The position numbers were made by a program, and so were the translations under genes. DNA of 64,000 nt from the NCBI RefSeq assembly GCF_965363235.1, contig NC_134849.1, forward strand, positions 66,421,122 through 66,485,121, given 5' to 3'. This document shows, in pieces, positions 1 to 64,000 of the stretch; position 1 is the stretch's first letter, and every line of letters starts with the position of its first letter. This stretch comes from Mytilus galloprovincialis. Lineage: Eukaryota; Mollusca; Bivalvia; Mytilida; Mytilidae. The notes under the pieces are model-generated. The model ran no database searches. It had not been told where the DNA came from and was given only the letters and a program-made list of their open reading frames with translations.

Positions 1-3000
1 GGTCATTGTATTTATGGTACTTCAGACATACCTTTAATCTTGTTATACTTCTATGATAAGTTCTGTACCAAGCCAACCTAGGTCATTGTATTTATGGTAC
101 TTCAGACATACCTTTAATCTTGTTATACTTCTATGATAAGTTCTGTACCAAGCCAACCTAGGTCATTGTATTTATGGTACTTCAGACATACCTTTAATCT
201 TGTACTTCTATGATAAGTTCTGTACCAAGCCAACCTAGGTCATTGTATTTATGGTACTTCAGACATACCTTTAATCTTGTTATACTTCTATAAGTTCTGT
301 ACCAAGCCAACCTAGGTAACTGTATTTATGGTACTTCCGACATACCTTTAATCTTGTTATACTTCTATAAGTTCTGTACCAAGCCAACCTAGGTCACTGT
401 ATTTATGGTACTTCCGACATACCTTTAATCTTGTTATACTTCTATGATAAGTTCTGTACCAAGCCAACCTAGGTCACTGTATTTATGGTACTTCCGACAT
501 ACCTTTAATCTTGTTATACTTCTATGATAAGTTCTGTACCAAGCCAACCTAGGTCATTGTATTTATGGTACTTTCAACATACCTTTAATCTTGTTATACT
601 GCTATGATTAGTTCTGTACCAAGCCAACCTAGGTCATTGTATTTATGCTTCTTCAGACATACCTTTAATCTTGTTATACTTCTATGATAAGTTCTGTACC
701 AAGCCAACCTAGGTCACTGTATTTATGGTACTTCAGACATACCTTTAATCTTGTATACTTCTATGATAAGTTCTGTACCAAGCCAACCTAGGTCATTGTA
801 TTTATGGTACTTCAGACATACCTTTAATCTTGTTATACTTCTATGATAAGTTCTGTACCAAGCCAACCTAGGTCATTGTATTTATGGTACTTCAGACATA
901 CCTTTAATCTTGTTATACTTCTATGATAAGTTCTGTACCAAGCCAACCTAGGTCATTGTATATATGGTACTTCAGACATACCTTTAATCTTGTTATACTT
1001 CAATGATTAGTTCTGTACCAAGCCAACCTAGGTATTTATGGTACTTCAGACATACCTTTAATCTTGTTATACTGTTATGATAAGTTCTGTACCAAGCCAA
1101 CCTAGGTCATTGTATATATGGTACTTCAGACATACCTTTAATCTTGTTATACTTCTATGATAAGTTCTGTACCAAGCCAACCTAGGTCATTGTATATATG
1201 GTACTTCAGACATACCTTTAATCTTGTTATACTTCTATGATAAGTTCTGTACCAAGCCAACCTAGGTCATTGTATTTATGGTACTTCAGACATACCTTTA
1301 ATCTTGTTATACTTCTATGATTAGTTCTGTACCAAGCCAACCTAGGTATTTATGGTACTTCAGACATACCTTTAATCTTGTACTTCTATGATAAGTTCTG
1401 TACCAAGCCAACCCAGGTCATTGTATTTATGGTACTTCAGACATACCTTTAATCTTGTACTTCTATGATAAGTTCTGTACCAAGCCAACCTAGGTCATTG
1501 TATTTATGGTACTTCAGACATACCTTTAATCTTGTTATACTTCTATAAGTTCTGTACCAAGCCAACCTAGGTCATTGTGATTATGCTTCTTCAGACATAC
1601 CTTTAATCTTGTTATACTGTTATGATAAGTTCTGTTCCAAGCCAACCTAGGTCATTGTATTTATGGTACTTCAGACATACCTTTAATCTTGTTATACTTC
1701 TATGATAAGTTCTGTACCAAGCCAACCTAGGTCATTGTGTTTATGGTACTTCAGACATACCTTTAATCTTGTTATACTTCTATGATAAGTTCTGTACCAA
1801 GCCAACCTAGGTCATTGTGTTTATGGTACTTCAGACATACCTTTAATCTTGTTATACTTCTATGATTAGTTCTGTACCAAGCCAACCTAGGTCATTGTAT
1901 ATATGGTACTTCAGACATACCTTTAATCTTGTTATACTTCTATGATAAGTTCTGTACCAAGCCAACCTAGGTCATTGTGTTTATGGTACTTCAGACATAC
2001 CTTTAATCTTGTTATACTTCTATGATAAGTTCTGTACCAAGCCAACCTAGGTCATTGTGATTATGCTTCTTCAGACATACCTTTAATCTTGTTATACTGT
2101 TATGATAAGTTCTGTACCAAGCCAACCTAGGTCATTGTATTTATGGTACTTCAGACATACCTTTAATCTTGTTATACTTCTATGATAAGTTCTGTACCAA
2201 GCCAACCTAGGTCATTGTGTTTATGGTACTTCAGACATACCTTTAATCTTGTTATACTTCTATGATAAGTTCTGTACCAAGCCAACCTAGGTCATTGTGT
2301 TTATGGTACTTCAGACATACCTTTAATCTTGTTATACTTCTATGATTAGTTCTGTACCAAGCCAACCTAGGTCATTGTATTTATGGTACTTCAGACATAC
2401 CTTTAATCTTGTTATACTTCTATGATAAGTTCTGTACCAAGCCAACCTAGGTCATTGTGTTTATGGTACTTCAGACATACCTTTAATCTTGTTATACTAC
2501 TATGATAAGTTCTGTACCAAGCCAACCTAGGTCATTGTGTTTATGGTACTTCAGACATACCTTTAATCTTGTTATACTTCTATGATAAGTTCTGTACCAA
2601 GCCAACCTAGGTCATTGTATTTATGGTACTTCAGACATACCTTTAATCTTGTTATACTACTATGATAAGTTATGTACCAAGCCAACCTAGGTCACTGTAT
2701 TTATGGTACTTCAGACATACCTTTAATCTTGTTATACTACTATGATAAGTTATGTACCAAGCCAACCTAGGTCACTGTATTTATGGTACTTCCAACATAC
2801 CTTTAATCTTGTTATACTTCTATGATTAGTTCTGTACCAAGCCAACCTAGGTCATTGTATTTATGGTACTTCAGACATACCTTTAATCTTGTTATACTTC
2901 TATGATTAGTTCTGTACCAAGCCAACCTAGGTCATTGTATTTATGGTACTTCAGACATACCTTTAATCTTGTTATACTTCTATAAGTTCTGTACCAAGCC

Positions 3001-6000
3001 AACCTAGGTCATTGTGTTTATGGTACTTCAGACATACCTTTAATCTTGTTATACTTCTATGATAAGTTCTGTACCAAGCCAACCTAGGTCACTGTATTTA
3101 TGGTACTTCCGACATACCTTTAATCTTGTTATACTTCTATAAGTTCTGTACCAAGCCAACCTAGGTCACTGTATTTATGGTACTTCCGACATACCTTTAA
3201 TCTTGTTATACTTCTATGATAAGTTCTGTACCAAGCCAACCTAGGTCACTGTATTTATGGTACTTCAGACATACCTTTAATCTTGTTATACTTCTATAAG
3301 TTCTGTACCAAGCCAACCTAGGTCACTGTATTTATGGTACTTCCGACATACCTTTAATCTTGTTATACTGCTATGATTAGTTCTGTACCAAGCCAACCTA
3401 GGTCATTGTATTTATGCTTCTTCAGACATACCTTTAATCTTGTTATACTTCTATGATAAGTTCTGTACCAAGCCAACCTAGGTCACTGTATTTATGGTAC
3501 TTCAGACATACCTTTAATCTTGTATACTTCTATGATAAGTTCTGTACCAAGCCAACCTAGGTCATTGTATTTATGGTACTTCAGACATACCTTTAATCTT
3601 GTTATACTTCTATGATAAGTTCTGTACCAAGCCAACCTAGGTCATTGTATTTATGGTACTTCAGACATACCTTTAATCTTGTTATACTTCTATGATAAGT
3701 TCTGTACCAAGCCAACCTAGGTCATTGTATATATGGTACTTCAGACATACCTTTAATCTTGTTATACTTCAATGATTAGTTCTGTACCAAGCCAACCTAG
3801 GTATTTATGGTACTTCAGACATACCTTTAATCTTGTTATACTGTTATGATAAGTTCTGTACCAAGCCAACCTAGGTCATTGTATATATGGTACTTCAGAC
3901 ATACCTTTAATCTTGTTATACTTCTATGATAAGTTCTGTACCAAGCCAACCTAGGTCATTGTATATATGGTACTTCAGACATACCTTTAATCTTGTTATA
4001 CTTCTATGATAAGTTCTGTACCAAGCCAACCTAGGTCATTGTATATATGGTACTTCAGACATACCTTTAATCTTGTTATACTGCTATGATAAGTTCTGTA
4101 CCAAGCCAACCTAGGTCATTGTATTTATGGTACTTCAGACATACCTTTAATCTTGTTATACTTCTATGATAAGTTCTGTACCAAGCCAACCTAGGTCATT
4201 GTATTTATGGTACTTCAGACATACCTTTAATCTTGTTATACTTCTATGATTAGTTCTGTACCAAGCCAACCTAGGTATTTATGGTACTTCAGACATACCT
4301 TTAATCTTGTACTTCTATGATAAGTTCTGTACCAAGCCAACCTAGGTCATTGTATTTATGGTACTTCAGACATACCTTTAATCTTGTACTTCTATGATAA
4401 GTTCTGTACCAAGCCAACCTAGGTCATTGTATTTATGGTACTTCAGACATACCTTTAATCTTGTTATACTTCTATGATAAGTTCTGTACCAAGCCAACCT
4501 AGGTCATTGTATTTATGGTACTTCAGACATACCTTTAATCTTGTTATACTGTTATGATAAGTTCTGTACCAAGCCAACCTAGGTCATTGTATTTATGGTA
4601 CTTCAGACATACCTTTAATCTTGTTATACTTCTATGATAAGTTCTGTACCAAGCCAACCTAGGTCATTGTGTTTATGGTACTTCAGACATACCTTTAATC
4701 TTGTTATACTTCTATGATAAGTTCTGTACCAAGCCAACCTAGGTCATTGTGTTTATGGTACTTCAGACATACCTTTAATCTTGTTATACTTCTATGATTA
4801 GTTCTGTACCAAGCCAACCTAGGTCATTGTATTTATGGTACTTCAGACATACCTTTAATCTTGTTATACTTCTATGATAAGTTCTGTACCAAGCCAACCT
4901 AGGTCATTGTGTTTATGGTACTTCAGACATACCTTTAATCTTGTTATACTACTATGATAAGTTCTGTACCAAGCCAACCTAGGTCATTGTGTTTATGGTA
5001 CTTCAGACATACCTTTAATCTTGTTATACTTCTATGATAAGTTCTGTACCAAGCCAACCTAGGTCATTGTATTTATGGTACTTCAGACATACCTTTAATC
5101 TTGTTATACTACTATGATAAGTTATGTACCAAGCCAACCTAGGTCACTGTATTTATGGTACTTCAGACATACCTTTAATCTTGTTATACTACTATGATAA
5201 GTTATGTACCAAGCCAACCTAGGTCACTGTATTTATGGTACTTCCAACATACCTTTAATCTTGTTATACTTCTATGATTAGTTCTGTACCAAGCCAACCT
5301 AGGTCATTGTATTTATGGTACTTCAGACATACCTTTAATCTTGTTATACTTCTATGATTAGTTCTGTACCAAGCCAACCTAGGTCATTGTATTTATGGTA
5401 CTTCAGACATACCTTTAATCTTGTTATACTTCTATGATAAGTTCTGTACCAAGCCAACCTAGGTCATTGTATTTATGGTACTTCAGACATACCTTTAATC
5501 TTGTTATACTTCTATGATAAGTTCTGTACCAAGCCAACCTAGGTCATTGTATTTATGGTACTTCAGACATACCTTTAATCTTGTTATACTTCTATGATAA
5601 GTTCTGTACCAAGCCAACCTAGGTCATTGTATTTATGGTACTTCAGACATACCTTTAATCTTGTTATACTTCTATGATAAGTTCTGTACCAAGCCAACCT
5701 AGGTCATTGTATTTATGGTACTTCAGACATACCTTTAATCTTGTACTTCTATGATAAGTTCTGTACCAAGCCAACCTAGGTCATTGTATTTATGGTACTT
5801 CAGACATACCTTTAATCTTGTTATACTTCTATAAGTTCTGTACCAAGCCAACCTAGGTCACTGTATTTATGGTACTTCCGACATACCTTTAATCTTGTTA
5901 TACTTCTATAAGTTCTGTACCAAGCCAACCTAGGTCACTGTATTTATGGTACTTCCGACATACCTTTAATCTTGTTATACTTCTATGATAAGTTCTGTAC

Positions 6001-8037
6001 CAAGCCAACCTAGGTCACTGTATTTATGGTACTTCCGACATACCTTTAATCTTGTTATACTTCTATGATAAGTTCTGTACCAAGCCAACCTAGGTCATTG
6101 TATTTATGGTACTTTCAACATACCTTTAATCTTGTTATACTTCTATGATAAGTTCTGTACCAAGCCAACCTAGGTCACTGTATTTATGGTACTTCAGACA
6201 TACCTTTAATCTTGTTATACTTCTATAAGTTCTGTACCAAGCCAACCTAGGTCATTGTATTTATGGTACTTCAGACATACCTTTAATCTTGTTATACTTC
6301 TATAAGTTCTGTACCAAGCCAACCTAGGTCATTGTATTTATGGTACTTCAGACATACCTTTAATCTTGTTATACTTCTATAAGTTCTGTACCAAGCCAAC
6401 CTAGGTCATTGTGTTTATGGTACTTCAGACATACCTTTAATCTTGTTATACTTCTATGATAAGTTCTGTACCAAGCCAACCTAGGTCACTGTATTTATGG
6501 TACTTCCGACATACCTTTAATCTTGTTATACTTCTATAAGTTCTGTACCAAGCCAACCTAGGTCATTGTATTTATGGTACTTCAGACATACCTTTAATCT
6601 TGTTATACTTCTATAAGTTCTGTACCAAGCCAACCTAGGTCATTGTATTTATGGTACTTCAGACATACCTTTAATCTTGTTATACTTCTATAAGTTCTGT
6701 ACCAAGCCAACCTAGGTCATTGTGTTTATGGTACTTCAGACATACCTTTAATCTTGTTATACTTCTATGATAAGTTCTGTACCAAGCCAACCTAGGTCAC
6801 TGTATTTATGGTACTTCCGACATACCTTTAATCTTGTTATACTTCTATAAGTTCTGTACCAAGCCAACCTAGGTCACTGTATTTATGGTACTTCCGACAT
6901 ACCTTTAATCTTGTTATACTTCTATAAGTTCTGTACCAAGCCAACCTAGGTCACTGTATTTATGGTACTTCCGACATACCTTTAATCTTGTTATACTGCT
7001 ATGATTAGTTCTGTACCAAGCCAACCTAGGTCATTGTATATATGGTACTTCAGACATACCTTTAATCTTGTTATACTGCTATGATAAGTTCTGTACCAAG
7101 CCAACCTAGGTCATTGTATTTATGGTACTTCAGACATACCTTTAATCTTGTTATACTTCTATGATAAGTTCTGTACCAAGCCAACCTAGGTCATTGTATT
7201 TATGGTACTTCAGACATACCTTTAATCTTGTTATACTTCTATGATTAGTTCTGTACCAAGCCAACCTAGGTATTTATGGTACTTCAGACATACCTTTAAT
7301 CTTGTACTTCTATGATAAGTTCTGTACCAAGCCAACCTAGGTCATTGTATTTATGGTACTTCAGACATACCTTTAATCTTGTACTTCTATGATAAGTTCT
7401 GTACCAAGCCAACCTAGGTCATTGTATTTATGGTACTTCAGACATACCTTTAATCTTGTTATACTTCTATGATAAGTTCTGTACCAAGCCAACCTAGGTA
7501 TTTATGGTACTTCAGACATACCTTTAATCTTGTTATACTTCTATAAGTTCTGTACCAAGCCAACCTAGGTCACTGTATTTATGGTACTTCCGACATACCT
7601 TTAATCTTGTTATACTTCTATGATAAGTTCTGTACCAAGCCAACCTAGGTCATTGTATTTATGGTACTTCAGACATACCTTTAATCTTGTTATACTTCTA
7701 TGATAAGTTCTGTACCAAGCCAACCTAGGTCATTGTGTTTATGGTACTTCAGACATACCTTTAATCTTGTTATACTTCTATGATAAGTTCTGTACCAAGC
7801 CAACCTAGGTCATTGTATTTATGCTTCTTCAGACATACCTTTAATCTTGTTATACTTCTATGATAAGTTCTGTACCAAGCCAACCTAGGTCACTGTATTT
7901 ATGGTACTTCAGACATACCTTTAATCTTGTTATACTTCTATAAGTTCTGTACCAAGCAAACCTAGGTCATTGTATTTATGGTACTTCAGACATACCTTTA
8001 ATCTTGTTATACTGCTATGATTAGTTCTGTACCAAGC
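1..8037 (-). repeat. ~80 bp tandem satellite array derived from a syntrophin exon/intron junction
   Basis: About 100 head-to-tail monomers fill the first 8 kb and run off the left edge. The canonical monomer is 80 bp; shorter versions lack 4 bp (ctataag instead of ctatgataag), 5 bp (cttgtacttc) or 6 bp (ggtatttatgg). Copies are nearly identical. Read on the minus strand, a monomer holds about 42 nt matching the 3' end of the syntrophin exon at 7996-8148, then the splice donor AAG|GTATGT, then about 38 nt of intron. The last monomer on the right is the exon itself; homology stops at about 8037, within the codons for E-K-A-W. Variant monomers recur in the same order about 2.5-2.8 kb apart, so there is higher-order duplication. 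Spacers are absent and no protein is encoded across units, since 80 is not a multiple of three. Confidence 0.97.
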
Positions 8038-8148
8038 CTTCTCGAGATGTAGTAGCTCTGCTCGGCTTTCTGTACTAAGGTAAAGTTTTTCTCCAGTTCC
8101 AGCCAGTATGTTACAACAGTGTTGTCTGTCATCTAATAATTCTTTATC
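7996..8148 (-). CDS. SNTG: syntrophin PH-domain exon that merges into the satellite
   Basis: The acceptor (TTTAG|GAT) is at 8149-8150 and the donor (AAAG|GTATGT) at 7994-7995. The 153 nt encode 51 residues, from DKELLDDRQHCC to SSITRLK, in phase 0 at both ends. The vertebrate gamma-syntrophin segment I recall (LLDRRKQCF...ERIQ) also has 51 residues, so the exon looks intact and functional. Its last ~42 nt are the rightmost copy of the satellite monomer. Compared with the usual monomer, the exon reads R-T-N-H-S-S where most monomers would read R-T-Y-H-R-S. Confidence 0.88.
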
Positions 8149-11100
8149 CTAAACATAATTTGAGCAAAATAAGGGATTTCCCATCTTTTACTTGTATAAA
8201 TGCCTTTTTGCTTTATTCAAGAACATATGTTGAATAAAAAGTTAGCTTAAAAAAATACAATACATTGTAATATATATATATATTGACTTGTACTTTCTAA
8301 ATTTCAACTGAATTAAACAATAAACAGTTATTATGCAGGTAAATTCTTTACTGAATCAGTGTATAATTTATTGCTGGAAAAGAAAAAAATATTTAGGATA
8401 TTTTTACACATAAATATTTAGGCATTTTGTTATACATTTGTAACATGTAGATTGTCAATTCGTATTAAGCAGAATTTTAGCCGATCAAATCATAGGTGAA
8501 ATCAAATTGCATTAGAAAAAATATTTTTTGCAAATACTATCATTTTTACAATTTTAAAGCAACAAAAAAGTATAGAGTTGGATTTTGATCCAACCAACAA
8601 TACCTTACAAATCTGCAGCATACATTCATAAACTTTGAACACTGTATCACATCTAACCCAGTCTCTCGTTTGCATCTGAAAAATCATAAAGTTTTACAGT
8701 AATTATGTATAACTTTGGAAGTGAAAACTTAAAATTTACCACTTGGAACTCATGATGTAATAACAAAGTTCTCAAATTCTTTGAAATATAGAAAATGCAG
8801 TATGTGAGGTTCTAAAAACACTGATAGGCTTATTTTTCTAAAAGTTTAAGATTTATAAAGGCAAAATCTTTTTTATATCAACTTTTAGTAGTCTTAGCTA
8901 CCTCCATAAGGCTAAATTTTACAGCATCAACAAATTTATTTTCTGAAACTTTTCTTTATCTATGTCATTTTAATTTGAACACTCAAACAAATAAGATTTT
9001 TTTCAGTCTTTTTTGGAACATAGTGGATAGTCTGCAAAACGATACTGACAATCAAAAATTTATCTATTTAAATGGTCAGTGTCATGATTTTTTCATGCTG
9101 TCTTTTTCCTATTAAAAATAACATTCTTTCTAATGAAGTTCTATCTTTAAATATTAAATAGTTAATGAAAATCTAGCAAGTCAAAGGATTTATTATACAA
9201 AAAAGGTAGTTTCGTTTAATTTTTTCACCAACATAACTGGATATTTTAGGTCTATCCTACTTCAAAACTTTCTTTTCTACACAGCTACTTTTGCATAGGT
9301 ACTATTTCTGTACTTGAAATCTGTAGTACTGGAAATTTACTTTTAATATTTAGTACTATTTCGTTACTTTAGAATTATTGTAATATTAAGGTACATGTAT
9401 TTTCCAGTACTTGATTTGTACTTAAAATATTGGTACAAAAATAATACCAACAATGATCACAATATTCCATGTTTGAACATCATAACTTTTGGAGATTTTT
9501 AAAGACAAACTTTAAATATGCTGAAAATGATACCTTGCTACCAAAAATCTGTAGTACTTAAATTTGAAGCACAAATCAAGTACTGTAAAATACAGGTACC
9601 TAACTATTACAATAATTTTTGAGTAACAAAATAGTACTGAATATTAAAAGTAGATTTCCAGTATTACAGTTTTTTTGTACAGAAATAGTACCTTTGCAAA
9701 AGTAGCTGTGTACCCCTTTGTGTATATATGAATTTCAAATCTTCTGCCACTTACTGGTGGATAGTCAAAGAGATAAATATCCGGTCCTTTTAAAGCTACA
9801 AATTTTGGTTTCCATGCTGGTCTGTGTAATGATGGGGAAACTCGCTCATGCATCCAATTCATCATCAGTATCTATTAATAGAAAACACAATTATACAGTC
9901 ACAAAACTAATTTTTCAATTTTTGTTTTCAATGATGTTGGAAAAATCTTTCCTTATGGGGTGTTAATGATTACGATTAGGGAATCTGTACACAATGTTCC
10001 ATTATAGTCTTAAGGTGGTACCCAACACCTTCACTAAAATTAATTTGGCTTGTTTAATATTCATAAAATTTTGACAAAGTATTTAATTTGACTCTTTGAC
10101 AAAAATGTAAAAATTTCAAAAAATTTGAACCAACCATTTTATCAGAAATATTACACTGGTTATATAGCAGTTTGACAAACACCAATATTGATCATTGAGA
10201 AGCTTTATATTCCCTTAACAACGCAATGTAATTAAAACGTTAAGCTGATTTTACAGTTATCTCCCTGTAGTGTTAAGTACCACCTTAAAAAAAAAAATAA
10301 TCTTCACTGTAAATTCAAAAGGGGAAAAGTCTGTAAACCTTGACAAAACCACTTGCTAGACTATGTCTGACTAAATTGAAAACAACTGTTATATTACAGG
10401 CTTTGTGCAGAAAATGGTGGGTTAAACCTGGTTTTATAGCTAGCTAGATCTCCCACTTGTATAACCATGTCTAAGTCAGAAATTAATATGCAAAAGAATG
10501 GGTGGCAAGCATTACACTATTCTTTTTATATTTTGTTCCAACATAAAAACAATGCCTGTATTTAATTAATGGCATGTCAGACAGAACACAGTTTTTAGAT
10601 TTTTAAATTGGTGAATGGCAACTTAAACTCATCGAAACAATGAACTACTTAACCAATTGTTAAATACTAATTTTTAACAATCAAAAATAGGAACTGAATT
10701 CAAGGCATTTGTGTGGCAGATGTTTTGAATGTAATTGTTGGTTTATAAAAACATAGGAAGATGTGGTATGACTGCCAATGAGACACTCTCCAGAAGAGAC
10801 CAAATGACCAAGATGTAAACAAATGCAGTTCACTGCATGCTCTTAAAAAAGTGGCAAATCCCATACTTTATAACAAACTTAAAAAGGCCTTGAAATGACA
10901 AATGTAAAACGATTCACACAAGAAAACAAACATCCTGATATAGATTAGACCGTTGGTTTTCCCGTTTGAATGGTTTTACACTAGTAATTTTGGGGCCCTT
11001 TATAGCTTGTTGTTTGGTGTGAGCCAAGGCTCCGTGTTGAAGGCCGTACATTGACCTATAATGGTTTACCTTTTTTTTTAAATTGTTATTTGGATGGAGA

Positions 11101-14100
11101 GTTGTCTCATTGGCACTCACACCACATCTTCCTATATCTATATATATATATATATATATATATGCTGGCACCTAAAATTTTCTACCAACCTGTTCTTCTG
11201 GTATCAACAGTCTGTTACTCATTCTTATCTGCAATTAGAATAACAAAGTTGTTATCAAATCGTTACATTTCTCAGTTCAGAATTTGGAATCAGATATACT
11301 TTCAGTTCTTATATAACAAAAATCTTTTTCTGGCATTTGAGCTATTGGCAGCCTTTGCCCTCTTTACTCTGTATCAATGATGTAGTGCTTTTACAATTTT
11401 AACAAAATAAACAACTGATTTAGAATCAAAAGAAAGCAAAATTGATATCAAAAATTGATATTTGATAGAAATATATATACTCAATTCCTGATCTAGGTTG
11501 TAGCACTTACCATTTTTGAAATTAGAAATGAAATATTACTGGATATTGCTCTGATCCAATCAGCCAATGAATGACTGTCATCACAATGAATGACACCTGT
11601 TGAGGAACCATCTACACCAATCACTTCAAAGGCATTAGTTCTGAAAAGTTAGAAAGAAATGTATCTAAATCTATGCAATGAAGCATAGTTTCTATGCATA
11701 TTAAACAAAAATTTAACCCAAACAATAAGTATGCAAAATAATACTGGAATAAATTTTAAAATCGTTAAAATTGAAAAGCAGCCAGTCCTTGTGGATCTCA
11801 ACTTGGTGTTAATTTTATGAAGATCAATTATACTGGAGTTAAATAAAGAAATAATCGTACTTGTGTGCATGGATAGACAAAAATATACCTTATGTGAGAC
11901 TTTGACAGGTGCATAACAAAACTTGTCTTATGTCAGAAATCTATCTACATCAATACTTGACTTTAATTCCATAACTTCATCGATATTATATTTTACAGTT
12001 CATATGCTAAAAACAAATTCAACAACAGAACAATTGTCTGTGAAATAAATAACTAACCTTAGTTTATCTGTACCAGGACAGAATCTTGTTAAATAGGCAA
12101 ACAACAACTGTATTGAAACATAGACTCTCCATTGTCTCTCTAAACCAGGAAACATTTCTCTACACTGAAATATGTTATAAAATACTATTATAAATTCAAT
12201 TTTAATACTCATGTCATGTGATTACAGTTGTATATAAAATGATGATAAATATATTGTTAAATTATGATGACTTTGGGCAATTCTCAGACCTAAAAGCTTT
12301 AGGAAAAATTTGGCTGCCACCTACGATCCAAGCGTATTGTAACCAAAAGATTCCAAATGTGATATAGAATTCATCAATATAAAAACTTTTTGGATTGTGG
12401 ATGGCAGGCAAGGTTAATAATGCCAAAAAACAATTAAAATTTTGGACAAAATTGACCAAAATCAACCTAAAATACAAAAAATGTATAATTAAGGGGTTAT
12501 AGCTTCAAAAAAATTTAAAGGAAGGTGCCAAAAAAGTATATTTTAGTCTTAACAATATTATCACAATTATTTCTATTTGAAATTTGTAATTGTTTGGCCC
12601 GATTTACAAAATTTAGGGCCAATTTTAACCCTTCATGAACCTTCTCCTTTGTCCTTGAATCAATCTTGCTTACACTGAAAATGCAAATTTTAGAAAATAT
12701 TCTAATTCAGAGACTGTTATTGGTCCGTTTCTTACATGTTTTGGTGCATGCTCAGTCGACGTACTGACAGCGAAATTTTGACCTTTATCCGAATATCCCG
12801 AACAGAATAAATTACTTTTGAGTTGTTATTCACAAACAGATTCCACCTTCAGGAGGGTCATTTTGACAGAAATTGCAAGTCAAGGCAGACATTTTTTTTT
12901 TCCAATACCAAAGTTTCTCTTTTGAACCTATAAATTTGACTCACCTGACTACCACTGTCTTGATTGTTGTAACTTGGACTATCTGTAAGAGGTATAATGG
13001 AATATATTAACACTAGAAATAGGTCGCTATATATAATAATGATTGATAAAAGGACAGAATATCACTTACTAATGTTGACTTGTTCAGAGATTATTTTCCT
13101 TTCCTCATCTTTGTCATTTCTAGTGCATTTCTCAGATGCATCATCCAATATTTGTTTACATGTTTAACAGTGTTAATCCATTTTTCTATTTTTCTATCAA
13201 ATTTTTATTTTGCCAGAATAAGCACTGTCACTAAAGATGGCCAATTCATGTTTTAAAAATTGCAATTTAAACATTGAAAAGAAGTATAGATCTCTCAAAT
13301 AAGTTTCAAAAAAAAAAAAGTTTCTTCTTTGTCCTTCTCTCAAAGAATTTTCAAAATAATATTTTCTTATTTGGTTTAAGATATTTACCATCCTTATATG
13401 ACTTTTTGTTCAAGTTGTATTTCATTTATATTCTTTTATCAATTTTCATTAAATTAAGGAGGGTAACTTAAAATATGACAAAACAAGGGAAGTAACTCGA
13501 AATTTCTTATAAAGTTTTTTTAAATACACAAAGCTTTTTACAGAATGGCAGTAAGCCTCAGGTAAAGATAGTTGATAAATAAGCTGACAATTTAAGCCAT
13601 ATAATTATACAAGTTCTTTAGTTTACAGGTAAAAATTGCCTTCATCAGTTCCACAAAAACATAATGTATGTTGACACTGATGGTGATAGAAAATAGAGAC
13701 CAACCAAATTTTTGGTATTGAAATTTTGAAATAAAAAAAACGGGAACATTTGAATTATTAATGGAAGGGACAGAAGAGGCTTAAAAATTGGGAGATTTTG
13801 ACTTCCGCCAGAAGAATCACATGTCTGATACCTGGTGTCATCATCTTGTTCAGGAATGGAGCTGCTGGTTTAAAATATTTAACAGTTAGGTTAACAGTAG
13901 AACCAGCATTCTTTAGAGTTGTCATCACTTCACTGTGTGTCATTTTGTCACAAGCCTCTCCATTTATCTGAAACATATACAATAGTATAGTAGTGTAAAA
14001 GGTACATTACATAAAGCCAAATAAGTACATGTGTTTTGTATATGATTCCATCCTCGTTAATAAAACTTAGATAGGTAGGTAGAACTTATTTTAGTATCAT

Positions 14101-17084
14101 TTTGAGTATCTATTCAAATATCATTTTGAGTATCTACTCAAATATCATTTTGAGTATCTATTCAAATATCATTTTGAGTATTTATTCAAATATCATTTTG
14201 ATTATCTATTTAAATCTCATTTTGAGTATCTATTTAAATCTCATTTTGAGTATCTATTCAAATATCATTTTGAGTATCTATTCAAATATCATTTTGAGTA
14301 TCTATTCAAATATCATTTTGAGTATCTATTCAAATATCATTTTGAGTATCTATTCAAATATCATTTTGAGTATCTATTCAAATACCATTTTGATAATCTA
14401 TTCAAATATCATTTTGAGTATCTATTCAAATATCATTTTGAGTATCTATTCAAATATCATTTTGAGTATGTGTGACACCTGCATTCTTAAAGATTAACTA
14501 AGACATTAAGTATCAATAAAACCTTAATGGTGAGGAACTTTGAGGTTTTAAATACATGTGGATTGAGTTCTATCAGTCAGGGGCATTACTTAAACAAGTA
14601 ACAATTAAAATTACCTATACAAGTTATGTTGAAAACGAGGCTATTTTAAATATTACTTATATACGTAACTTTTCTGAATAATATTTTTATAGGTGTCCAA
14701 TAATACAGATTTTACTAACTGTAACAAATTTTCACAGACATCTGGTTATTTTTCTTATGACATGTAAAATCTAATTCTTCTGAAACACTAATTAACTTTC
14801 CGAAGCACTTATCTTTCATACCAAGCTTCTGGGTCAAAGATTGGTCTTGTGGGACTATTAAATTATCATTTTCCTCCAAAATCTTGAAGTTAGACTAATA
14901 TAAATAGAAAGATACTTATAAATTAATTAAGACTTGAAGTTATTTATAATTTGTAACCCAAATCAGTTACATGTGTTCCTTATAAGTTTAATTATTAATT
15001 CTTTTCAAAAATGTATAAAATAACTTATTCAAGTAATATTTTTGTCATAAATTTTAAAGTAACCCATTATCTCTATACTCCTATCTAATCCAATTCATTC
15101 TTTATTTTAAATGATGTAAAAATTGATGAAAACTACATTTAGTCTATGACTATGTTCTATATAAAATTGAAATAACTCTATTAAGTAATTTTATTATTTT
15201 TAAAAACAAAAATTACTTATATAAGTAACTTAAAAAAAATAACTTGTTTAAGTAAAGCCCCTGACTGTCTATATTTCCTTCAATATGAGTTTTAATAGCC
15301 ACATATGCCTATAAATTAATTTTTAATTATAAATAAAGTCTTTCTATTTAACATACGGCACTCAGAAATTTGTACGTCTTTTTCAATAAAATAATTGTTC
15401 TTTGGCATCGTTTAACCAGGTGTATTCTATGTTTTACTTTTCTGCAATTAGATGACTGTTTTTACTTTTAAAAAAAAGACGATGGAAGTCGGTTTTTAAA
15501 AACCAAAAAAACATTTTATGTTTTTTGTATGAAGACTTTCTTGTATGGTACATTTGTGAAAAAGAAACATGATTGTCATGTACTGAGGGTTATTGGTGAG
15601 GGTTGGGATCCAGCTAACATGTTTAACCCCGCCAAATTATTTACCTCTGTGCCTGTCCCAAGTCAGGAGCCTGTAATTCAGTGGTTGTCGTTTGTTTATG
15701 TGTTACATATTTGTTTTTTGTTCTTTTTTTTTTTTTTTTTTTATATAAATAAGGCCGTTAGTTTTCTCATTTGTATTGTTTTACATTATCTTATCGGGGC
15801 CTTTTTTAGCTCACTGTGCGGTATGGGCTTTGCTCATTGTTGAAGGCAGTACAGTGACCTACAGTTGTTAATGTCTGTGTCATTTTGGTCTTTTGTGGAT
15901 AGTTGTCTCATTGGCAATCATACCACATCTTCTTTTTTATATTTCCTAGCCACATTTGTAGGGAGAGCTCATTTCATCTCTTAATTACCATAAATGTCTT
16001 ACTTTTATGATTGCATCTCCAACAAACAACTGTTCTGTCCTAGCTGCTGGTGAGCCTGGTAATAACTTAGAAATCAGGGGAGGTAAGTTATGGTCTGCTC
16101 CTCCCTTTATACTTAATCCTAATCCAGAGTTGTCTTCTCTTAGGATAGAAACTTCTCTAACCTGTGAAAAACTATATCTAGTTAATTTCAATAAGGTCAG
16201 GCCATACCTTGATAATGGTTTACTTTTATAAATTGTTACTTGGATGGAAAGTTGTCTCATCGGCACTCATACCACATCTTCCTATATCTATGTAGTTAAT
16301 TTTGTGATACTTATCCTGTCAACAACAAGGTTGTGAATTCAAACCCTGAAAGTGGCAGATGTGTTTAACTCTCACTTGACTAGGATTGCAATTTTTTCTG
16401 CTGAATTTTGGTAGATCTCTCCATGCACTCCAGCTTCCTCCACAACTAAAACAAAGCCACCACAACATAGCCACCACAACATAGCCACCACAACAAAGCC
16501 ACCACAACAAAGCCACCACAACATAGCCACCACAACATAGCCACCACCACAACATAGCCACCACAACATAGCCACCACAACATAGCCAACACAACATAGC
16601 CAACACAACATAGCCACCACAACATAGCCTCCGCAGCATAGCCACCACAACATAGCCGATAGTGCTGACAGTATCTAAAACACCAACAATCAATCCTATA
16701 ACCTTTTTTTTCTTAAAGGGCTGAGTGAATTTTATTTTAATTCAGATTTTAATTTAACAACAATTTTTGAATTTAGATTAATTAGCATGAAAAAGGTCAT
16801 TTTATTTTCTTGCTAAAAAATCGATTATTCTTGAGTGTTCTATATATTTTTGTTCTTATGGCAAGAAAAATTGAAAAATTTTGGAAAAGATAGGGATTTC
16901 AAATTTGAGGTATTGGACATAAAGGCTGGAAATACATTACCAAATCTTTCATTTGATGTTCTGTTTCCTGTGAAATGGGAACCAGCTCCTCCTTCAGTAG
17001 TATCAAGGCATCATTTGTAAGATGCAATTTGACTGGCTGGGGTCTTGATTTCCCATCATGCAAAGAAACCATTCCACTCTTGAC
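7996..17084 (-). CDS. SNTG: gamma-syntrophin-like gene, partial (10 exons; PDZ + PH domains)
   Basis: Minus-strand exons in transcript order: 16941-17084, 16003-16161, 13832-13967, 12945-12982, 12058-12164, 11511-11640, 11190-11228, 9755-9871, 8604-8675, 7996-8148. All are bounded by AG and GT, phases agree, and they join into 365 codons. Exon 1 here encodes the segment before the PDZ domain (SGMVSLHDGK...VKLHL). The PDZ domain starts at VREVSIL with the carboxylate-binding loop GLGLSIKGG and ends near LTVKYF. PH-like sequence follows (FEVIGVDG, ADWIRAISSNIS, KFVALKGPDIYLF, DTVFKVYE). Order and spacing match vertebrate gamma-syntrophins, adaptor proteins that bind dystrophin-family proteins at the membrane. 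The vertebrate protein is about 517 residues. The start codon exon (upstream of 17084) and the C-terminal syntrophin-unique region (beyond the array) were not found. The gene diverges from EFHC1. Gamma rather than alpha/beta subtype is favoured by sequence recalled from the family, not by a search. Confidence 0.9.
8149..9277. other. AT-rich syntrophin intron sequence around the exon at 8604-8675
   Basis: The exon 8604-8675 (MQTRDWVRCDTVFKVYE..., 24 codons) lies in this stretch. I see no other gene or clear repeat apart from a short (TA)n run near 8268-8283. Confidence 0.5.
9278..9712. mobile_element. foldback (long inverted repeat) element in a syntrophin intron
   Basis: The ends are inverted copies beginning TACACAGCTACTTTTGCA at 9278 and ending at 9712. 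The arms, about 140 bp each, mirror one another through repeated gtac-containing blocks (for example tactggaaatttacttttaa on the left and its mirror near 9640). There is no coding capacity, so it is a non-autonomous element. It stops 42 bp from the 5' splice site of the exon at 9755-9871. Confidence 0.7.
10010..10288. mobile_element. MITE with TTAA ends (copy 1)
   Basis: The terminal inverted repeat TTAAGGTGGTACCCAACAC at the left has an imperfect mirror on the right (gtgttaagtaccaccttaa). A second copy lies at 32032-32303 with the same interior (for example acactggttatatagca). Both ends carry TTAA, which fits a TTAA target as used by piggyBac-type elements, but no transposase is present and the class is a guess. 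Confidence 0.75.
10747..11165. mobile_element. two SINE-like copies in opposite orientation
   Basis: From 10747 to about 10925 a copy reads on the minus strand (its 3' end is gaagatgtggtatgactgcc at the left). From about 10934 to 11165 a second copy reads on the plus strand (gaccgttggttttcccg ... gttgtctcattggcactc), ending in a (TA)n tail. The same family recurs at 15535, 16195, 17735, 30265, 37640, 45190 and 52018. Confidence 0.75.
11190..11228 (-). CDS. SNTG: 39-nt syntrophin microexon
   Basis: Acceptor TTGCAG|ATAAGA and donor GAACAG|GTTGGT enclose exactly 13 codons encoding IRMSNRLLIPEEQ, phase 0 on both sides. It fills a 13-residue gap between the exons at 11511-11640 (ending FLISKM) and 9755-9871 (starting ILMMNWMHE). 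The recalled vertebrate sequence at this place is IKKINRNFPVNQQ, of the same length, sharing I, N-R and the final Q. It is too short for an ORF search. Confidence 0.8.
11641..13831. other. syntrophin introns without further features
   Basis: Apart from the exons at 12058-12164 (PH segment CREMFPGLERQWRVYV) and 12945-12982 (SPSYNNQDSGS linker), the stretch is AT-rich intron. I recognise no other gene, RNA or repeat. Confidence 0.4.
14093..14470. repeat. 24-bp minisatellite, about 16 copies
   Basis: The unit is attttgagtatctattcaaa plus tatc, repeated head to tail with few substitutions. Because 24 is a multiple of three it leaves an open frame, but it sits in the syntrophin intron between the two PDZ exons and no splice-supported coding role is visible. 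Confidence 0.95.
14574..15267. mobile_element. 694-bp inverted-repeat element with TCTAT target duplication
   Basis: Left end CAGTCAGGGGC and right end GCCCCTGACTG are inverted. Subterminal blocks (ttacttaaacaagtaa on the left; acttgtttaagtaa on the right) also mirror. TCTAT flanks both sides (14569-14573 and 15268-15272). There is no open frame, so it is a non-autonomous DNA element; the CAGGGGC core resembles hAT ends. Confidence 0.75.
15535..15945 (+). mobile_element. SINE-like / retroelement 3'-end copy
   Basis: It contains caagtcaggagcctgtaatt, a poly-T run at 15727-15742, gggccttttttagctcactg, and the conserved end gttgtctcattggcaatcat. The ORF that can be read across it is a by-product of the repeat. 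Confidence 0.65.
16195..16295 (+). mobile_element. truncated SINE-like copy beside the PDZ exon
   Basis: Only the 3' part is present (taatggtttacttttataaa ... cggcactcataccacatctt). It begins about 35 bp upstream of the acceptor of the exon at 16003-16161, on the opposite strand to the gene. Confidence 0.7.
16315..16450 (+). mobile_element. degenerate tRNA-derived SINE fragment
   Basis: It shares with the element at 40975-41175 a B-box-like ttgtgaattcaaaccct, the middle block gactaggattgcaa, and the end ggcactccag-like block (tgcactccagcttcctccac). The tail runs directly into the 14-bp minisatellite. Confidence 0.5.
16454..16655. repeat. 14-bp minisatellite, about 14 copies
   Basis: The unit is gccaccacaacata with occasional a/t changes and one 3-bp insertion. 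It starts at the tail of the SINE fragment at 16315-16450, from whose cctccacaac end it may have grown. It lies in the first syntrophin intron of the window. Confidence 0.93.
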
Positions 17085-17110
17085 CTATGAATAAAAGAAA
17101 TAAAAATGTA

Positions 17111-17360
17111 AAACAAACAAGCATCAACTGTCCTTAGTACATGGATGCCCCATCCGCACTTTCATTTTCTGTTCAGTGGACCGTAAACATAGGGTAAAAT
17201 TTGGCATTAAAATTAGAAAGATTATATCATAAGGAACATGTGTACTAAGTTTCAATTTGATTGGACTTTGGGACAGACAGACGAACAGACAGACAATGAA
17301 CGGACAGACGCACAGACCATAAAATATAATGCCCATAAATGGGCCATAAATGGGCCATAA
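17111..17360 (+). mobile_element. dispersed repeat family A, copy 1
   Basis: The marker blocks are gtacatggatgccccatccg, ttcagtggaccgta, an (acag/acgg)n stretch near 17270-17320, and aatgcccataaatgggc at the end. Further copies are at 18688, 40504 and, inverted, 55191. I do not know its class. Confidence 0.7.
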
Positions 17361-17734
17361 AAAATATCAAAAAGGCTTAAAAAGAAACAGTTATAGCTGC
17401 TACTGTTAGAGTGCAAGTGAAAAGTTTATGACCAAAAACTTATCATTGCTTATTCCATTAATCAGTAAAATTAAATAAAATTTAATATTCATGTATTTGT
17501 TTCATAAGAGCTCAAAATTGACATGTTATAATTCATCAATGTCAAGCCTCTGGCCAAATATGAAGTCATTCTGACAAACAAAAGGCTTCTCAGCTATGTG
17601 AGGGTAATGATTGAGCACTATCAGTTTGATACTTTTAAAATTCACAAATATAAATTGGAGTTATCTTCCTTTGTTCATAAGTTGAATGAAAATGTATCTC
17701 ATCCAATTTTAAAGTCACAATATGGTTATTTTTG

Positions 17735-17885
17735 GGGCCCTTTATAAATTTCAGTTCGATGTGAGCCAAGGTTCCATGTTGAAGGCCATACTTTGACCTA
17801 TAATTGTTTACTTTTTATAAATTGTAACTTGGATGGAGAGTTGTCTCATTGGCACTCATACCACATCTTCCTATATCTATGTATT
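17735..17885 (+). mobile_element. SINE-like copy (3' part)
   Basis: It matches the family at 10934-11165: ggggccctttataaatttca, gttccatgttgaaggccata, gttgtctcattggcactcat and the end cttcctatatctatg. Confidence 0.75.
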
Positions 17886-18189
17886 AGAATTACTATACTT
17901 GTTTAGTACACTTTTTTTAATAGACACTACATAAGTAATGTATGGTAAATGAATTTATTCATTTTGCTGTTATAGAAATAGGCTAGGATCTGAACAAGGA
18001 TCACCTCACTGAACTATTTTGTTTTATATATCAAAGGTAGAGATTGTATACCCTGAAAAATAAAGATATTAAGTCAGTGACAAAAATGTGAAAAAAGTAT
18101 TTGTTTCTTCATTGAACACTTTTAAAAATAAAAAGTATTCGAACACAGGAAATAAGTGATAGACATGAGAAATGGTCACATGTGACAGC

Positions 18190-18600
18190 TCATCACTGTC
18201 ATGATTGTAAAGTTTCTGACTTGTTTGGAGAAAAATATTTGTTGGAAAATACTGCTGGTGGACTATCAGTCCCTGAGGATATCATCAGCTCTGTATTCAG
18301 TACTTTGGAACCGACATGAAATATTACAATCCTTTCTGATATTGTCTATTTATATATTTTGATAAAACTAAGATTTTAAAACTCCTTTAAGCAAAGTCAG
18401 CCTTAATGAATTGGCTATTTTATAGATTCTTTTAAGTCATATATACATACATGTAGCTCTTAAATTGTTTTAATTCTGATAAATCTTTCACGTTCAACTA
18501 TTCATGATATTTGGCTTTGAGCGTTCCTGATGAAGGTAAATCCAAAAAAGCCCTTTGAAAGCATGAAATTATATAACTTGTTGTTTTAATTTTTTATCAT
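18190..18600 (+). mobile_element. remnants of dispersed repeats
   Basis: The blocks ggtggactatcagtccctga and ttgagcgttcctgatgaagg resemble pieces I associate with bivalve retroelement ends; a related ttccttcatcaggaacggtc occurs inverted in the 1,413 bp unit (45864). Boundaries are uncertain. Confidence 0.4.
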
Positions 18601-18687
18601 TAATCATATTAGTTAGCCATTATTCAAGTACAAATATGATTTATTTTTTGTATGATAAATATATTTTTTTTATCATTTTTATAAACA

Positions 18688-18992
18688 AGAATGTGTCCCA
18701 AGTACATGGATGCCCCATCCACACTATCATTTTCTATGTTCAGTGGACCGTGGAAATTGGATAAAATCCCTTATTTAGCATTAAAATTAGAAAGATCATA
18801 TCATAGGGAACATGTTTACTAAGTTTCAAGTTGATTGGACTTCAACTTCATCAAAAACTACCTCAACCAAAAACTTTAACCTGAAGCGGGACAAAGGCAC
18901 TGACGGACAAACGAACAGACGGAAGAACGAACAGACTGACGAACAAACAGACACACATACCAGAAAACATAATGCCCATAAATGGGGCATAA
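18688..18992 (+). mobile_element. dispersed repeat family A, copy 2
   Basis: It matches the copy at 17111 from aagtacatggatgccccatc to aatgcccataaatggggca, and includes ttgattggacttcaacttca and the (gaacagac)-like stretch. Confidence 0.75.
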
Positions 18993-21352
18993 AAATATCC
19001 TTAAAGTCATATGAAACCTGAAATTAAAAAAGATGAAGCATATGTCTTTTTACAACAAAATGGATAGTTTTCATTATCAAACTTATGTACATATACTTTT
19101 TTCTGAAGAAAAGTTTTAATTTTTCCACATTCAGAAGAAGTTTACTTTTTTTTAATTGCTTGCTTCTAGGAAGCAATTTGCTGGACATATTTCCTGTATG
19201 CAAAGTGACTTTAGAGTGACCCTTCTCGTAAAAATACAGTGATCGCAATATGCATGGATCTGTCACTGAAATAAGCTATTATCTGATTGTACATGTTAAA
19301 CACGTTCTCAATATCCATGCTTTTTGTTGATTGTTGACAAACAGGTGACAATCGTTAAACTTCGCTATAAAAACACAAACTTTAATTACCTGCCATATTT
19401 TTACAACAACACTGACCAATTGAAAAAAAATAGACAATTATACAAAATTTATGCGAAAAAAATGACAAAATCGTGCACAGAACACTCAGTTTATGAGGTA
19501 TGTTTGCATTGGTTCAAGAATTGGAATAACATTATTTTTCACGAGTCACTTGTTTCATATGACTTTAAGTAAAACTCCTTTTTTTCTTTTTACATACTGA
19601 AGGATCAATTGCAATTTCCTATCAATCTAGTACACATTTTTTGTCACAAAATTTGACATTCCTTAGGACTGTTTATTTTTTTTTTTTTGGGGGGGGGGGG
19701 CATCATAAATTATGTCAAAGGTTACTTTAGATTCTTTTTGTGTTCTTTATTTAAGATTTTACCTAAAAAAAAAATTATGCAAGAATATGAATGCAATAAT
19801 GCAAACATTTTCTGACTTAAAATGTATTATGTCATTTTGTACAATGATTATGAAAGGTTTCTAATAACTCCATTTTTTCAAATTAATTTACAGGTAATAA
19901 AGGAAAGAAATTATGAGAAGTTGGAAAATTTAAATACTTGAAAATCAGGAATTATTATAGTAATTCATTTGGGTATCAGGTAATTACAGGTAATTTAATA
20001 ATGTAATTTATAAAATTCTATAATTAAAATTAGGTAATTGAAAAAATGGTAATTAGACAATACCTTACATGCCTGTCGTGTTCAAAGGGGTGATAACACT
20101 AGTCTTGTTCATTGATTTTATTGATTATGGTCCCTTGAAAGTTAAATTAGGTAATGGTTTGATTAAAGGTATGAGGTTAATATAAAAAAAATGAAAAAAT
20201 AAACATGATAAAATAAAATAAAAATAAATACTTTGAAGTAGTCATGAAAGTCTAAAACTTTCATTGCAACCAATGTAATAATTATATTAAACCCTAACTT
20301 AGAAAATCCCTAACCTAACCATAAAGATTAATTAGCCCTAAGCCTATGCTAGGTACTACAATGGGGGAAAAAAAGGTCAATTTTAAAATATCTATTCTAG
20401 ATTCGACTTCCATTCCCTGAATTATAATTTAGGAATGAAAATTTCATTTAAATGATTGCAAAGGGTGAATAATTCTTAATGCATATTTCAGCTTAACTGG
20501 CTTTACAAGTAAAGATTGACATTATTTAAAAGATATAAATAAATTTTAATATTAGAATTGTACAACCAATAATTTGTCTGGTTATATTGCAGTTCTTGAA
20601 TATCTTTAATTATTTGCATTGTTTTGATACACTGTGTGAAATCACTTGTAGAGTGTACTCGTCCATAAGAAAAGTTATCATTTCTTAAATGAATTTTGTT
20701 ATGATTAATTTAGGAAGGTGTATTATACTCTATATTATTTTTGTTGTAGGGGTTTAATAGTATATATGGGAAAAAAATTTTCTTCAAAGACATCTTGGTT
20801 CCCAAACAATAACTTGAGTGTGATCTTTTTGAAAGTTTTCACACTGTTTTATGAGACTGAGTAGATACATGTACATGTATGTTCTTGTTCTCTAACAGTC
20901 TAATAAAACAAAATGATGAAACAGTGCATGACATAATTAGATTGTGTTATTATATTATTGCCTTTTCAAAAGATATATTTCCGGACTAGACGACTGACAT
21001 TAAGTGTTGAGACAAGCTTACACCAGTTTCTTTTTTAATTTTTGACAGACAAACTGTCAAACATAAACATTTGAGTTTGAAACAAAATTCTTTACAATTA
21101 GGAATTACTCATGAATCAAGTGTTTCGTGTTTGTAATTTATTCCTAATAAAACTTTTCATCCTAACATTCGAGTGTCAAAATCAAATAATAATAACCTCT
21201 TCCATAGCATATGATCATGGGGTGTTCAAAATATTCAAAATTTATGCCAGACTTTCATTTTCGGTAAACTCTTCAAATGTGAGACGAGAAAGGTTGGCTA
21301 CCGATAGATGTCGCGTCAACAGGTCGTTCTCGTAAAATCTCACGAGTTATAT
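18993..21352. other. AT-rich intergenic region between the syntrophin and EFHC1 genes
   Basis: A T-run followed by a G-run is at 19676-19700. I see no supported gene. The missing first coding exon of the syntrophin gene could lie here but I could not identify it. The right end is the EFHC1 promoter region. Confidence 0.4.
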
Positions 21353-21366
21353 GTTTGCGTAGCAAC
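21353..21366 (+). promoter_or_regulatory. RFX X-box-like motif upstream of EFHC1
   Basis: GTTTGCGTAGCAAC fits the degenerate X-box RYYNYYWTRRNRAC at 12 of 14 positions, with an intact right half-site. It lies 95 bp before the ATG. RFX factors drive many ciliary genes and EFHC1 is an axonemal protein, so the position makes sense, but one degenerate match is weak evidence alone. Confidence 0.45.
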
Positions 21367-21460
21367 CATCAGCAACAGTGTCTGAATGTGTACGGTTGTT
21401 GTGAGAAACCAAATAGAATTAACATTGCACTCTGCAATTTAACAACAACCAACAAATAAG

Positions 21461-24400
21461 ATGGAAGGACTACCATTCCTCCCTGGAAATAACTTCAGAG
21501 ATCCAACGGTAAGTCTCTTTAAAAAAATAATGTTACTGAAAAGTGAGATTTGTTAGATGAAAAATGATTACAAGATGATACAAAAGATAACTTTCCTGCC
21601 ATCACCACTACACATAAATTATTTGCATTGTAAAGATGTAAGTCAAATGCAATAAATTCTCAACACAATACAATGTGACAAATCTGGTGATCATGGTGAT
21701 TAAGCGTGATTTTGTATTCTGACACTGGGTCAAAAATGCCATTTCTTTGAAATGAAGGGAAAATCAAATCATATACTCTTTCTTTTGTATATAATCAGGG
21801 GTCGAAATTGGCGCTGTTCCGGTGGTCGGAGACCAGTAGAATTTGTGCCGGAGCACTACACAATAACAGAAAATGTGGAAATTATTGGATGGAGTTAAAA
21901 CGCCTGTCAAAACAAATAAATTAATTAAGTGACATTCAATAGGAAGATTTTTCAAACTGACAAAGGGAAACGTAAATATAAAATATCCTGGGAAAAAGAT
22001 CTTGAATGGTTAAATTGTAAAGTCGATCGTAATGTAATGCATTGTAAAGCATTTTGTAATGGTACATGTATCTTCAAATTTTAATAAGATTTTGTACTTG
22101 CTCATGAACAAACAGAACAGCACAAAAAACTACTGGAATAAAGAAGAGGAAAGCAGCTGAGGAAAATAAAACTAAACATCTGTCATATCTTTTAGTGGTT
22201 ATCAAAAATAAATGTCATTTTTGCAGGACCAGTAGATTTTAAGTCCACTGGTCCGGCTGGCCAGTACACTAAAAGCTTAAATTCGACCCCTGTATACAAT
22301 ACACCTCAACGCTATTTGTCCGTCATTACTGGACACCACAAAGGCTCTCGTAAAATTTATTAATGTCGCAATAGAAAATATCTGAATCCACATTGGAAAA
22401 GGGATGTCGTATGACGACAATGTCAAAAGCAGCACAGATTTCAAAATAGCGATAAGATGTATAAGTTTCTTATCTTAGGAACACCGTATTGCGTTAAAAG
22501 TAGGTATAAAATGCTTGTAAGATACTGCTTCTGTTTGCGGTTCTACCTGAAGAAATTCTACTTCATTAAAATAATAATTATTTTCAATGTAAATAAAAGC
22601 AATCAGACAAAAGTTTAGAAGTATTTAACAAATGATTAAAACAGGTGAATAGATTATATCTACCAGACAAAAACCCACCAACATATTGATGACACTAGTA
22701 CTGTCTTCAATGTTTACAATTATAGGCAGGTATATTTATGCTTTGGCTTTGTCCACTGTACATTGTACATGTAGCTAATTTTTTTAAAAATAAAAATGTA
22801 TCTAGGACCAATTTTCATTGATTTTATTCATAATCTTTTGCAGAAATGGAAACATCACAGAAGTCACACACTGAACTACAAGAATGGTTATTCCATCCCA
22901 GGCAGACCAGAAGTGGGAATTGGTGGAGAACCTATTGTCTACAACCAATTGTCTGAACAGGAACTTGATGATTTGGCCAACTACAGTCCAACACTCACTT
23001 ATGGTCAAGCCAAACAAGCACCACCAGAAGACTTTGTTCCTGGTCATGTTGCTTGGGACAAAAAGGTACGGTTGAAACCAAAAAGTATTCTTCACGCGTT
23101 AAATAACTGGAGCAGTGATGGTTGAATTTTTAAAATAGAATGGAGGGATAGATGTTCTTACTTTTTTGAAGAAAATAAGTTTATTTTATAATTTCTTTTC
23201 AATTTTAAATGCCTTTCAAGTAAAAAATGAAATTGTCAACCTGTACCTTTTGCATTTATCAGTATATGTACAAATGAATGTATGTAAACTTGGTTAAAAA
23301 AAAACTCAAAAAACAGTACAAGTATAATTAAAGTACAAGTCTCTAATTAATGTATTCTTTGTCTTTATATTTTTAGGTCCTGAGATTCAATGCTTATTTC
23401 AAACAGACAGTCCATGAATCTCCAGATGAGTACTTTAGAGTTCGTCCAGTAGATATTTTTTATTATCTAGAAGATGATAGTATATCAGTGGTCGAGCCAC
23501 ATGTAGAAAACTCAGGAATGCCACAAGGTAGGTTAAAAGAATAAACGATTTGCTAGAAAGGAGTTATTATTTAAGACATTTAAAACTGCTACCAAATAAA
23601 ACACAAAAACAAACATTACTTACTATAAAAACATAAATACCTACCCACTGTCTTGATGTTTGGGCAAACCAAAATATTTTTAAGTATATACATGGCCTAG
23701 ACATGAATGGATTTAATTTTCATATTTCAGGAAAGCTGATAAAGAGACAGAGGCTACCAAAGAATGACCAGGGAGATAATTGGCATTGGAAGGATCTGAA
23801 CAATGGTATTAATGTCACATTTTACGGGAAAATATTCCGCATTGTCAACTGTGACCAATTCACCACGGTAAGGACTAAAACAGCTGGTTAATGTGATTTT
23901 AATGAGCCTAGTCGGTGCAGGAAATGCTTTCCCTTCCGCAACACATGATTTCACTCCTCGTTTTTAAAGGAGTTTGTGTCGTATTTATTATTTATAATTG
24001 TTGATGTAAATGTCATTTGGTTTTGTGAGTCTTTGTTTACTCCTTGGTTTTGATTGTTATTGTCTTATAGCAGAGATTGTGATAGATTTGACTGGAATAA
24101 TTCCATTGCAATTGTAATTTACATTTATTTGATGAACTTTTAATGAATAACATATTCATTGATTGAAAATATAGAAAATTGATTTGTATAAAAAGAGATG
24201 TTGAAAAAAGATCAATGAGACAACAACCCATCAATGTTTGTCTACAACAAGGTCATCTGAGGTCAACATTCAGTCTTATTATTGACAAATAAAGATAACA
24301 AACAAGAAGCTATGAATTTCAAATATTTTGTCCATTATATAATATATGCTTGTTAATCAATATAAAATGTAATGTTATATTTATCTCCCCTTTCAGAATT

Positions 24401-27400
24401 TCCTAGAAAGTGAAGGTTTAGATGTGAACCCAGGAGAGAATCTACCCTCAGATCCATACATTGATAGAAGGAAGGAAAAAGCTGCACTCAGAACATACAC
24501 CACTGCCTCAGCATTTGATGCCAAGAAACAGTTCTTGGAACTTGACAGAAAAGTCCTACGATTGTATGTTGTTTGGGACGATACAAATCAAATGTTTGGT
24601 GAAATGAGACCATTTGTTATCCATGTAAGTTTAGTATGATTTCGCAACCTCTGATATATTTTCAAAAAAAAAGCTAGTCATGTATGCTGTTAGTTTTTGT
24701 TGTAATTTTTTGAGATTTTCCTAAAATCTTAATTTTAGAAACTTTATGCACATTTTCAATTTTCTTTTAAAAAAACATATGATTTGAAAAAAACTATGAG
24801 GCAAAGACTTGTATGAATATTATTCTACTAGCTATTTCATTTATTCAAAACTAGACTAGACTTTTCTATCTATTCAGGACATTCTTTCCACATAACTAAA
24901 GGTGCTATTATGTGACAAATGAAAATGATTATGAATCAAGATTGTTCTCTTAACCATTTATACACATATATCTTTGTTTTATGTCAATAATTATTGGTCT
25001 TTTTTCCTTTACAGTATTACTTAGTGGATGATACCCTAGAAGTCCGAGAAGTACATAATGCCAATGATGGCCGAGATCCATTCCCAGTTTTAATAGGGAG
25101 ACACAAAGTTCCAAAAAATAGATATAATGTAGAATCATCTTTCCCAGCTGTTGTAATGGAGTTATCAGACCATGAAATCAAACAATATTATACACCTAAA
25201 GACTTCAAAATCGGTGAAACTGTCACTGTGTATGGAAGAAGGTTTTTGGTCTATGACTGTGATAATTTTACAAAGGCATTTTATTATCAAAACTTTGGAA
25301 TTACAGACTTTAATACAGTAGATGTGCAAGAAAAAGTGAAAAATCTACCAAAAATGGTATGTATTATTCAATGTCTCTATAGGCTTTGTTTAAATGGTTT
25401 TAATATAAAATATTGTCAGGCAGATTCAATGCATACACATCGTAAAAAAATATTTCATTTCAAGTACCAAATAGAACTTTCAAAATTTCAATAGTACTGA
25501 AAGGATTACAGCTACAGAGGTGAAAATAATCCAAAAAAATACTTCCAAGTAAAGCTATATTTGATTGAAACAAAAAATATTCAAAGCAAGGATTTTGAAA
25601 TAGAATATAAATATTTATTGAAAGATGTTCAAGTGAAATATAACATCTCCCTTTGTTTTATGGTTTCCACTAGAAATGACGTACAGACTCTGCTATTAAA
25701 GTGCAAAAATATAATAAGTAAACAATTCACCAACAAAGAGCAAAATTGAACATAAAAGATACAAAATGAAAATGTGTCTAGGTAATTTCTCTTCTAGATA
25801 AATCATCCTATTGTTCATTCTATGAATATTTACCCTTCAACAATGTATTGGTTCTTTACTTGTGTAATAATTCCATTAATATTATTTTGCAGGAAATTCC
25901 ACCATACAATAATTTTGGTTCACTAGAAGATTCCTTACAATCATGTCTATCACTTATACCACAACCACCCAAGAAAGATTTCATCAAAATGTTGGAAAAT
26001 GATCATAAAGTACTCAGATTTGAAGCCACAATGGTAAGTCATTCTGTTCATTAAAATGAGAAGGAGAACCTAATGTTTACTTTTATTTTATCACAATATA
26101 GACCTGCTTTAGTAGTTGAGTTTGAAACAGTATTGAATAAAGTATTTAAATACTCATAATGACTGTAAATTATGGAGTCATTGAAACAACACACCAAGAC
26201 ACAAATATCCAAAGCCATCGAAATTGTCTCATGTCTTAAAACAAATATGAAAAGATTCAAACAGAAACTATCAGATATCTACCATTTACTGGATATCTAC
26301 ATGCATTTTTTTTATATCATGAAAAAAATCCTCTTCAAAATAGGACATCCTTGTAACACACTATACAAACATTCAGCAGCTCAATTATTTATCAACAAAA
26401 TTGCATTTAGTGCAAAAAGTCTCTCTGGACCATCGGAAATAACAAAATTCTACTGAATTGTAATGCCAAGCAAATTAAAATTGATATTTCTTTATTTTTA
26501 ATTTAGGATTCAGTCCGACCTGAAGACAGAGGAAGGAGGTTCATCGTTTCATATCGTTTAGCGGACGACATGATGACAATCTATGAACCACCAGTACGAA
26601 ACTCTGGAATCATTGGAGGAAAGTTTTTGGAGAGGACACGAGTGGCCAAGCCAGGCTGTGCCCCTGGTCAACCTGTATTCTATGGTCCACAAGACTTTTA
26701 CATTGGTGCTGTAATTGATGTATTTAAGCACCGATTTGTCATCACAAACGCAGACGAATATGTGCTCAAGTATATGGAGGACCATTCTGCACAATTCCCA
26801 GGTAAAAAACAATTACTTTTAATTTGACACAAAAAGATTATTTAGTTTTAATCCACTTGGTTTTCTAACTAATAAAAAGCTGTGAATATAACTTTCTCAG
26901 GAAATTTAATTAAAGTAAACTTGTATTTTAAAATTTCTTATATGAAATAGCAATACATTATTATACACTATCACAGATGTGTCTAGAATAATATTACACT
27001 TGATAAACATAACTTTTTCTTCTCTCTAAATGGACTAGTACATTTATCTGACAGATATTTATTCTTCAGATTTCTATGACCTTCTTCATCTCGTACCTAT
27101 TTTTTGCATTACTTATTTGCATTGATCATATGTTGATTTTATTTTTTTCGTGTACTGTTGTGACTTCATTAACCTATATTAAGATCACTGAAGAGAATAT
27201 TTTAAACATTTGTCCTGACATCTTATTTTTTATATTTTAGCTGAAACAGTTCAGACACTGAGAGAAAGACTGACAACACGACCAATGGAAACAGTCAAAG
27301 GAGGACCAATGAAAGTCATGAGAAGGTGAGGGGACAAATTTTGTGGATGTTATTTGAAATTACAATCAACTTTTAAAATGGAATACATGTAACATTACTA

Positions 27401-28413
27401 GTCTTGCTATGACTTATGGCACATAGGGCAAAGAAATGTAATATTACAAACTTTAATTTTATTTTTCCATGCTATGATCACAAATCAACAACATTTCTTA
27501 CAAAACCAGTATGGTCACACATGAATATTTTATTTAATTATTTTCTATTTTTACCTAGCTAATATCTCGAAAAAACAAAATTGATTACAAATTGAAAATT
27601 AATTAATATACTGCCCTTCAAGTTAGAGCATAAACTTAATCACGATCATTTATAGAGATATAAAATTTAAACTATTATCTTTTTATCCAGTCCTGGCGAT
27701 TTAGAAATCTTAGTCAAACAAGTACGAGCTCAGCTAAAAAAGATTGCTATAACAGACAAGGCAAGAGTTGACACAATGTTCCTCCGATACAACAAAGATC
27801 GAACAGGATATATTGGTGGAGATGACATGAGAGCAATGTGCCGAAGCTTACAACTGCCAGTAGATGATGATGTTATCAATGAAGTAAGTTATCTCCCCTT
27901 GAATAGCAAACAAGAGTTATCTCCCCTTAAAAAGCAAACAAGAGTATCCAAGTGACAAATAGTGAATTGGATTATTGATAAAAAAAACTTTTGCAAATGA
28001 TAAATATGAAATGGAACAACTGTGTTGAAGATTTAAAGATAAACAGCAAAAACTACTCATTCCGAATAGCAATTACAGTCTTTTCAATAAATATTTGAAT
28101 TAACAGACCTGAAACTGAATTTTCATGAAAGTTTTAGTTAGATTACATGAATAATTAGAGATGATTTGTACTGGCATGACAGCATTTTTACAAGCCTTGT
28201 CTGGTGGGTCTGTGAAAGAGCGTAATTATTTTAAACATTTCTGATTGGTTGAAGCAAATTTCTGAATAGTTTTGTTGATAAATTCCTTATCATATGTCTT
28301 TCTGTATTGTAAGATTTCAATTCTTTCTATTTCAGCTTGTTAGACAGTGCACATCAAATCCAGAAGGCAAAATATCATTAGAAGATTTCAGAAGATTCAT
28401 TGAATGCTCATGA
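21461..28413 (+). CDS. EFHC1: EFHC1-like (myoclonin) axonemal protein, complete
   Basis: Exons: 21461-21508, 22844-23065, 23377-23527, 23731-23867, 24397-24624, 25015-25356, 25893-26033, 26507-26801, 27241-27325, 27691-27883, 28336-28413. All have AG/GT borders and compatible phases, giving 639 residues; human EFHC1 has 640. The start [12 protein letters not shown] aligns with the conserved GLPFLPG N-terminus. Three DM10 domains begin near residues 91 (VLRFNAYF), 238 ([11 protein letters not shown]) and 415 (KVLRFEATM); each carries YYLEDD, YYLVDD or a related strand, and a G-x-x-x-x-x-G-R/K-x-F block. A C-terminal EF-hand-like segment (about 584-595, [12 protein letters not shown]) lacks the usual first Asp and final Glu, so calcium binding is doubtful. 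The family is known as microtubule inner proteins of ciliary doublets. Alternatives: EFHC2, which is longer and less similar. Very secure assignment to the EFHC family. Confidence 0.95.
21796..22292 (+). mobile_element. decayed hAT-like element with a zinc-finger remnant
   Basis: The ends are CAGGGGTCGAAATT and its mirror AATTCGACCCCTG. Flanking 8-mers TATATAAT (21788-21795) and TATACAAT (22293-22300) look like an 8-bp target duplication with one change, as for hAT elements. Inside, about 21968-22060 translates forward as [15 protein letters not shown]...[10 protein letters not shown], which resembles the TTF/BED-like zinc finger at the start of some hAT transposases. No further transposase is present. 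It lies in EFHC1 intron 1. Confidence 0.65.
24187..24310 (-). mobile_element. short SINE-related fragment in EFHC1 intron 4
   Basis: The block aagatcaatgagacaacaac resembles the complement of the 'gttgtctcattg' end of the SINE-like family, followed by unrelated sequence. Boundaries are approximate. Confidence 0.35.
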
Positions 28414-29081
28414 AGAAAACCTGGCTATTTTTAGAACTGTGATACAATTTTAAAGCAATTTCTGTACGATTTGTACTATGGACCAAATTTTATTGATCTT
28501 GAAACTTTTATAAAAAAATTATGTATATTGTATATTATTGTAAAAAAACAATACATGTGAAGAGAATACACCTAACTTATTATATTTGTTTATTTTTTGT
28601 TGATACTTAGTTTAATATTAAAAATACAACAAAACAAAGATTTATACCCACAAATATAGTCATAAAAGAGGTTTCAAATGAGAAAGCTGCATTTAAAACA
28701 AATATAAAAGTTATGAAAATGTTTTATTTCTAAAAAATCAGCAAGTAGTGCTATTATATTTCAGCCACTTTTTAAGGTGAAGTGAATGTGTGAGGACTTC
28801 TATATGGGAACAAACTTTGGCGGCTAGATATTAAATAATGTCGGGAATATGACAATTGTTTCCCACTACTTCCATTTGTTAATATTATATAGTCAAGCAT
28901 TTGGTTTTGTAAGGTATAATGGGCTTCCCCTTGTTTGAAGCTATTCGAGGAGCCATTAAGTTTCACTCTTGTATATTGAAATTGGTTTCAGGTCTCTTTA
29001 GTTTGTCTCATCCAAATGATATGAAACGCACAGGCAATGCTTATTACAACAAAGAACAACTTAAGTTTGCATTTGGGTAAC
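28414..29081. other. EFHC1 3' flank
   Basis: This is AT-rich sequence after the TGA stop. The only polyadenylation-like hexamer I notice is ATTAAA at 28617-28622. No gene is visible. Confidence 0.35.
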
Positions 29082-29216
29082 AGGTGGATTTAGGGGGAGG
29101 GCAAGGGGCCAGCCCCCCCCCCCCTTTTTGGGAAAAATTTGGTTGCTTATATAGGGAATCACTGAAGCGTGACTGGAGCGGGCCCCCACTTATGAAAATT
29201 TCTGGATCTGCCACTG
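29082..29216. mobile_element. MITE of the CAGTGGCGGATCC family, degenerate copy
   Basis: The right end tctggatctgccactg mirrors the family end, while the left end (caggtggatttagggg) is decayed. The centre has C-runs and ttttgggaaaaa as in the copies at 39357 and 58717. Confidence 0.6.
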
Positions 29217-29756
29217 TGGGTGGTGTCACTTTTACCTTTTAAGAGTTGACCCTTTACAAATGGAAAGACAGCAGAATTTTTTGTTTCCATTCTCTTAACT
29301 TAAGTTTGCCTCAACCAAATGTTAGGAATCTCATACACAATACTTATTACCACAAAACACAGATCAAGTAAGGATTTCAATGGTGTCACTTTTACAGATC
29401 TTCAGTTATGCCCCTATACAAATGGAAAAATTGCTGAATAATATTAAAAATCGATTTAAAAAGGCTGAACTCATCAGATGGAAACTAATAAAAAAGCATA
29501 ACACAAAAACACAGTGGCTCTTGTACATCCATACAACAAAGAAACACCACATACAGATCTGCAAGTACTCACAGTTACTGACAGCTAGCTCAAAGCCAAT
29601 AACAACTGATAAAAAAATCATTGCATCTAAGACTTAAACCACTTATACACAATATGTTTTTTTATTTTAAGTAATCTATATAAAGTTACAAACCCAACAA
29701 TATTCTCCATGTACCACCTCAAGTAGAGAGCTTGTTATTCAGTAGTAATTGTATGG

Positions 29757-30180
29757 TGCTTATACAACTGGATACCAATTAACATTGGCCTACCACTAGT
29801 GGTTCCCCTTGAACTGACCTAATCACAAACTAATACATGATAACTTACAAAAATTTTCAAAGTATATAGACCATGACTGAGGAGGTGGGGCCAATTTATC
29901 TCCATGGAAATGAAATATGCCAATGTTTATACAACTGCATACCAAATATCATTGACCTACCACTTGTGGTTTCCCATAAACTGACCTAATCAAAAACTAA
30001 TACATGTAAAATAAGCAAAAGTTTTGAAGTCAATAGACCATGACTGAGGGGGCAGGGCCAAATATTCTCCATTGAAATGAGATGTGCCAATGCTTATACA
30101 ACTGCATACCACATATGATTGACCTACCACATGTGGTTTACCATAAACTAGACCTAATCACAAACTAATACATTGTTGAC
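29757..30180. repeat. ~167-bp degenerate tandem repeat, 3 copies
   Basis: Copies start near 29757, 29924 and 30091 (ttatacaactgcatacca). Each contains tgacctaatcacaaactaat and agaccatgactgagg. The copies differ at many sites, so the duplication is old. The following stretch to 30265 has a short hairpin (gtctcgctttttgactcc / aaggcgagac). Confidence 0.75.
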
Positions 30181-30264
30181 GCTGTCGCCATCACAGACGC
30201 CAGAAACAGTATACTGATGTCTCGCTTTTTGACTCCTTCAAGGCGAGACAAAAATGGTGTCCCA

Positions 30265-30525
30265 ATTCATTTAGTGGTTTTTGTTTGTTGCTGTGTTACC
30301 TTTTTGTTTTTTGTTCATAATTTAGTATATAAAAAGGCTGGTTGTTTTCTCTTTTGAATCCTTTTACAACTTTCATTTCAGGGCCTTTTATAGATGACTA
30401 TGTGGTATGGACTTTGATCATTGTTGAAGTTCATGCAGTGACCTATGGTTGTAAATTTTTGTGTTATTTGGTCTCTTGTGAAATGATGTCTCTTTGGCAA
30501 TCATACCACATCTTCTTTTTCTATT
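30265..30525 (+). mobile_element. SINE-like copy
   Basis: It holds ggccttttatagatgactat, ttgttgaagttcatgcagtg and the end tttggcaatcataccacatc. Confidence 0.65.
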
Positions 30526-30590
30526 TTATTTGAATTTTGACCAATAGAGAACTCAGATCAAGCAAACCACATATTGGTAAAAAAAAACAT

Positions 30591-30786
30591 TACTGTAAAC
30601 CAACTTATTTTTGCGACATGCACAAGTAAAAAAATAACGAAAATATCGCGAATCTGTGAAATGTAAATCTTTCCTTATTACACTAAATAAAAAAAAGTAG
30701 AAAATCGCAAAATTAAATAGCTGCGAAGAGAACTAGAAAAGATCAAACGCGAAATAAAGTATCTGCGAAAATAAGTTGGTTTACAG
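30591..30786. mobile_element. MITE with CTGTAAACC ends
   Basis: Terminal inverted repeats CTGTAAACCAACTTATTTT (left, from 30593) and AAAATAAGTTGGTTTACAG (right). The interior is rich in cgcgaa/gcgaaa blocks. No coding capacity. Confidence 0.8.
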
Positions 30787-30821
30787 AAATCAAGTGTTTG
30801 TAGAAAATATATGAATTAGAA

Positions 30822-31595
30822 TACTGTAAATTCAGAAATTATTGTGATGTTTTAATTATTGCAAACTAGAGGCTCTAAAGAGCCTGTGTTGCTCACCTTT
30901 GTCCATGTGCATATTAAACAAAGGACACAGATGGATTCATGACAAAATTGTGTTTTGGTAATGGTGATGTGTTTGTAGATCTTACTTTCCTGAACATTCT
31001 TGTAACTTACAATTTTCTCTATCTAAATAAACTTGGCCCTTTAGATACAGAGGAGAATATTTTGTAAAAATTTTAAAAATTTACTAAATTAATGAAAATT
31101 GTTAAAAATTTACTATAAAGGGCAATAACTCCTTAAGGGGTCAACTGACCATTTTGTTCATGTTGACTTATTTGTAGATCTTACTTTGCTGAACATTACT
31201 ACTGTTTACAGTTTATCTCTATCTATAATAATATTCAAGATAATAACCAAAAACGACAAAAATGTCTTTAAAATTACCAATTCAGAGGCAGCAACCAAAC
31301 AACCGGTTGTCCGATTCATCTGAAAATTTCAGGACAGATAGATCTTCACTTGATAAACAATTTTATCCCATGTCAGATTTGCTCTAAATGCTTTTGTTTC
31401 AGAGTTATAAGCCAAAATCTACATTTTACTATTTTCAAACAAGATACCCATTTGAAGATTGTGGAAAAGTTTTGTTAAATTTGTTGGCGTAGTTTTAGAG
31501 GAGAAAATTTTTGTAAAAGATTAAAATCGTGTTTTAGTCTAAAATGTCAAAATGGCAAAAAAAAAATACATGCAATAATTTCTGAATTTACAGTA
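30822..31595. mobile_element. 774-bp element with TACTGTAAATTC inverted ends
   Basis: The ends are ACTGTAAATTCAGAAATTAT (left) and its mirror image (right, ending 31595). The interior contains a block I associate with a common bivalve repeat (gaggctctaaagagcctgtg, near 30870) and two internal copies of tttgtagatcttactttc/g. No open frame. Confidence 0.75.
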
Positions 31596-32031
31596 ACCAT
31601 TGTTTTACACCAGCAAGTGGTAGGAAATCATACTCTTATTGCTTATAACCTCCTTGGTAATACAATGTAGAAACATAAATTTATAAAATAATTCATTTTT
31701 ATTTTGCATATAAAAAACATTACAATAAATTAATTATAAAACTTCAACAAAGTAGCATCTAATCTCAGGTAATAGTAATATAGTACCATTGGCGAATCCA
31801 GGGGGTGGAGGGTTCAGGCTAAAATCTGCTAAAAGAGCCTAACTAAGTAATATTAATGAATTATTAATTAAAATTATATTGTTTAGAGAACAACTATTTC
31901 AGAGTAGGCTAGACTCTAGCAGCATTGTATCATAAGCTGAATTTGGTTGATATATGATGGAATTTACACATTTTTACCACCAACTTAACAAACAAAGGGA
32001 CATAAATCTACCTCAAATTATGTAAACTTAT
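31596..32031. other. AT-rich intergenic stretch
   Basis: I see no gene or clear repeat here. Confidence 0.35.
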
Positions 32032-32303
32032 TTAAGGTGGTACCCAACACTTTCACTAAAATTAATTTGACTCGTTTAATTTTCATAAAATTTTGTCAAA
32101 GTAAATACTTTGACACTTTAGAAATAATATAAAAATTTTGAACCAACCGTTTTGTCAGAAAAATTACACTGGTTATATAGCAATTTGACAAACACCAATT
32201 TTGATCATTGAGAAGCTTGATATTCCTTTTACAACACAATGTAATTAAAACGTTTAGCTGACTTTAAAGAGTTATCTCCCTGTAGTGTTGGGTACCACCT
32301 TAA
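32032..32303. mobile_element. MITE with TTAA ends (copy 2)
   Basis: It has the same ends (TTAAGGTGGTACCCAACAC and its mirror) and interior as the copy at 10010-10288, with several substitutions and small indels. Confidence 0.8.
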
Positions 32304-32740
32304 ATGTGGAGGCATTTAGCACCTTATATTTACCAATGAAGATCAATAATGAGAAAAACTATTACAATAATCTGTCAATTTTTAATTTTAATTTTCCAAA
32401 TAATAAATATAATATTGTAAATGTCAATCAATTGTTTTATATTACACTTATGTATACAATTCATGTTACTTAAAGATCTGTGAAAGCACTGAATTTCTTT
32501 ACATATATTATTTTTGTTTAATACATCAAAAACAGTGAAACACCACAACAGAGTTAACTTAATTAGTACATTGTATTGCAAAAATTTTCTTAGTAAGTAC
32601 AAACATAGACAAACAAAAGACATTATTGAATACTGGTAAAGATAACACTATATATTTTGTTTATGGATTCCAATCAAAGTTTGTAAGAAAGTTTCACCAA
32701 TGATGTTTCCTGCAAAAATGCAAATTGATGGGATCAATAA

Positions 32741-33022
32741 TATCATTAAAGGGCATTATCGCTATTTTGTGCATTTTTCCTTTGATCTCTTTTTGTGATC
32801 ATTTTCATATCATGCTACTCGCTTGAGATAGAAAATTATCGCTAGAAACTAAGCATGCACGTGGCGTTAACGAAATTGACATGAAATTGACAACGTTGTC
32901 ATAGGTAAAATAGCGATAAAAAGATTATCATTGTTCATCTCAACTCGATTGCCTTTCTCGCTTTCACCGTCCCGGCTCAAGCAAGAAAAACAATCTCGTT
33001 GAGATGATCACCGATAATCTAT
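32741..33022. mobile_element. inverted-repeat element with a terminal hairpin
   Basis: The 3' part folds back: tcatctcaactcgattgcc near 32936 mirrors caatctcgttgagatgatc near 32990. Upstream, gcattatcgctattttgtgc mirrors gtaaaatagcgataaaaag near 32905. The GC-rich tip and AT-rich body resemble the other foldbacks here. Confidence 0.5.
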
Positions 33023-34628
33023 AAATAACATTATAATGCATCAAAGATATGGTTGAAATACCCAGTCGAAGCAATTTTGTTCCACCAATTTTCAGGGATT
33101 GGAAGAAACAAATCAATGAAACTTAATTGCAACTGAACAATATCCAAGCAACAAAACAACTTGTAGGTTAATTTAGAAAGCTTGAATCGAGTATAAAATA
33201 AGCAACATTTTGTATTAGAATAAAACAGAATAAGACCATAAACTCAATTCACAAGCTGCAGTAAAATAACTTCTATATAGTATAGCACTCACTTTACAAT
33301 TAAACATCAAAATAAAATGAGCAGGGGTTTCATTATCTTTCATGTTGACTGGTACTTTCCACGTTTCTAGGTGGTACTTTTCAATTAATTCCATGAATAT
33401 CTTATATAAAAAATTCCTACAGTTAGGCGGTACTTGTCAATAGCATAGGAGGGTAAAAGTACCGGGTACCGCCTCCTAATGAATGGCCTGAATTTTTCAA
33501 TTCAATTCAATATTTTATTTAAGTCTCAGTCCTGAATGAGATTTTGTTTCGCCTCACAAAAAACAATTTCAATTATTATCAAGAATACACATTTTACTAT
33601 TTAATGATAAACAAACAATGAAACAAATTCTGATTTAATGATACACTCAATTAAAGGATCAAATAAAATGCATAAAATAACTCATTAATTCTTTTACATC
33701 AACTAGAAGTTAAATTATACAGTTTAGTACATGCAAATACACTTTATTTCATTTGTGACAAATATTTATAACATATATTTTAATTGTGGTTTTCTATGAC
33801 TAAAACCTATAAAATTAGCGATTTTAAAACAAAAATGTATAACAAAATATCACAGTATTCATGGATTTATTGAAACTTATAATGAATGCAGTTATAATGG
33901 TTGCCAGTTCTTCTAGAGTTATGAAAAAAATGGTTTAGGAATTATTTTTTGTGTAGAAACTTATTCCTAAGAGATCTTAAGAGTGTTTATGAAACTAACA
34001 GAGAGAAGTTTTGTAAATTTTATAGTAAAGTACAAAAATCTTAACAGTTTTTGAAAAGAAAAAAAATCTTTCAAATTGTTTGCACAATATCAAGGATATT
34101 CCCTTTTTCTTGTGTTTTGCCTTTTTGTCAGATATTCCTAATCATTTTGGTTTTATCCATGTAGTGCCATTAAAACTGTTACTTGGTAACACAATGCTTT
34201 TTCTTTTCATCATAGATTTATTACATGTTGGTTGAATTGTTATTTTCTAAAATCTTCTTATATTTTTATAGTTCATGAAAGAAAAATAAGCCTATGTTCA
34301 TTGTATGAAAAATTTATACAAGAATCATTTCCTGCCAATTTTCAATAGCTTTTATCTAAATAGCACAGATGATGACCTTGCATATTTTCCCTGCTCTTCA
34401 GATCCATTTTATATATACTTTAAATTAAAAGGATTGTTTTAAAAACCTAATATCATTAAAGGCAAGTTGCTCTATTGAGAAATAGAACTGCATTTTGAAT
34501 GTAAAAATTTCATTGGACTAGAAAACATTTGTAAAGATACTTGGGACAATTGGTGAAATTTAACATCATTTCTAAATTTCAAAATCCATTAAGTACAGGT
34601 TTAATGACTGTGTAACCTATAAATAAAA
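33023..34628. other. AT-rich intergenic stretch
   Basis: I see no supported gene, RNA or defined repeat, only long A/T-rich sequence. Confidence 0.35.
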
Positions 34629-34837
34629 TACTGTATAGCGGGGTTATTTTCGTGAGGTGTAGATTTTCACTTATTTTTGCGAATAGAACAAAATCTCCAA
34701 AATAAACTCAGCCAATTTAAATGTGCACATGCAAAGGTATTGATAAAAGTTTTGAATCCGCCAAAATATTTTGAATACCTTATTCATTCAAAATCGTGAA
34801 ATTTTACACCTGCTAAAATAACCCACTATATACGGTA
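34629..34837. mobile_element. MITE with TACTGTATAGCGGG ends
   Basis: The left end ACTGTATAGCGGGGTTATTTT-like block (34629 onward) mirrors the right end aaaataacccactatatacg (to 34837). A subterminal gattttcactta / gtgaaatttt pair also mirrors. It resembles the CTGTA-ended elements at 30591 and 30822. Confidence 0.7.
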
Positions 34838-35012
34838 ATCAACAACTATTATTCCATATTGGTATTATTTTATTAGGTTTCTCTATATGAATTGGATTTT
34901 GAATAAAAAAGCATATTCACCTGAGAAAGTGTTATTCACCGCGTTAAACGTCACACGATTTTACATGCAACATTACGGTTAAATGTTTCATGTAAAATTT
35001 GTTTTGGTATAT

Positions 35013-35018
35013 TTTATT
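35013..35018 (-). terminator. candidate polyadenylation signal of DNAJC27
   Basis: AATAAA on the minus strand about 200 nt after the stop codon, just beyond the foldback element. If used, the mRNA 3'UTR would include the whole hairpin. Confidence 0.4.
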
Positions 35019-35042
35019 CTTTAAATACATGTTCTTCTCTCG

Positions 35043-35211
35043 GAATATGGAATAAAGCAATAACTGTCTTTTGTTTCGGTAAATATGGGGTTTAATTGAC
35101 TTTTGAAAAACTGATATTCACTTCGGCCGTCGGCCTTAGTGAATATCATTTTTCAAAAGTCAATAAAACCGCATATTTACCTCATCAAAAGACAGTAATT
35201 GTATAATATTG
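35043..35211. mobile_element. foldback hairpin in the DNAJC27 3'UTR
   Basis: Imperfect arms of about 75 nt face each other around a GC-rich tip (ttcggccgtcggcc, near 35124). Mirrored pairs include gatattcact / agtgaatatc, aattgacttttgaaaa / ttttcaaaagtcaat, and actgtctttt / aaaagacagt. It starts 9 nt after the DNAJC27 stop codon. Confidence 0.8.
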
Positions 35212-35219
35212 AATGTGTG

Positions 35220-38200
35220 TTATGAACATTTTTTTAACAATGTAGTCCTTGCTGCTACTAAAAGTTTGAAAGCCTCTTCACTACCTGGTGCTACACTTTT
35301 ATCTGGGTGTAACAATACTGCCAATTTTCGGTATGCTTTGTTTACTTCGTCCCTGAAAAAAAAGTTAATTGTTATAATAAGTGATTTGTATTTCTGTAAA
35401 ACTATGGAATCATTTATTTTTGTGGGTATCAACTCTCGTGGATTAAGGAAAACATTTGATGGCTATTTGATTTAGTGGCTTTGACAATCTCTGCATACAA
35501 GACCTAAAATAAAATATTGTTTGTTTCCCCAATCCCGACCAACCCCGCAAAAGTGGTGCTACTCATAAAATCTTATTGACAAAACCAAGTCAAGTATTAT
35601 TTTATTCATTTTGGATTTTCAGAATTGCGGGATCGTCCAATAATGTTCAAGCTTTTTGGAAAAATAAAATCATTTCCCTACTACCTAGCCACACTTGGCA
35701 GAGTCGGGATTGGGGAAACAAACAATATATTAATTTAGGCCCAAAACCTGTTGAAAACGTGTGATTCATTAAATATTTGAATTCTTGGTTCACATGTCGC
35801 AACGAAAACCATGAAAATTGGTATCTAACGAATAATAATGAATCCACTGAAGGTGACAAAATCCTCATAATAGTAGAATAGGTCCAAAATTTATCCTTCA
35901 ACTCACACAAAGTCATGAGGGTCTGGATGGGGGGGTCTGTTATTCTGTAAATATTTAATTTTCATCCCTTTTTTCTCTATTCTTCAAAAAATTACCCCCT
36001 TTTTTCTCTAATCTTCATTTTTTTTTGCCTGTTATTCTCTAATATTCATTTTTTAAGGGATTATTCGTTAATCATTTAACCCCATCCACACCCTCAGTCA
36101 TAAAACTAATATATTAGATTGTTTTCAGTTTGCTCCTAATCTTTGTTGATGAAAATTAAAACCTTAATTTCAATTTCAATTTGTCACATTTTTTTTTTAT
36201 TAAAATTATGATTAAAAAACAAGAGTTCACTCAATCAGAACTCAAAATATAAAACACCATTTCTTAGGAATCTAAGAAACTGCATTAGTAATGCTATATA
36301 GAATTGATAAGATTTAGAGCTTAACACCATGTTTAACCCCTGTCTTTTGTTGAAGACTATCTACTGACCTTTAGAAGTTTTTGATTATTTTCAGTCTATT
36401 TGACAATTACCTCACATAAAGTACAATTATTCTTACATACAATAAAACATATTTTACATACTTTGATGCTCCTATATTAACACCTAGCCTCTCATAATCA
36501 CTCCTTGCTGCTTTAAGCTTCTGTATAGCCTCAACTTGATCCTTTGAATATCCTAACTGTGTGGTGAAAGGTGCTTTCTTACCACCATTCTCTACTGCCG
36601 ATACAACGCCCTCAAATAAGTTCTATAGATACAAATAAATTATAGAAAAACTAATGAAAGAATTCAACATCTGGGGATTCATTATTTTTTGTTGGATAAA
36701 AATATTTGTGAGCTTCTTGGGTACAGATAAACAACAAATTCAAATATTCAACAAATTACAAATTTCTATGAGGGTCTGGATAGGAAGGGGGGGGGGGTCT
36801 GTTATTCTGTAAACATTTAATTTTCACCCCTTTTTTCTCTAATCTTTAAAAAATTAACCCCTTTTTTCTCTAATCTTCAAAAATTTAACCCCTTTTTTCT
36901 CTAATCTTCATTTTTTTTGCCCGTTATTCTCTAATCTTCATTTTTTAATTCTTTAATCATTTCACCCCATCCAAACCCTCTTCTATAAGGTTTGAATGCA
37001 GAGATTGGCACATCCACCAAATCAAATATCACAAAAATGTAAGTTTTCCTCAATCCACGAAGATTACATGAATCCACAGTATAGAAAAATATTCAAAACA
37101 TCAATTGATGGATGAGGGTGGTAAAGGGTTATTTTCTTGCAATGTTTTGCCATTTTTATTTCACGTGCAGCCGTGAAAAAGGTTTGTTATTCACCGTGTT
37201 TCTTGAAATCGGTAAAAAGATCAACATGCAAGACATTTTTAATTGTTCGTTCATCGTGAAATGGCAATTTTATTTCGCGTTCTTTCGTGCAGATACCCCC
37301 CTTTACGCCCCTCATGGATGTGCGTAGTGCACAAGTTAATTATCAGTATTTTTCAATATTTGAATTCTTTGATGAGTTATTCAATATCAAAATTACATTG
37401 ACAATAAGCTTTTTAATGGAATCAAAACAGAAAATGTAGGGAACTATATCTTTTTATACATATTTACAATTAGCTTTGATATTATGTCACCAACTTCACC
37501 TATTGTTGAAGGCGGAGTGAAATAAGTTTTTTTCACGTTTTTTTTTTCACTAGGAAATCATGGTAATGATTGCAACCAATGCAATAGGTTATAATATGTT
37601 GTGTTGTCATAAAAAAAAATTTTGTTTGTTGTAATGGCATAAATCCGGTTGTTTTGGTTTCTCTTTTCAAATTTTGTCAAGTTGAGGTCTTTTATAGTTT
37701 ACTATGTAATATGGGTTTTGCTCATTGTTGGAAGCTATTTGGTGTCTGGTGTTAGTTGTCTAATTGGCCACCATATCACATCTTGTTATTTGTAAGCAGG
37801 TTGATTTAGTAAATTTAAAATTTCTTTTGTTTAAAAGCTTATCAATAAGCTATAGATATTTTAAGTTTTTACCTGAAACATTTCTGTGACACCTTCCCCT
37901 GTTTGTGCTGATGTTTCAAAGTAATGATAACCTCTTGTGTCAGCCCATATCCTACCTTCAGATTCATCAACCACTCTCTTCTTATCAGTCTAAAAAGATT
38001 AGAAATATATCAATTATGAATGAGGAAACATCATCAAACTACAAAATGTAAAAATTATAAAATGTGAATACAACAGACTCATTTGGGCTCACCTGTCAGA
38101 ACAATAATGAGTTCAAAGGTTAAAAATACATTCCAAATACATGTACTTATATTTAGACGTTTTTTTTTAATCCTATATAGTAAACAGCACATATATATAT

Positions 38201-41200
38201 GTTAATTCAAAGGCATTGCTTCAATTGTTGTATTTGATTAAATTACTTTGTAAATTCAGAGAAATATATTACATTGTAGCCTAGTGACATTTTAATATGA
38301 TAAGTAATGGTCTCTGGCTAATACTCTTATTTTTGTGGGTATCAATTTTTGTGGTTTAAGGAAAGCTTACATATTAGTAGATATTTAATTTTGTGATTTT
38401 GGCAAAGTCGGCATACCTTCCTTTAAAAAATTGGTAATTCATTGAACATTTAAACTGGTGGTTCTCCTGTACCCATGGAATCCACGAAAATTGGTATCCA
38501 ATGAATATTAATGAATTTAGAGTAATTGTTTATCAAATGGACAACTAAAAATAATAACAATACCTTATTAGCACAAACACAGACTGCAATGTTATCTACT
38601 TCTGACTGGTTCCCTACTTCATTCTGCAGCTCCAATAACCAGGAATCCAGTGCCTCAAAACTACTCCTGTCTGATACATCAAATACAATAATGGCTCCCT
38701 GAGTATCCTTGTAAAACTCATTTCTTACCTAAAAAACATAAAAATTGAAGTTTCACTCATTCTAACATGGTTAGTGTCATCTTCTTTTTTATATTTAGTG
38801 TCAAGATGTTCACACATGCCCATAAATAAAAATCGATTTCCATTTGCATGATGCTGCATGATTTTTTATGTGAAAGTTGGATAAAGAGCTAATCAGGGCT
38901 CATGTTTTGTCTGTTATTATGTATGTTTATGCCATCTCTAAATAAAATTTACTTACTTTCTTTTTTTGGTGAGGCCGATATTGATTTGTAGAGGGTTAGA
39001 AGTGTACAGTAGAACAAATATTTCAACCACAGGAATTTTCCTGTCAAGATTTGTTAAAAAAATAAACAATGTAATTGAAGTGCATCAACATTAATAGATG
39101 CATTTCACCATTAAAAGTAAATGTGACTTCATGAACCCCATATGAAATCTAATAAACCATAGTAAAGAAAAGTTCATTAAAAACGTTTTTATAAACATTT
39201 ATTCCATCTGAAAAACGTTTTGTAAATCATATATTGGATGTTATCTTTTGAAATACAGACCAAGAGACTCACCTCATGAGAAAATACCAGTCTGTTAATA
39301 AGGATTTTTAATTCCGCATATCACATGGTCTACATGTACAATGTATATTGTGTGTTCAGTGGCGGATCCAGGAGGGGTTCTGGAGGTTGGAACCCCCCTT
39401 TTTTTGGGCCGATCAATGCATTTGAATGGGAGCATATAGTTGGAACCCCCCTTTACTCTATGTTGGGAATCCCCCTTTTTAAAATGGCTGGATCCGTCAC
39501 TGGTGTTCCTGACATATTGTTAACTTACCTCATAGAATATAGGATGTCCAGCCATGTCAAATATATTGACTTTAACCTCTTTATCTCTAATGTTGACTCT
39601 GTAAAAGTGAGAATTTGTTTAATTACTTTCATATCAAATTCAATAACATTCGAAACAAATGTATAACACTTTTAACTTAAAAGCATCTAGCGTAACTTTA
39701 AAGAAGACATGCTGTAAATGAAGGCAGTTATAACATGATTTGACGCTTAAATATAAAGACCAGATTAAGCATTTGGAAATCAAGTTCGCAATTCCACTTC
39801 GGCTATTTTCAGGGAACATTTCTGATCAACAAAAGATGGATTCCTCAGGGAAATGTTTTTTTAATGTTTTTGATAAAGTTTTACCCATCGAAATTAAATT
39901 GTTTGAGATTTTGATGAACAGTTAAATAAAATGTGAGGAAAATAACAGTATTTTCATCAAAATGATACGACAATAAAAGCATAGACTTGCAAAAAAAGCA
40001 GGGTGTCTTAAAAAAGAGCATACAGCGTCATTTAGAAAATGGCAGACAGCCCTATGAAGACAATCAAGCTGAATTAAAACTACAGAAATGTAACATTGAC
40101 ATACTTAGTAACACCATAATCAATTCCAATAGTTGCCAGGTATTTGTGAACAAATCTTTTCTCACAATATCTTTTGATGATACAACTCTGAAATAAAAAG
40201 AGAATATATTTTAAAACACATTATGAATTATAAATTTATGTACAATGCAAAACAATGTCAGAAATACATGTATGAGTTTGTGTACAAAAATCATATTATT
40301 TATATTTCAAATAACACTTGAACTGGCCATGGTCTGAAATTGAATTGAATATTTCTGTGCCACTTTTACTCTGCAAATTTGATTGATATTAAATTTAAAC
40401 ACCAGATGGTTGCAGTTTGTTTAGCAATTTTATCATTTTAAATGGGGTAAATTCCAGATCAATTACTTGCAATATAATTAATTATGATAAATAAAATTTT
40501 GAAACAAGAATGTGTCCTCAGTACACGAATGCCCCACTCGCACTATCATTTTCTATGTTCAGTGGACCGTGAAATTGGGGTAAAATCTCTAATTTGGCAA
40601 TAAAATTAGAAAGATCATATCATAGGGAACATGTGTACCAAGTTTGAAGTCGATTGGACTTCAACTTCATCAAAAACTACCTTGACCAAAAACTTTAACC
40701 TGAAGCGGGACAGACGGACGAACGAACGAACGGACGGACGCACAGACCAGAAAACATAATGCCCCTCTACTGGGGCATAAAAACTGATTGGTTTCATTTT
40801 AAAATACATTTACATTCAGTTGCAAAAATAAATAATTACATTTTAATTACTTTTGAACTGAATTTCAAAAAAGGTAATCACAAAGAATTAAAACATAGGA
40901 ACCTGTTAGTATGAGGCTTTACATGTTGTTTAACACTGATTTGATTTGAAATAGCTTATAAGCACCACATTTAGGCTATTTCGTGGCGGCCAGTTATTAT
41001 TGGTAGAGAAAACTGGAGTGCCTGGAGAAAACCACCAACCTTCGATAGGAAAACTGACAATCCTAGTCAATTAAGATTGGAGTCAAGCGCACACCAGTGG
41101 GGTTCGAACTAACAACCTTACACCTTGGCTAGGAAATACACTGTCATGTAACGACTTAGACCACTCAGCCCAAGACATCATAATTCAATGTCTTTCATAA

Positions 41201-43473
41201 ATTCTGGCGATTTTTTATCGTTAAATAAATTCCTATTTATCAATGTTTAAAAGTCATGTAAGTTGTTTTGGTTTTTTTGGTGTGTATTTCATAATACAAT
41301 TGATTTAGTTTGTTCGGTTAATATGGGGATGAGGTTCCCAATTACGATAGAAAAAACAAAAAAATTTGGGAAAATTTCCCGAATTTTTCATTCTACTAAT
41401 GAACTCAAAATTGTTAACTTTTTTTTTCAGATCTACTTCCGTTTCTGGTCTTGTTTGCATGAGACTTTGAATACAATGTATATTTATCAACATATCAACA
41501 AGTAGGAAGGAATTCAACACCCAATCATTTTTAATAATTGTTTGATATGAAAAAACATTACCTGGATAACAGTTTTTCTTTGTTTGCATTGAATATTACA
41601 TCATAACTTAAATAACGTCACAACTAAATCCCTAACAACAGAACCAATATCGAAAACGTTACGGTATTTCCGTTTCTTTTATCAACATCAACATTGAATT
41701 AAAAAAAAAAAAAATACAGACTTCGTCCCCATTCACAGGTAATTCCTGCCTCATGTAAGTGCAGATAATTTGATTTTGCTTAGAAATGGAGTGTAATGGG
41801 CTACAAAAACAAGTAACAGAGGAGGCAGAAATATATGCCAATCAACTGGTATGTGTTATACATTGTATTTATAGCGCAAATATGTCTGCCCCAAAATATC
41901 TATAATATGATATGCACCCCCTGTGCAAGGGGGTCTCATTGGGGAGTTCCGATCCCGGGTCCTGCTTACTGTTTTGTAAGATTCCTGTATCCCGCTTACA
42001 CTATGTACGTAAGCAATTCTCATTTTTTTGTCATTTCCCGGGTCCCGCAAGACCTCATTTCCCGTTTTACCGACACAATAATTTGACTTTCACGTGTCAT
42101 GCTTACAAAAAAAATTGGCAATCCCGCGTCACGCTTAGACCCCAATGAGACCCACGTGCAAGGCTGTGCCAAGGCAAGGGGCAGCTAGCATCAGGATCGT
42201 TCGCCCTGATTACATGTTCGCCCTAGGTTCGTTCGCACTGTGTTTGTTCGCCCTGATAGTCCGTTCGCCCTGGGTTCGTTCGCCCTATATTCATTAATGA
42301 TATGTATATACATTTTTGTATTACATTAATGAACGAAATATATATATATTGAAATTTATCATATGTATATCTATTAAAAGTTCAATACAGAATATTTGCC
42401 AAAATTTTGATTGCTGATAAGGTATCATTTGAAATCTTTGATATCACTGATTGTTATATGAATTGTCTTTGATGGATTAATAATGAAAATAACATTTACT
42501 CAAATAAAATAGTCAGCTTGGATGGGTAAAAACACTGATGACAAGTGATCAATGTACAGCAGTGTGACTGTGTTTTTGGTATTTGTTTCACTAATAGTAA
42601 TTCAAATTTAGTGCTTTTAAATATTCGTTTAGGAAATAAAGATGTGCGAAGTACAGTTCGGAATTGATCTTAATTGTTATAACTGTTACTGAATATTTTT
42701 ATATTGTTAACATATATCAATAAAGTTAAATATAGACTTAGTCCGGCTTTAGTTGTTTTATGTCAAATACTTTGTAGTCTTTGAATTCACAGAAACTTAT
42801 CCTCGTAGCAGCAAGACAACAACTTAGTCTTCAGTTGTTTCACATTTTAAAATACAATCACGGTAGTGCTGAAATTCCGAGAACCTTATTTTCTAATAGC
42901 ATTACCACAGAATATACATCATAAATAAATATTCGGTGAATGTAAACTTCAACATATTCAATTACATACAAATAATTTAGTCTTCAGTTGTTTTACATTT
43001 AAAAATACAATGTAGTGCTGAAATTCACAGAAACTTAAATTTCCTAGTAATGTTATTACATACAGATCTATACAAACTTAGTCCTCAAGGCAATACCTTG
43101 AAGCCACAATATCTTGTAGTCCTGAAATGTACAGAAACTTATAACCTAGTCCTAGTAGTAGCTAGCTATAAACAACATGATACATCGTAAATATTCGGCC
43201 AAATTGAAGACTGACTTTAACACATTCAATTATATACACACAACACAACACTATACTAAAAAATAAAATCATGGCGAACGGACTCGAGGCGAACAGGTAT
43301 TCGGGCGAACAGAAACTAGGGCGAACCAGAATCAGGGCGGAAGGACCCGGATTCCTAGCAGCTCTACAAAATAAAAATAAACAACAGTAACAGTAAACTA
43401 CCTTTCCAGCTTCAGCATTTCCCATGCTGATGATTTTAATACGCAATGACTTTTTCATTTTGCCCATTTCCAT
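35220..43473 (-). CDS. DNAJC27: DNAJC27/RBJ-like: Ras-like GTPase with C-terminal J domain, complete
   Basis: Exons in transcript order: 43402-43473, 40105-40187, 39529-39598, 38564-38728, 37873-37989, 36462-36622, 35220-35352. Splice borders and phases agree, giving 266 residues (human 273). GTPase motifs: P-loop GNAEAGKS (18-25), DMAGHP (66-71) in place of DTAGQE, NKTD (129-132, split between exons), ETSA (155-158). The Ras Gln61 position is His70, as in this family generally, so intrinsic GTP hydrolysis is expected to be low. The J-domain part runs from about SDYERLGV (210) with HPD at 238-240. There is no C-terminal prenylation motif (ends KKCS). The family is called RJL and its distribution follows flagella/cilia across eukaryotes. 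The start MEMGK is the only upstream ATG in frame that I see. Introns hold five MITEs and a SINE. Confidence 0.95.
35917..36095. mobile_element. MITE with GAGGGTCTGGATGGG ends (copy 1)
   Basis: The left end GAGGGTCTGGATGGGG mirrors the right end ccccatccacaccctc. AGTCAT flanks both sides (35911-35916, 36096-36101). The interior is tandem pyrimidine-rich (ccttttttctctaatcttca). It is in the last DNAJC27 intron. Confidence 0.85.
36770..36980. mobile_element. MITE with GAGGGTCTGGATRGG ends (copy 2)
   Basis: It has the same ends and pyrimidine-rich interior as the copy at 35917, with one more internal ccccttttttctctaatctt unit. The flanks are TTCTAT on both sides (36764-36769, 36981-36986), a 6-bp target duplication. 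Confidence 0.85.
37640..37795 (+). mobile_element. decayed SINE-like copy
   Basis: The blocks gaggtcttttatagtttact, tgggttttgctcattgttgg and gttgtctaattggccaccat match the SINE-like family with several changes. Confidence 0.55.
38320..38526. mobile_element. probable MITE with TGTGGGTATCAA / TTGGTATCCA ends
   Basis: The block aatactcttatttttgtggg at the left mirrors cacgaaaattggtatccaat ... agagtaat at the right, imperfectly. Similar paired blocks occur at 35405 (tttttgtgggtatcaactct) and 35812 (tgaaaattggtatctaacg). Ends are approximate. Confidence 0.5.
39357..39502. mobile_element. MITE of the CAGTGGCGGATCC family
   Basis: The ends are CAGTGGCGGATCCAG and its mirror ctggatccgtcactg. GTGTT flanks both sides (39352-39356, 39503-39507). 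The interior has cccccctttttttgggccga and gatcaatgcatttgaatggg, shared with 58717-58874. It lies 27 bp from the 5' splice site of DNAJC27 exon 3. Confidence 0.9.
40504..40782 (+). mobile_element. dispersed repeat family A, copy 3
   Basis: It matches the copy at 18688 from acaagaatgtgtcctcagta to tactggggcataaaa, with an (acgg/gaac)n stretch at 40707-40742. Confidence 0.75.
40975..41175 (-). mobile_element. tRNA-derived SINE with Pol III A and B boxes
   Basis: On the minus strand an A-box-like GGGCTGAGTGGTCTAAGTCG (complement of about 41152-41171) is followed by a B-box-like AGTTCGAACCCC (complement of 41098-41109), as in a Ser/Leu-type tRNA. Then comes a non-tRNA part (ggtggttttctccaggcact). 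It resembles tRNA-related SINEs reported from bivalves; I have not verified the family name. Confidence 0.65.
41931..42155. mobile_element. MITE with GGGTCTCATTGGGG ends
   Basis: GGGTCTCATTGGGG at 41931-41944 mirrors ccccaatgagaccc at 42140-42153. GTGCAAGG occurs on both flanks (41923-41930, 42156-42163), an 8-bp target duplication. The interior has recurrent tcccgggtcc/tcccgcttac blocks. Confidence 0.85.
42186..43357. mobile_element. 1.17-kb DNA element with clustered TTCGCCC subterminal repeats
   Basis: The left end TAGCATCAGGATCGTTCGCC and the right end (mirror TAGGAATCCGGGTCCTTCCG) are inverted. Direct GCAGC/GCAGCT flanks lie at 42181-42185 and 43358-43362. Seven TTCGCC/TTCGCA-type motifs sit in the first ~100 bp and five GGCGAAC/GGCGGAA mirrors in the last ~85 bp. 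The AT-rich interior has internal repeats (tagtcttcagttgtttcaca-like) and no gene. It is in DNAJC27 intron 1 and ends about 45 bp from its 5' splice site. Confidence 0.8.
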
Positions 43474-43712
43474 ATGATCTTGGTTTTACAACATATTTGT
43501 CATTGCAGTCAGAAATGGTTGAACCTGATGAACCGGTTTTGGAACTTTTCAGTAAAGTTTCTTTTTTGGGGGTAATTTCTATAAGAAATCACATAGGTGT
43601 CTTTCTATTCGTCATGATAGATAGTGGTAAAATACTCAAATGTCTTAAACTATGTGCTGTCTTTGCTTTAATCTTGTACCATGTCACATTTTTCTTAGGA
43701 ATGTTTTATAAA

Positions 43713-43739
43713 GCGTCGATGGCAACTCCAACCGGAAGT
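43713..43739 (+). promoter_or_regulatory. X-box-like and ETS-like motifs upstream of DNAJC27
   Basis: GCGTCGATGGCAAC (43713-43726) fits the X-box RYYNYYWTRRNRAC at 12 of 14 positions with a perfect ATGGCAAC half. CCGGAAGT (43732-43739) matches the ETS core. They are 240-266 bp upstream of the DNAJC27 ATG. Confidence 0.4.
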
Positions 43740-44763
43740 TGATATATCACCGAACAAAAACAGAAACGAGATTTTTCATTGGGTAATTTCAGAGAGGCAG
43801 TCAAGGGGAATCTCTATTCTTTACCGTAAATAACATAAATACCATCGATAAACAGTTAGTACAAATTGAAAATTTATATGTTATCTAGCCTATAGTGTTT
43901 ATAATATTCTTCAGAGACATATAATACAAAGTAATACGTATTATATGTCTCCATGTATGAGATATCTCTGTATTCATATACATTAGACAAAAAAAACTAT
44001 CAAGCAATTTACAATCTTTTTTTTTTTTGTCAGTATATATATATCGCAGTTTTTTTTTTTTTTTATTCAAATGTTATTTTTTTATGAAGATTGAATTTTT
44101 TTTAAATCACGATTTTAACGAATAAAAAGACGTTTCTTCGTCGTTTTCTACATGCTTCCACATGATCTTAAAAAAGACATAAGCAATCAAAACGGTAAAT
44201 TCAGTAATTCACGTACGGTCACACTATTTCTTGGATCGCACAATCTAATTCTGTGCCACTTTGAAGTTATTCTTCGTTTGTTTTGATATACTTTCATACC
44301 AGCAGGCAAATATTATGCATAATCAAAATGACATTAAATCAGAAAAGAACACAATAATTCCCAGATTGAAAATTTAGACACTCTGTGTTTAAATATAAAA
44401 TTTTAAGAAACTGATCAATTATAAAATTCCGAAATATTTTACAAAAGTTTCGGGATTCAATATATTCTATTCCTTCAAGTCTTGGATTGAATAACAGTAG
44501 GAAATGCCTGTACCAAGTCAGGAATATAACAGTTGTTATCCATTCGTTTGATGTATACTTTGAGTTTTTGATTTTGTCATTTGATAAGGGACTATCCGTT
44601 TTGAATTTTCTCGGAGTTCTCATAATTATTCTACTTTTTAAACGTTTTACAAACAATCATTAAATTGTATAGCTAATTCTGCTTTGTTGTATCTAACCAA
44701 TATACATTAATGCAACAATGTCAAATAATTATGCTCAAAGAAACTTTTGTAAAAAAAGTATTT
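43740..44763. other. intergenic region upstream of DNAJC27
   Basis: This is AT-rich sequence with T-runs at 44018-44027 and 44050-44064. No gene is supported. Confidence 0.35.
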
Positions 44764-45052
44764 AAGGAATGACTCTAATATTTTTTCTGTCTATGAAGAA
44801 ATAACATAAAAAATTTGGTGCACACTGAATAACGCGCGTAGCGGGTTATTTAACAGTGTGCACCACATTTTTTATGTTATTTCGAATAGACAGAAAAAAT
44901 ATTACAGTTATTTCTTATAATTTAATTCTAAATTCCATTTTAAACCGTAGAAAACCATGAAAAAACGTTGATGACGTCACGGTCACATAACTAAATTATG
45001 TCTATGGGCGCATAACAAAAAAACGTCAGCCAATCAGAAGACGCGTTACATC
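44764..45052. mobile_element. 289-bp foldback element with CRE and CCAAT motifs (copy 1)
   Basis: The first half is a long hairpin: ttttttctgtctatgaag and atagacagaaaaaatatt mirror, as do ttggtgcacactg and cagtgtgcaccac, around a GC-rich tip (aacgcgcgtagcggg). The second half contains TGACGTCA (44972-44979) and a CCAAT box (45030-45034). A copy in the opposite orientation is at 59021-59310 with the same two halves. Confidence 0.85.
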
Positions 45053-45189
45053 AAAAATTAAATTATTAACATATGCATACTCAATTCAATATACTTTTTG
45101 GTGGAACATATAGAGAAAGGATATCCAAAACCCAAACCTTAACCCTAACTTTAATATAAACCCATTTTAATAATTCGTTTAATCCCGCT

Positions 45190-45515
45190 GCAATTGTTCG
45201 CACCTGTCATTAGTCAGGAATCTAACCCCAGTGGGTTTCGTCTATTTATAAAAAGTAAAAACACAAAAATACTGAACTTATGTGGTTCATAAGTGTTTCT
45301 CGCTTCTTGTTTGTTATATAGATTAGACCGTTGGTTTTCCCGTTTGAATGGTTATACACTAGTATTTTTTTGGGCCCTTTATTGCTTGCTGTTCGATGTG
45401 AGCCAATGCTCCGTGTTGAAGACCGTACATTAACCTCTAATGGTTCACTTTTATAAATTGCTATTTGAATGGAGAGTTGTCTCATTGGCGCTAGTACCAC
45501 ATCTTCCTATATCTA
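45190..45515 (+). mobile_element. SINE-like copy, fuller length
   Basis: It extends from gcacctgtcattagtcagga through gaccgttggttttcccgttt and ggctccgtgttgaa-like sequence to the end cattggcgctagtaccacat. The head is shared with 52018. Confidence 0.75.
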
Positions 45516-45863
45516 GACCGTAGACTCAAATCATAAGCCGTACTTCAACCTTTTATTTTTATGATTAACATGACAAAAACCGTAGACCTCACACTAGACC
45601 CGACTTAATATAGTGTAAAACCAATGATTTGCGTAGTAAGACTTACAATAAAAATCCTCGATAGAACGTATACCCTACCATTTACCCTAAAAACTAACCT
45701 TAAACACTTCCTTATCACTGTAACCGTAACTCGACACTTATTTAACTCAAATAACCCTTCCCTATCTTAACTCTAGGCAAACCTTACTCTACTTACGTGT
45801 CTCTTACTCTAAACTTCAAACCAACTGTAACTCCCCCATACCTTATCCCTGAAACTCAAAACC
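45516..45863. other. low-complexity C/A/T sequence with CCCTAA-like words
   Basis: The stretch has scattered taccct, accctaaa and aaccttaa words without periodicity. I see no gene. Confidence 0.4.
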
Positions 45864-48800
45864 TAGTCTTTATCCTAAAAAATGATAACAGCAACTCTAA
45901 AAAAATATTATGCGTCCAAAGCGTTCTTCTGGATTTTCCTTCATCAGGAACGGTCAAAGTCGAAAATTTGAAGGCTAAGGATGAAACCATGAACGTCAAA
46001 TTCCTCTCAGGTCAACTCATGAGAATCATACAAAACTAACAATTAAAGCTAAGTTTCTAACCGAAACCTAACCCTAATCGAGGTGGCTGACAGAGTAAAG
46101 GGAGATACAGAGAAAGGAGTGGCAGAAAGGAAAGAGGTAGCGAGAGACACACAAAAGAAAGGAGTAAAGGCCAATTTACCCGTATACATATCTATCATAA
46201 ATATTAATGATTGGTATTTATTTTTAACTATTTTTGGCTTAAAAAGTATCATATGTTGGAGTCGGAGATATCTCACCATGAAGATAAGCATCTGTAAAAA
46301 AATGACTGGAAATGCATTAGACAGTCCATGTACAGAGAGAGAGAGAAAAAAACTGATTGCTTTGCTGAATCTTTAAGACAAGATATATCAAAAGAGAATA
46401 AGAAAAGAAGTTTTAAATTGCTGATTATGTTATAGCCACATGTTTTGATGACACAGTGCTTTGTTCTCATGACCCGTATGGTCTGAAACTCTATCTATCT
46501 CAAGACGTACCAGTAATGGAGCAGAAGCATTCCACATGAACTATTATGAACTGTCTTATGCATTTCACCCTTCAATGTTTGTCTTTTTAATCAATAAAGT
46601 GAAGTTTATATAAGCTACTACATACATTAACTGATTGGGAAGTTATCATGCAGTAGCAGTAAGAAGAAAGTATGTTTCAGAAAAGAAAAAATTTGCCGTG
46701 TAAACTGTCGGTTCCAAGTCCGAATAAAGGAGGAGGGAAGTAATTTTTCTTCTAATTGGCGCAATCGTATGTTTTATTTTTGGCGCATATGAGACCATGT
46801 AATTTTAAAACAGGTGGCGCAAACGTAGCATTAGAGAAAAAAGTTGTGGCGCCAAACGACGCATTTTTGGCGCAAACAGATCTCTCCCGGTGACCTAAAG
46901 TATGTCTGTGTCATTTTGGTCTTGTGGACAGTTGTCTCATTGGCAATCATACCACATCTTCTTTTTTATATTTTTTTTACCGAAATTCAGAGTACTAGTA
47001 GTATATAGATCTGCATATGCGCACGTTGCAGTTATACGACATTAAATTATAGTATCATGAATTTCTTTTTAATACACGCTCAAATAAGGAAAATTAGACA
47101 AACAATGTATTGGAAAAGTAGAACCTTGTTAAAGAAAAAGAAAAACGGTTACATATGCTTTTTGTTTACTTACATATATACCGTCAAAAAAGGGTTAGGA
47201 TTATGTTTTTCTCTGACTTTTTATGATGTCTTTCACCTAAATCCGTTAGATGTTGGATGTGTATTGATTGACAATTTAGTCTTTATCCTAAAAAATGATA
47301 ACAGCAACTCTAAAAAAATATTATGCGTCCAAAGCGTTCTTCTGGATTTTCCTTCATCAGGAACGGTCAAAGTCGAAAATTTGAAGGCTAAGGATGAAAC
47401 CATGAACGTCAAATTCCTCTCAGGTCAACTCATGAGAATCATACAAAACTAACAATTAAAGCTAAGTTTCTAACCGAAACCTAACCCTAATCGAGGTGGC
47501 TGACAGAGTAAAGGGAGATACAGAGAAAGGAGTGGCAGAAAGGAAAGAGGTAGCGAGAGACACACAAAAGAAAGGAGTAAAGGCCAATTTACCCGTATAC
47601 ATATCTATCATAAATATTAATGATTGGTATTTATTTTTAACTATTTTTGGCTTAAAAAGTATCATATGTTGGAGTCGGAGATATCTCACCATGAAGATAA
47701 GCATCTGTAAAAAAATGACTGGAAATGCATTAGACAGTCCATGTACAGAGAGAGAGAGAAAAAAACTGATTGCTTTGCTGAATCTTTAAGACAAGATATA
47801 TCAAAAGAGAATAAGAAAAGAAGTTTTAAATTGCTGATTATGTTATAGCCACATGTTTTGATGACACAGTGCTTTGTTCTCATGACCCGTATGGTCTGAA
47901 ACTCTATCTATCTCAAGACGTACCAGTAATGGAGCAGAAGCATTCCACATGAACTATTATGAACTGTCTTATGCATTTCACCCTTCAATGTTTGTCTTTT
48001 TAATCAATAAAGTGAAGTTTATATAAGCTACTACATACATTAACTGATTGGGAAGTTATCATGCAGTAGCAGTAAGAAGAAAGTATGTTTCAGAAAAGAA
48101 AAAATTTGCCGTGTAAACTGTCGGTTCCAAGTCCGAATAAAGGAGGAGGGAAGTAATTTTTCTTCTAATTGGCGCAATCGTATGTTTTATTTTTGGCGCA
48201 TATGAGACCATGTAATTTTAAAACAGGTGGCGCAAACGTAGCATTAGAGAAAAAAGTTGTGGCGCCAAACGACGCATTTTTGGCGCAAACAGATCTCTCC
48301 CGGTGACCTAAAGTATGTCTGTGTCATTTTGGTCTTGTGGACAGTTGTCTCATTGGCAATCATACCACATCTTCTTTTTTATATTTTTTTTACCGAAATT
48401 CAGAGTACTAGTAGTATATAGATCTGCATATGCGCACGTTGCAGTTATACGACATTAAATTATAGTATCATGAATTTCTTTTTAATACACGCTCAAATAA
48501 GGAAAATTAGACAAACAATGTATTGGAAAAGTAGAACCTTGTTAAAGAAAAAGAAAAACGGTTACATATGCTTTTTGTTTACTTACATATATACCGTCAA
48601 AAAAGGGTTAGGATTATGTTTTTCTCTGACTTTTTATGATGTCTTTCACCTAAATCCGTTAGATGTTGGATGTGTATTGATTGACAATTTAGTCTTTATC
48701 CTAAAAAATGATAACAGCAACTCTAAAAAAATATTATGCGTCCAAAGCGTTCTTCTGGATTTTCCTTCATCAGGAACGGTCAAAGTCGAAAATTTGAAGG

Positions 48801-50109
48801 CTAAGGATGAAACCATGAACGTCAAATTCCTCTCAGGTCAACTCATGAGAATCATACAAAACTAACAATTAAAGCTAAGTTTCTAACCGAAACCTAACCC
48901 TAATCGAGGTGGCTGACAGAGTAAAGGGAGATACAGAGAAAGGAGTGGCAGAAAGGAAAGAGGTAGCGAGAGACACACAAAAGAAAGGAGTAAAGGCCAA
49001 TTTACCCGTATACATATCTATCATAAATATTAATGATTGGTATTTATTTTTAACTATTTTTGGCTTAAAAAGTATCATATGTTGGAGTCGGAGATATCTC
49101 ACCATGAAGATAAGCATCTGTAAAAAAATGACTGGAAATGCATTAGACAGTCCATGTACAGAGAGAGAGAGAAAAAAACTGATTGCTTTGCTGAATCTTT
49201 AAGACAAGATATATCAAAAGAGAATAAGAAAAGAAGTTTTAAATTGCTGATTATGTTATAGCCACATGTTTTGATGACACAGTGCTTTGTTCTCATGACC
49301 CGTATGGTCTGAAACTCTATCTATCTCAAGACGTACCAGTAATGGAGCAGAAGCATTCCACATGAACTATTATGAACTGTCTTATGCATTTCACCCTTCA
49401 ATGTTTGTCTTTTTAATCAATAAAGTGAAGTTTATATAAGCTACTACATACATTAACTGATTGGGAAGTTATCATGCAGTAGCAGTAAGAAGAAAGTATG
49501 TTTCAGAAAAGAAAAAATTTGCCGTGTAAACTGTCGGTTCCAAGTCCGAATAAAGGAGGAGGGAAGTAATTTTTCTTCTAATTGGCGCAATCGTATGTTT
49601 TATTTTTGGCGCATATGAGACCATGTAATTTTAAAACAGGTGGCGCAAACGTAGCATTAGAGAAAAAAGTTGTGGCGCCAAACGACGCATTTTTGGCGCA
49701 AACAGATCTCTCCCGGTGACCTAAAGTATGTCTGTGTCATTTTGGTCTTGTGGACAGTTGTCTCATTGGCAATCATACCACATCTTCTTTTTTATATTTT
49801 TTTTACCGAAATTCAGAGTACTAGTAGTATATAGATCTGCATATGCGCACGTTGCAGTTATACGACATTAAATTATAGTATCATGAATTTCTTTTTAATA
49901 CACGCTCAAATAAGGAAAATTAGACAAACAATGTATTGGAAAAGTAGAACCTTGTTAAAGAAAAAGAAAAACGGTTACATATGCTTTTTGTTTACTTACA
50001 TATATACCGTCAAAAAAGGGTTAGGATTATGTTTTTCTCTGACTTTTTATGATGTCTTTCACCTAAATCCGTTAGATGTTGGATGTGTATTGATTGACAA
50101 TTTAGTCTT
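45864..50109. repeat. three tandem copies of a 1,413-bp unit
   Basis: Copies start at 45864, 47277 and 48690; the array closes with a fourth partial TAGTCTT at 50103-50109, so the same 7 bp flank both ends. Wherever I compared them the copies are identical, including both-strand translations of 80-131 residues. Each unit has two possible short ORFs with no recognisable domain, a SINE-like 3' end (gttgtctcattggcaatcat, e.g. 46930), and a cluster of GGCGC words (e.g. 46758-46872). No gene is supported. Confidence 0.95.
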
Positions 50110-50804
50110 AGATGCATGCTTTGTTTTATTAGTTGATAGAGGCTTTGTACTAGCTGTGAGTAACTGCGAGTACCCTCAGATCAGTGCCGAGTAACTTTTT
50201 GTTGTTGCCCGGATACAACGGTACCCGGCCAAGTCCACTCAATCTGTGTTTTTGTTATACCTATTTCTAAAAATTTGTGTCCACCTGATCAGTTAAGCTC
50301 TTTTCAACTGATTTTTATATTTTGTTCTTATGTTGTACTGTTACACCCCCGTTGTCCAAGTTGTAGGGGATGGGTCCCGTTAACATACCTGTCAACCTGT
50401 GAAGATGAAAATGCAGGTCATGACCTGCATTGAAGAATCAAATCTCAGGTCATAACGCGTACGAACTTTTTCGAGATTTATGGTACATTTTCTTATAATG
50501 TATATCAAAGATACCAAAGCATCAATGCATGTTCACTTTGTTAAGTCATTTTAAATCTTATTAAATATTATTTCATTGCACTTTTAAAGATTTTTATAAA
50601 TTTGTGCTACTCAGTCTTATGTGCTTTACTTTTTGAGAAAAAATAATACAATCATCAAACACTAGAATTTAATGTAATTCTTAAATGTTTGAGACTATTC
50701 ACTATGTAGCCTTTAACCATAATATTTTTATTGAACAAGGAATCAATACCACATCTTCTTTTTTATAATTAGGGTTGGTATTCTAATCCCTGATTTAATA
50801 TAGC
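50110..50804. other. intergenic stretch right of the triplication
   Basis: A short fragment near 50745-50760 (ataccacatcttctttttta) matches the SINE-like end. Otherwise no feature is seen. Confidence 0.35.
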
Positions 50805-51335
50805 TTAAAATAAAATTGAGATTAAAATGGGGAATGTGTCGAAGAGAAAACAACCCGACCAAATAGCAGAAAACCACATAAGGCCACCAATGGGTCTTCA
50901 ACACTTCGAGAAAATCCCGCATCCGGAGGTGGTCTTCAGCTGACCCCCAAAACCAAATGATTACTTGTTCTGTGAAAATGGATGTCATACTTAACTCAAC
51001 ATATAAATGAAATAAAATTAAAAAATAATACAAAGAACAGAGGCTCCTGGCTTGGGACAGACACAAAAATACGGTTTGGTTAAACATGTTTAGTGAGATC
51101 TCAACTCTCCCCTATATATCTGGCCAATGTAGGAAAACAAACACACAGTAATACGCACTGTTTTACTTCAATTTAACAGAAGTAAGAGTCCGATGTCAGA
51201 ATAGGCAACAAAAGAAACTAAACAAAATGACAATGCTACTACATAAATTAACAAAGGACTACTAAAGCAGTTACATGCCAGCTCCAGACCTCTATTAAAC
51301 TGATTGAAAGATTATCTTTGTATGTCTTCATCATA
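50805..51335 (+). mobile_element. ~530-bp dispersed repeat
   Basis: The blocks gagaaaacaacccgaccaaa, ccgcatccggaggtggtctt, aggctcctggcttgggacag and catgccagctccagacctct form a string I associate with a common bivalve interspersed repeat, probably a retroelement tail. Shorter related pieces occur at 58340-58395 and 59325-59405 in the opposite orientation. Confidence 0.6.
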
Positions 51336-51584
51336 TGAAAATAAAGCACAAGCCCTCCCGTTATGGGTTTATAACTATCAAACCATCATAAAATATATTA
51401 GAAGAACATAATCCGTATCATAACCAACAACTGGTTTTAGAATAAATGTGTTTCTTTCCGATGCAAAGACCTTTTTAGTGAATCAATATTAATAACAACA
51501 TATGTCAGCTGAAATGACCTGATAAAATCCCTTTTGAATTAGTCTGCTTAAATGTTTGGTTAGCTTTTGAAGTGAATGTCGACA

Positions 51585-51996
51585 ATTTTGTGCTTTGTAA
51601 AGAATACTACCATTAAAGATTGCATGGAAATACCTGACCGTATAAGATGTCTGAATGAATGTTAAATATCAAATTATATTTACGATATTATTTCCTGTTA
51701 CACATGATATAATTTAGTAAATGTTTTTACCATTTTGTTTTTACCATCTTCTGTCAAAGGGAAAATAAGAATTTAAAAATAGTAATGAATATTTTGTGCT
51801 TTGTAAAGAATACTACCATTAAAGATTGCATGGAAATACCTGACCGTATAAGATGTCTGAATGAATGTTAAATATCAAATTATATTTACGATATTATTTC
51901 CTGTTACACATGATATAATTTAGTAAATGTTTTTACCATTTTGTTTTTACCATCTTCTGTCAAAGGGAAAATAAGAATTTAAAAATAGTAATGAAT
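51585..51996. repeat. 206-bp direct tandem duplication
   Basis: attttgtgctttgtaaagaa starts both copies (51585 and 51791). The two copies look identical over 206 bp, so the duplication is recent. Confidence 0.93.
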
Positions 51997-52017
51997 ATAA
52001 AGTATTGAGCACCTAAT

Positions 52018-52325
52018 TGTACCTGTCAGGAATCTGATGTCCAGTAGTTGTCGTTTGTTGGTGTGGTTCATAAGTGTTTTTTTCCCGTTTCTCTTTTTTT
52101 ATATATATATAGATTAAACCGTTGTTTTTCTCGTTTGAATGCAAGTGTTTGAATGGTTTTACAATATTCATTTTTGAGGCCCTTTATAACTTGCTGTTAA
52201 GTTTGAGTCAAGGCTCCGTGTTGAATACCGTTCTTTGACCTATAAAAGTTTACTTTTACAAATTGTGACTTGCCTTTGGATGGAGAGTTGTCTCATTGGC
52301 ACTCATATCACATCTTCTTACATAT
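52018..52325 (+). mobile_element. SINE-like copy, near full length
   Basis: It runs from attgtacctgtcaggaatct through a (TA)n, accgttgtttttctcgtttg and ggctccgtgttgaataccgt to the end cattggcactcatatcacat. Confidence 0.75.
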
Positions 52326-52920
52326 TATCTATGAAATAACTTCAAAAGATTTTAAAATCAGTCACAATCATATGCTTCATTTATATATACATACAACCTC
52401 AAAAGTTAAAATCCTATTGCAAATACATTTGACAAAATAAAAAAAAAAAGTTTACATTAAATTTGATTTTGAAATAATATCAGGTATTTTGTATTGCAAA
52501 GCCGTTTTTTAACTACTAAATTTACTAAATAGAATTATGACAGTGTAAAATAAATAAAATTTAAGGTACTTTAAGTTTCTTTTTATCAAAAATGCATGCT
52601 AGAATATTGAACTGCAATTACATATTTTTTAGCGACTTGTTATATTTTAGTACAATAGTAAAAGGCATGACAGTAGAATTATAACATTTACGGTAAAACG
52701 AAACGACAGGTGCCCGTTTAATATGCAATTAACGATTTTCCCGCAATCATTATACTTTCAGTGTTGATTAGATTAAACAGTTAATGTATAATGGCGTTAA
52801 TTAAATGATTATCACCTCTAATGGTTTAATAGGTAGTTATATAATCTGATTAATAATTAATACACAACATTTCCCCAATAGGCACCCTATCGCTTGACCT
52901 TTCAACTAATCACAAAGCAT

Positions 52921-52941
52921 TGACGTAAACATGGCGGCCAC
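52921..52941 (+). promoter_or_regulatory. CRE half-site and YY1-type motif upstream of EXT1
   Basis: TGACGTAA at 52921-52928 resembles a CRE half-site. AACATGGCGGC at about 52929-52939 fits the YY1 core (AANATGGCGGC), which in many animal promoters sits just downstream of the transcription start. It is 115-130 bp before the EXT1 ATG. Confidence 0.45.
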
Positions 52942-52969
52942 CATGGATGTGTGTATTTCTCGTTCCTAA
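52931..52969 (+). other. upstream ORF before EXT1 with a perfect Kozak context
   Basis: The frame MAATMDVCISRS then stop is 13 codons including the stop. Its second ATG (52943) sits in GCCACCATGG, the optimal vertebrate-type Kozak context. The EXT1 ATG at 53055, by contrast, has T at -3 and C at +4. It matters only if transcription starts upstream of 52931. Confidence 0.5.
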
Positions 52970-53054
52970 TGGATTTAGTTGAAAATATGTTTGAAATTGG
53001 GTAAAATATTGTTGATTCGAAATGACAGTCTAGAGTAATAGGATCAAATGTTCC

Positions 53055-53956
53055 ATGCAGGCCAAAAAGCGATATTTTCTTTCAATTCTTCTAGGGATTA
53101 TCATATGTTTATTGTGTTTTTTGGGTACAAAGCTCCATAAAAATTCACACCATGGAAGAATTTTTCAAAGGAATTTGTACAGTTTCTTTGACATCGAGGA
53201 TGAAATCTTTGAAGAGGACTTGCACTTGTCCTCTAAACAAAGAAGAGAAACCGCATCTGAGTCCAAAAAACAGCGTTGTAGAATGGAAACCTGCTTTGAT
53301 TTCAATAAGTGTAAACTGGGATTTAAAGTTTATATTTACCCCATTCAAGAAAGGGTTTCAGAAACCTATAGTAAAATCTTACGGACCATTCAAAATTCCA
53401 TATATTATACATCGGACCCGGAGCAAGCATGTGTATTCATTTTATCCATTGATACATTAGATCGTGATACCCTTAGTAAAGACTACGCCAAAGATATCCA
53501 GTCTAAATTGGACCAATTGTCGTTATGGAATAATGGTAAAAATCATATTGTTTTAAATTTATATTCAGGAACTTGGCCAAACTATATAGAAAGTTTGGAT
53601 TTTGATATAGGCGAGGCAATGATTGCCAAGGCAAGTTTATCTGTGTTCAAATTCCGCCCTGGATTCGATATATCGTTTCCGTTATTTGCCAAAGAACTCC
53701 CCGAAATAGGTGGGGAAAGAGCTTATGTGTATAACTCTATAAACAACATCCCACCGTTTCGAGAATATTTATTAGGATTTAAAGGAAAAAGATATTTAAC
53801 AGGAATCGGTTCAGAAACGAGAAATTCACTTTACCATATTCATAACAAAGAGGATATAATTTTATTAACTACATGCAGACATGGAAAAAACTGGCAGAAA
53901 AAAGCAAGAGAATTAAATGATACAAGATGTAAAGTTGATAACGAAGAATATGACAA
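53055..53956 (+). CDS. EXT1: EXT1-like exostosin, first coding exon (partial gene)
   Basis: The start MQAKKRYF is identical to vertebrate EXT1. A signal anchor (about residues 8-24, hydrophobic) marks a type II Golgi/ER membrane protein. The stem ends at CRMETCFDFNKC (75-86), followed by the exostosin (GT47) domain from VYIYP (92-96), with YTSDPEQACVF, LWNNGKNH, LNLYSGTWP, KRYLTGIGS and LLTTCRHGK. EXT1 with EXT2 forms the heparan sulfate polymerase. The exon ends GAC AA|GTAAGT at 53956 (300 codons + 2 nt), the same place as vertebrate exon 1 (..EYEK|YD). Human EXT1 has 746 residues, so the remaining exons lie outside; vertebrate intron 1 is very long, and no other exon is seen to 64000. Confidence 0.96.
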
Positions 53957-55190
53957 GTAAGTTAAAAATAATATTACATGAACTAAGATTTATATACAAT
54001 ATTACAATTAAGTATGTTTGTAAGAACACGAAGAACAGCTATTTCTTCCCTGCCCCCCTCATCTGAATGTTTCAGTTATAATGCAGGAGGGGTCAGAACA
54101 AGAAAAACCAAGCAAAGAAATCATAGTGAATCCAAAGGAAAGCTTTATAATAGATTTGTTGTTTTTTTTAAATCAAAAATTTTTGCTTTATTTCTTTAAT
54201 TTTACTTGAATTCATATTTTGCTGTGTTTTTTTTAAAGATTTTCTTTTTGTTTTTTTCATTTGTAATATTTCATTTCCTCAAAAATGAAAAGCAGGGTTC
54301 ATAAACAAACAGCTTGGTTTTCCCAGTGAAAGGTGAGCAATTCAAGATATAAATAAAAATTATGAAATTTCCTTATTACAGGTATCATAAATGTACCCAC
54401 TACATGTAATTTACAAAAGAAGTTGTAAATTTAACCATTGAACAATTTGAAGCTTCAATAAAAATATATGCTGTATAAAAGGCTTTAAATAATAGAAATG
54501 TGCACTCCATGTACAAAATGTATGTGGAAGATGATGTCAGATCTCTCAGACTGAAAGGAAATTTATAACTTATAAATATTGTATTGTCATTTATAGTCAG
54601 TGTGGGAATTTTATTTTCAATGTTTCACATAATCACGATAATAATTCAAAATATGAAAAATTAAATGCAGATTTAAAAGGTATAATAAAACATGTTTTTT
54701 GTGAATTTGAGTACAAAACACTTGAAACAGAACTGTATTTGATAAAAACCTTTAGTTTACCCATGCATGTACATTTAAACATGCAGTTGAAGCTCATTCA
54801 TCAAATTTACACACATGTACATGTACATGTCAAACATTGTCGTAAAATTAAAACCAATTCTATCAGTAGACATTTTCTATTGAATCATTTTGAATACAAA
54901 ACCCTATTTAAGCCAAATCTTTGGTGAAATAGTGTTGACTTCATTTTTAAGTATTTTAAACTTAATTTTCTTTGACACAAGTGTTGTGTGAAGTTAGGTT
55001 GAGATTATTCAAATTTAATAGAAAAATCAAAGGAAAGATTATATTACAGGTACATGTATATTGGCCAAAGAATTAATCTGACAAGTTTCGAGTCTTGATA
55101 TGTTCAGAAAATATGCAGCCTTAATCATGTTAAAAGGTTAATTTAAATTACTGAAAATTAAGTTCATGTTTTATTTTTATGCTTTATCTA
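53957..55190. other. EXT1 intron 1, AT-rich
   Basis: No gene or defined repeat is recognised here, only A/T-rich sequence with some tacatgtac-type words. Confidence 0.4.
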
Positions 55191-55482
55191 CGATAAAAGA
55201 GGGGTATAATGTTTCTGGTCTGTCCGTCTGTTTATTTGTCCATTTGTTCATTCGCTCGTACATTTGTTTATTTCATCCCTCTGTCCTTCTTCACTAAGTT
55301 GAACTCTTATCAACTTGAAACTTTACACAAATGATCCTTATGATATGATCTTTCCAACTGTAAAGCCAAATTAGAGTTTGACCCCAATTTCACGATCCAC
55401 TGAACATAGAAAATGATAGTGCCGTTGGGGCATCTGTGTACTATCATGACTATCATGGACACATTCTTGACATCTTGTTTTT
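55191..55482 (-). mobile_element. dispersed repeat family A, copy 4 (inverted)
   Basis: Read on the minus strand it matches the other copies: acatagaaaatgatagtgcc is the complement of the cactatcattttctatgt block, and a tctgtccgtctg stretch is the complement of the (acgg)n part. Confidence 0.7.
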
Positions 55483-55570
55483 TTCTGTGAGAGACTTGAA
55501 TACGACATTTTAGTATTTACTGCAAAAAGAACAGTCACTTATATATATATATATATATGAGTCCTCAGAG

Positions 55571-55613
55571 TATGAGTCTAAAAGATTGTGTAACACAATC
55601 TTTTAGACTCATA
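55571..55613. other. perfect 43-nt palindrome
   Basis: The arm tatgagtctaaaagattgtg plus t (21 nt) and its exact mirror flank a single A. It follows a (TA)n run at 55542-55558. Confidence 0.9.
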
Positions 55614-55684
55614 TAATTTTTCCTGTTTGTGTAGTATTCATGGTATTGTCAATTTTGATGATCCAATACCTAAACACACTATTT

Positions 55685-57888
55685 GGCCACAGACCACAAT
55701 TAATTCCTCTATCAGTTCTTTATAACCTTTTGCATCATTAAAAAAATTGCACCATGCACTTTTGTCTAATTTTTTGTGTGTGTAATGTATTGTCCTAGTC
55801 CAAATATATATCCAAAATTCAGAAAGATTGAAGCAATCACTTTTACAAATTTAGCCAATACACATCCATACCCCTATTGACAAGTCAAGAGATGTTCCGA
55901 AAACTGTAAATATCACCTTTTTGCACTTGACCTAATCACTCATTCCATATCAAAATCAGTTAAAATACAACCTCCAAAAATTTATTTGACCTCTCTTCTT
56001 TCATTTCCACCCAAAAAGATTTAAGGAATGAGTGAGGAAAGGAAAGAAAAAAAATTAAGGAAAAATACACTCTAATTAAAAGGAACTATATTCGTGGACA
56101 ACGAAAAGCGGGGTCATTAATTGTGGTCTTGGGCCTATTAGAGGCCTAAAACTTGACCAATTCTAATAAAACTTGGCATGATTCAAGCTTAGTATATTAT
56201 AAAACAGGTTACAAAGTTTCAAAGCCATATGATACCAAATAAAAAAAATGTGGCATATTTTATATCTGAATTTTGGGTGCTGAATTGTGGCGTTGAATTA
56301 GAACAATTAAAACTATCAAATTTGAGCTTCTAAAAACCAAAAGATACCAAAACTAACCCTTTTTAATGTCTCTATGTATAAGTTAACATCTATTTAAAGC
56401 AACAGAAAGCATATTTCATGTATCAGACTTATGCAAAATGGCCAGAAGTTAATTTTATATGAGCCTGTGCCAAAAAATAGAGGTTTTCAATTAGGGTGAG
56501 GCCTTATATCAAATGTAATATTTTTCACTTACCACAATTTTCTGAAGCTGTTAAGTTATCAAACAAACTTTAACAGGTTATAAATGTACTTTTGATGGAA
56601 ATATAAGTTTCAAATAGCATAACGCATGTGGATAAAATGGTCTTTAGCAATGTTATGCTTAAAAAAACAGATTGCCAGTTTAGGCCGTTCCCCACATTTG
56701 CATATTTAAAAGCATATAAATGATATGGGAGATGGAGATAAACTTCTTTTTGCTAAAATCTGTGCTCAGATATGATAAAACATGGAGCCTGGATGTAACA
56801 AGACTGTCACTTTCAACTATATATGCATGATGCAGACAGTATGGTCTGATGCAAAGTTTATTAACTTTACTGTTTAAAAACTGAATGAAATGTCAGCCTC
56901 AAAAGGCCAATATTTATACCACTAGCTATCCAACAGAAGAAAATAAAGGTAGTCTGTGAAACAGAAATGGTTAAGCAACCAGTAATAAGTGTTTTTGATG
57001 TAGGTTCAGTGCAATCTGTTTTGGAATACAACTTTTAAGTGCATAGAACTTCACATTTCACCTGCTGCGTACACTGACCGTTAGACTTAGACTATTAAAA
57101 CAGCACATTTTGCACTCTTTTTATGTTTTTATCTACTTTTTTTGTGTTCAGAGTTCACAAATAAGTTAAACAACTGAAATAAATACCACAAACACAAATA
57201 GATATCAGAAAAAAACTGTCAGAGAGAAATTAAGCATGCTGTTTTTGAAAAAATAGTGAAAAAAGTGAAAAAGCTACATTTTAGGCATTTAACCTGAAAA
57301 GTGACTTTTTCACAAAATTTCAATCAAATGAAAGTGAAAATCATTTCTTCTCATATAGTTTGACAAATCAATACCAATAGATCATTCAGAAAAGATGCCA
57401 AAGTAAAAATTCTAAATTTGCTGAAATGCACCTCTTAGGCCACAGACCACAATTAATTCCTCTATCAGTTCTTTATAACCTTTTGCATCATTTAAAAAAT
57501 TGCACCATGCACTTTTGTCTAATTTTTTGTGTGTGTAATGTATTGTCCTAGTCCAAATATATATCCAAAATTCAGAAAGATTGAAGCAATCACTTTTACA
57601 AATTTATCCAATACACATCCATACCCCTATTGACAAGTCAAGAGATGTTCCGAAAACTGTAAATATCACCTTTTTGCACTTGACCTAATCACTCATTCCA
57701 TATCAAAATCAGTTAAAATACAACCTCCAAAAATTTATTTGACCTCTCTTCTTTCATTTCCACCCAAAAAGATTTAAGGAATGAGTGAGGAAAGGAAAGA
57801 AAAAAAATTAAGGAAAAATACACTCTAATTAAAAGGAACTATATTCGTGGACAACGAAAAGCGGGGTCATTAATTGTGGTCTTGGGCC
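55685..57888. mobile_element. 2.2-kb composite element with 451-bp direct terminal repeats
   Basis: Copies at 55685-56135 and 57438-57888 are direct repeats differing at about two positions. Each copy itself starts GGCCACAGACCACAATTAAT and ends with the mirror of that (attaattgtggtcttgggcc). ACTATTT flanks only the outer ends (55678-55684, 57889-57895). The 1.3-kb middle begins ggcctattagagg and ends cctcttaggcc, which are inverted, and has no long ORF. It lies in EXT1 intron 1. Confidence 0.85.
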
Positions 57889-57895
57889 ACTATTT

Positions 57896-58716
57896 AGTAT
57901 GTAAATATAAGAATGTCTGACACTTAGACACTAAGATCATATTAAATACAAAATTAAGTTTATAGCTTACTTGAAATGATCAGATATACTTACAATTATA
58001 AAACACATGATAAATGCATTACATGCAGTAATATGCATTTAACTGTGCATTTTATGAAAATTTGAATTTAACTTCTTATCATGCATGGTCATGCTCATGG
58101 CAAAATTTGATAGATCTATGTTCTCTTGACTTCTGTAAATATTCTAACATTTATTGGATGACCAGCTGTAAAAAAGGGGGAGGTTCCACATTATAACATG
58201 AAAATCACTTTATCATGTTTATACCAATTACATGTATTAAATAAGTTTAAAAAGAAATTGGCATTAATTCCTTTATTATCCATATAGTATATATACTATA
58301 ATTGTATTTTTGTACATGTATACTGCAAATAAACATAACATTTGGCTGTTTTCTGGCCTTTGGTCAGGTTGTGGTCTCTTTTTTGACACATTCCCCATTT
58401 TCATTCTCAATTTTACATGCATGTGACTTTTGTGTGTGTTTGTGTCATCAAGGAATTGATCATCTAGGACTCAGCAAAGACTGGGCATTTATCATGTTTA
58501 TTTATATCAGTGTGACTGTGTACATTATTTGTGCTGGTCAATCTTAACATAAATACTTCAAAATCACCGTCAACAAAATGGTGTAAATATTTACTTGACA
58601 AATATTGAAATTTGATAGTAGTTCACAGTTTATTAGAATCAGCAGTGTACATGGTGTATTTAGAAGTTTCCAATGGAAAAGTTTGCTGATAATCAAGTCT
58701 TCTACTTTGTTAAACA
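57896..58716. other. EXT1 intron stretch
   Basis: A repeat fragment at about 58340-58395 (ggttgtggtctcttttttga, cattccccattttcattctc) resembles the head of the repeat at 50805, inverted. No gene is supported. Confidence 0.4.
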
Positions 58717-58874
58717 CAGTGGCGGATCCAGGGGGGGGTTCCGGGGGTGCGCACCCCCCCTTTATTTTTGTCGATCAATGCATTTGTATCTTGACATATG
58801 TTTTGCACCCCCCCTTTGCCCTGGGTGCCCTGGGTTAGCACCCCCCCTTTCGAAAATTCCTGCATCCGCCCCTG
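58717..58874. mobile_element. MITE of the CAGTGGCGGATCC family
   Basis: The ends are CAGTGGCGGATCCAG and an imperfect mirror (tgcatccgcccctg). TTAAACA flanks both sides (58710-58716, 58875-58881). The interior shares gatcaatgcatttg and C-runs with the copy at 39357. Confidence 0.9.
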
Positions 58875-59020
58875 TTAAACATTAGACAGTTAAATAAATA
58901 CATGTACAATTGTATATTTTATGTGTCTTAAGTTTTTGTACATGTATGTTGTTTCTTTGACATCTTTATCTCGATTGACAAGTATGAACATATATACTAT
59001 ATACATATAATTTAATTTTG

Positions 59021-59310
59021 GATGTAACGCATCTTTTGATTGGCTGACGTTATTTTGTTTTGAGCCCATAGACATAATTTGGTCATGTGACCGTGACGTC
59101 ATCAACGTTTTTTCATGGTTTTCTACGGTTTAAAATGGAATTTAGAATTAAATTATAAGAAATGACTGTAATATTTTTTCTGTCTATTCGAAATAACATA
59201 AAAAATGTGGTGCACACTGTAAATAACCCGCTATGCGCGTTATTCAGTGTGCACCACATTTTTTATGTTATTTCTGCATAGACAGAAAAAATAATACAGT
59301 CATTCCTTAT
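59021..59310. mobile_element. 290-bp foldback element with CRE and CCAAT motifs (copy 2)
   Basis: It is the reverse orientation of the element at 44764-45052: it begins gatgtaacgcatcttttgat, has TGACGTCA at 59094-59101 and ATTGG near 59038, and ends with the long hairpin whose tip is cccgctatgcgcgtt. Confidence 0.85.
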
Positions 59311-59996
59311 TGTACATTGAAGACCTGTTGGTGACCTTCTGCTGTTGTTTTTTCTATGATCGGGTGGTTGTCTCTTTGACACATTATCCATTTCCATTCT
59401 CAATTTTTATTATATATATATAGAAGTCTATAAAAAGGACCAAGCAGCAAATTTACTATGTACCAGATCGTCTATTCTTTTAGACGATACTATGCAGATA
59501 AGGAAAAAATTATATCAGTATCAAACATTTGCACAACGGTACTGATATAAGATGTTATTATACGAAAAATGTTGTTATTAAATCGTGTTGACAAATATAT
59601 ATATATAAAAATTATATATGATAGTTTTCAGAGAATATAAAATATAAATCACAGGGGATTCAGTGTATTGGGTTGATACAGTACAAGTTCTAGGAAATTC
59701 AAGTCTGTGCTGTCTTCAATTGTCACATCTAATTTGTGCACAACAAGCATACATCTGTACATACATATATATATACTCCATATATTTAGTACAAAATATA
59801 CATGCATCACCATCAGTCAACTGCAAATTATGCATGTACATGTACACAGAATTAATTTTCATCACATCATCAAACAGTAGCAATACTCTTTCATTAACTA
59901 TTCAGACTTTTTGTAATAAATCAGTTTTATAGCAAACTAAAGGAAAACAGTAGGTTTAAGATAACAAATTATTCTGTTAGGTATGTCAGTACAGAG

Positions 59997-60545
59997 ACTG
60001 ACACATGAATCATGGCTGTTTAATTACACAGTCTGTCAAGTCAAGTGTTTGCTTCTGTAACAAGAAATAGAGAGGGGTATAGAGGAGGGTGACATGTGAA
60101 TCATGGCTGTTTAATTACACAGTCTGTCAAGTCAAGTGTTTGCTTCTGTAACAAGAAATAGAGAGGGGTATAGAGGAGGGTGACATGTGAATCATGGCTG
60201 TTTAATTACACAGTCTGTCAAGTCAAGTGTTTGCTTCTGTAACAAGAAATAGAGGGGGGTATAGAGGAGGGCGACATGTGAATCATGGCTGTTTAATTAC
60301 ACAGTCTGTCAAGTCAAGTGTTTGCTTCTGTAACAAGAAATAGAGAGGGGTATAGAGGAGGGTGACATGTGAATCATGGCTGTTTAATTACACAGTCTGT
60401 CAAGTCAAGTGTTTGCTTCTGTAACAAGGAATAGAGGGGGGTATAGAGGAGGGTGACATGTGAATCATGGCTGTTTAATTACACAGTCTGTCAAGTCAAG
60501 TGTTTGCTTCTGTAACAAGAAATAGAGGGGGGTATAGAGGAGATT
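59997..60545. repeat. 91-bp minisatellite, 6 copies
   Basis: The copies are anchored by gaatcatggctgtttaatta at 60007, 60098, 60189, 60280, 60371 and 60462. They differ only at a few a/g sites (agagagggg versus agagggggg), so the expansion is recent. Confidence 0.93.
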
Positions 60546-61339
60546 GACACATGAAGTTCTGATCTAAAGGGATGGCCAAAAATATGTGTCTGTTTCATAA
60601 GAGTTTCCTATCTACTGTGTCAAAAATTGATCTAGTAGAATCTGAAATTATAATATTTGCATGTCTCTAAATGTCTTGATAATTTAGATTACTAATCTAT
60701 GATACATGTATATTTAATTAATTTTGTAACAAGTTAGAAAGGGACAAAAAATTTTCTGAATTAAACATTGTGCACTAGTACTACATTAGTTTAAACATAT
60801 TTATTTATAGTGGATTGGGAAACAAGTTTTGCAACTTATATTAATCCCTTTCCACTTTGCGGGTGCGAGTGCTGCCTTGTTGCGGCATTAGCCTGCTCTT
60901 TTTCGAAATCTACAAGGGTGTCTTTAACATACATTAGATTTATTGGCGCCATGCCGTACATGTATAAAATATAAAAAATTAAAGGACATTTGTCGTCATC
61001 AATGCTCACTACTAGTACATGTAGTATGACTCGGTCTGTTTATTTTTGCGACAACTGTTTGCAAAATCCAAAGAACAAAAATTTGAACATTTATTTATTA
61101 TAATTACACCTTATGTAAGAATCCTGGATTTTGATTGGTTGATAGCTAGTGTATTTTTCACCAATTTACTGTTATCAAATGCATATCGTTCATTTTTTAA
61201 CGCCGCCGGGGTATTTGCCAAAAAAATATGCCTTTTTTACCCTCTCTTCCGTGGTATTTGCCAAAAAATACTCTATCCGACTGGACGCTTGTAACGTCAC
61301 GATCATCAATGCGTTTTTGAACATTGACATTCGGTGTAA
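60546..61339. other. EXT1 intron stretch
   Basis: It contains a GC-richer block (60855-60900) and ttgattggttgatagc near 61131, which resembles the CCAAT part of the foldback family. No gene is supported. Confidence 0.35.
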
Positions 61340-61490
61340 TTAAACAGATATATCATGTTCTTGAGGGGTATTTGCGAAAAATACCAGTCTTGAGAATGAA
61401 TTTCCCTCGCCTTACGGCTCGCGAAATTTACCATTCTCTCGACTGGTATTTTTCGCAAATACCCCTCCTTAACATGATATATCTGTTTAA
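61340..61490. mobile_element. foldback hairpin element
   Basis: Long arms mirror: ttaaacagatatatcatgtt / aacatgatatatctgtttaa, and gaggggtatttgcgaaaaat / atttttcgcaaatacccctc, around the tip cgccttacggctcgcg. It resembles the hairpin halves at 35043, 44764 and 59160. Confidence 0.85.
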
Positions 61491-61500
61491 AATACCACAT

Positions 61501-62039
61501 AATGCCATATAATACCATATAATGCCATATGCTGAGATAAATTTGTCATTACATCATAGCCTAAAGGACATTTATATTTTTGTGGATTTCACTGATTCAG
61601 AATTTAAATGGCAAATTAAGATACCATCCATTTCAGCATTTCTTTTTGTCCATTTAAGCGACATACAATTTACAGTACTATATGTAGTAATCTGTCATAG
61701 GTGTTCTTTTAGGTAAAAGTTTTCAAAGTGAATTTTATTGAGAAAATATATTATTTTAGAAAATATGAAATTATGAAATATTTTATTACAAATTTGAATT
61801 TAATTAATCAGGTAAATTTTGTTAAACATGTCGCTTGTAAATAATTGCTCTGAGCAACACTTTGGTATCTTGTCAATTGTCATTAATTAATCTGAGCAAT
61901 ATTATGTTTTAATTAGGATTATAAATGTAATTAACTTGTATCTCTCTAATTGACATTATTCATATTTCACCTTTGGACATTGTAAACAATATTATTAAAA
62001 CTCAAATCATCTCAATTATCAAAATTATCAATGTCTGTC
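61501..62039. other. AT-rich stretch before the retroelement region
   Basis: No gene or defined repeat is recognised apart from a few ccatataat repeats at 61498-61530. Confidence 0.35.
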
Positions 62040-63225
62040 ATTTATGAGTAGTTTTCAGGATTCGCCTTAAATATCGGAGTCGAACAGTTATTCGTCAGTG
62101 TAGTCTCGTCAGTGTTATCCAGATAGGAGTGCTTCCAAAGCCAACCAGGCTCAGCTACTCAGGAAAAATGCTAACTCAAAAGACAGCTCAACACAACAGT
62201 AACTATTCAAGCCAGACAACATCAATTTGGAATATTACGAACATTTTGGACTTAACTTTAACTGTGAATTAGTGAAATTAGTGACTTTATTATTTGGAAC
62301 ATTTGAACTTTATTTATTTGTAAATTGTTTCGGCATCATTATCATCATTTAGATCTGTTATTATATAAAATTGTTACAACTTGCTGCTTGCTTTATAGTT
62401 TTGCCTGCCATTGCTTAAGTCTTGCGAAAGACTGACCCCCTGTGCCTTGGGCTATGCATGTTCGATAGTCCCCCTTAAACTCGACGTGCATTGGCTCTTG
62501 GTGACAGATTTGGTGGCGGGCCCGTTGGCAGCATTTCGATCCATTTAGCTTTGGCATGGCATTATTATTAGCAACAGCTTTCAAAACTACTTTTAAATTA
62601 TCTACTTACAAAATTTGTGATGGAATTTCGTAACTAAAATTCAACTGAAGGAACAGCAGAGAATGAGAATCAACTATTGAAGCTAAGTAACTTATTGAAA
62701 TATTATTTATTATTTTATCTTAACATTTAAATTTTAATTTTCCAGTTTCAGCAAATATTGTGCAAGATTGAATCTAAATAGATTAAAAATAAAAATTAGT
62801 TTTAAATCTGTAAAAGTTATTGGTAGTATTCAAATGATTTTTTTTTTCATAGTCTACCATTTACAGAAGTCTAATTATAATCTTGTTTAGTTTCAGTTTT
62901 CAACTTTAAAAGTTGCTGTACCAAAGTTGGCAAACTAATTGTAAAGAAAGACAACTGCAGTGTGTGAACAAAATAGAACTACTACAGAGACTAAAGATAA
63001 GTAGCTTTTGAAATAATAATATTCATAATAATTCTCGAAATAAAATTGCTAGTTATCAAAGCAAAAAGTTTCTTCAAAGAAAAGTTGTGAATATATATAA
63101 ATTATTGAGACTGCTAATAAATTTAAGACATTTTGTAGTTTTACACACATTTTATATGGCACATTGCCTTTTTATTCTGTAAATATATTTTATCTAATAT
63201 AGCCAAAATTCTTTTAGTAGAAGTC
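62040..63225 (+). mobile_element. possible 5' leader/LTR region of a retrotransposon
   Basis: The GC-richer block at 62400-62540 (with tggtgacagatttggtggcg near 62500) looks like the primer-binding part of a retroelement leader. I cannot fix LTR borders because the 3' LTR is outside. No gag frame is visible between here and the protease frame. Confidence 0.35.
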
Positions 63226-64000
63226 ATGGGAAAGAAAAGAATTAAGAATATATGGTGCTGCAAAAGATCAAAATGTGCAAGTCTTTCAACTGTTACAGCA
63301 AAAGAAGCAGATATAGAATTTAAATCATCTTTAGAAAGAAACTTTATGTACCTGAACATTGAAAATTCAAATCAAAAGTGCTTAATTGACAGTGGAGCCA
63401 CTATAAGTTGTATAAGTCAACATCTTTTAAAACAACTTAAACCACAAGCTGAAATACAAAGATCATCAATATTTAGTGGAGTTGGAGTATGTGGAGAAGT
63501 ACACCCAGTGCTAGGAAAAACTATTTTGGAAATTAGATTCGGCGAACACAAAATTTTACAGAACTTTCACATTTTCGAAACGCTTCATTCAAAAATACTT
63601 CTTGGATTGGACTTCTTGGTAACTCATAAGGTTAATTTGGATTTTGGAAAAATGACAATATCTGTGCCTAATGTATCAGAAAAAGATAGTGCTACACTGA
63701 AAGGAAAGGAGATCATGGTGTCTACAGTTACTGTTCCAACATTCATAGATGACAACATTCAGATTGCCATGGCAACCACAGTGGATTTAGTCCAAATACA
63801 ACCACAATCTGAAATCATAATTCCAGTACATGTTGGAAAGTTTAAACATGGAACAACAGTAATTTTAGAACCTAAAGGAAACTTATCCATTGAACATCAA
63901 GTAGCAGGAGGGAAGACAATTTCTACAGTGTTAAGAGGCATAGCTTCATACAGACTTATGAATCCTACAAATTCAACCGTTTACATTCCCAGGAGGACTA
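63226..64000 (+). CDS. retrotransposon pol-type reading frame: aspartic protease, truncated by the window
   Basis: An open frame from ATG 63226 continues past 64000 (258 codons visible). The protease active site is LIDSGAT (DSGA at residues 55-58), with a hydrophobic-hydrophobic-Gly motif ILLGLDF (124-130), the usual second signature of retropepsins. Residues after about 150 form a linker that, in Ty3/Gypsy-like elements, leads to reverse transcriptase, which would lie beyond the window. The N-terminal 20 residues contain three Cys (CCKRSKC) but not a proper CCHC knuckle. The frame has no stop in the part seen, suggesting a young copy. It sits in EXT1 intron 1. Which clade it belongs to cannot be told without the RT. 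Confidence 0.75.
   Translation, partial: MGKKRIKNIWCCKRSKCASLSTVTAKEADIEFKSSLERNFMYLNIENSNQKCLIDSGATISCISQHLLKQLKPQAEIQRSSIFSGVGVCGEVHPVLGKTILEIRFGEHKILQNFHIFETLHSKILLGLDFLVTHKVNLDFGKMTISVPNVSEKDSATLKGKEIMVSTVTVPTFIDDNIQIAMATTVDLVQIQPQSEIIIPVHVGKFKHGTTVILEPKGNLSIEHQVAGGKTISTVLRGIASYRLMNPTNSTVYIPRRT

Follow-up and report, generated by a model that had tools for sequence, protein, structure and literature searches.

The original amphioxus report of 'mirage' minisatellites was reportedly on Adh. The mirages of amphioxus Adh3, the globin genes BflGb6 and BflGb9, TnC and PGBD5 are repeats of an exon-intron boundary that lie by the authentic exon, many of them with AG/GT signals, and splicing is apparently undisturbed (PMC3087553, PMC3902484); that of BflGb6 has 6 and 3 units in two haplotypes, each unit being 150–160 bp long. 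In human, the VNTR of ABCA7 intron 18 has a 25-bp unit starting at the exon 18 donor and alleles of up to 10,678 bp (~427 units), and its length goes with exon 19 skipping and lower expression (PMC5954066). For human segmental duplications, variable tandem repeats are described as having modified introns in 27 cases in recently duplicated genes, where the exon-intron boundary repeats consist on average of four 30-bp units and give new introns (PMC2812944).

Here we describe an array in a 64,000-bp window (the whole stretch of DNA analyzed, C12:66421122–66485121) of the Mytilus galloprovincialis genome, which is very probably a giant mirage minisatellite, seeded when the exon 8/intron 8 boundary was duplicated in the one gamma-syntrophin gene that was found complete. 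Like the amphioxus mirages, its unit spans the boundary of the host exon and intron, adjoins the authentic exon and contains AG/GT; it differs from BflGb6 in its 143 units, its 11.3 kb and its mollusc host, and is set apart from the amphioxus cases by a 12-nt filler and by a truncated paralogue carrying the junction once. As in the ABCA7 VNTR, the donor of the preceding exon is included and repeated, although the ABCA7 unit begins at GT and has no exon sequence, whereas the mussel unit carries 43 nt of exon. The human segmental-duplication repeats create new introns, whereas the mussel array enlarges an existing one. An earlier sequence-only reading of this locus had considered such an array not described, which does not hold in view of the amphioxus mirages (PMC3087553, PMC3902484), the human segmental duplications (PMC2812944) and the ABCA7 VNTR (PMC5954066). 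The kind is thus already known in amphioxus and human, and what is new is the scale, the presence of coding sequence in so numerous a unit and the mollusc host (a literature search over titles and the beginnings of abstracts returned no exon-boundary repeat in a mollusc), together with a hint from a pearl oyster that the exon before may carry another array of this sort. Exon-boundary repeats, reported from lancelets and humans, can, as this locus suggests, reach satellite size in molluscs.

The array and its host gene

The features of the window are given below, with exons numbered according to our own gene model.

1–7995, minus strand: part of the array inside the window, 101 full units plus 31 bases (TRF and unit alignment)
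7996–8038, minus strand: last 43 nt of exon 8, homologous to the exon-derived portion of the repeat (TRF and alignment)
7996–8148, minus strand: exon 8, the source exon, 51 codons (100% match to P0001 residues 318–368)
8604–8675, minus strand: exon 7, MQTRDW...QICK (gene model and P0001 mapping)
9755–9871, minus strand: exon 6 (gene model and P0001 mapping)
11511–11640, minus strand: exon 5 (gene model and P0001 mapping)
12058–12164, minus strand: exon 4 (gene model and P0001 mapping)
13832–13967, minus strand: exon 3, second part of the PDZ domain (gene model, Pfam, P0001 mapping)
16003–16161, minus strand: exon 2, first part of the PDZ domain (gene model, Pfam, P0001 mapping)
16941–17084, minus strand: exon 1 of the model (gene model and P0001; the P0001 start MEE lies further upstream)

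The sequence-only reading had recognized here a satellite of about 80 bp made from the 3' end of a syntrophin exon and its splice donor, and this is confirmed: TRF reports a single tandem array at window positions 1–8038 with a period of 80, 101.9 copies and 95% matches, and the exon is followed by GTATGT. The proposed composition (~42 nt of exon and ~38 nt of intron) was right in that the monomer spans the junction; alignment to the exon, the distal partial unit and the single-copy paralogue divides it, on the minus strand, into 43 nt of exon 8 tail, 25 nt of original intron from the donor onwards and a 12-nt filler, ATGACCTAGGTT, for which no template was found outside the array in the 264 kb examined around the locus (the window plus 100 kb fetched from each side). 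Likewise, the estimate of about 100 repeats fits the window, but the array continues beyond position 1 to C12:66417844, giving 143 full units over 11,273 bp in this one assembly. It begins within exon 8, adjoining the authentic exon, at position 8038 (inside the coding sequence, as had been noted), and the exon itself is intact, open through 51 codons with acceptor TTTAG and donor AAAG/GTATGT. At the distal end, the last full unit is followed by a 25-nt partial unit joined to unique intron, and exon 9 starts at C12:66417418, 425 bp beyond the last full unit.

Unit lengths are 80 (97 units), 77 (33), 74 (11) and 79 bp (2), and the 143 units fall into 34 distinct types. Searching with a 22-mer taken from the unit's exon end gave 102 matches with up to 3 mismatches, compared with none in 100 shuffles. 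That the assembly over-expanded a few true copies into a long array is highly unlikely, given the 34 unit types in non-random order and the clean joining of both array ends to unique sequence.

The gene model comprises 11 exons in an open frame, with AG acceptors and with GT donors on the first ten; the query for the exon search was human SNTG1, and one linker exon was placed by eye. Its best protein match is P0001, annotated at NCBI as 'gamma-1-syntrophin-like [Mytilus galloprovincialis]', which matches exon 8 at 100%; P0001 has in addition the start MEE and a short exon, IRMSNRLLIPEEQ, both absent from the 11-exon model, and aligns to the gene in 11 stretches at 93–100%, several of them overrunning splice borders. 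Pfam domains above cut-off in the model are PDZ, PH, PH_17 and Syntrophin_4th. A phmmer search of PDB with the longer model matched PDZ structures, syntrophins among them, while a search with three exons only gave just two chance matches. The annotated P0001 reads ...SITRLK/HKTFG..., linking exon 8 to exon 9 across the array without array sequence, which supports the proposal that the array remains attached to an exon that appears to function. Against the genome, P0001 gave 21 matches, of which 11 belong to this gene, 6 to a truncated copy and 4 lie elsewhere at 25–42% identity; no second complete gamma-syntrophin was found in this search.

Age of the exon and the truncated paralogue

The locus alone does not give the direction of descent, since unit and exon run into each other without a break and the 43-nt exon tail recurs unchanged in 3 of 142 units (16 match the tail of the paralogue exactly). 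These same facts would also be expected if an older repeat had been inserted at the junction and now provided the end of the exon and its splice donor, a reading that is extremely unlikely and largely refuted by the conservation of the exon tail, in length and sequence, among distant bivalves. In an alignment of 38 of the 120 listed homologues (497 homologues overall), most bivalve rows retain the tail, among them proteins of scallop, oyster, Dreissena, Pinctada and Potamilus; exon 8 ends, for example, in AWYRTNHTAITRLK in Dreissena, SWYRVNHSSITRLK in Pinctada, AWYRCNHYSIVKLK in Argopecten and AWYKTYHTSITSIK in Saccostrea. Rows off this pattern are P0042 (scallop), which diverges after EKAW, P0025, which ends early, and P0003, which is without exon 9; the exon end is more divergent in gastropods and amphioxus than in bivalves. 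Human SNTG1 also aligns without gaps over the 51 residues of exon 8. Judged from this conservation, exon 8 is old and the source, and the array is derived.

A junction-spanning 30-mer has 141 matches in the 1.385-Gb assembly (331 contigs) at up to 2 mismatches, with positions listed for the first 100 of the 141; a separate count within the array also gave 141, so no match lies elsewhere, a single-locus result that holds for a search skipping very common words. With 141/141 matches within the array, this further speaks against an inserted older repeat and against classical multi-locus satellite DNA, and it supports the earlier proposal that the exon-intron junction gave rise to the array. What the sequence itself shows is the composition of the unit, the number of copies in this assembly, the confinement to one locus, the open frame of the gene and the age of the exon tail.

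A paralogous exon 8 lies 69 kb off, at C12:66359919–66359767, with a single copy of the junction followed by a 427-bp intron. This paralogue is a truncated pseudogene with a TGA within exon 8, and a search of 45 kb turned up neither its exons 1–3 nor its exons 10–11; it belongs to a tandem segmental duplication whose copies diverge by 5.7 and 8.3% (gaps counted) in two BLAST blocks flanking the array. Intron gain by tandem duplication of AGGT (the Rogers model) was rejected, the intron being in the same place in the array-free paralogue. The distal partial unit of the array, through which it passes into the original intron, equals the start of the pseudogene intron. Bearing on whether cluster-edge units escape homogenization, as in mirages, are three marks at the edges: the first unit carries a unique T at column 1, the exon a C at column 25 (15 of 142 units) and the partial unit a T at column 54 that is seen in 0 of 142 full units.

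The paralogue displays the junction in one copy and is no proof of the ancestral state, because its base at column 25 can be accounted for by an older array having collapsed or, equally, by a parallel change. At this column, the functional exon has C (AGC, Ser; Ser is found also in P0002 and the M. edulis protein), as do 15 of 142 units, whereas A stands there in the pseudogene, in 116 of 142 units and in the distal partial unit. It is possible, if somewhat doubtful, that the array is older than the segmental duplication and that the pseudogene lost it when its exon recombined with the last partial unit; such a crossover, placed between columns 17 and 25, would account for the shared A in one step. 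The support is, however, from a single site, for which parallel change, conversion between copies or an old polymorphism would do equally well, and the mean substitution divergence among units (2.9%, n = 142) is below the flanking 5.7 and 8.3%, though homogenization can reset the value among units.

Array growth and donor choice

For the origin of the array from the duplicated boundary, we infer the mechanisms of joining and expansion, as well as the splice choice considered below. In the first duplication, intron position +25 would have been fused to exon 8 at a site 43 nt short of the exon's end, the 12-nt filler at that join being of the sort left by end-joining; unequal exchange and block duplication would then have brought the unit to 143 copies, enlarging intron 8 from roughly 427 bp to 11.7 kb. 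Far-apart stretches of the array repeat the same succession of unit types (over 12 units at lag 70 and over 11 units at lag 31, the longest recurrent run in 200 shuffles being 6), a pattern that fits duplication of large blocks. No divergence gradient along the array was seen by decile (means 5.36 to 6.57).

Every unit (143/143) begins with GTATGT and ends with ATTAAAG, and all have AG/GT splice signals, so that, with exon 8's own, the intron region holds 144 identical donors. Because a single intron holds these 144, the gene appears to function and the junction also exists nearby in one copy, this locus allows direct tests both of the rule for choosing the first donor and of how coding sequence can give rise to an array of satellite size. 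The pre-mRNA would hold one donor that completes an acceptor-bearing exon and 143 decoys, and the first donor, exon 8's own, is probably the one used, since by exon definition it alone is preceded by a real acceptor. If any decoy were used instead, the first unit would stay in the transcript together with its in-frame stop: read-through from exon 8 meets this stop after 21 codons, before the first decoy donor. The seven AG sites of the consensus unit have upstream pyrimidine fractions of 0.29–0.53 vs. 0.59–0.82 for the 11 real acceptors of the gene, and recursive splicing through the array was rejected on this absence of pyrimidine tracts from the consensus-unit AG sites.

In M. edulis, the gene model P0003 goes from exon 8 straight to exon 10, leaving out exon 9 in frame; it is a poor model with doubtful ends. 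The missing exon 9 may reflect less than straightforward splicing in that species, a point against the reading favored here. A functional array, in which decoys would bind U1 en masse or cut exon 9 inclusion and array length would tune gamma-syntrophin output, is decidedly improbable. In its favor can be counted the invariant GTATGT start and ATTAAAG end, the position of the exon skipped in P0003 directly after intron 8, although the doubtful ends of that model reduce its weight, and the growth of next-exon skipping with repeat length in ABCA7 (PMC5954066). Variation among units points the same way, 22 of the 80 alignment columns being variable and none of these 22 lying in the 18-nt stretch around the donor; the corresponding probabilities (~0.04 for any 18-column stretch, 0.01 for the stretch at the junction and 0.05 for the 9-nt donor) come from post hoc, weak tests with sites placed at random, and the 22 sites trace back to few independent mutations. 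The RNA of the unit gave no fold signal, all three sequences examined folding no better than shuffles (z 0.49 to 1.14, with 133 to 176 of 200 shuffles folding at least as well), which also counts against function.

A candidate donor array in Pinctada

The annotated protein P0027 of Pinctada imbricata contains nine 17-residue units, in each of which VSN is followed by the terminal residues of the exon before, TVFRVYECMFKVLR or a close variant. Since VS, in phase, can encode GTRAGT, this repeat looks, from the protein letters, like a donor-containing array at exon 7 that is read in frame. It is conceivable, with a low probability, that bivalve gamma-syntrophin genes repeatedly give birth to donor arrays (143 units at Mytilus exon 8 and, independently, an in-frame 51-bp unit at P. 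imbricata exon 7) whose length would alter inclusion of the next exon as in ABCA7. No repeat of the P0027 type was present in the other 119 of the 120 proteins scanned. A search with P0027 residues 150–420, scoring the 8000 candidates that shared most words, listed 25 proteins, and the 24 others, one of which (P0121) is outside the 120 scanned, align over 24–35% of the stretch. Among the 120, repeated 8-mers were found in P0005 and P0027 only; the internal repeat of P0005, a scallop protein, is by eye unlike an exon end and is absent in P0042, and was taken as a matter of the gene model.

Syntrophin gene products in other bivalves

In the annotated Pinctada imbricata homologue, P0027, nine 17-residue units are repeated in frame, each consisting of VSN together with residues from the terminal part of the syntrophin exon before it, and these units look like an independent splice-donor array in a pearl oyster. 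The Mytilus edulis gamma-syntrophin gene model (P0003) passes directly from exon 8 to exon 10, omitting the exon that immediately follows the array intron; the ends of this model are doubtful.

Duplication around the gene

A tandem segmental duplication, with block identity of about 78–96%, occupies C12:66324400-66434971 (C12, contig NC_134849.1) and includes the truncated syntrophin pseudogene, downstream of the gamma-syntrophin gene.

Other repeats in and near the window

Three further tandem repeats are present:
Window 14095-14469: 24-bp repeat, 15.6 copies, within the intron upstream of exon 3
Window 45864-50109: repeat of 1413-bp period, about three copies, identity 100%
Window 59999-60549: 91-bp repeat, 6.1 copies, matches 97%

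The 1413-bp-period repeat reflects either a recent origin or an assembly matter. An 818-bp direct repeat (window 61689-62506 vs. C12:66490023-66490840; identity 99.9%, 7.2 kb apart) possibly represents the two ends of a young LTR element.
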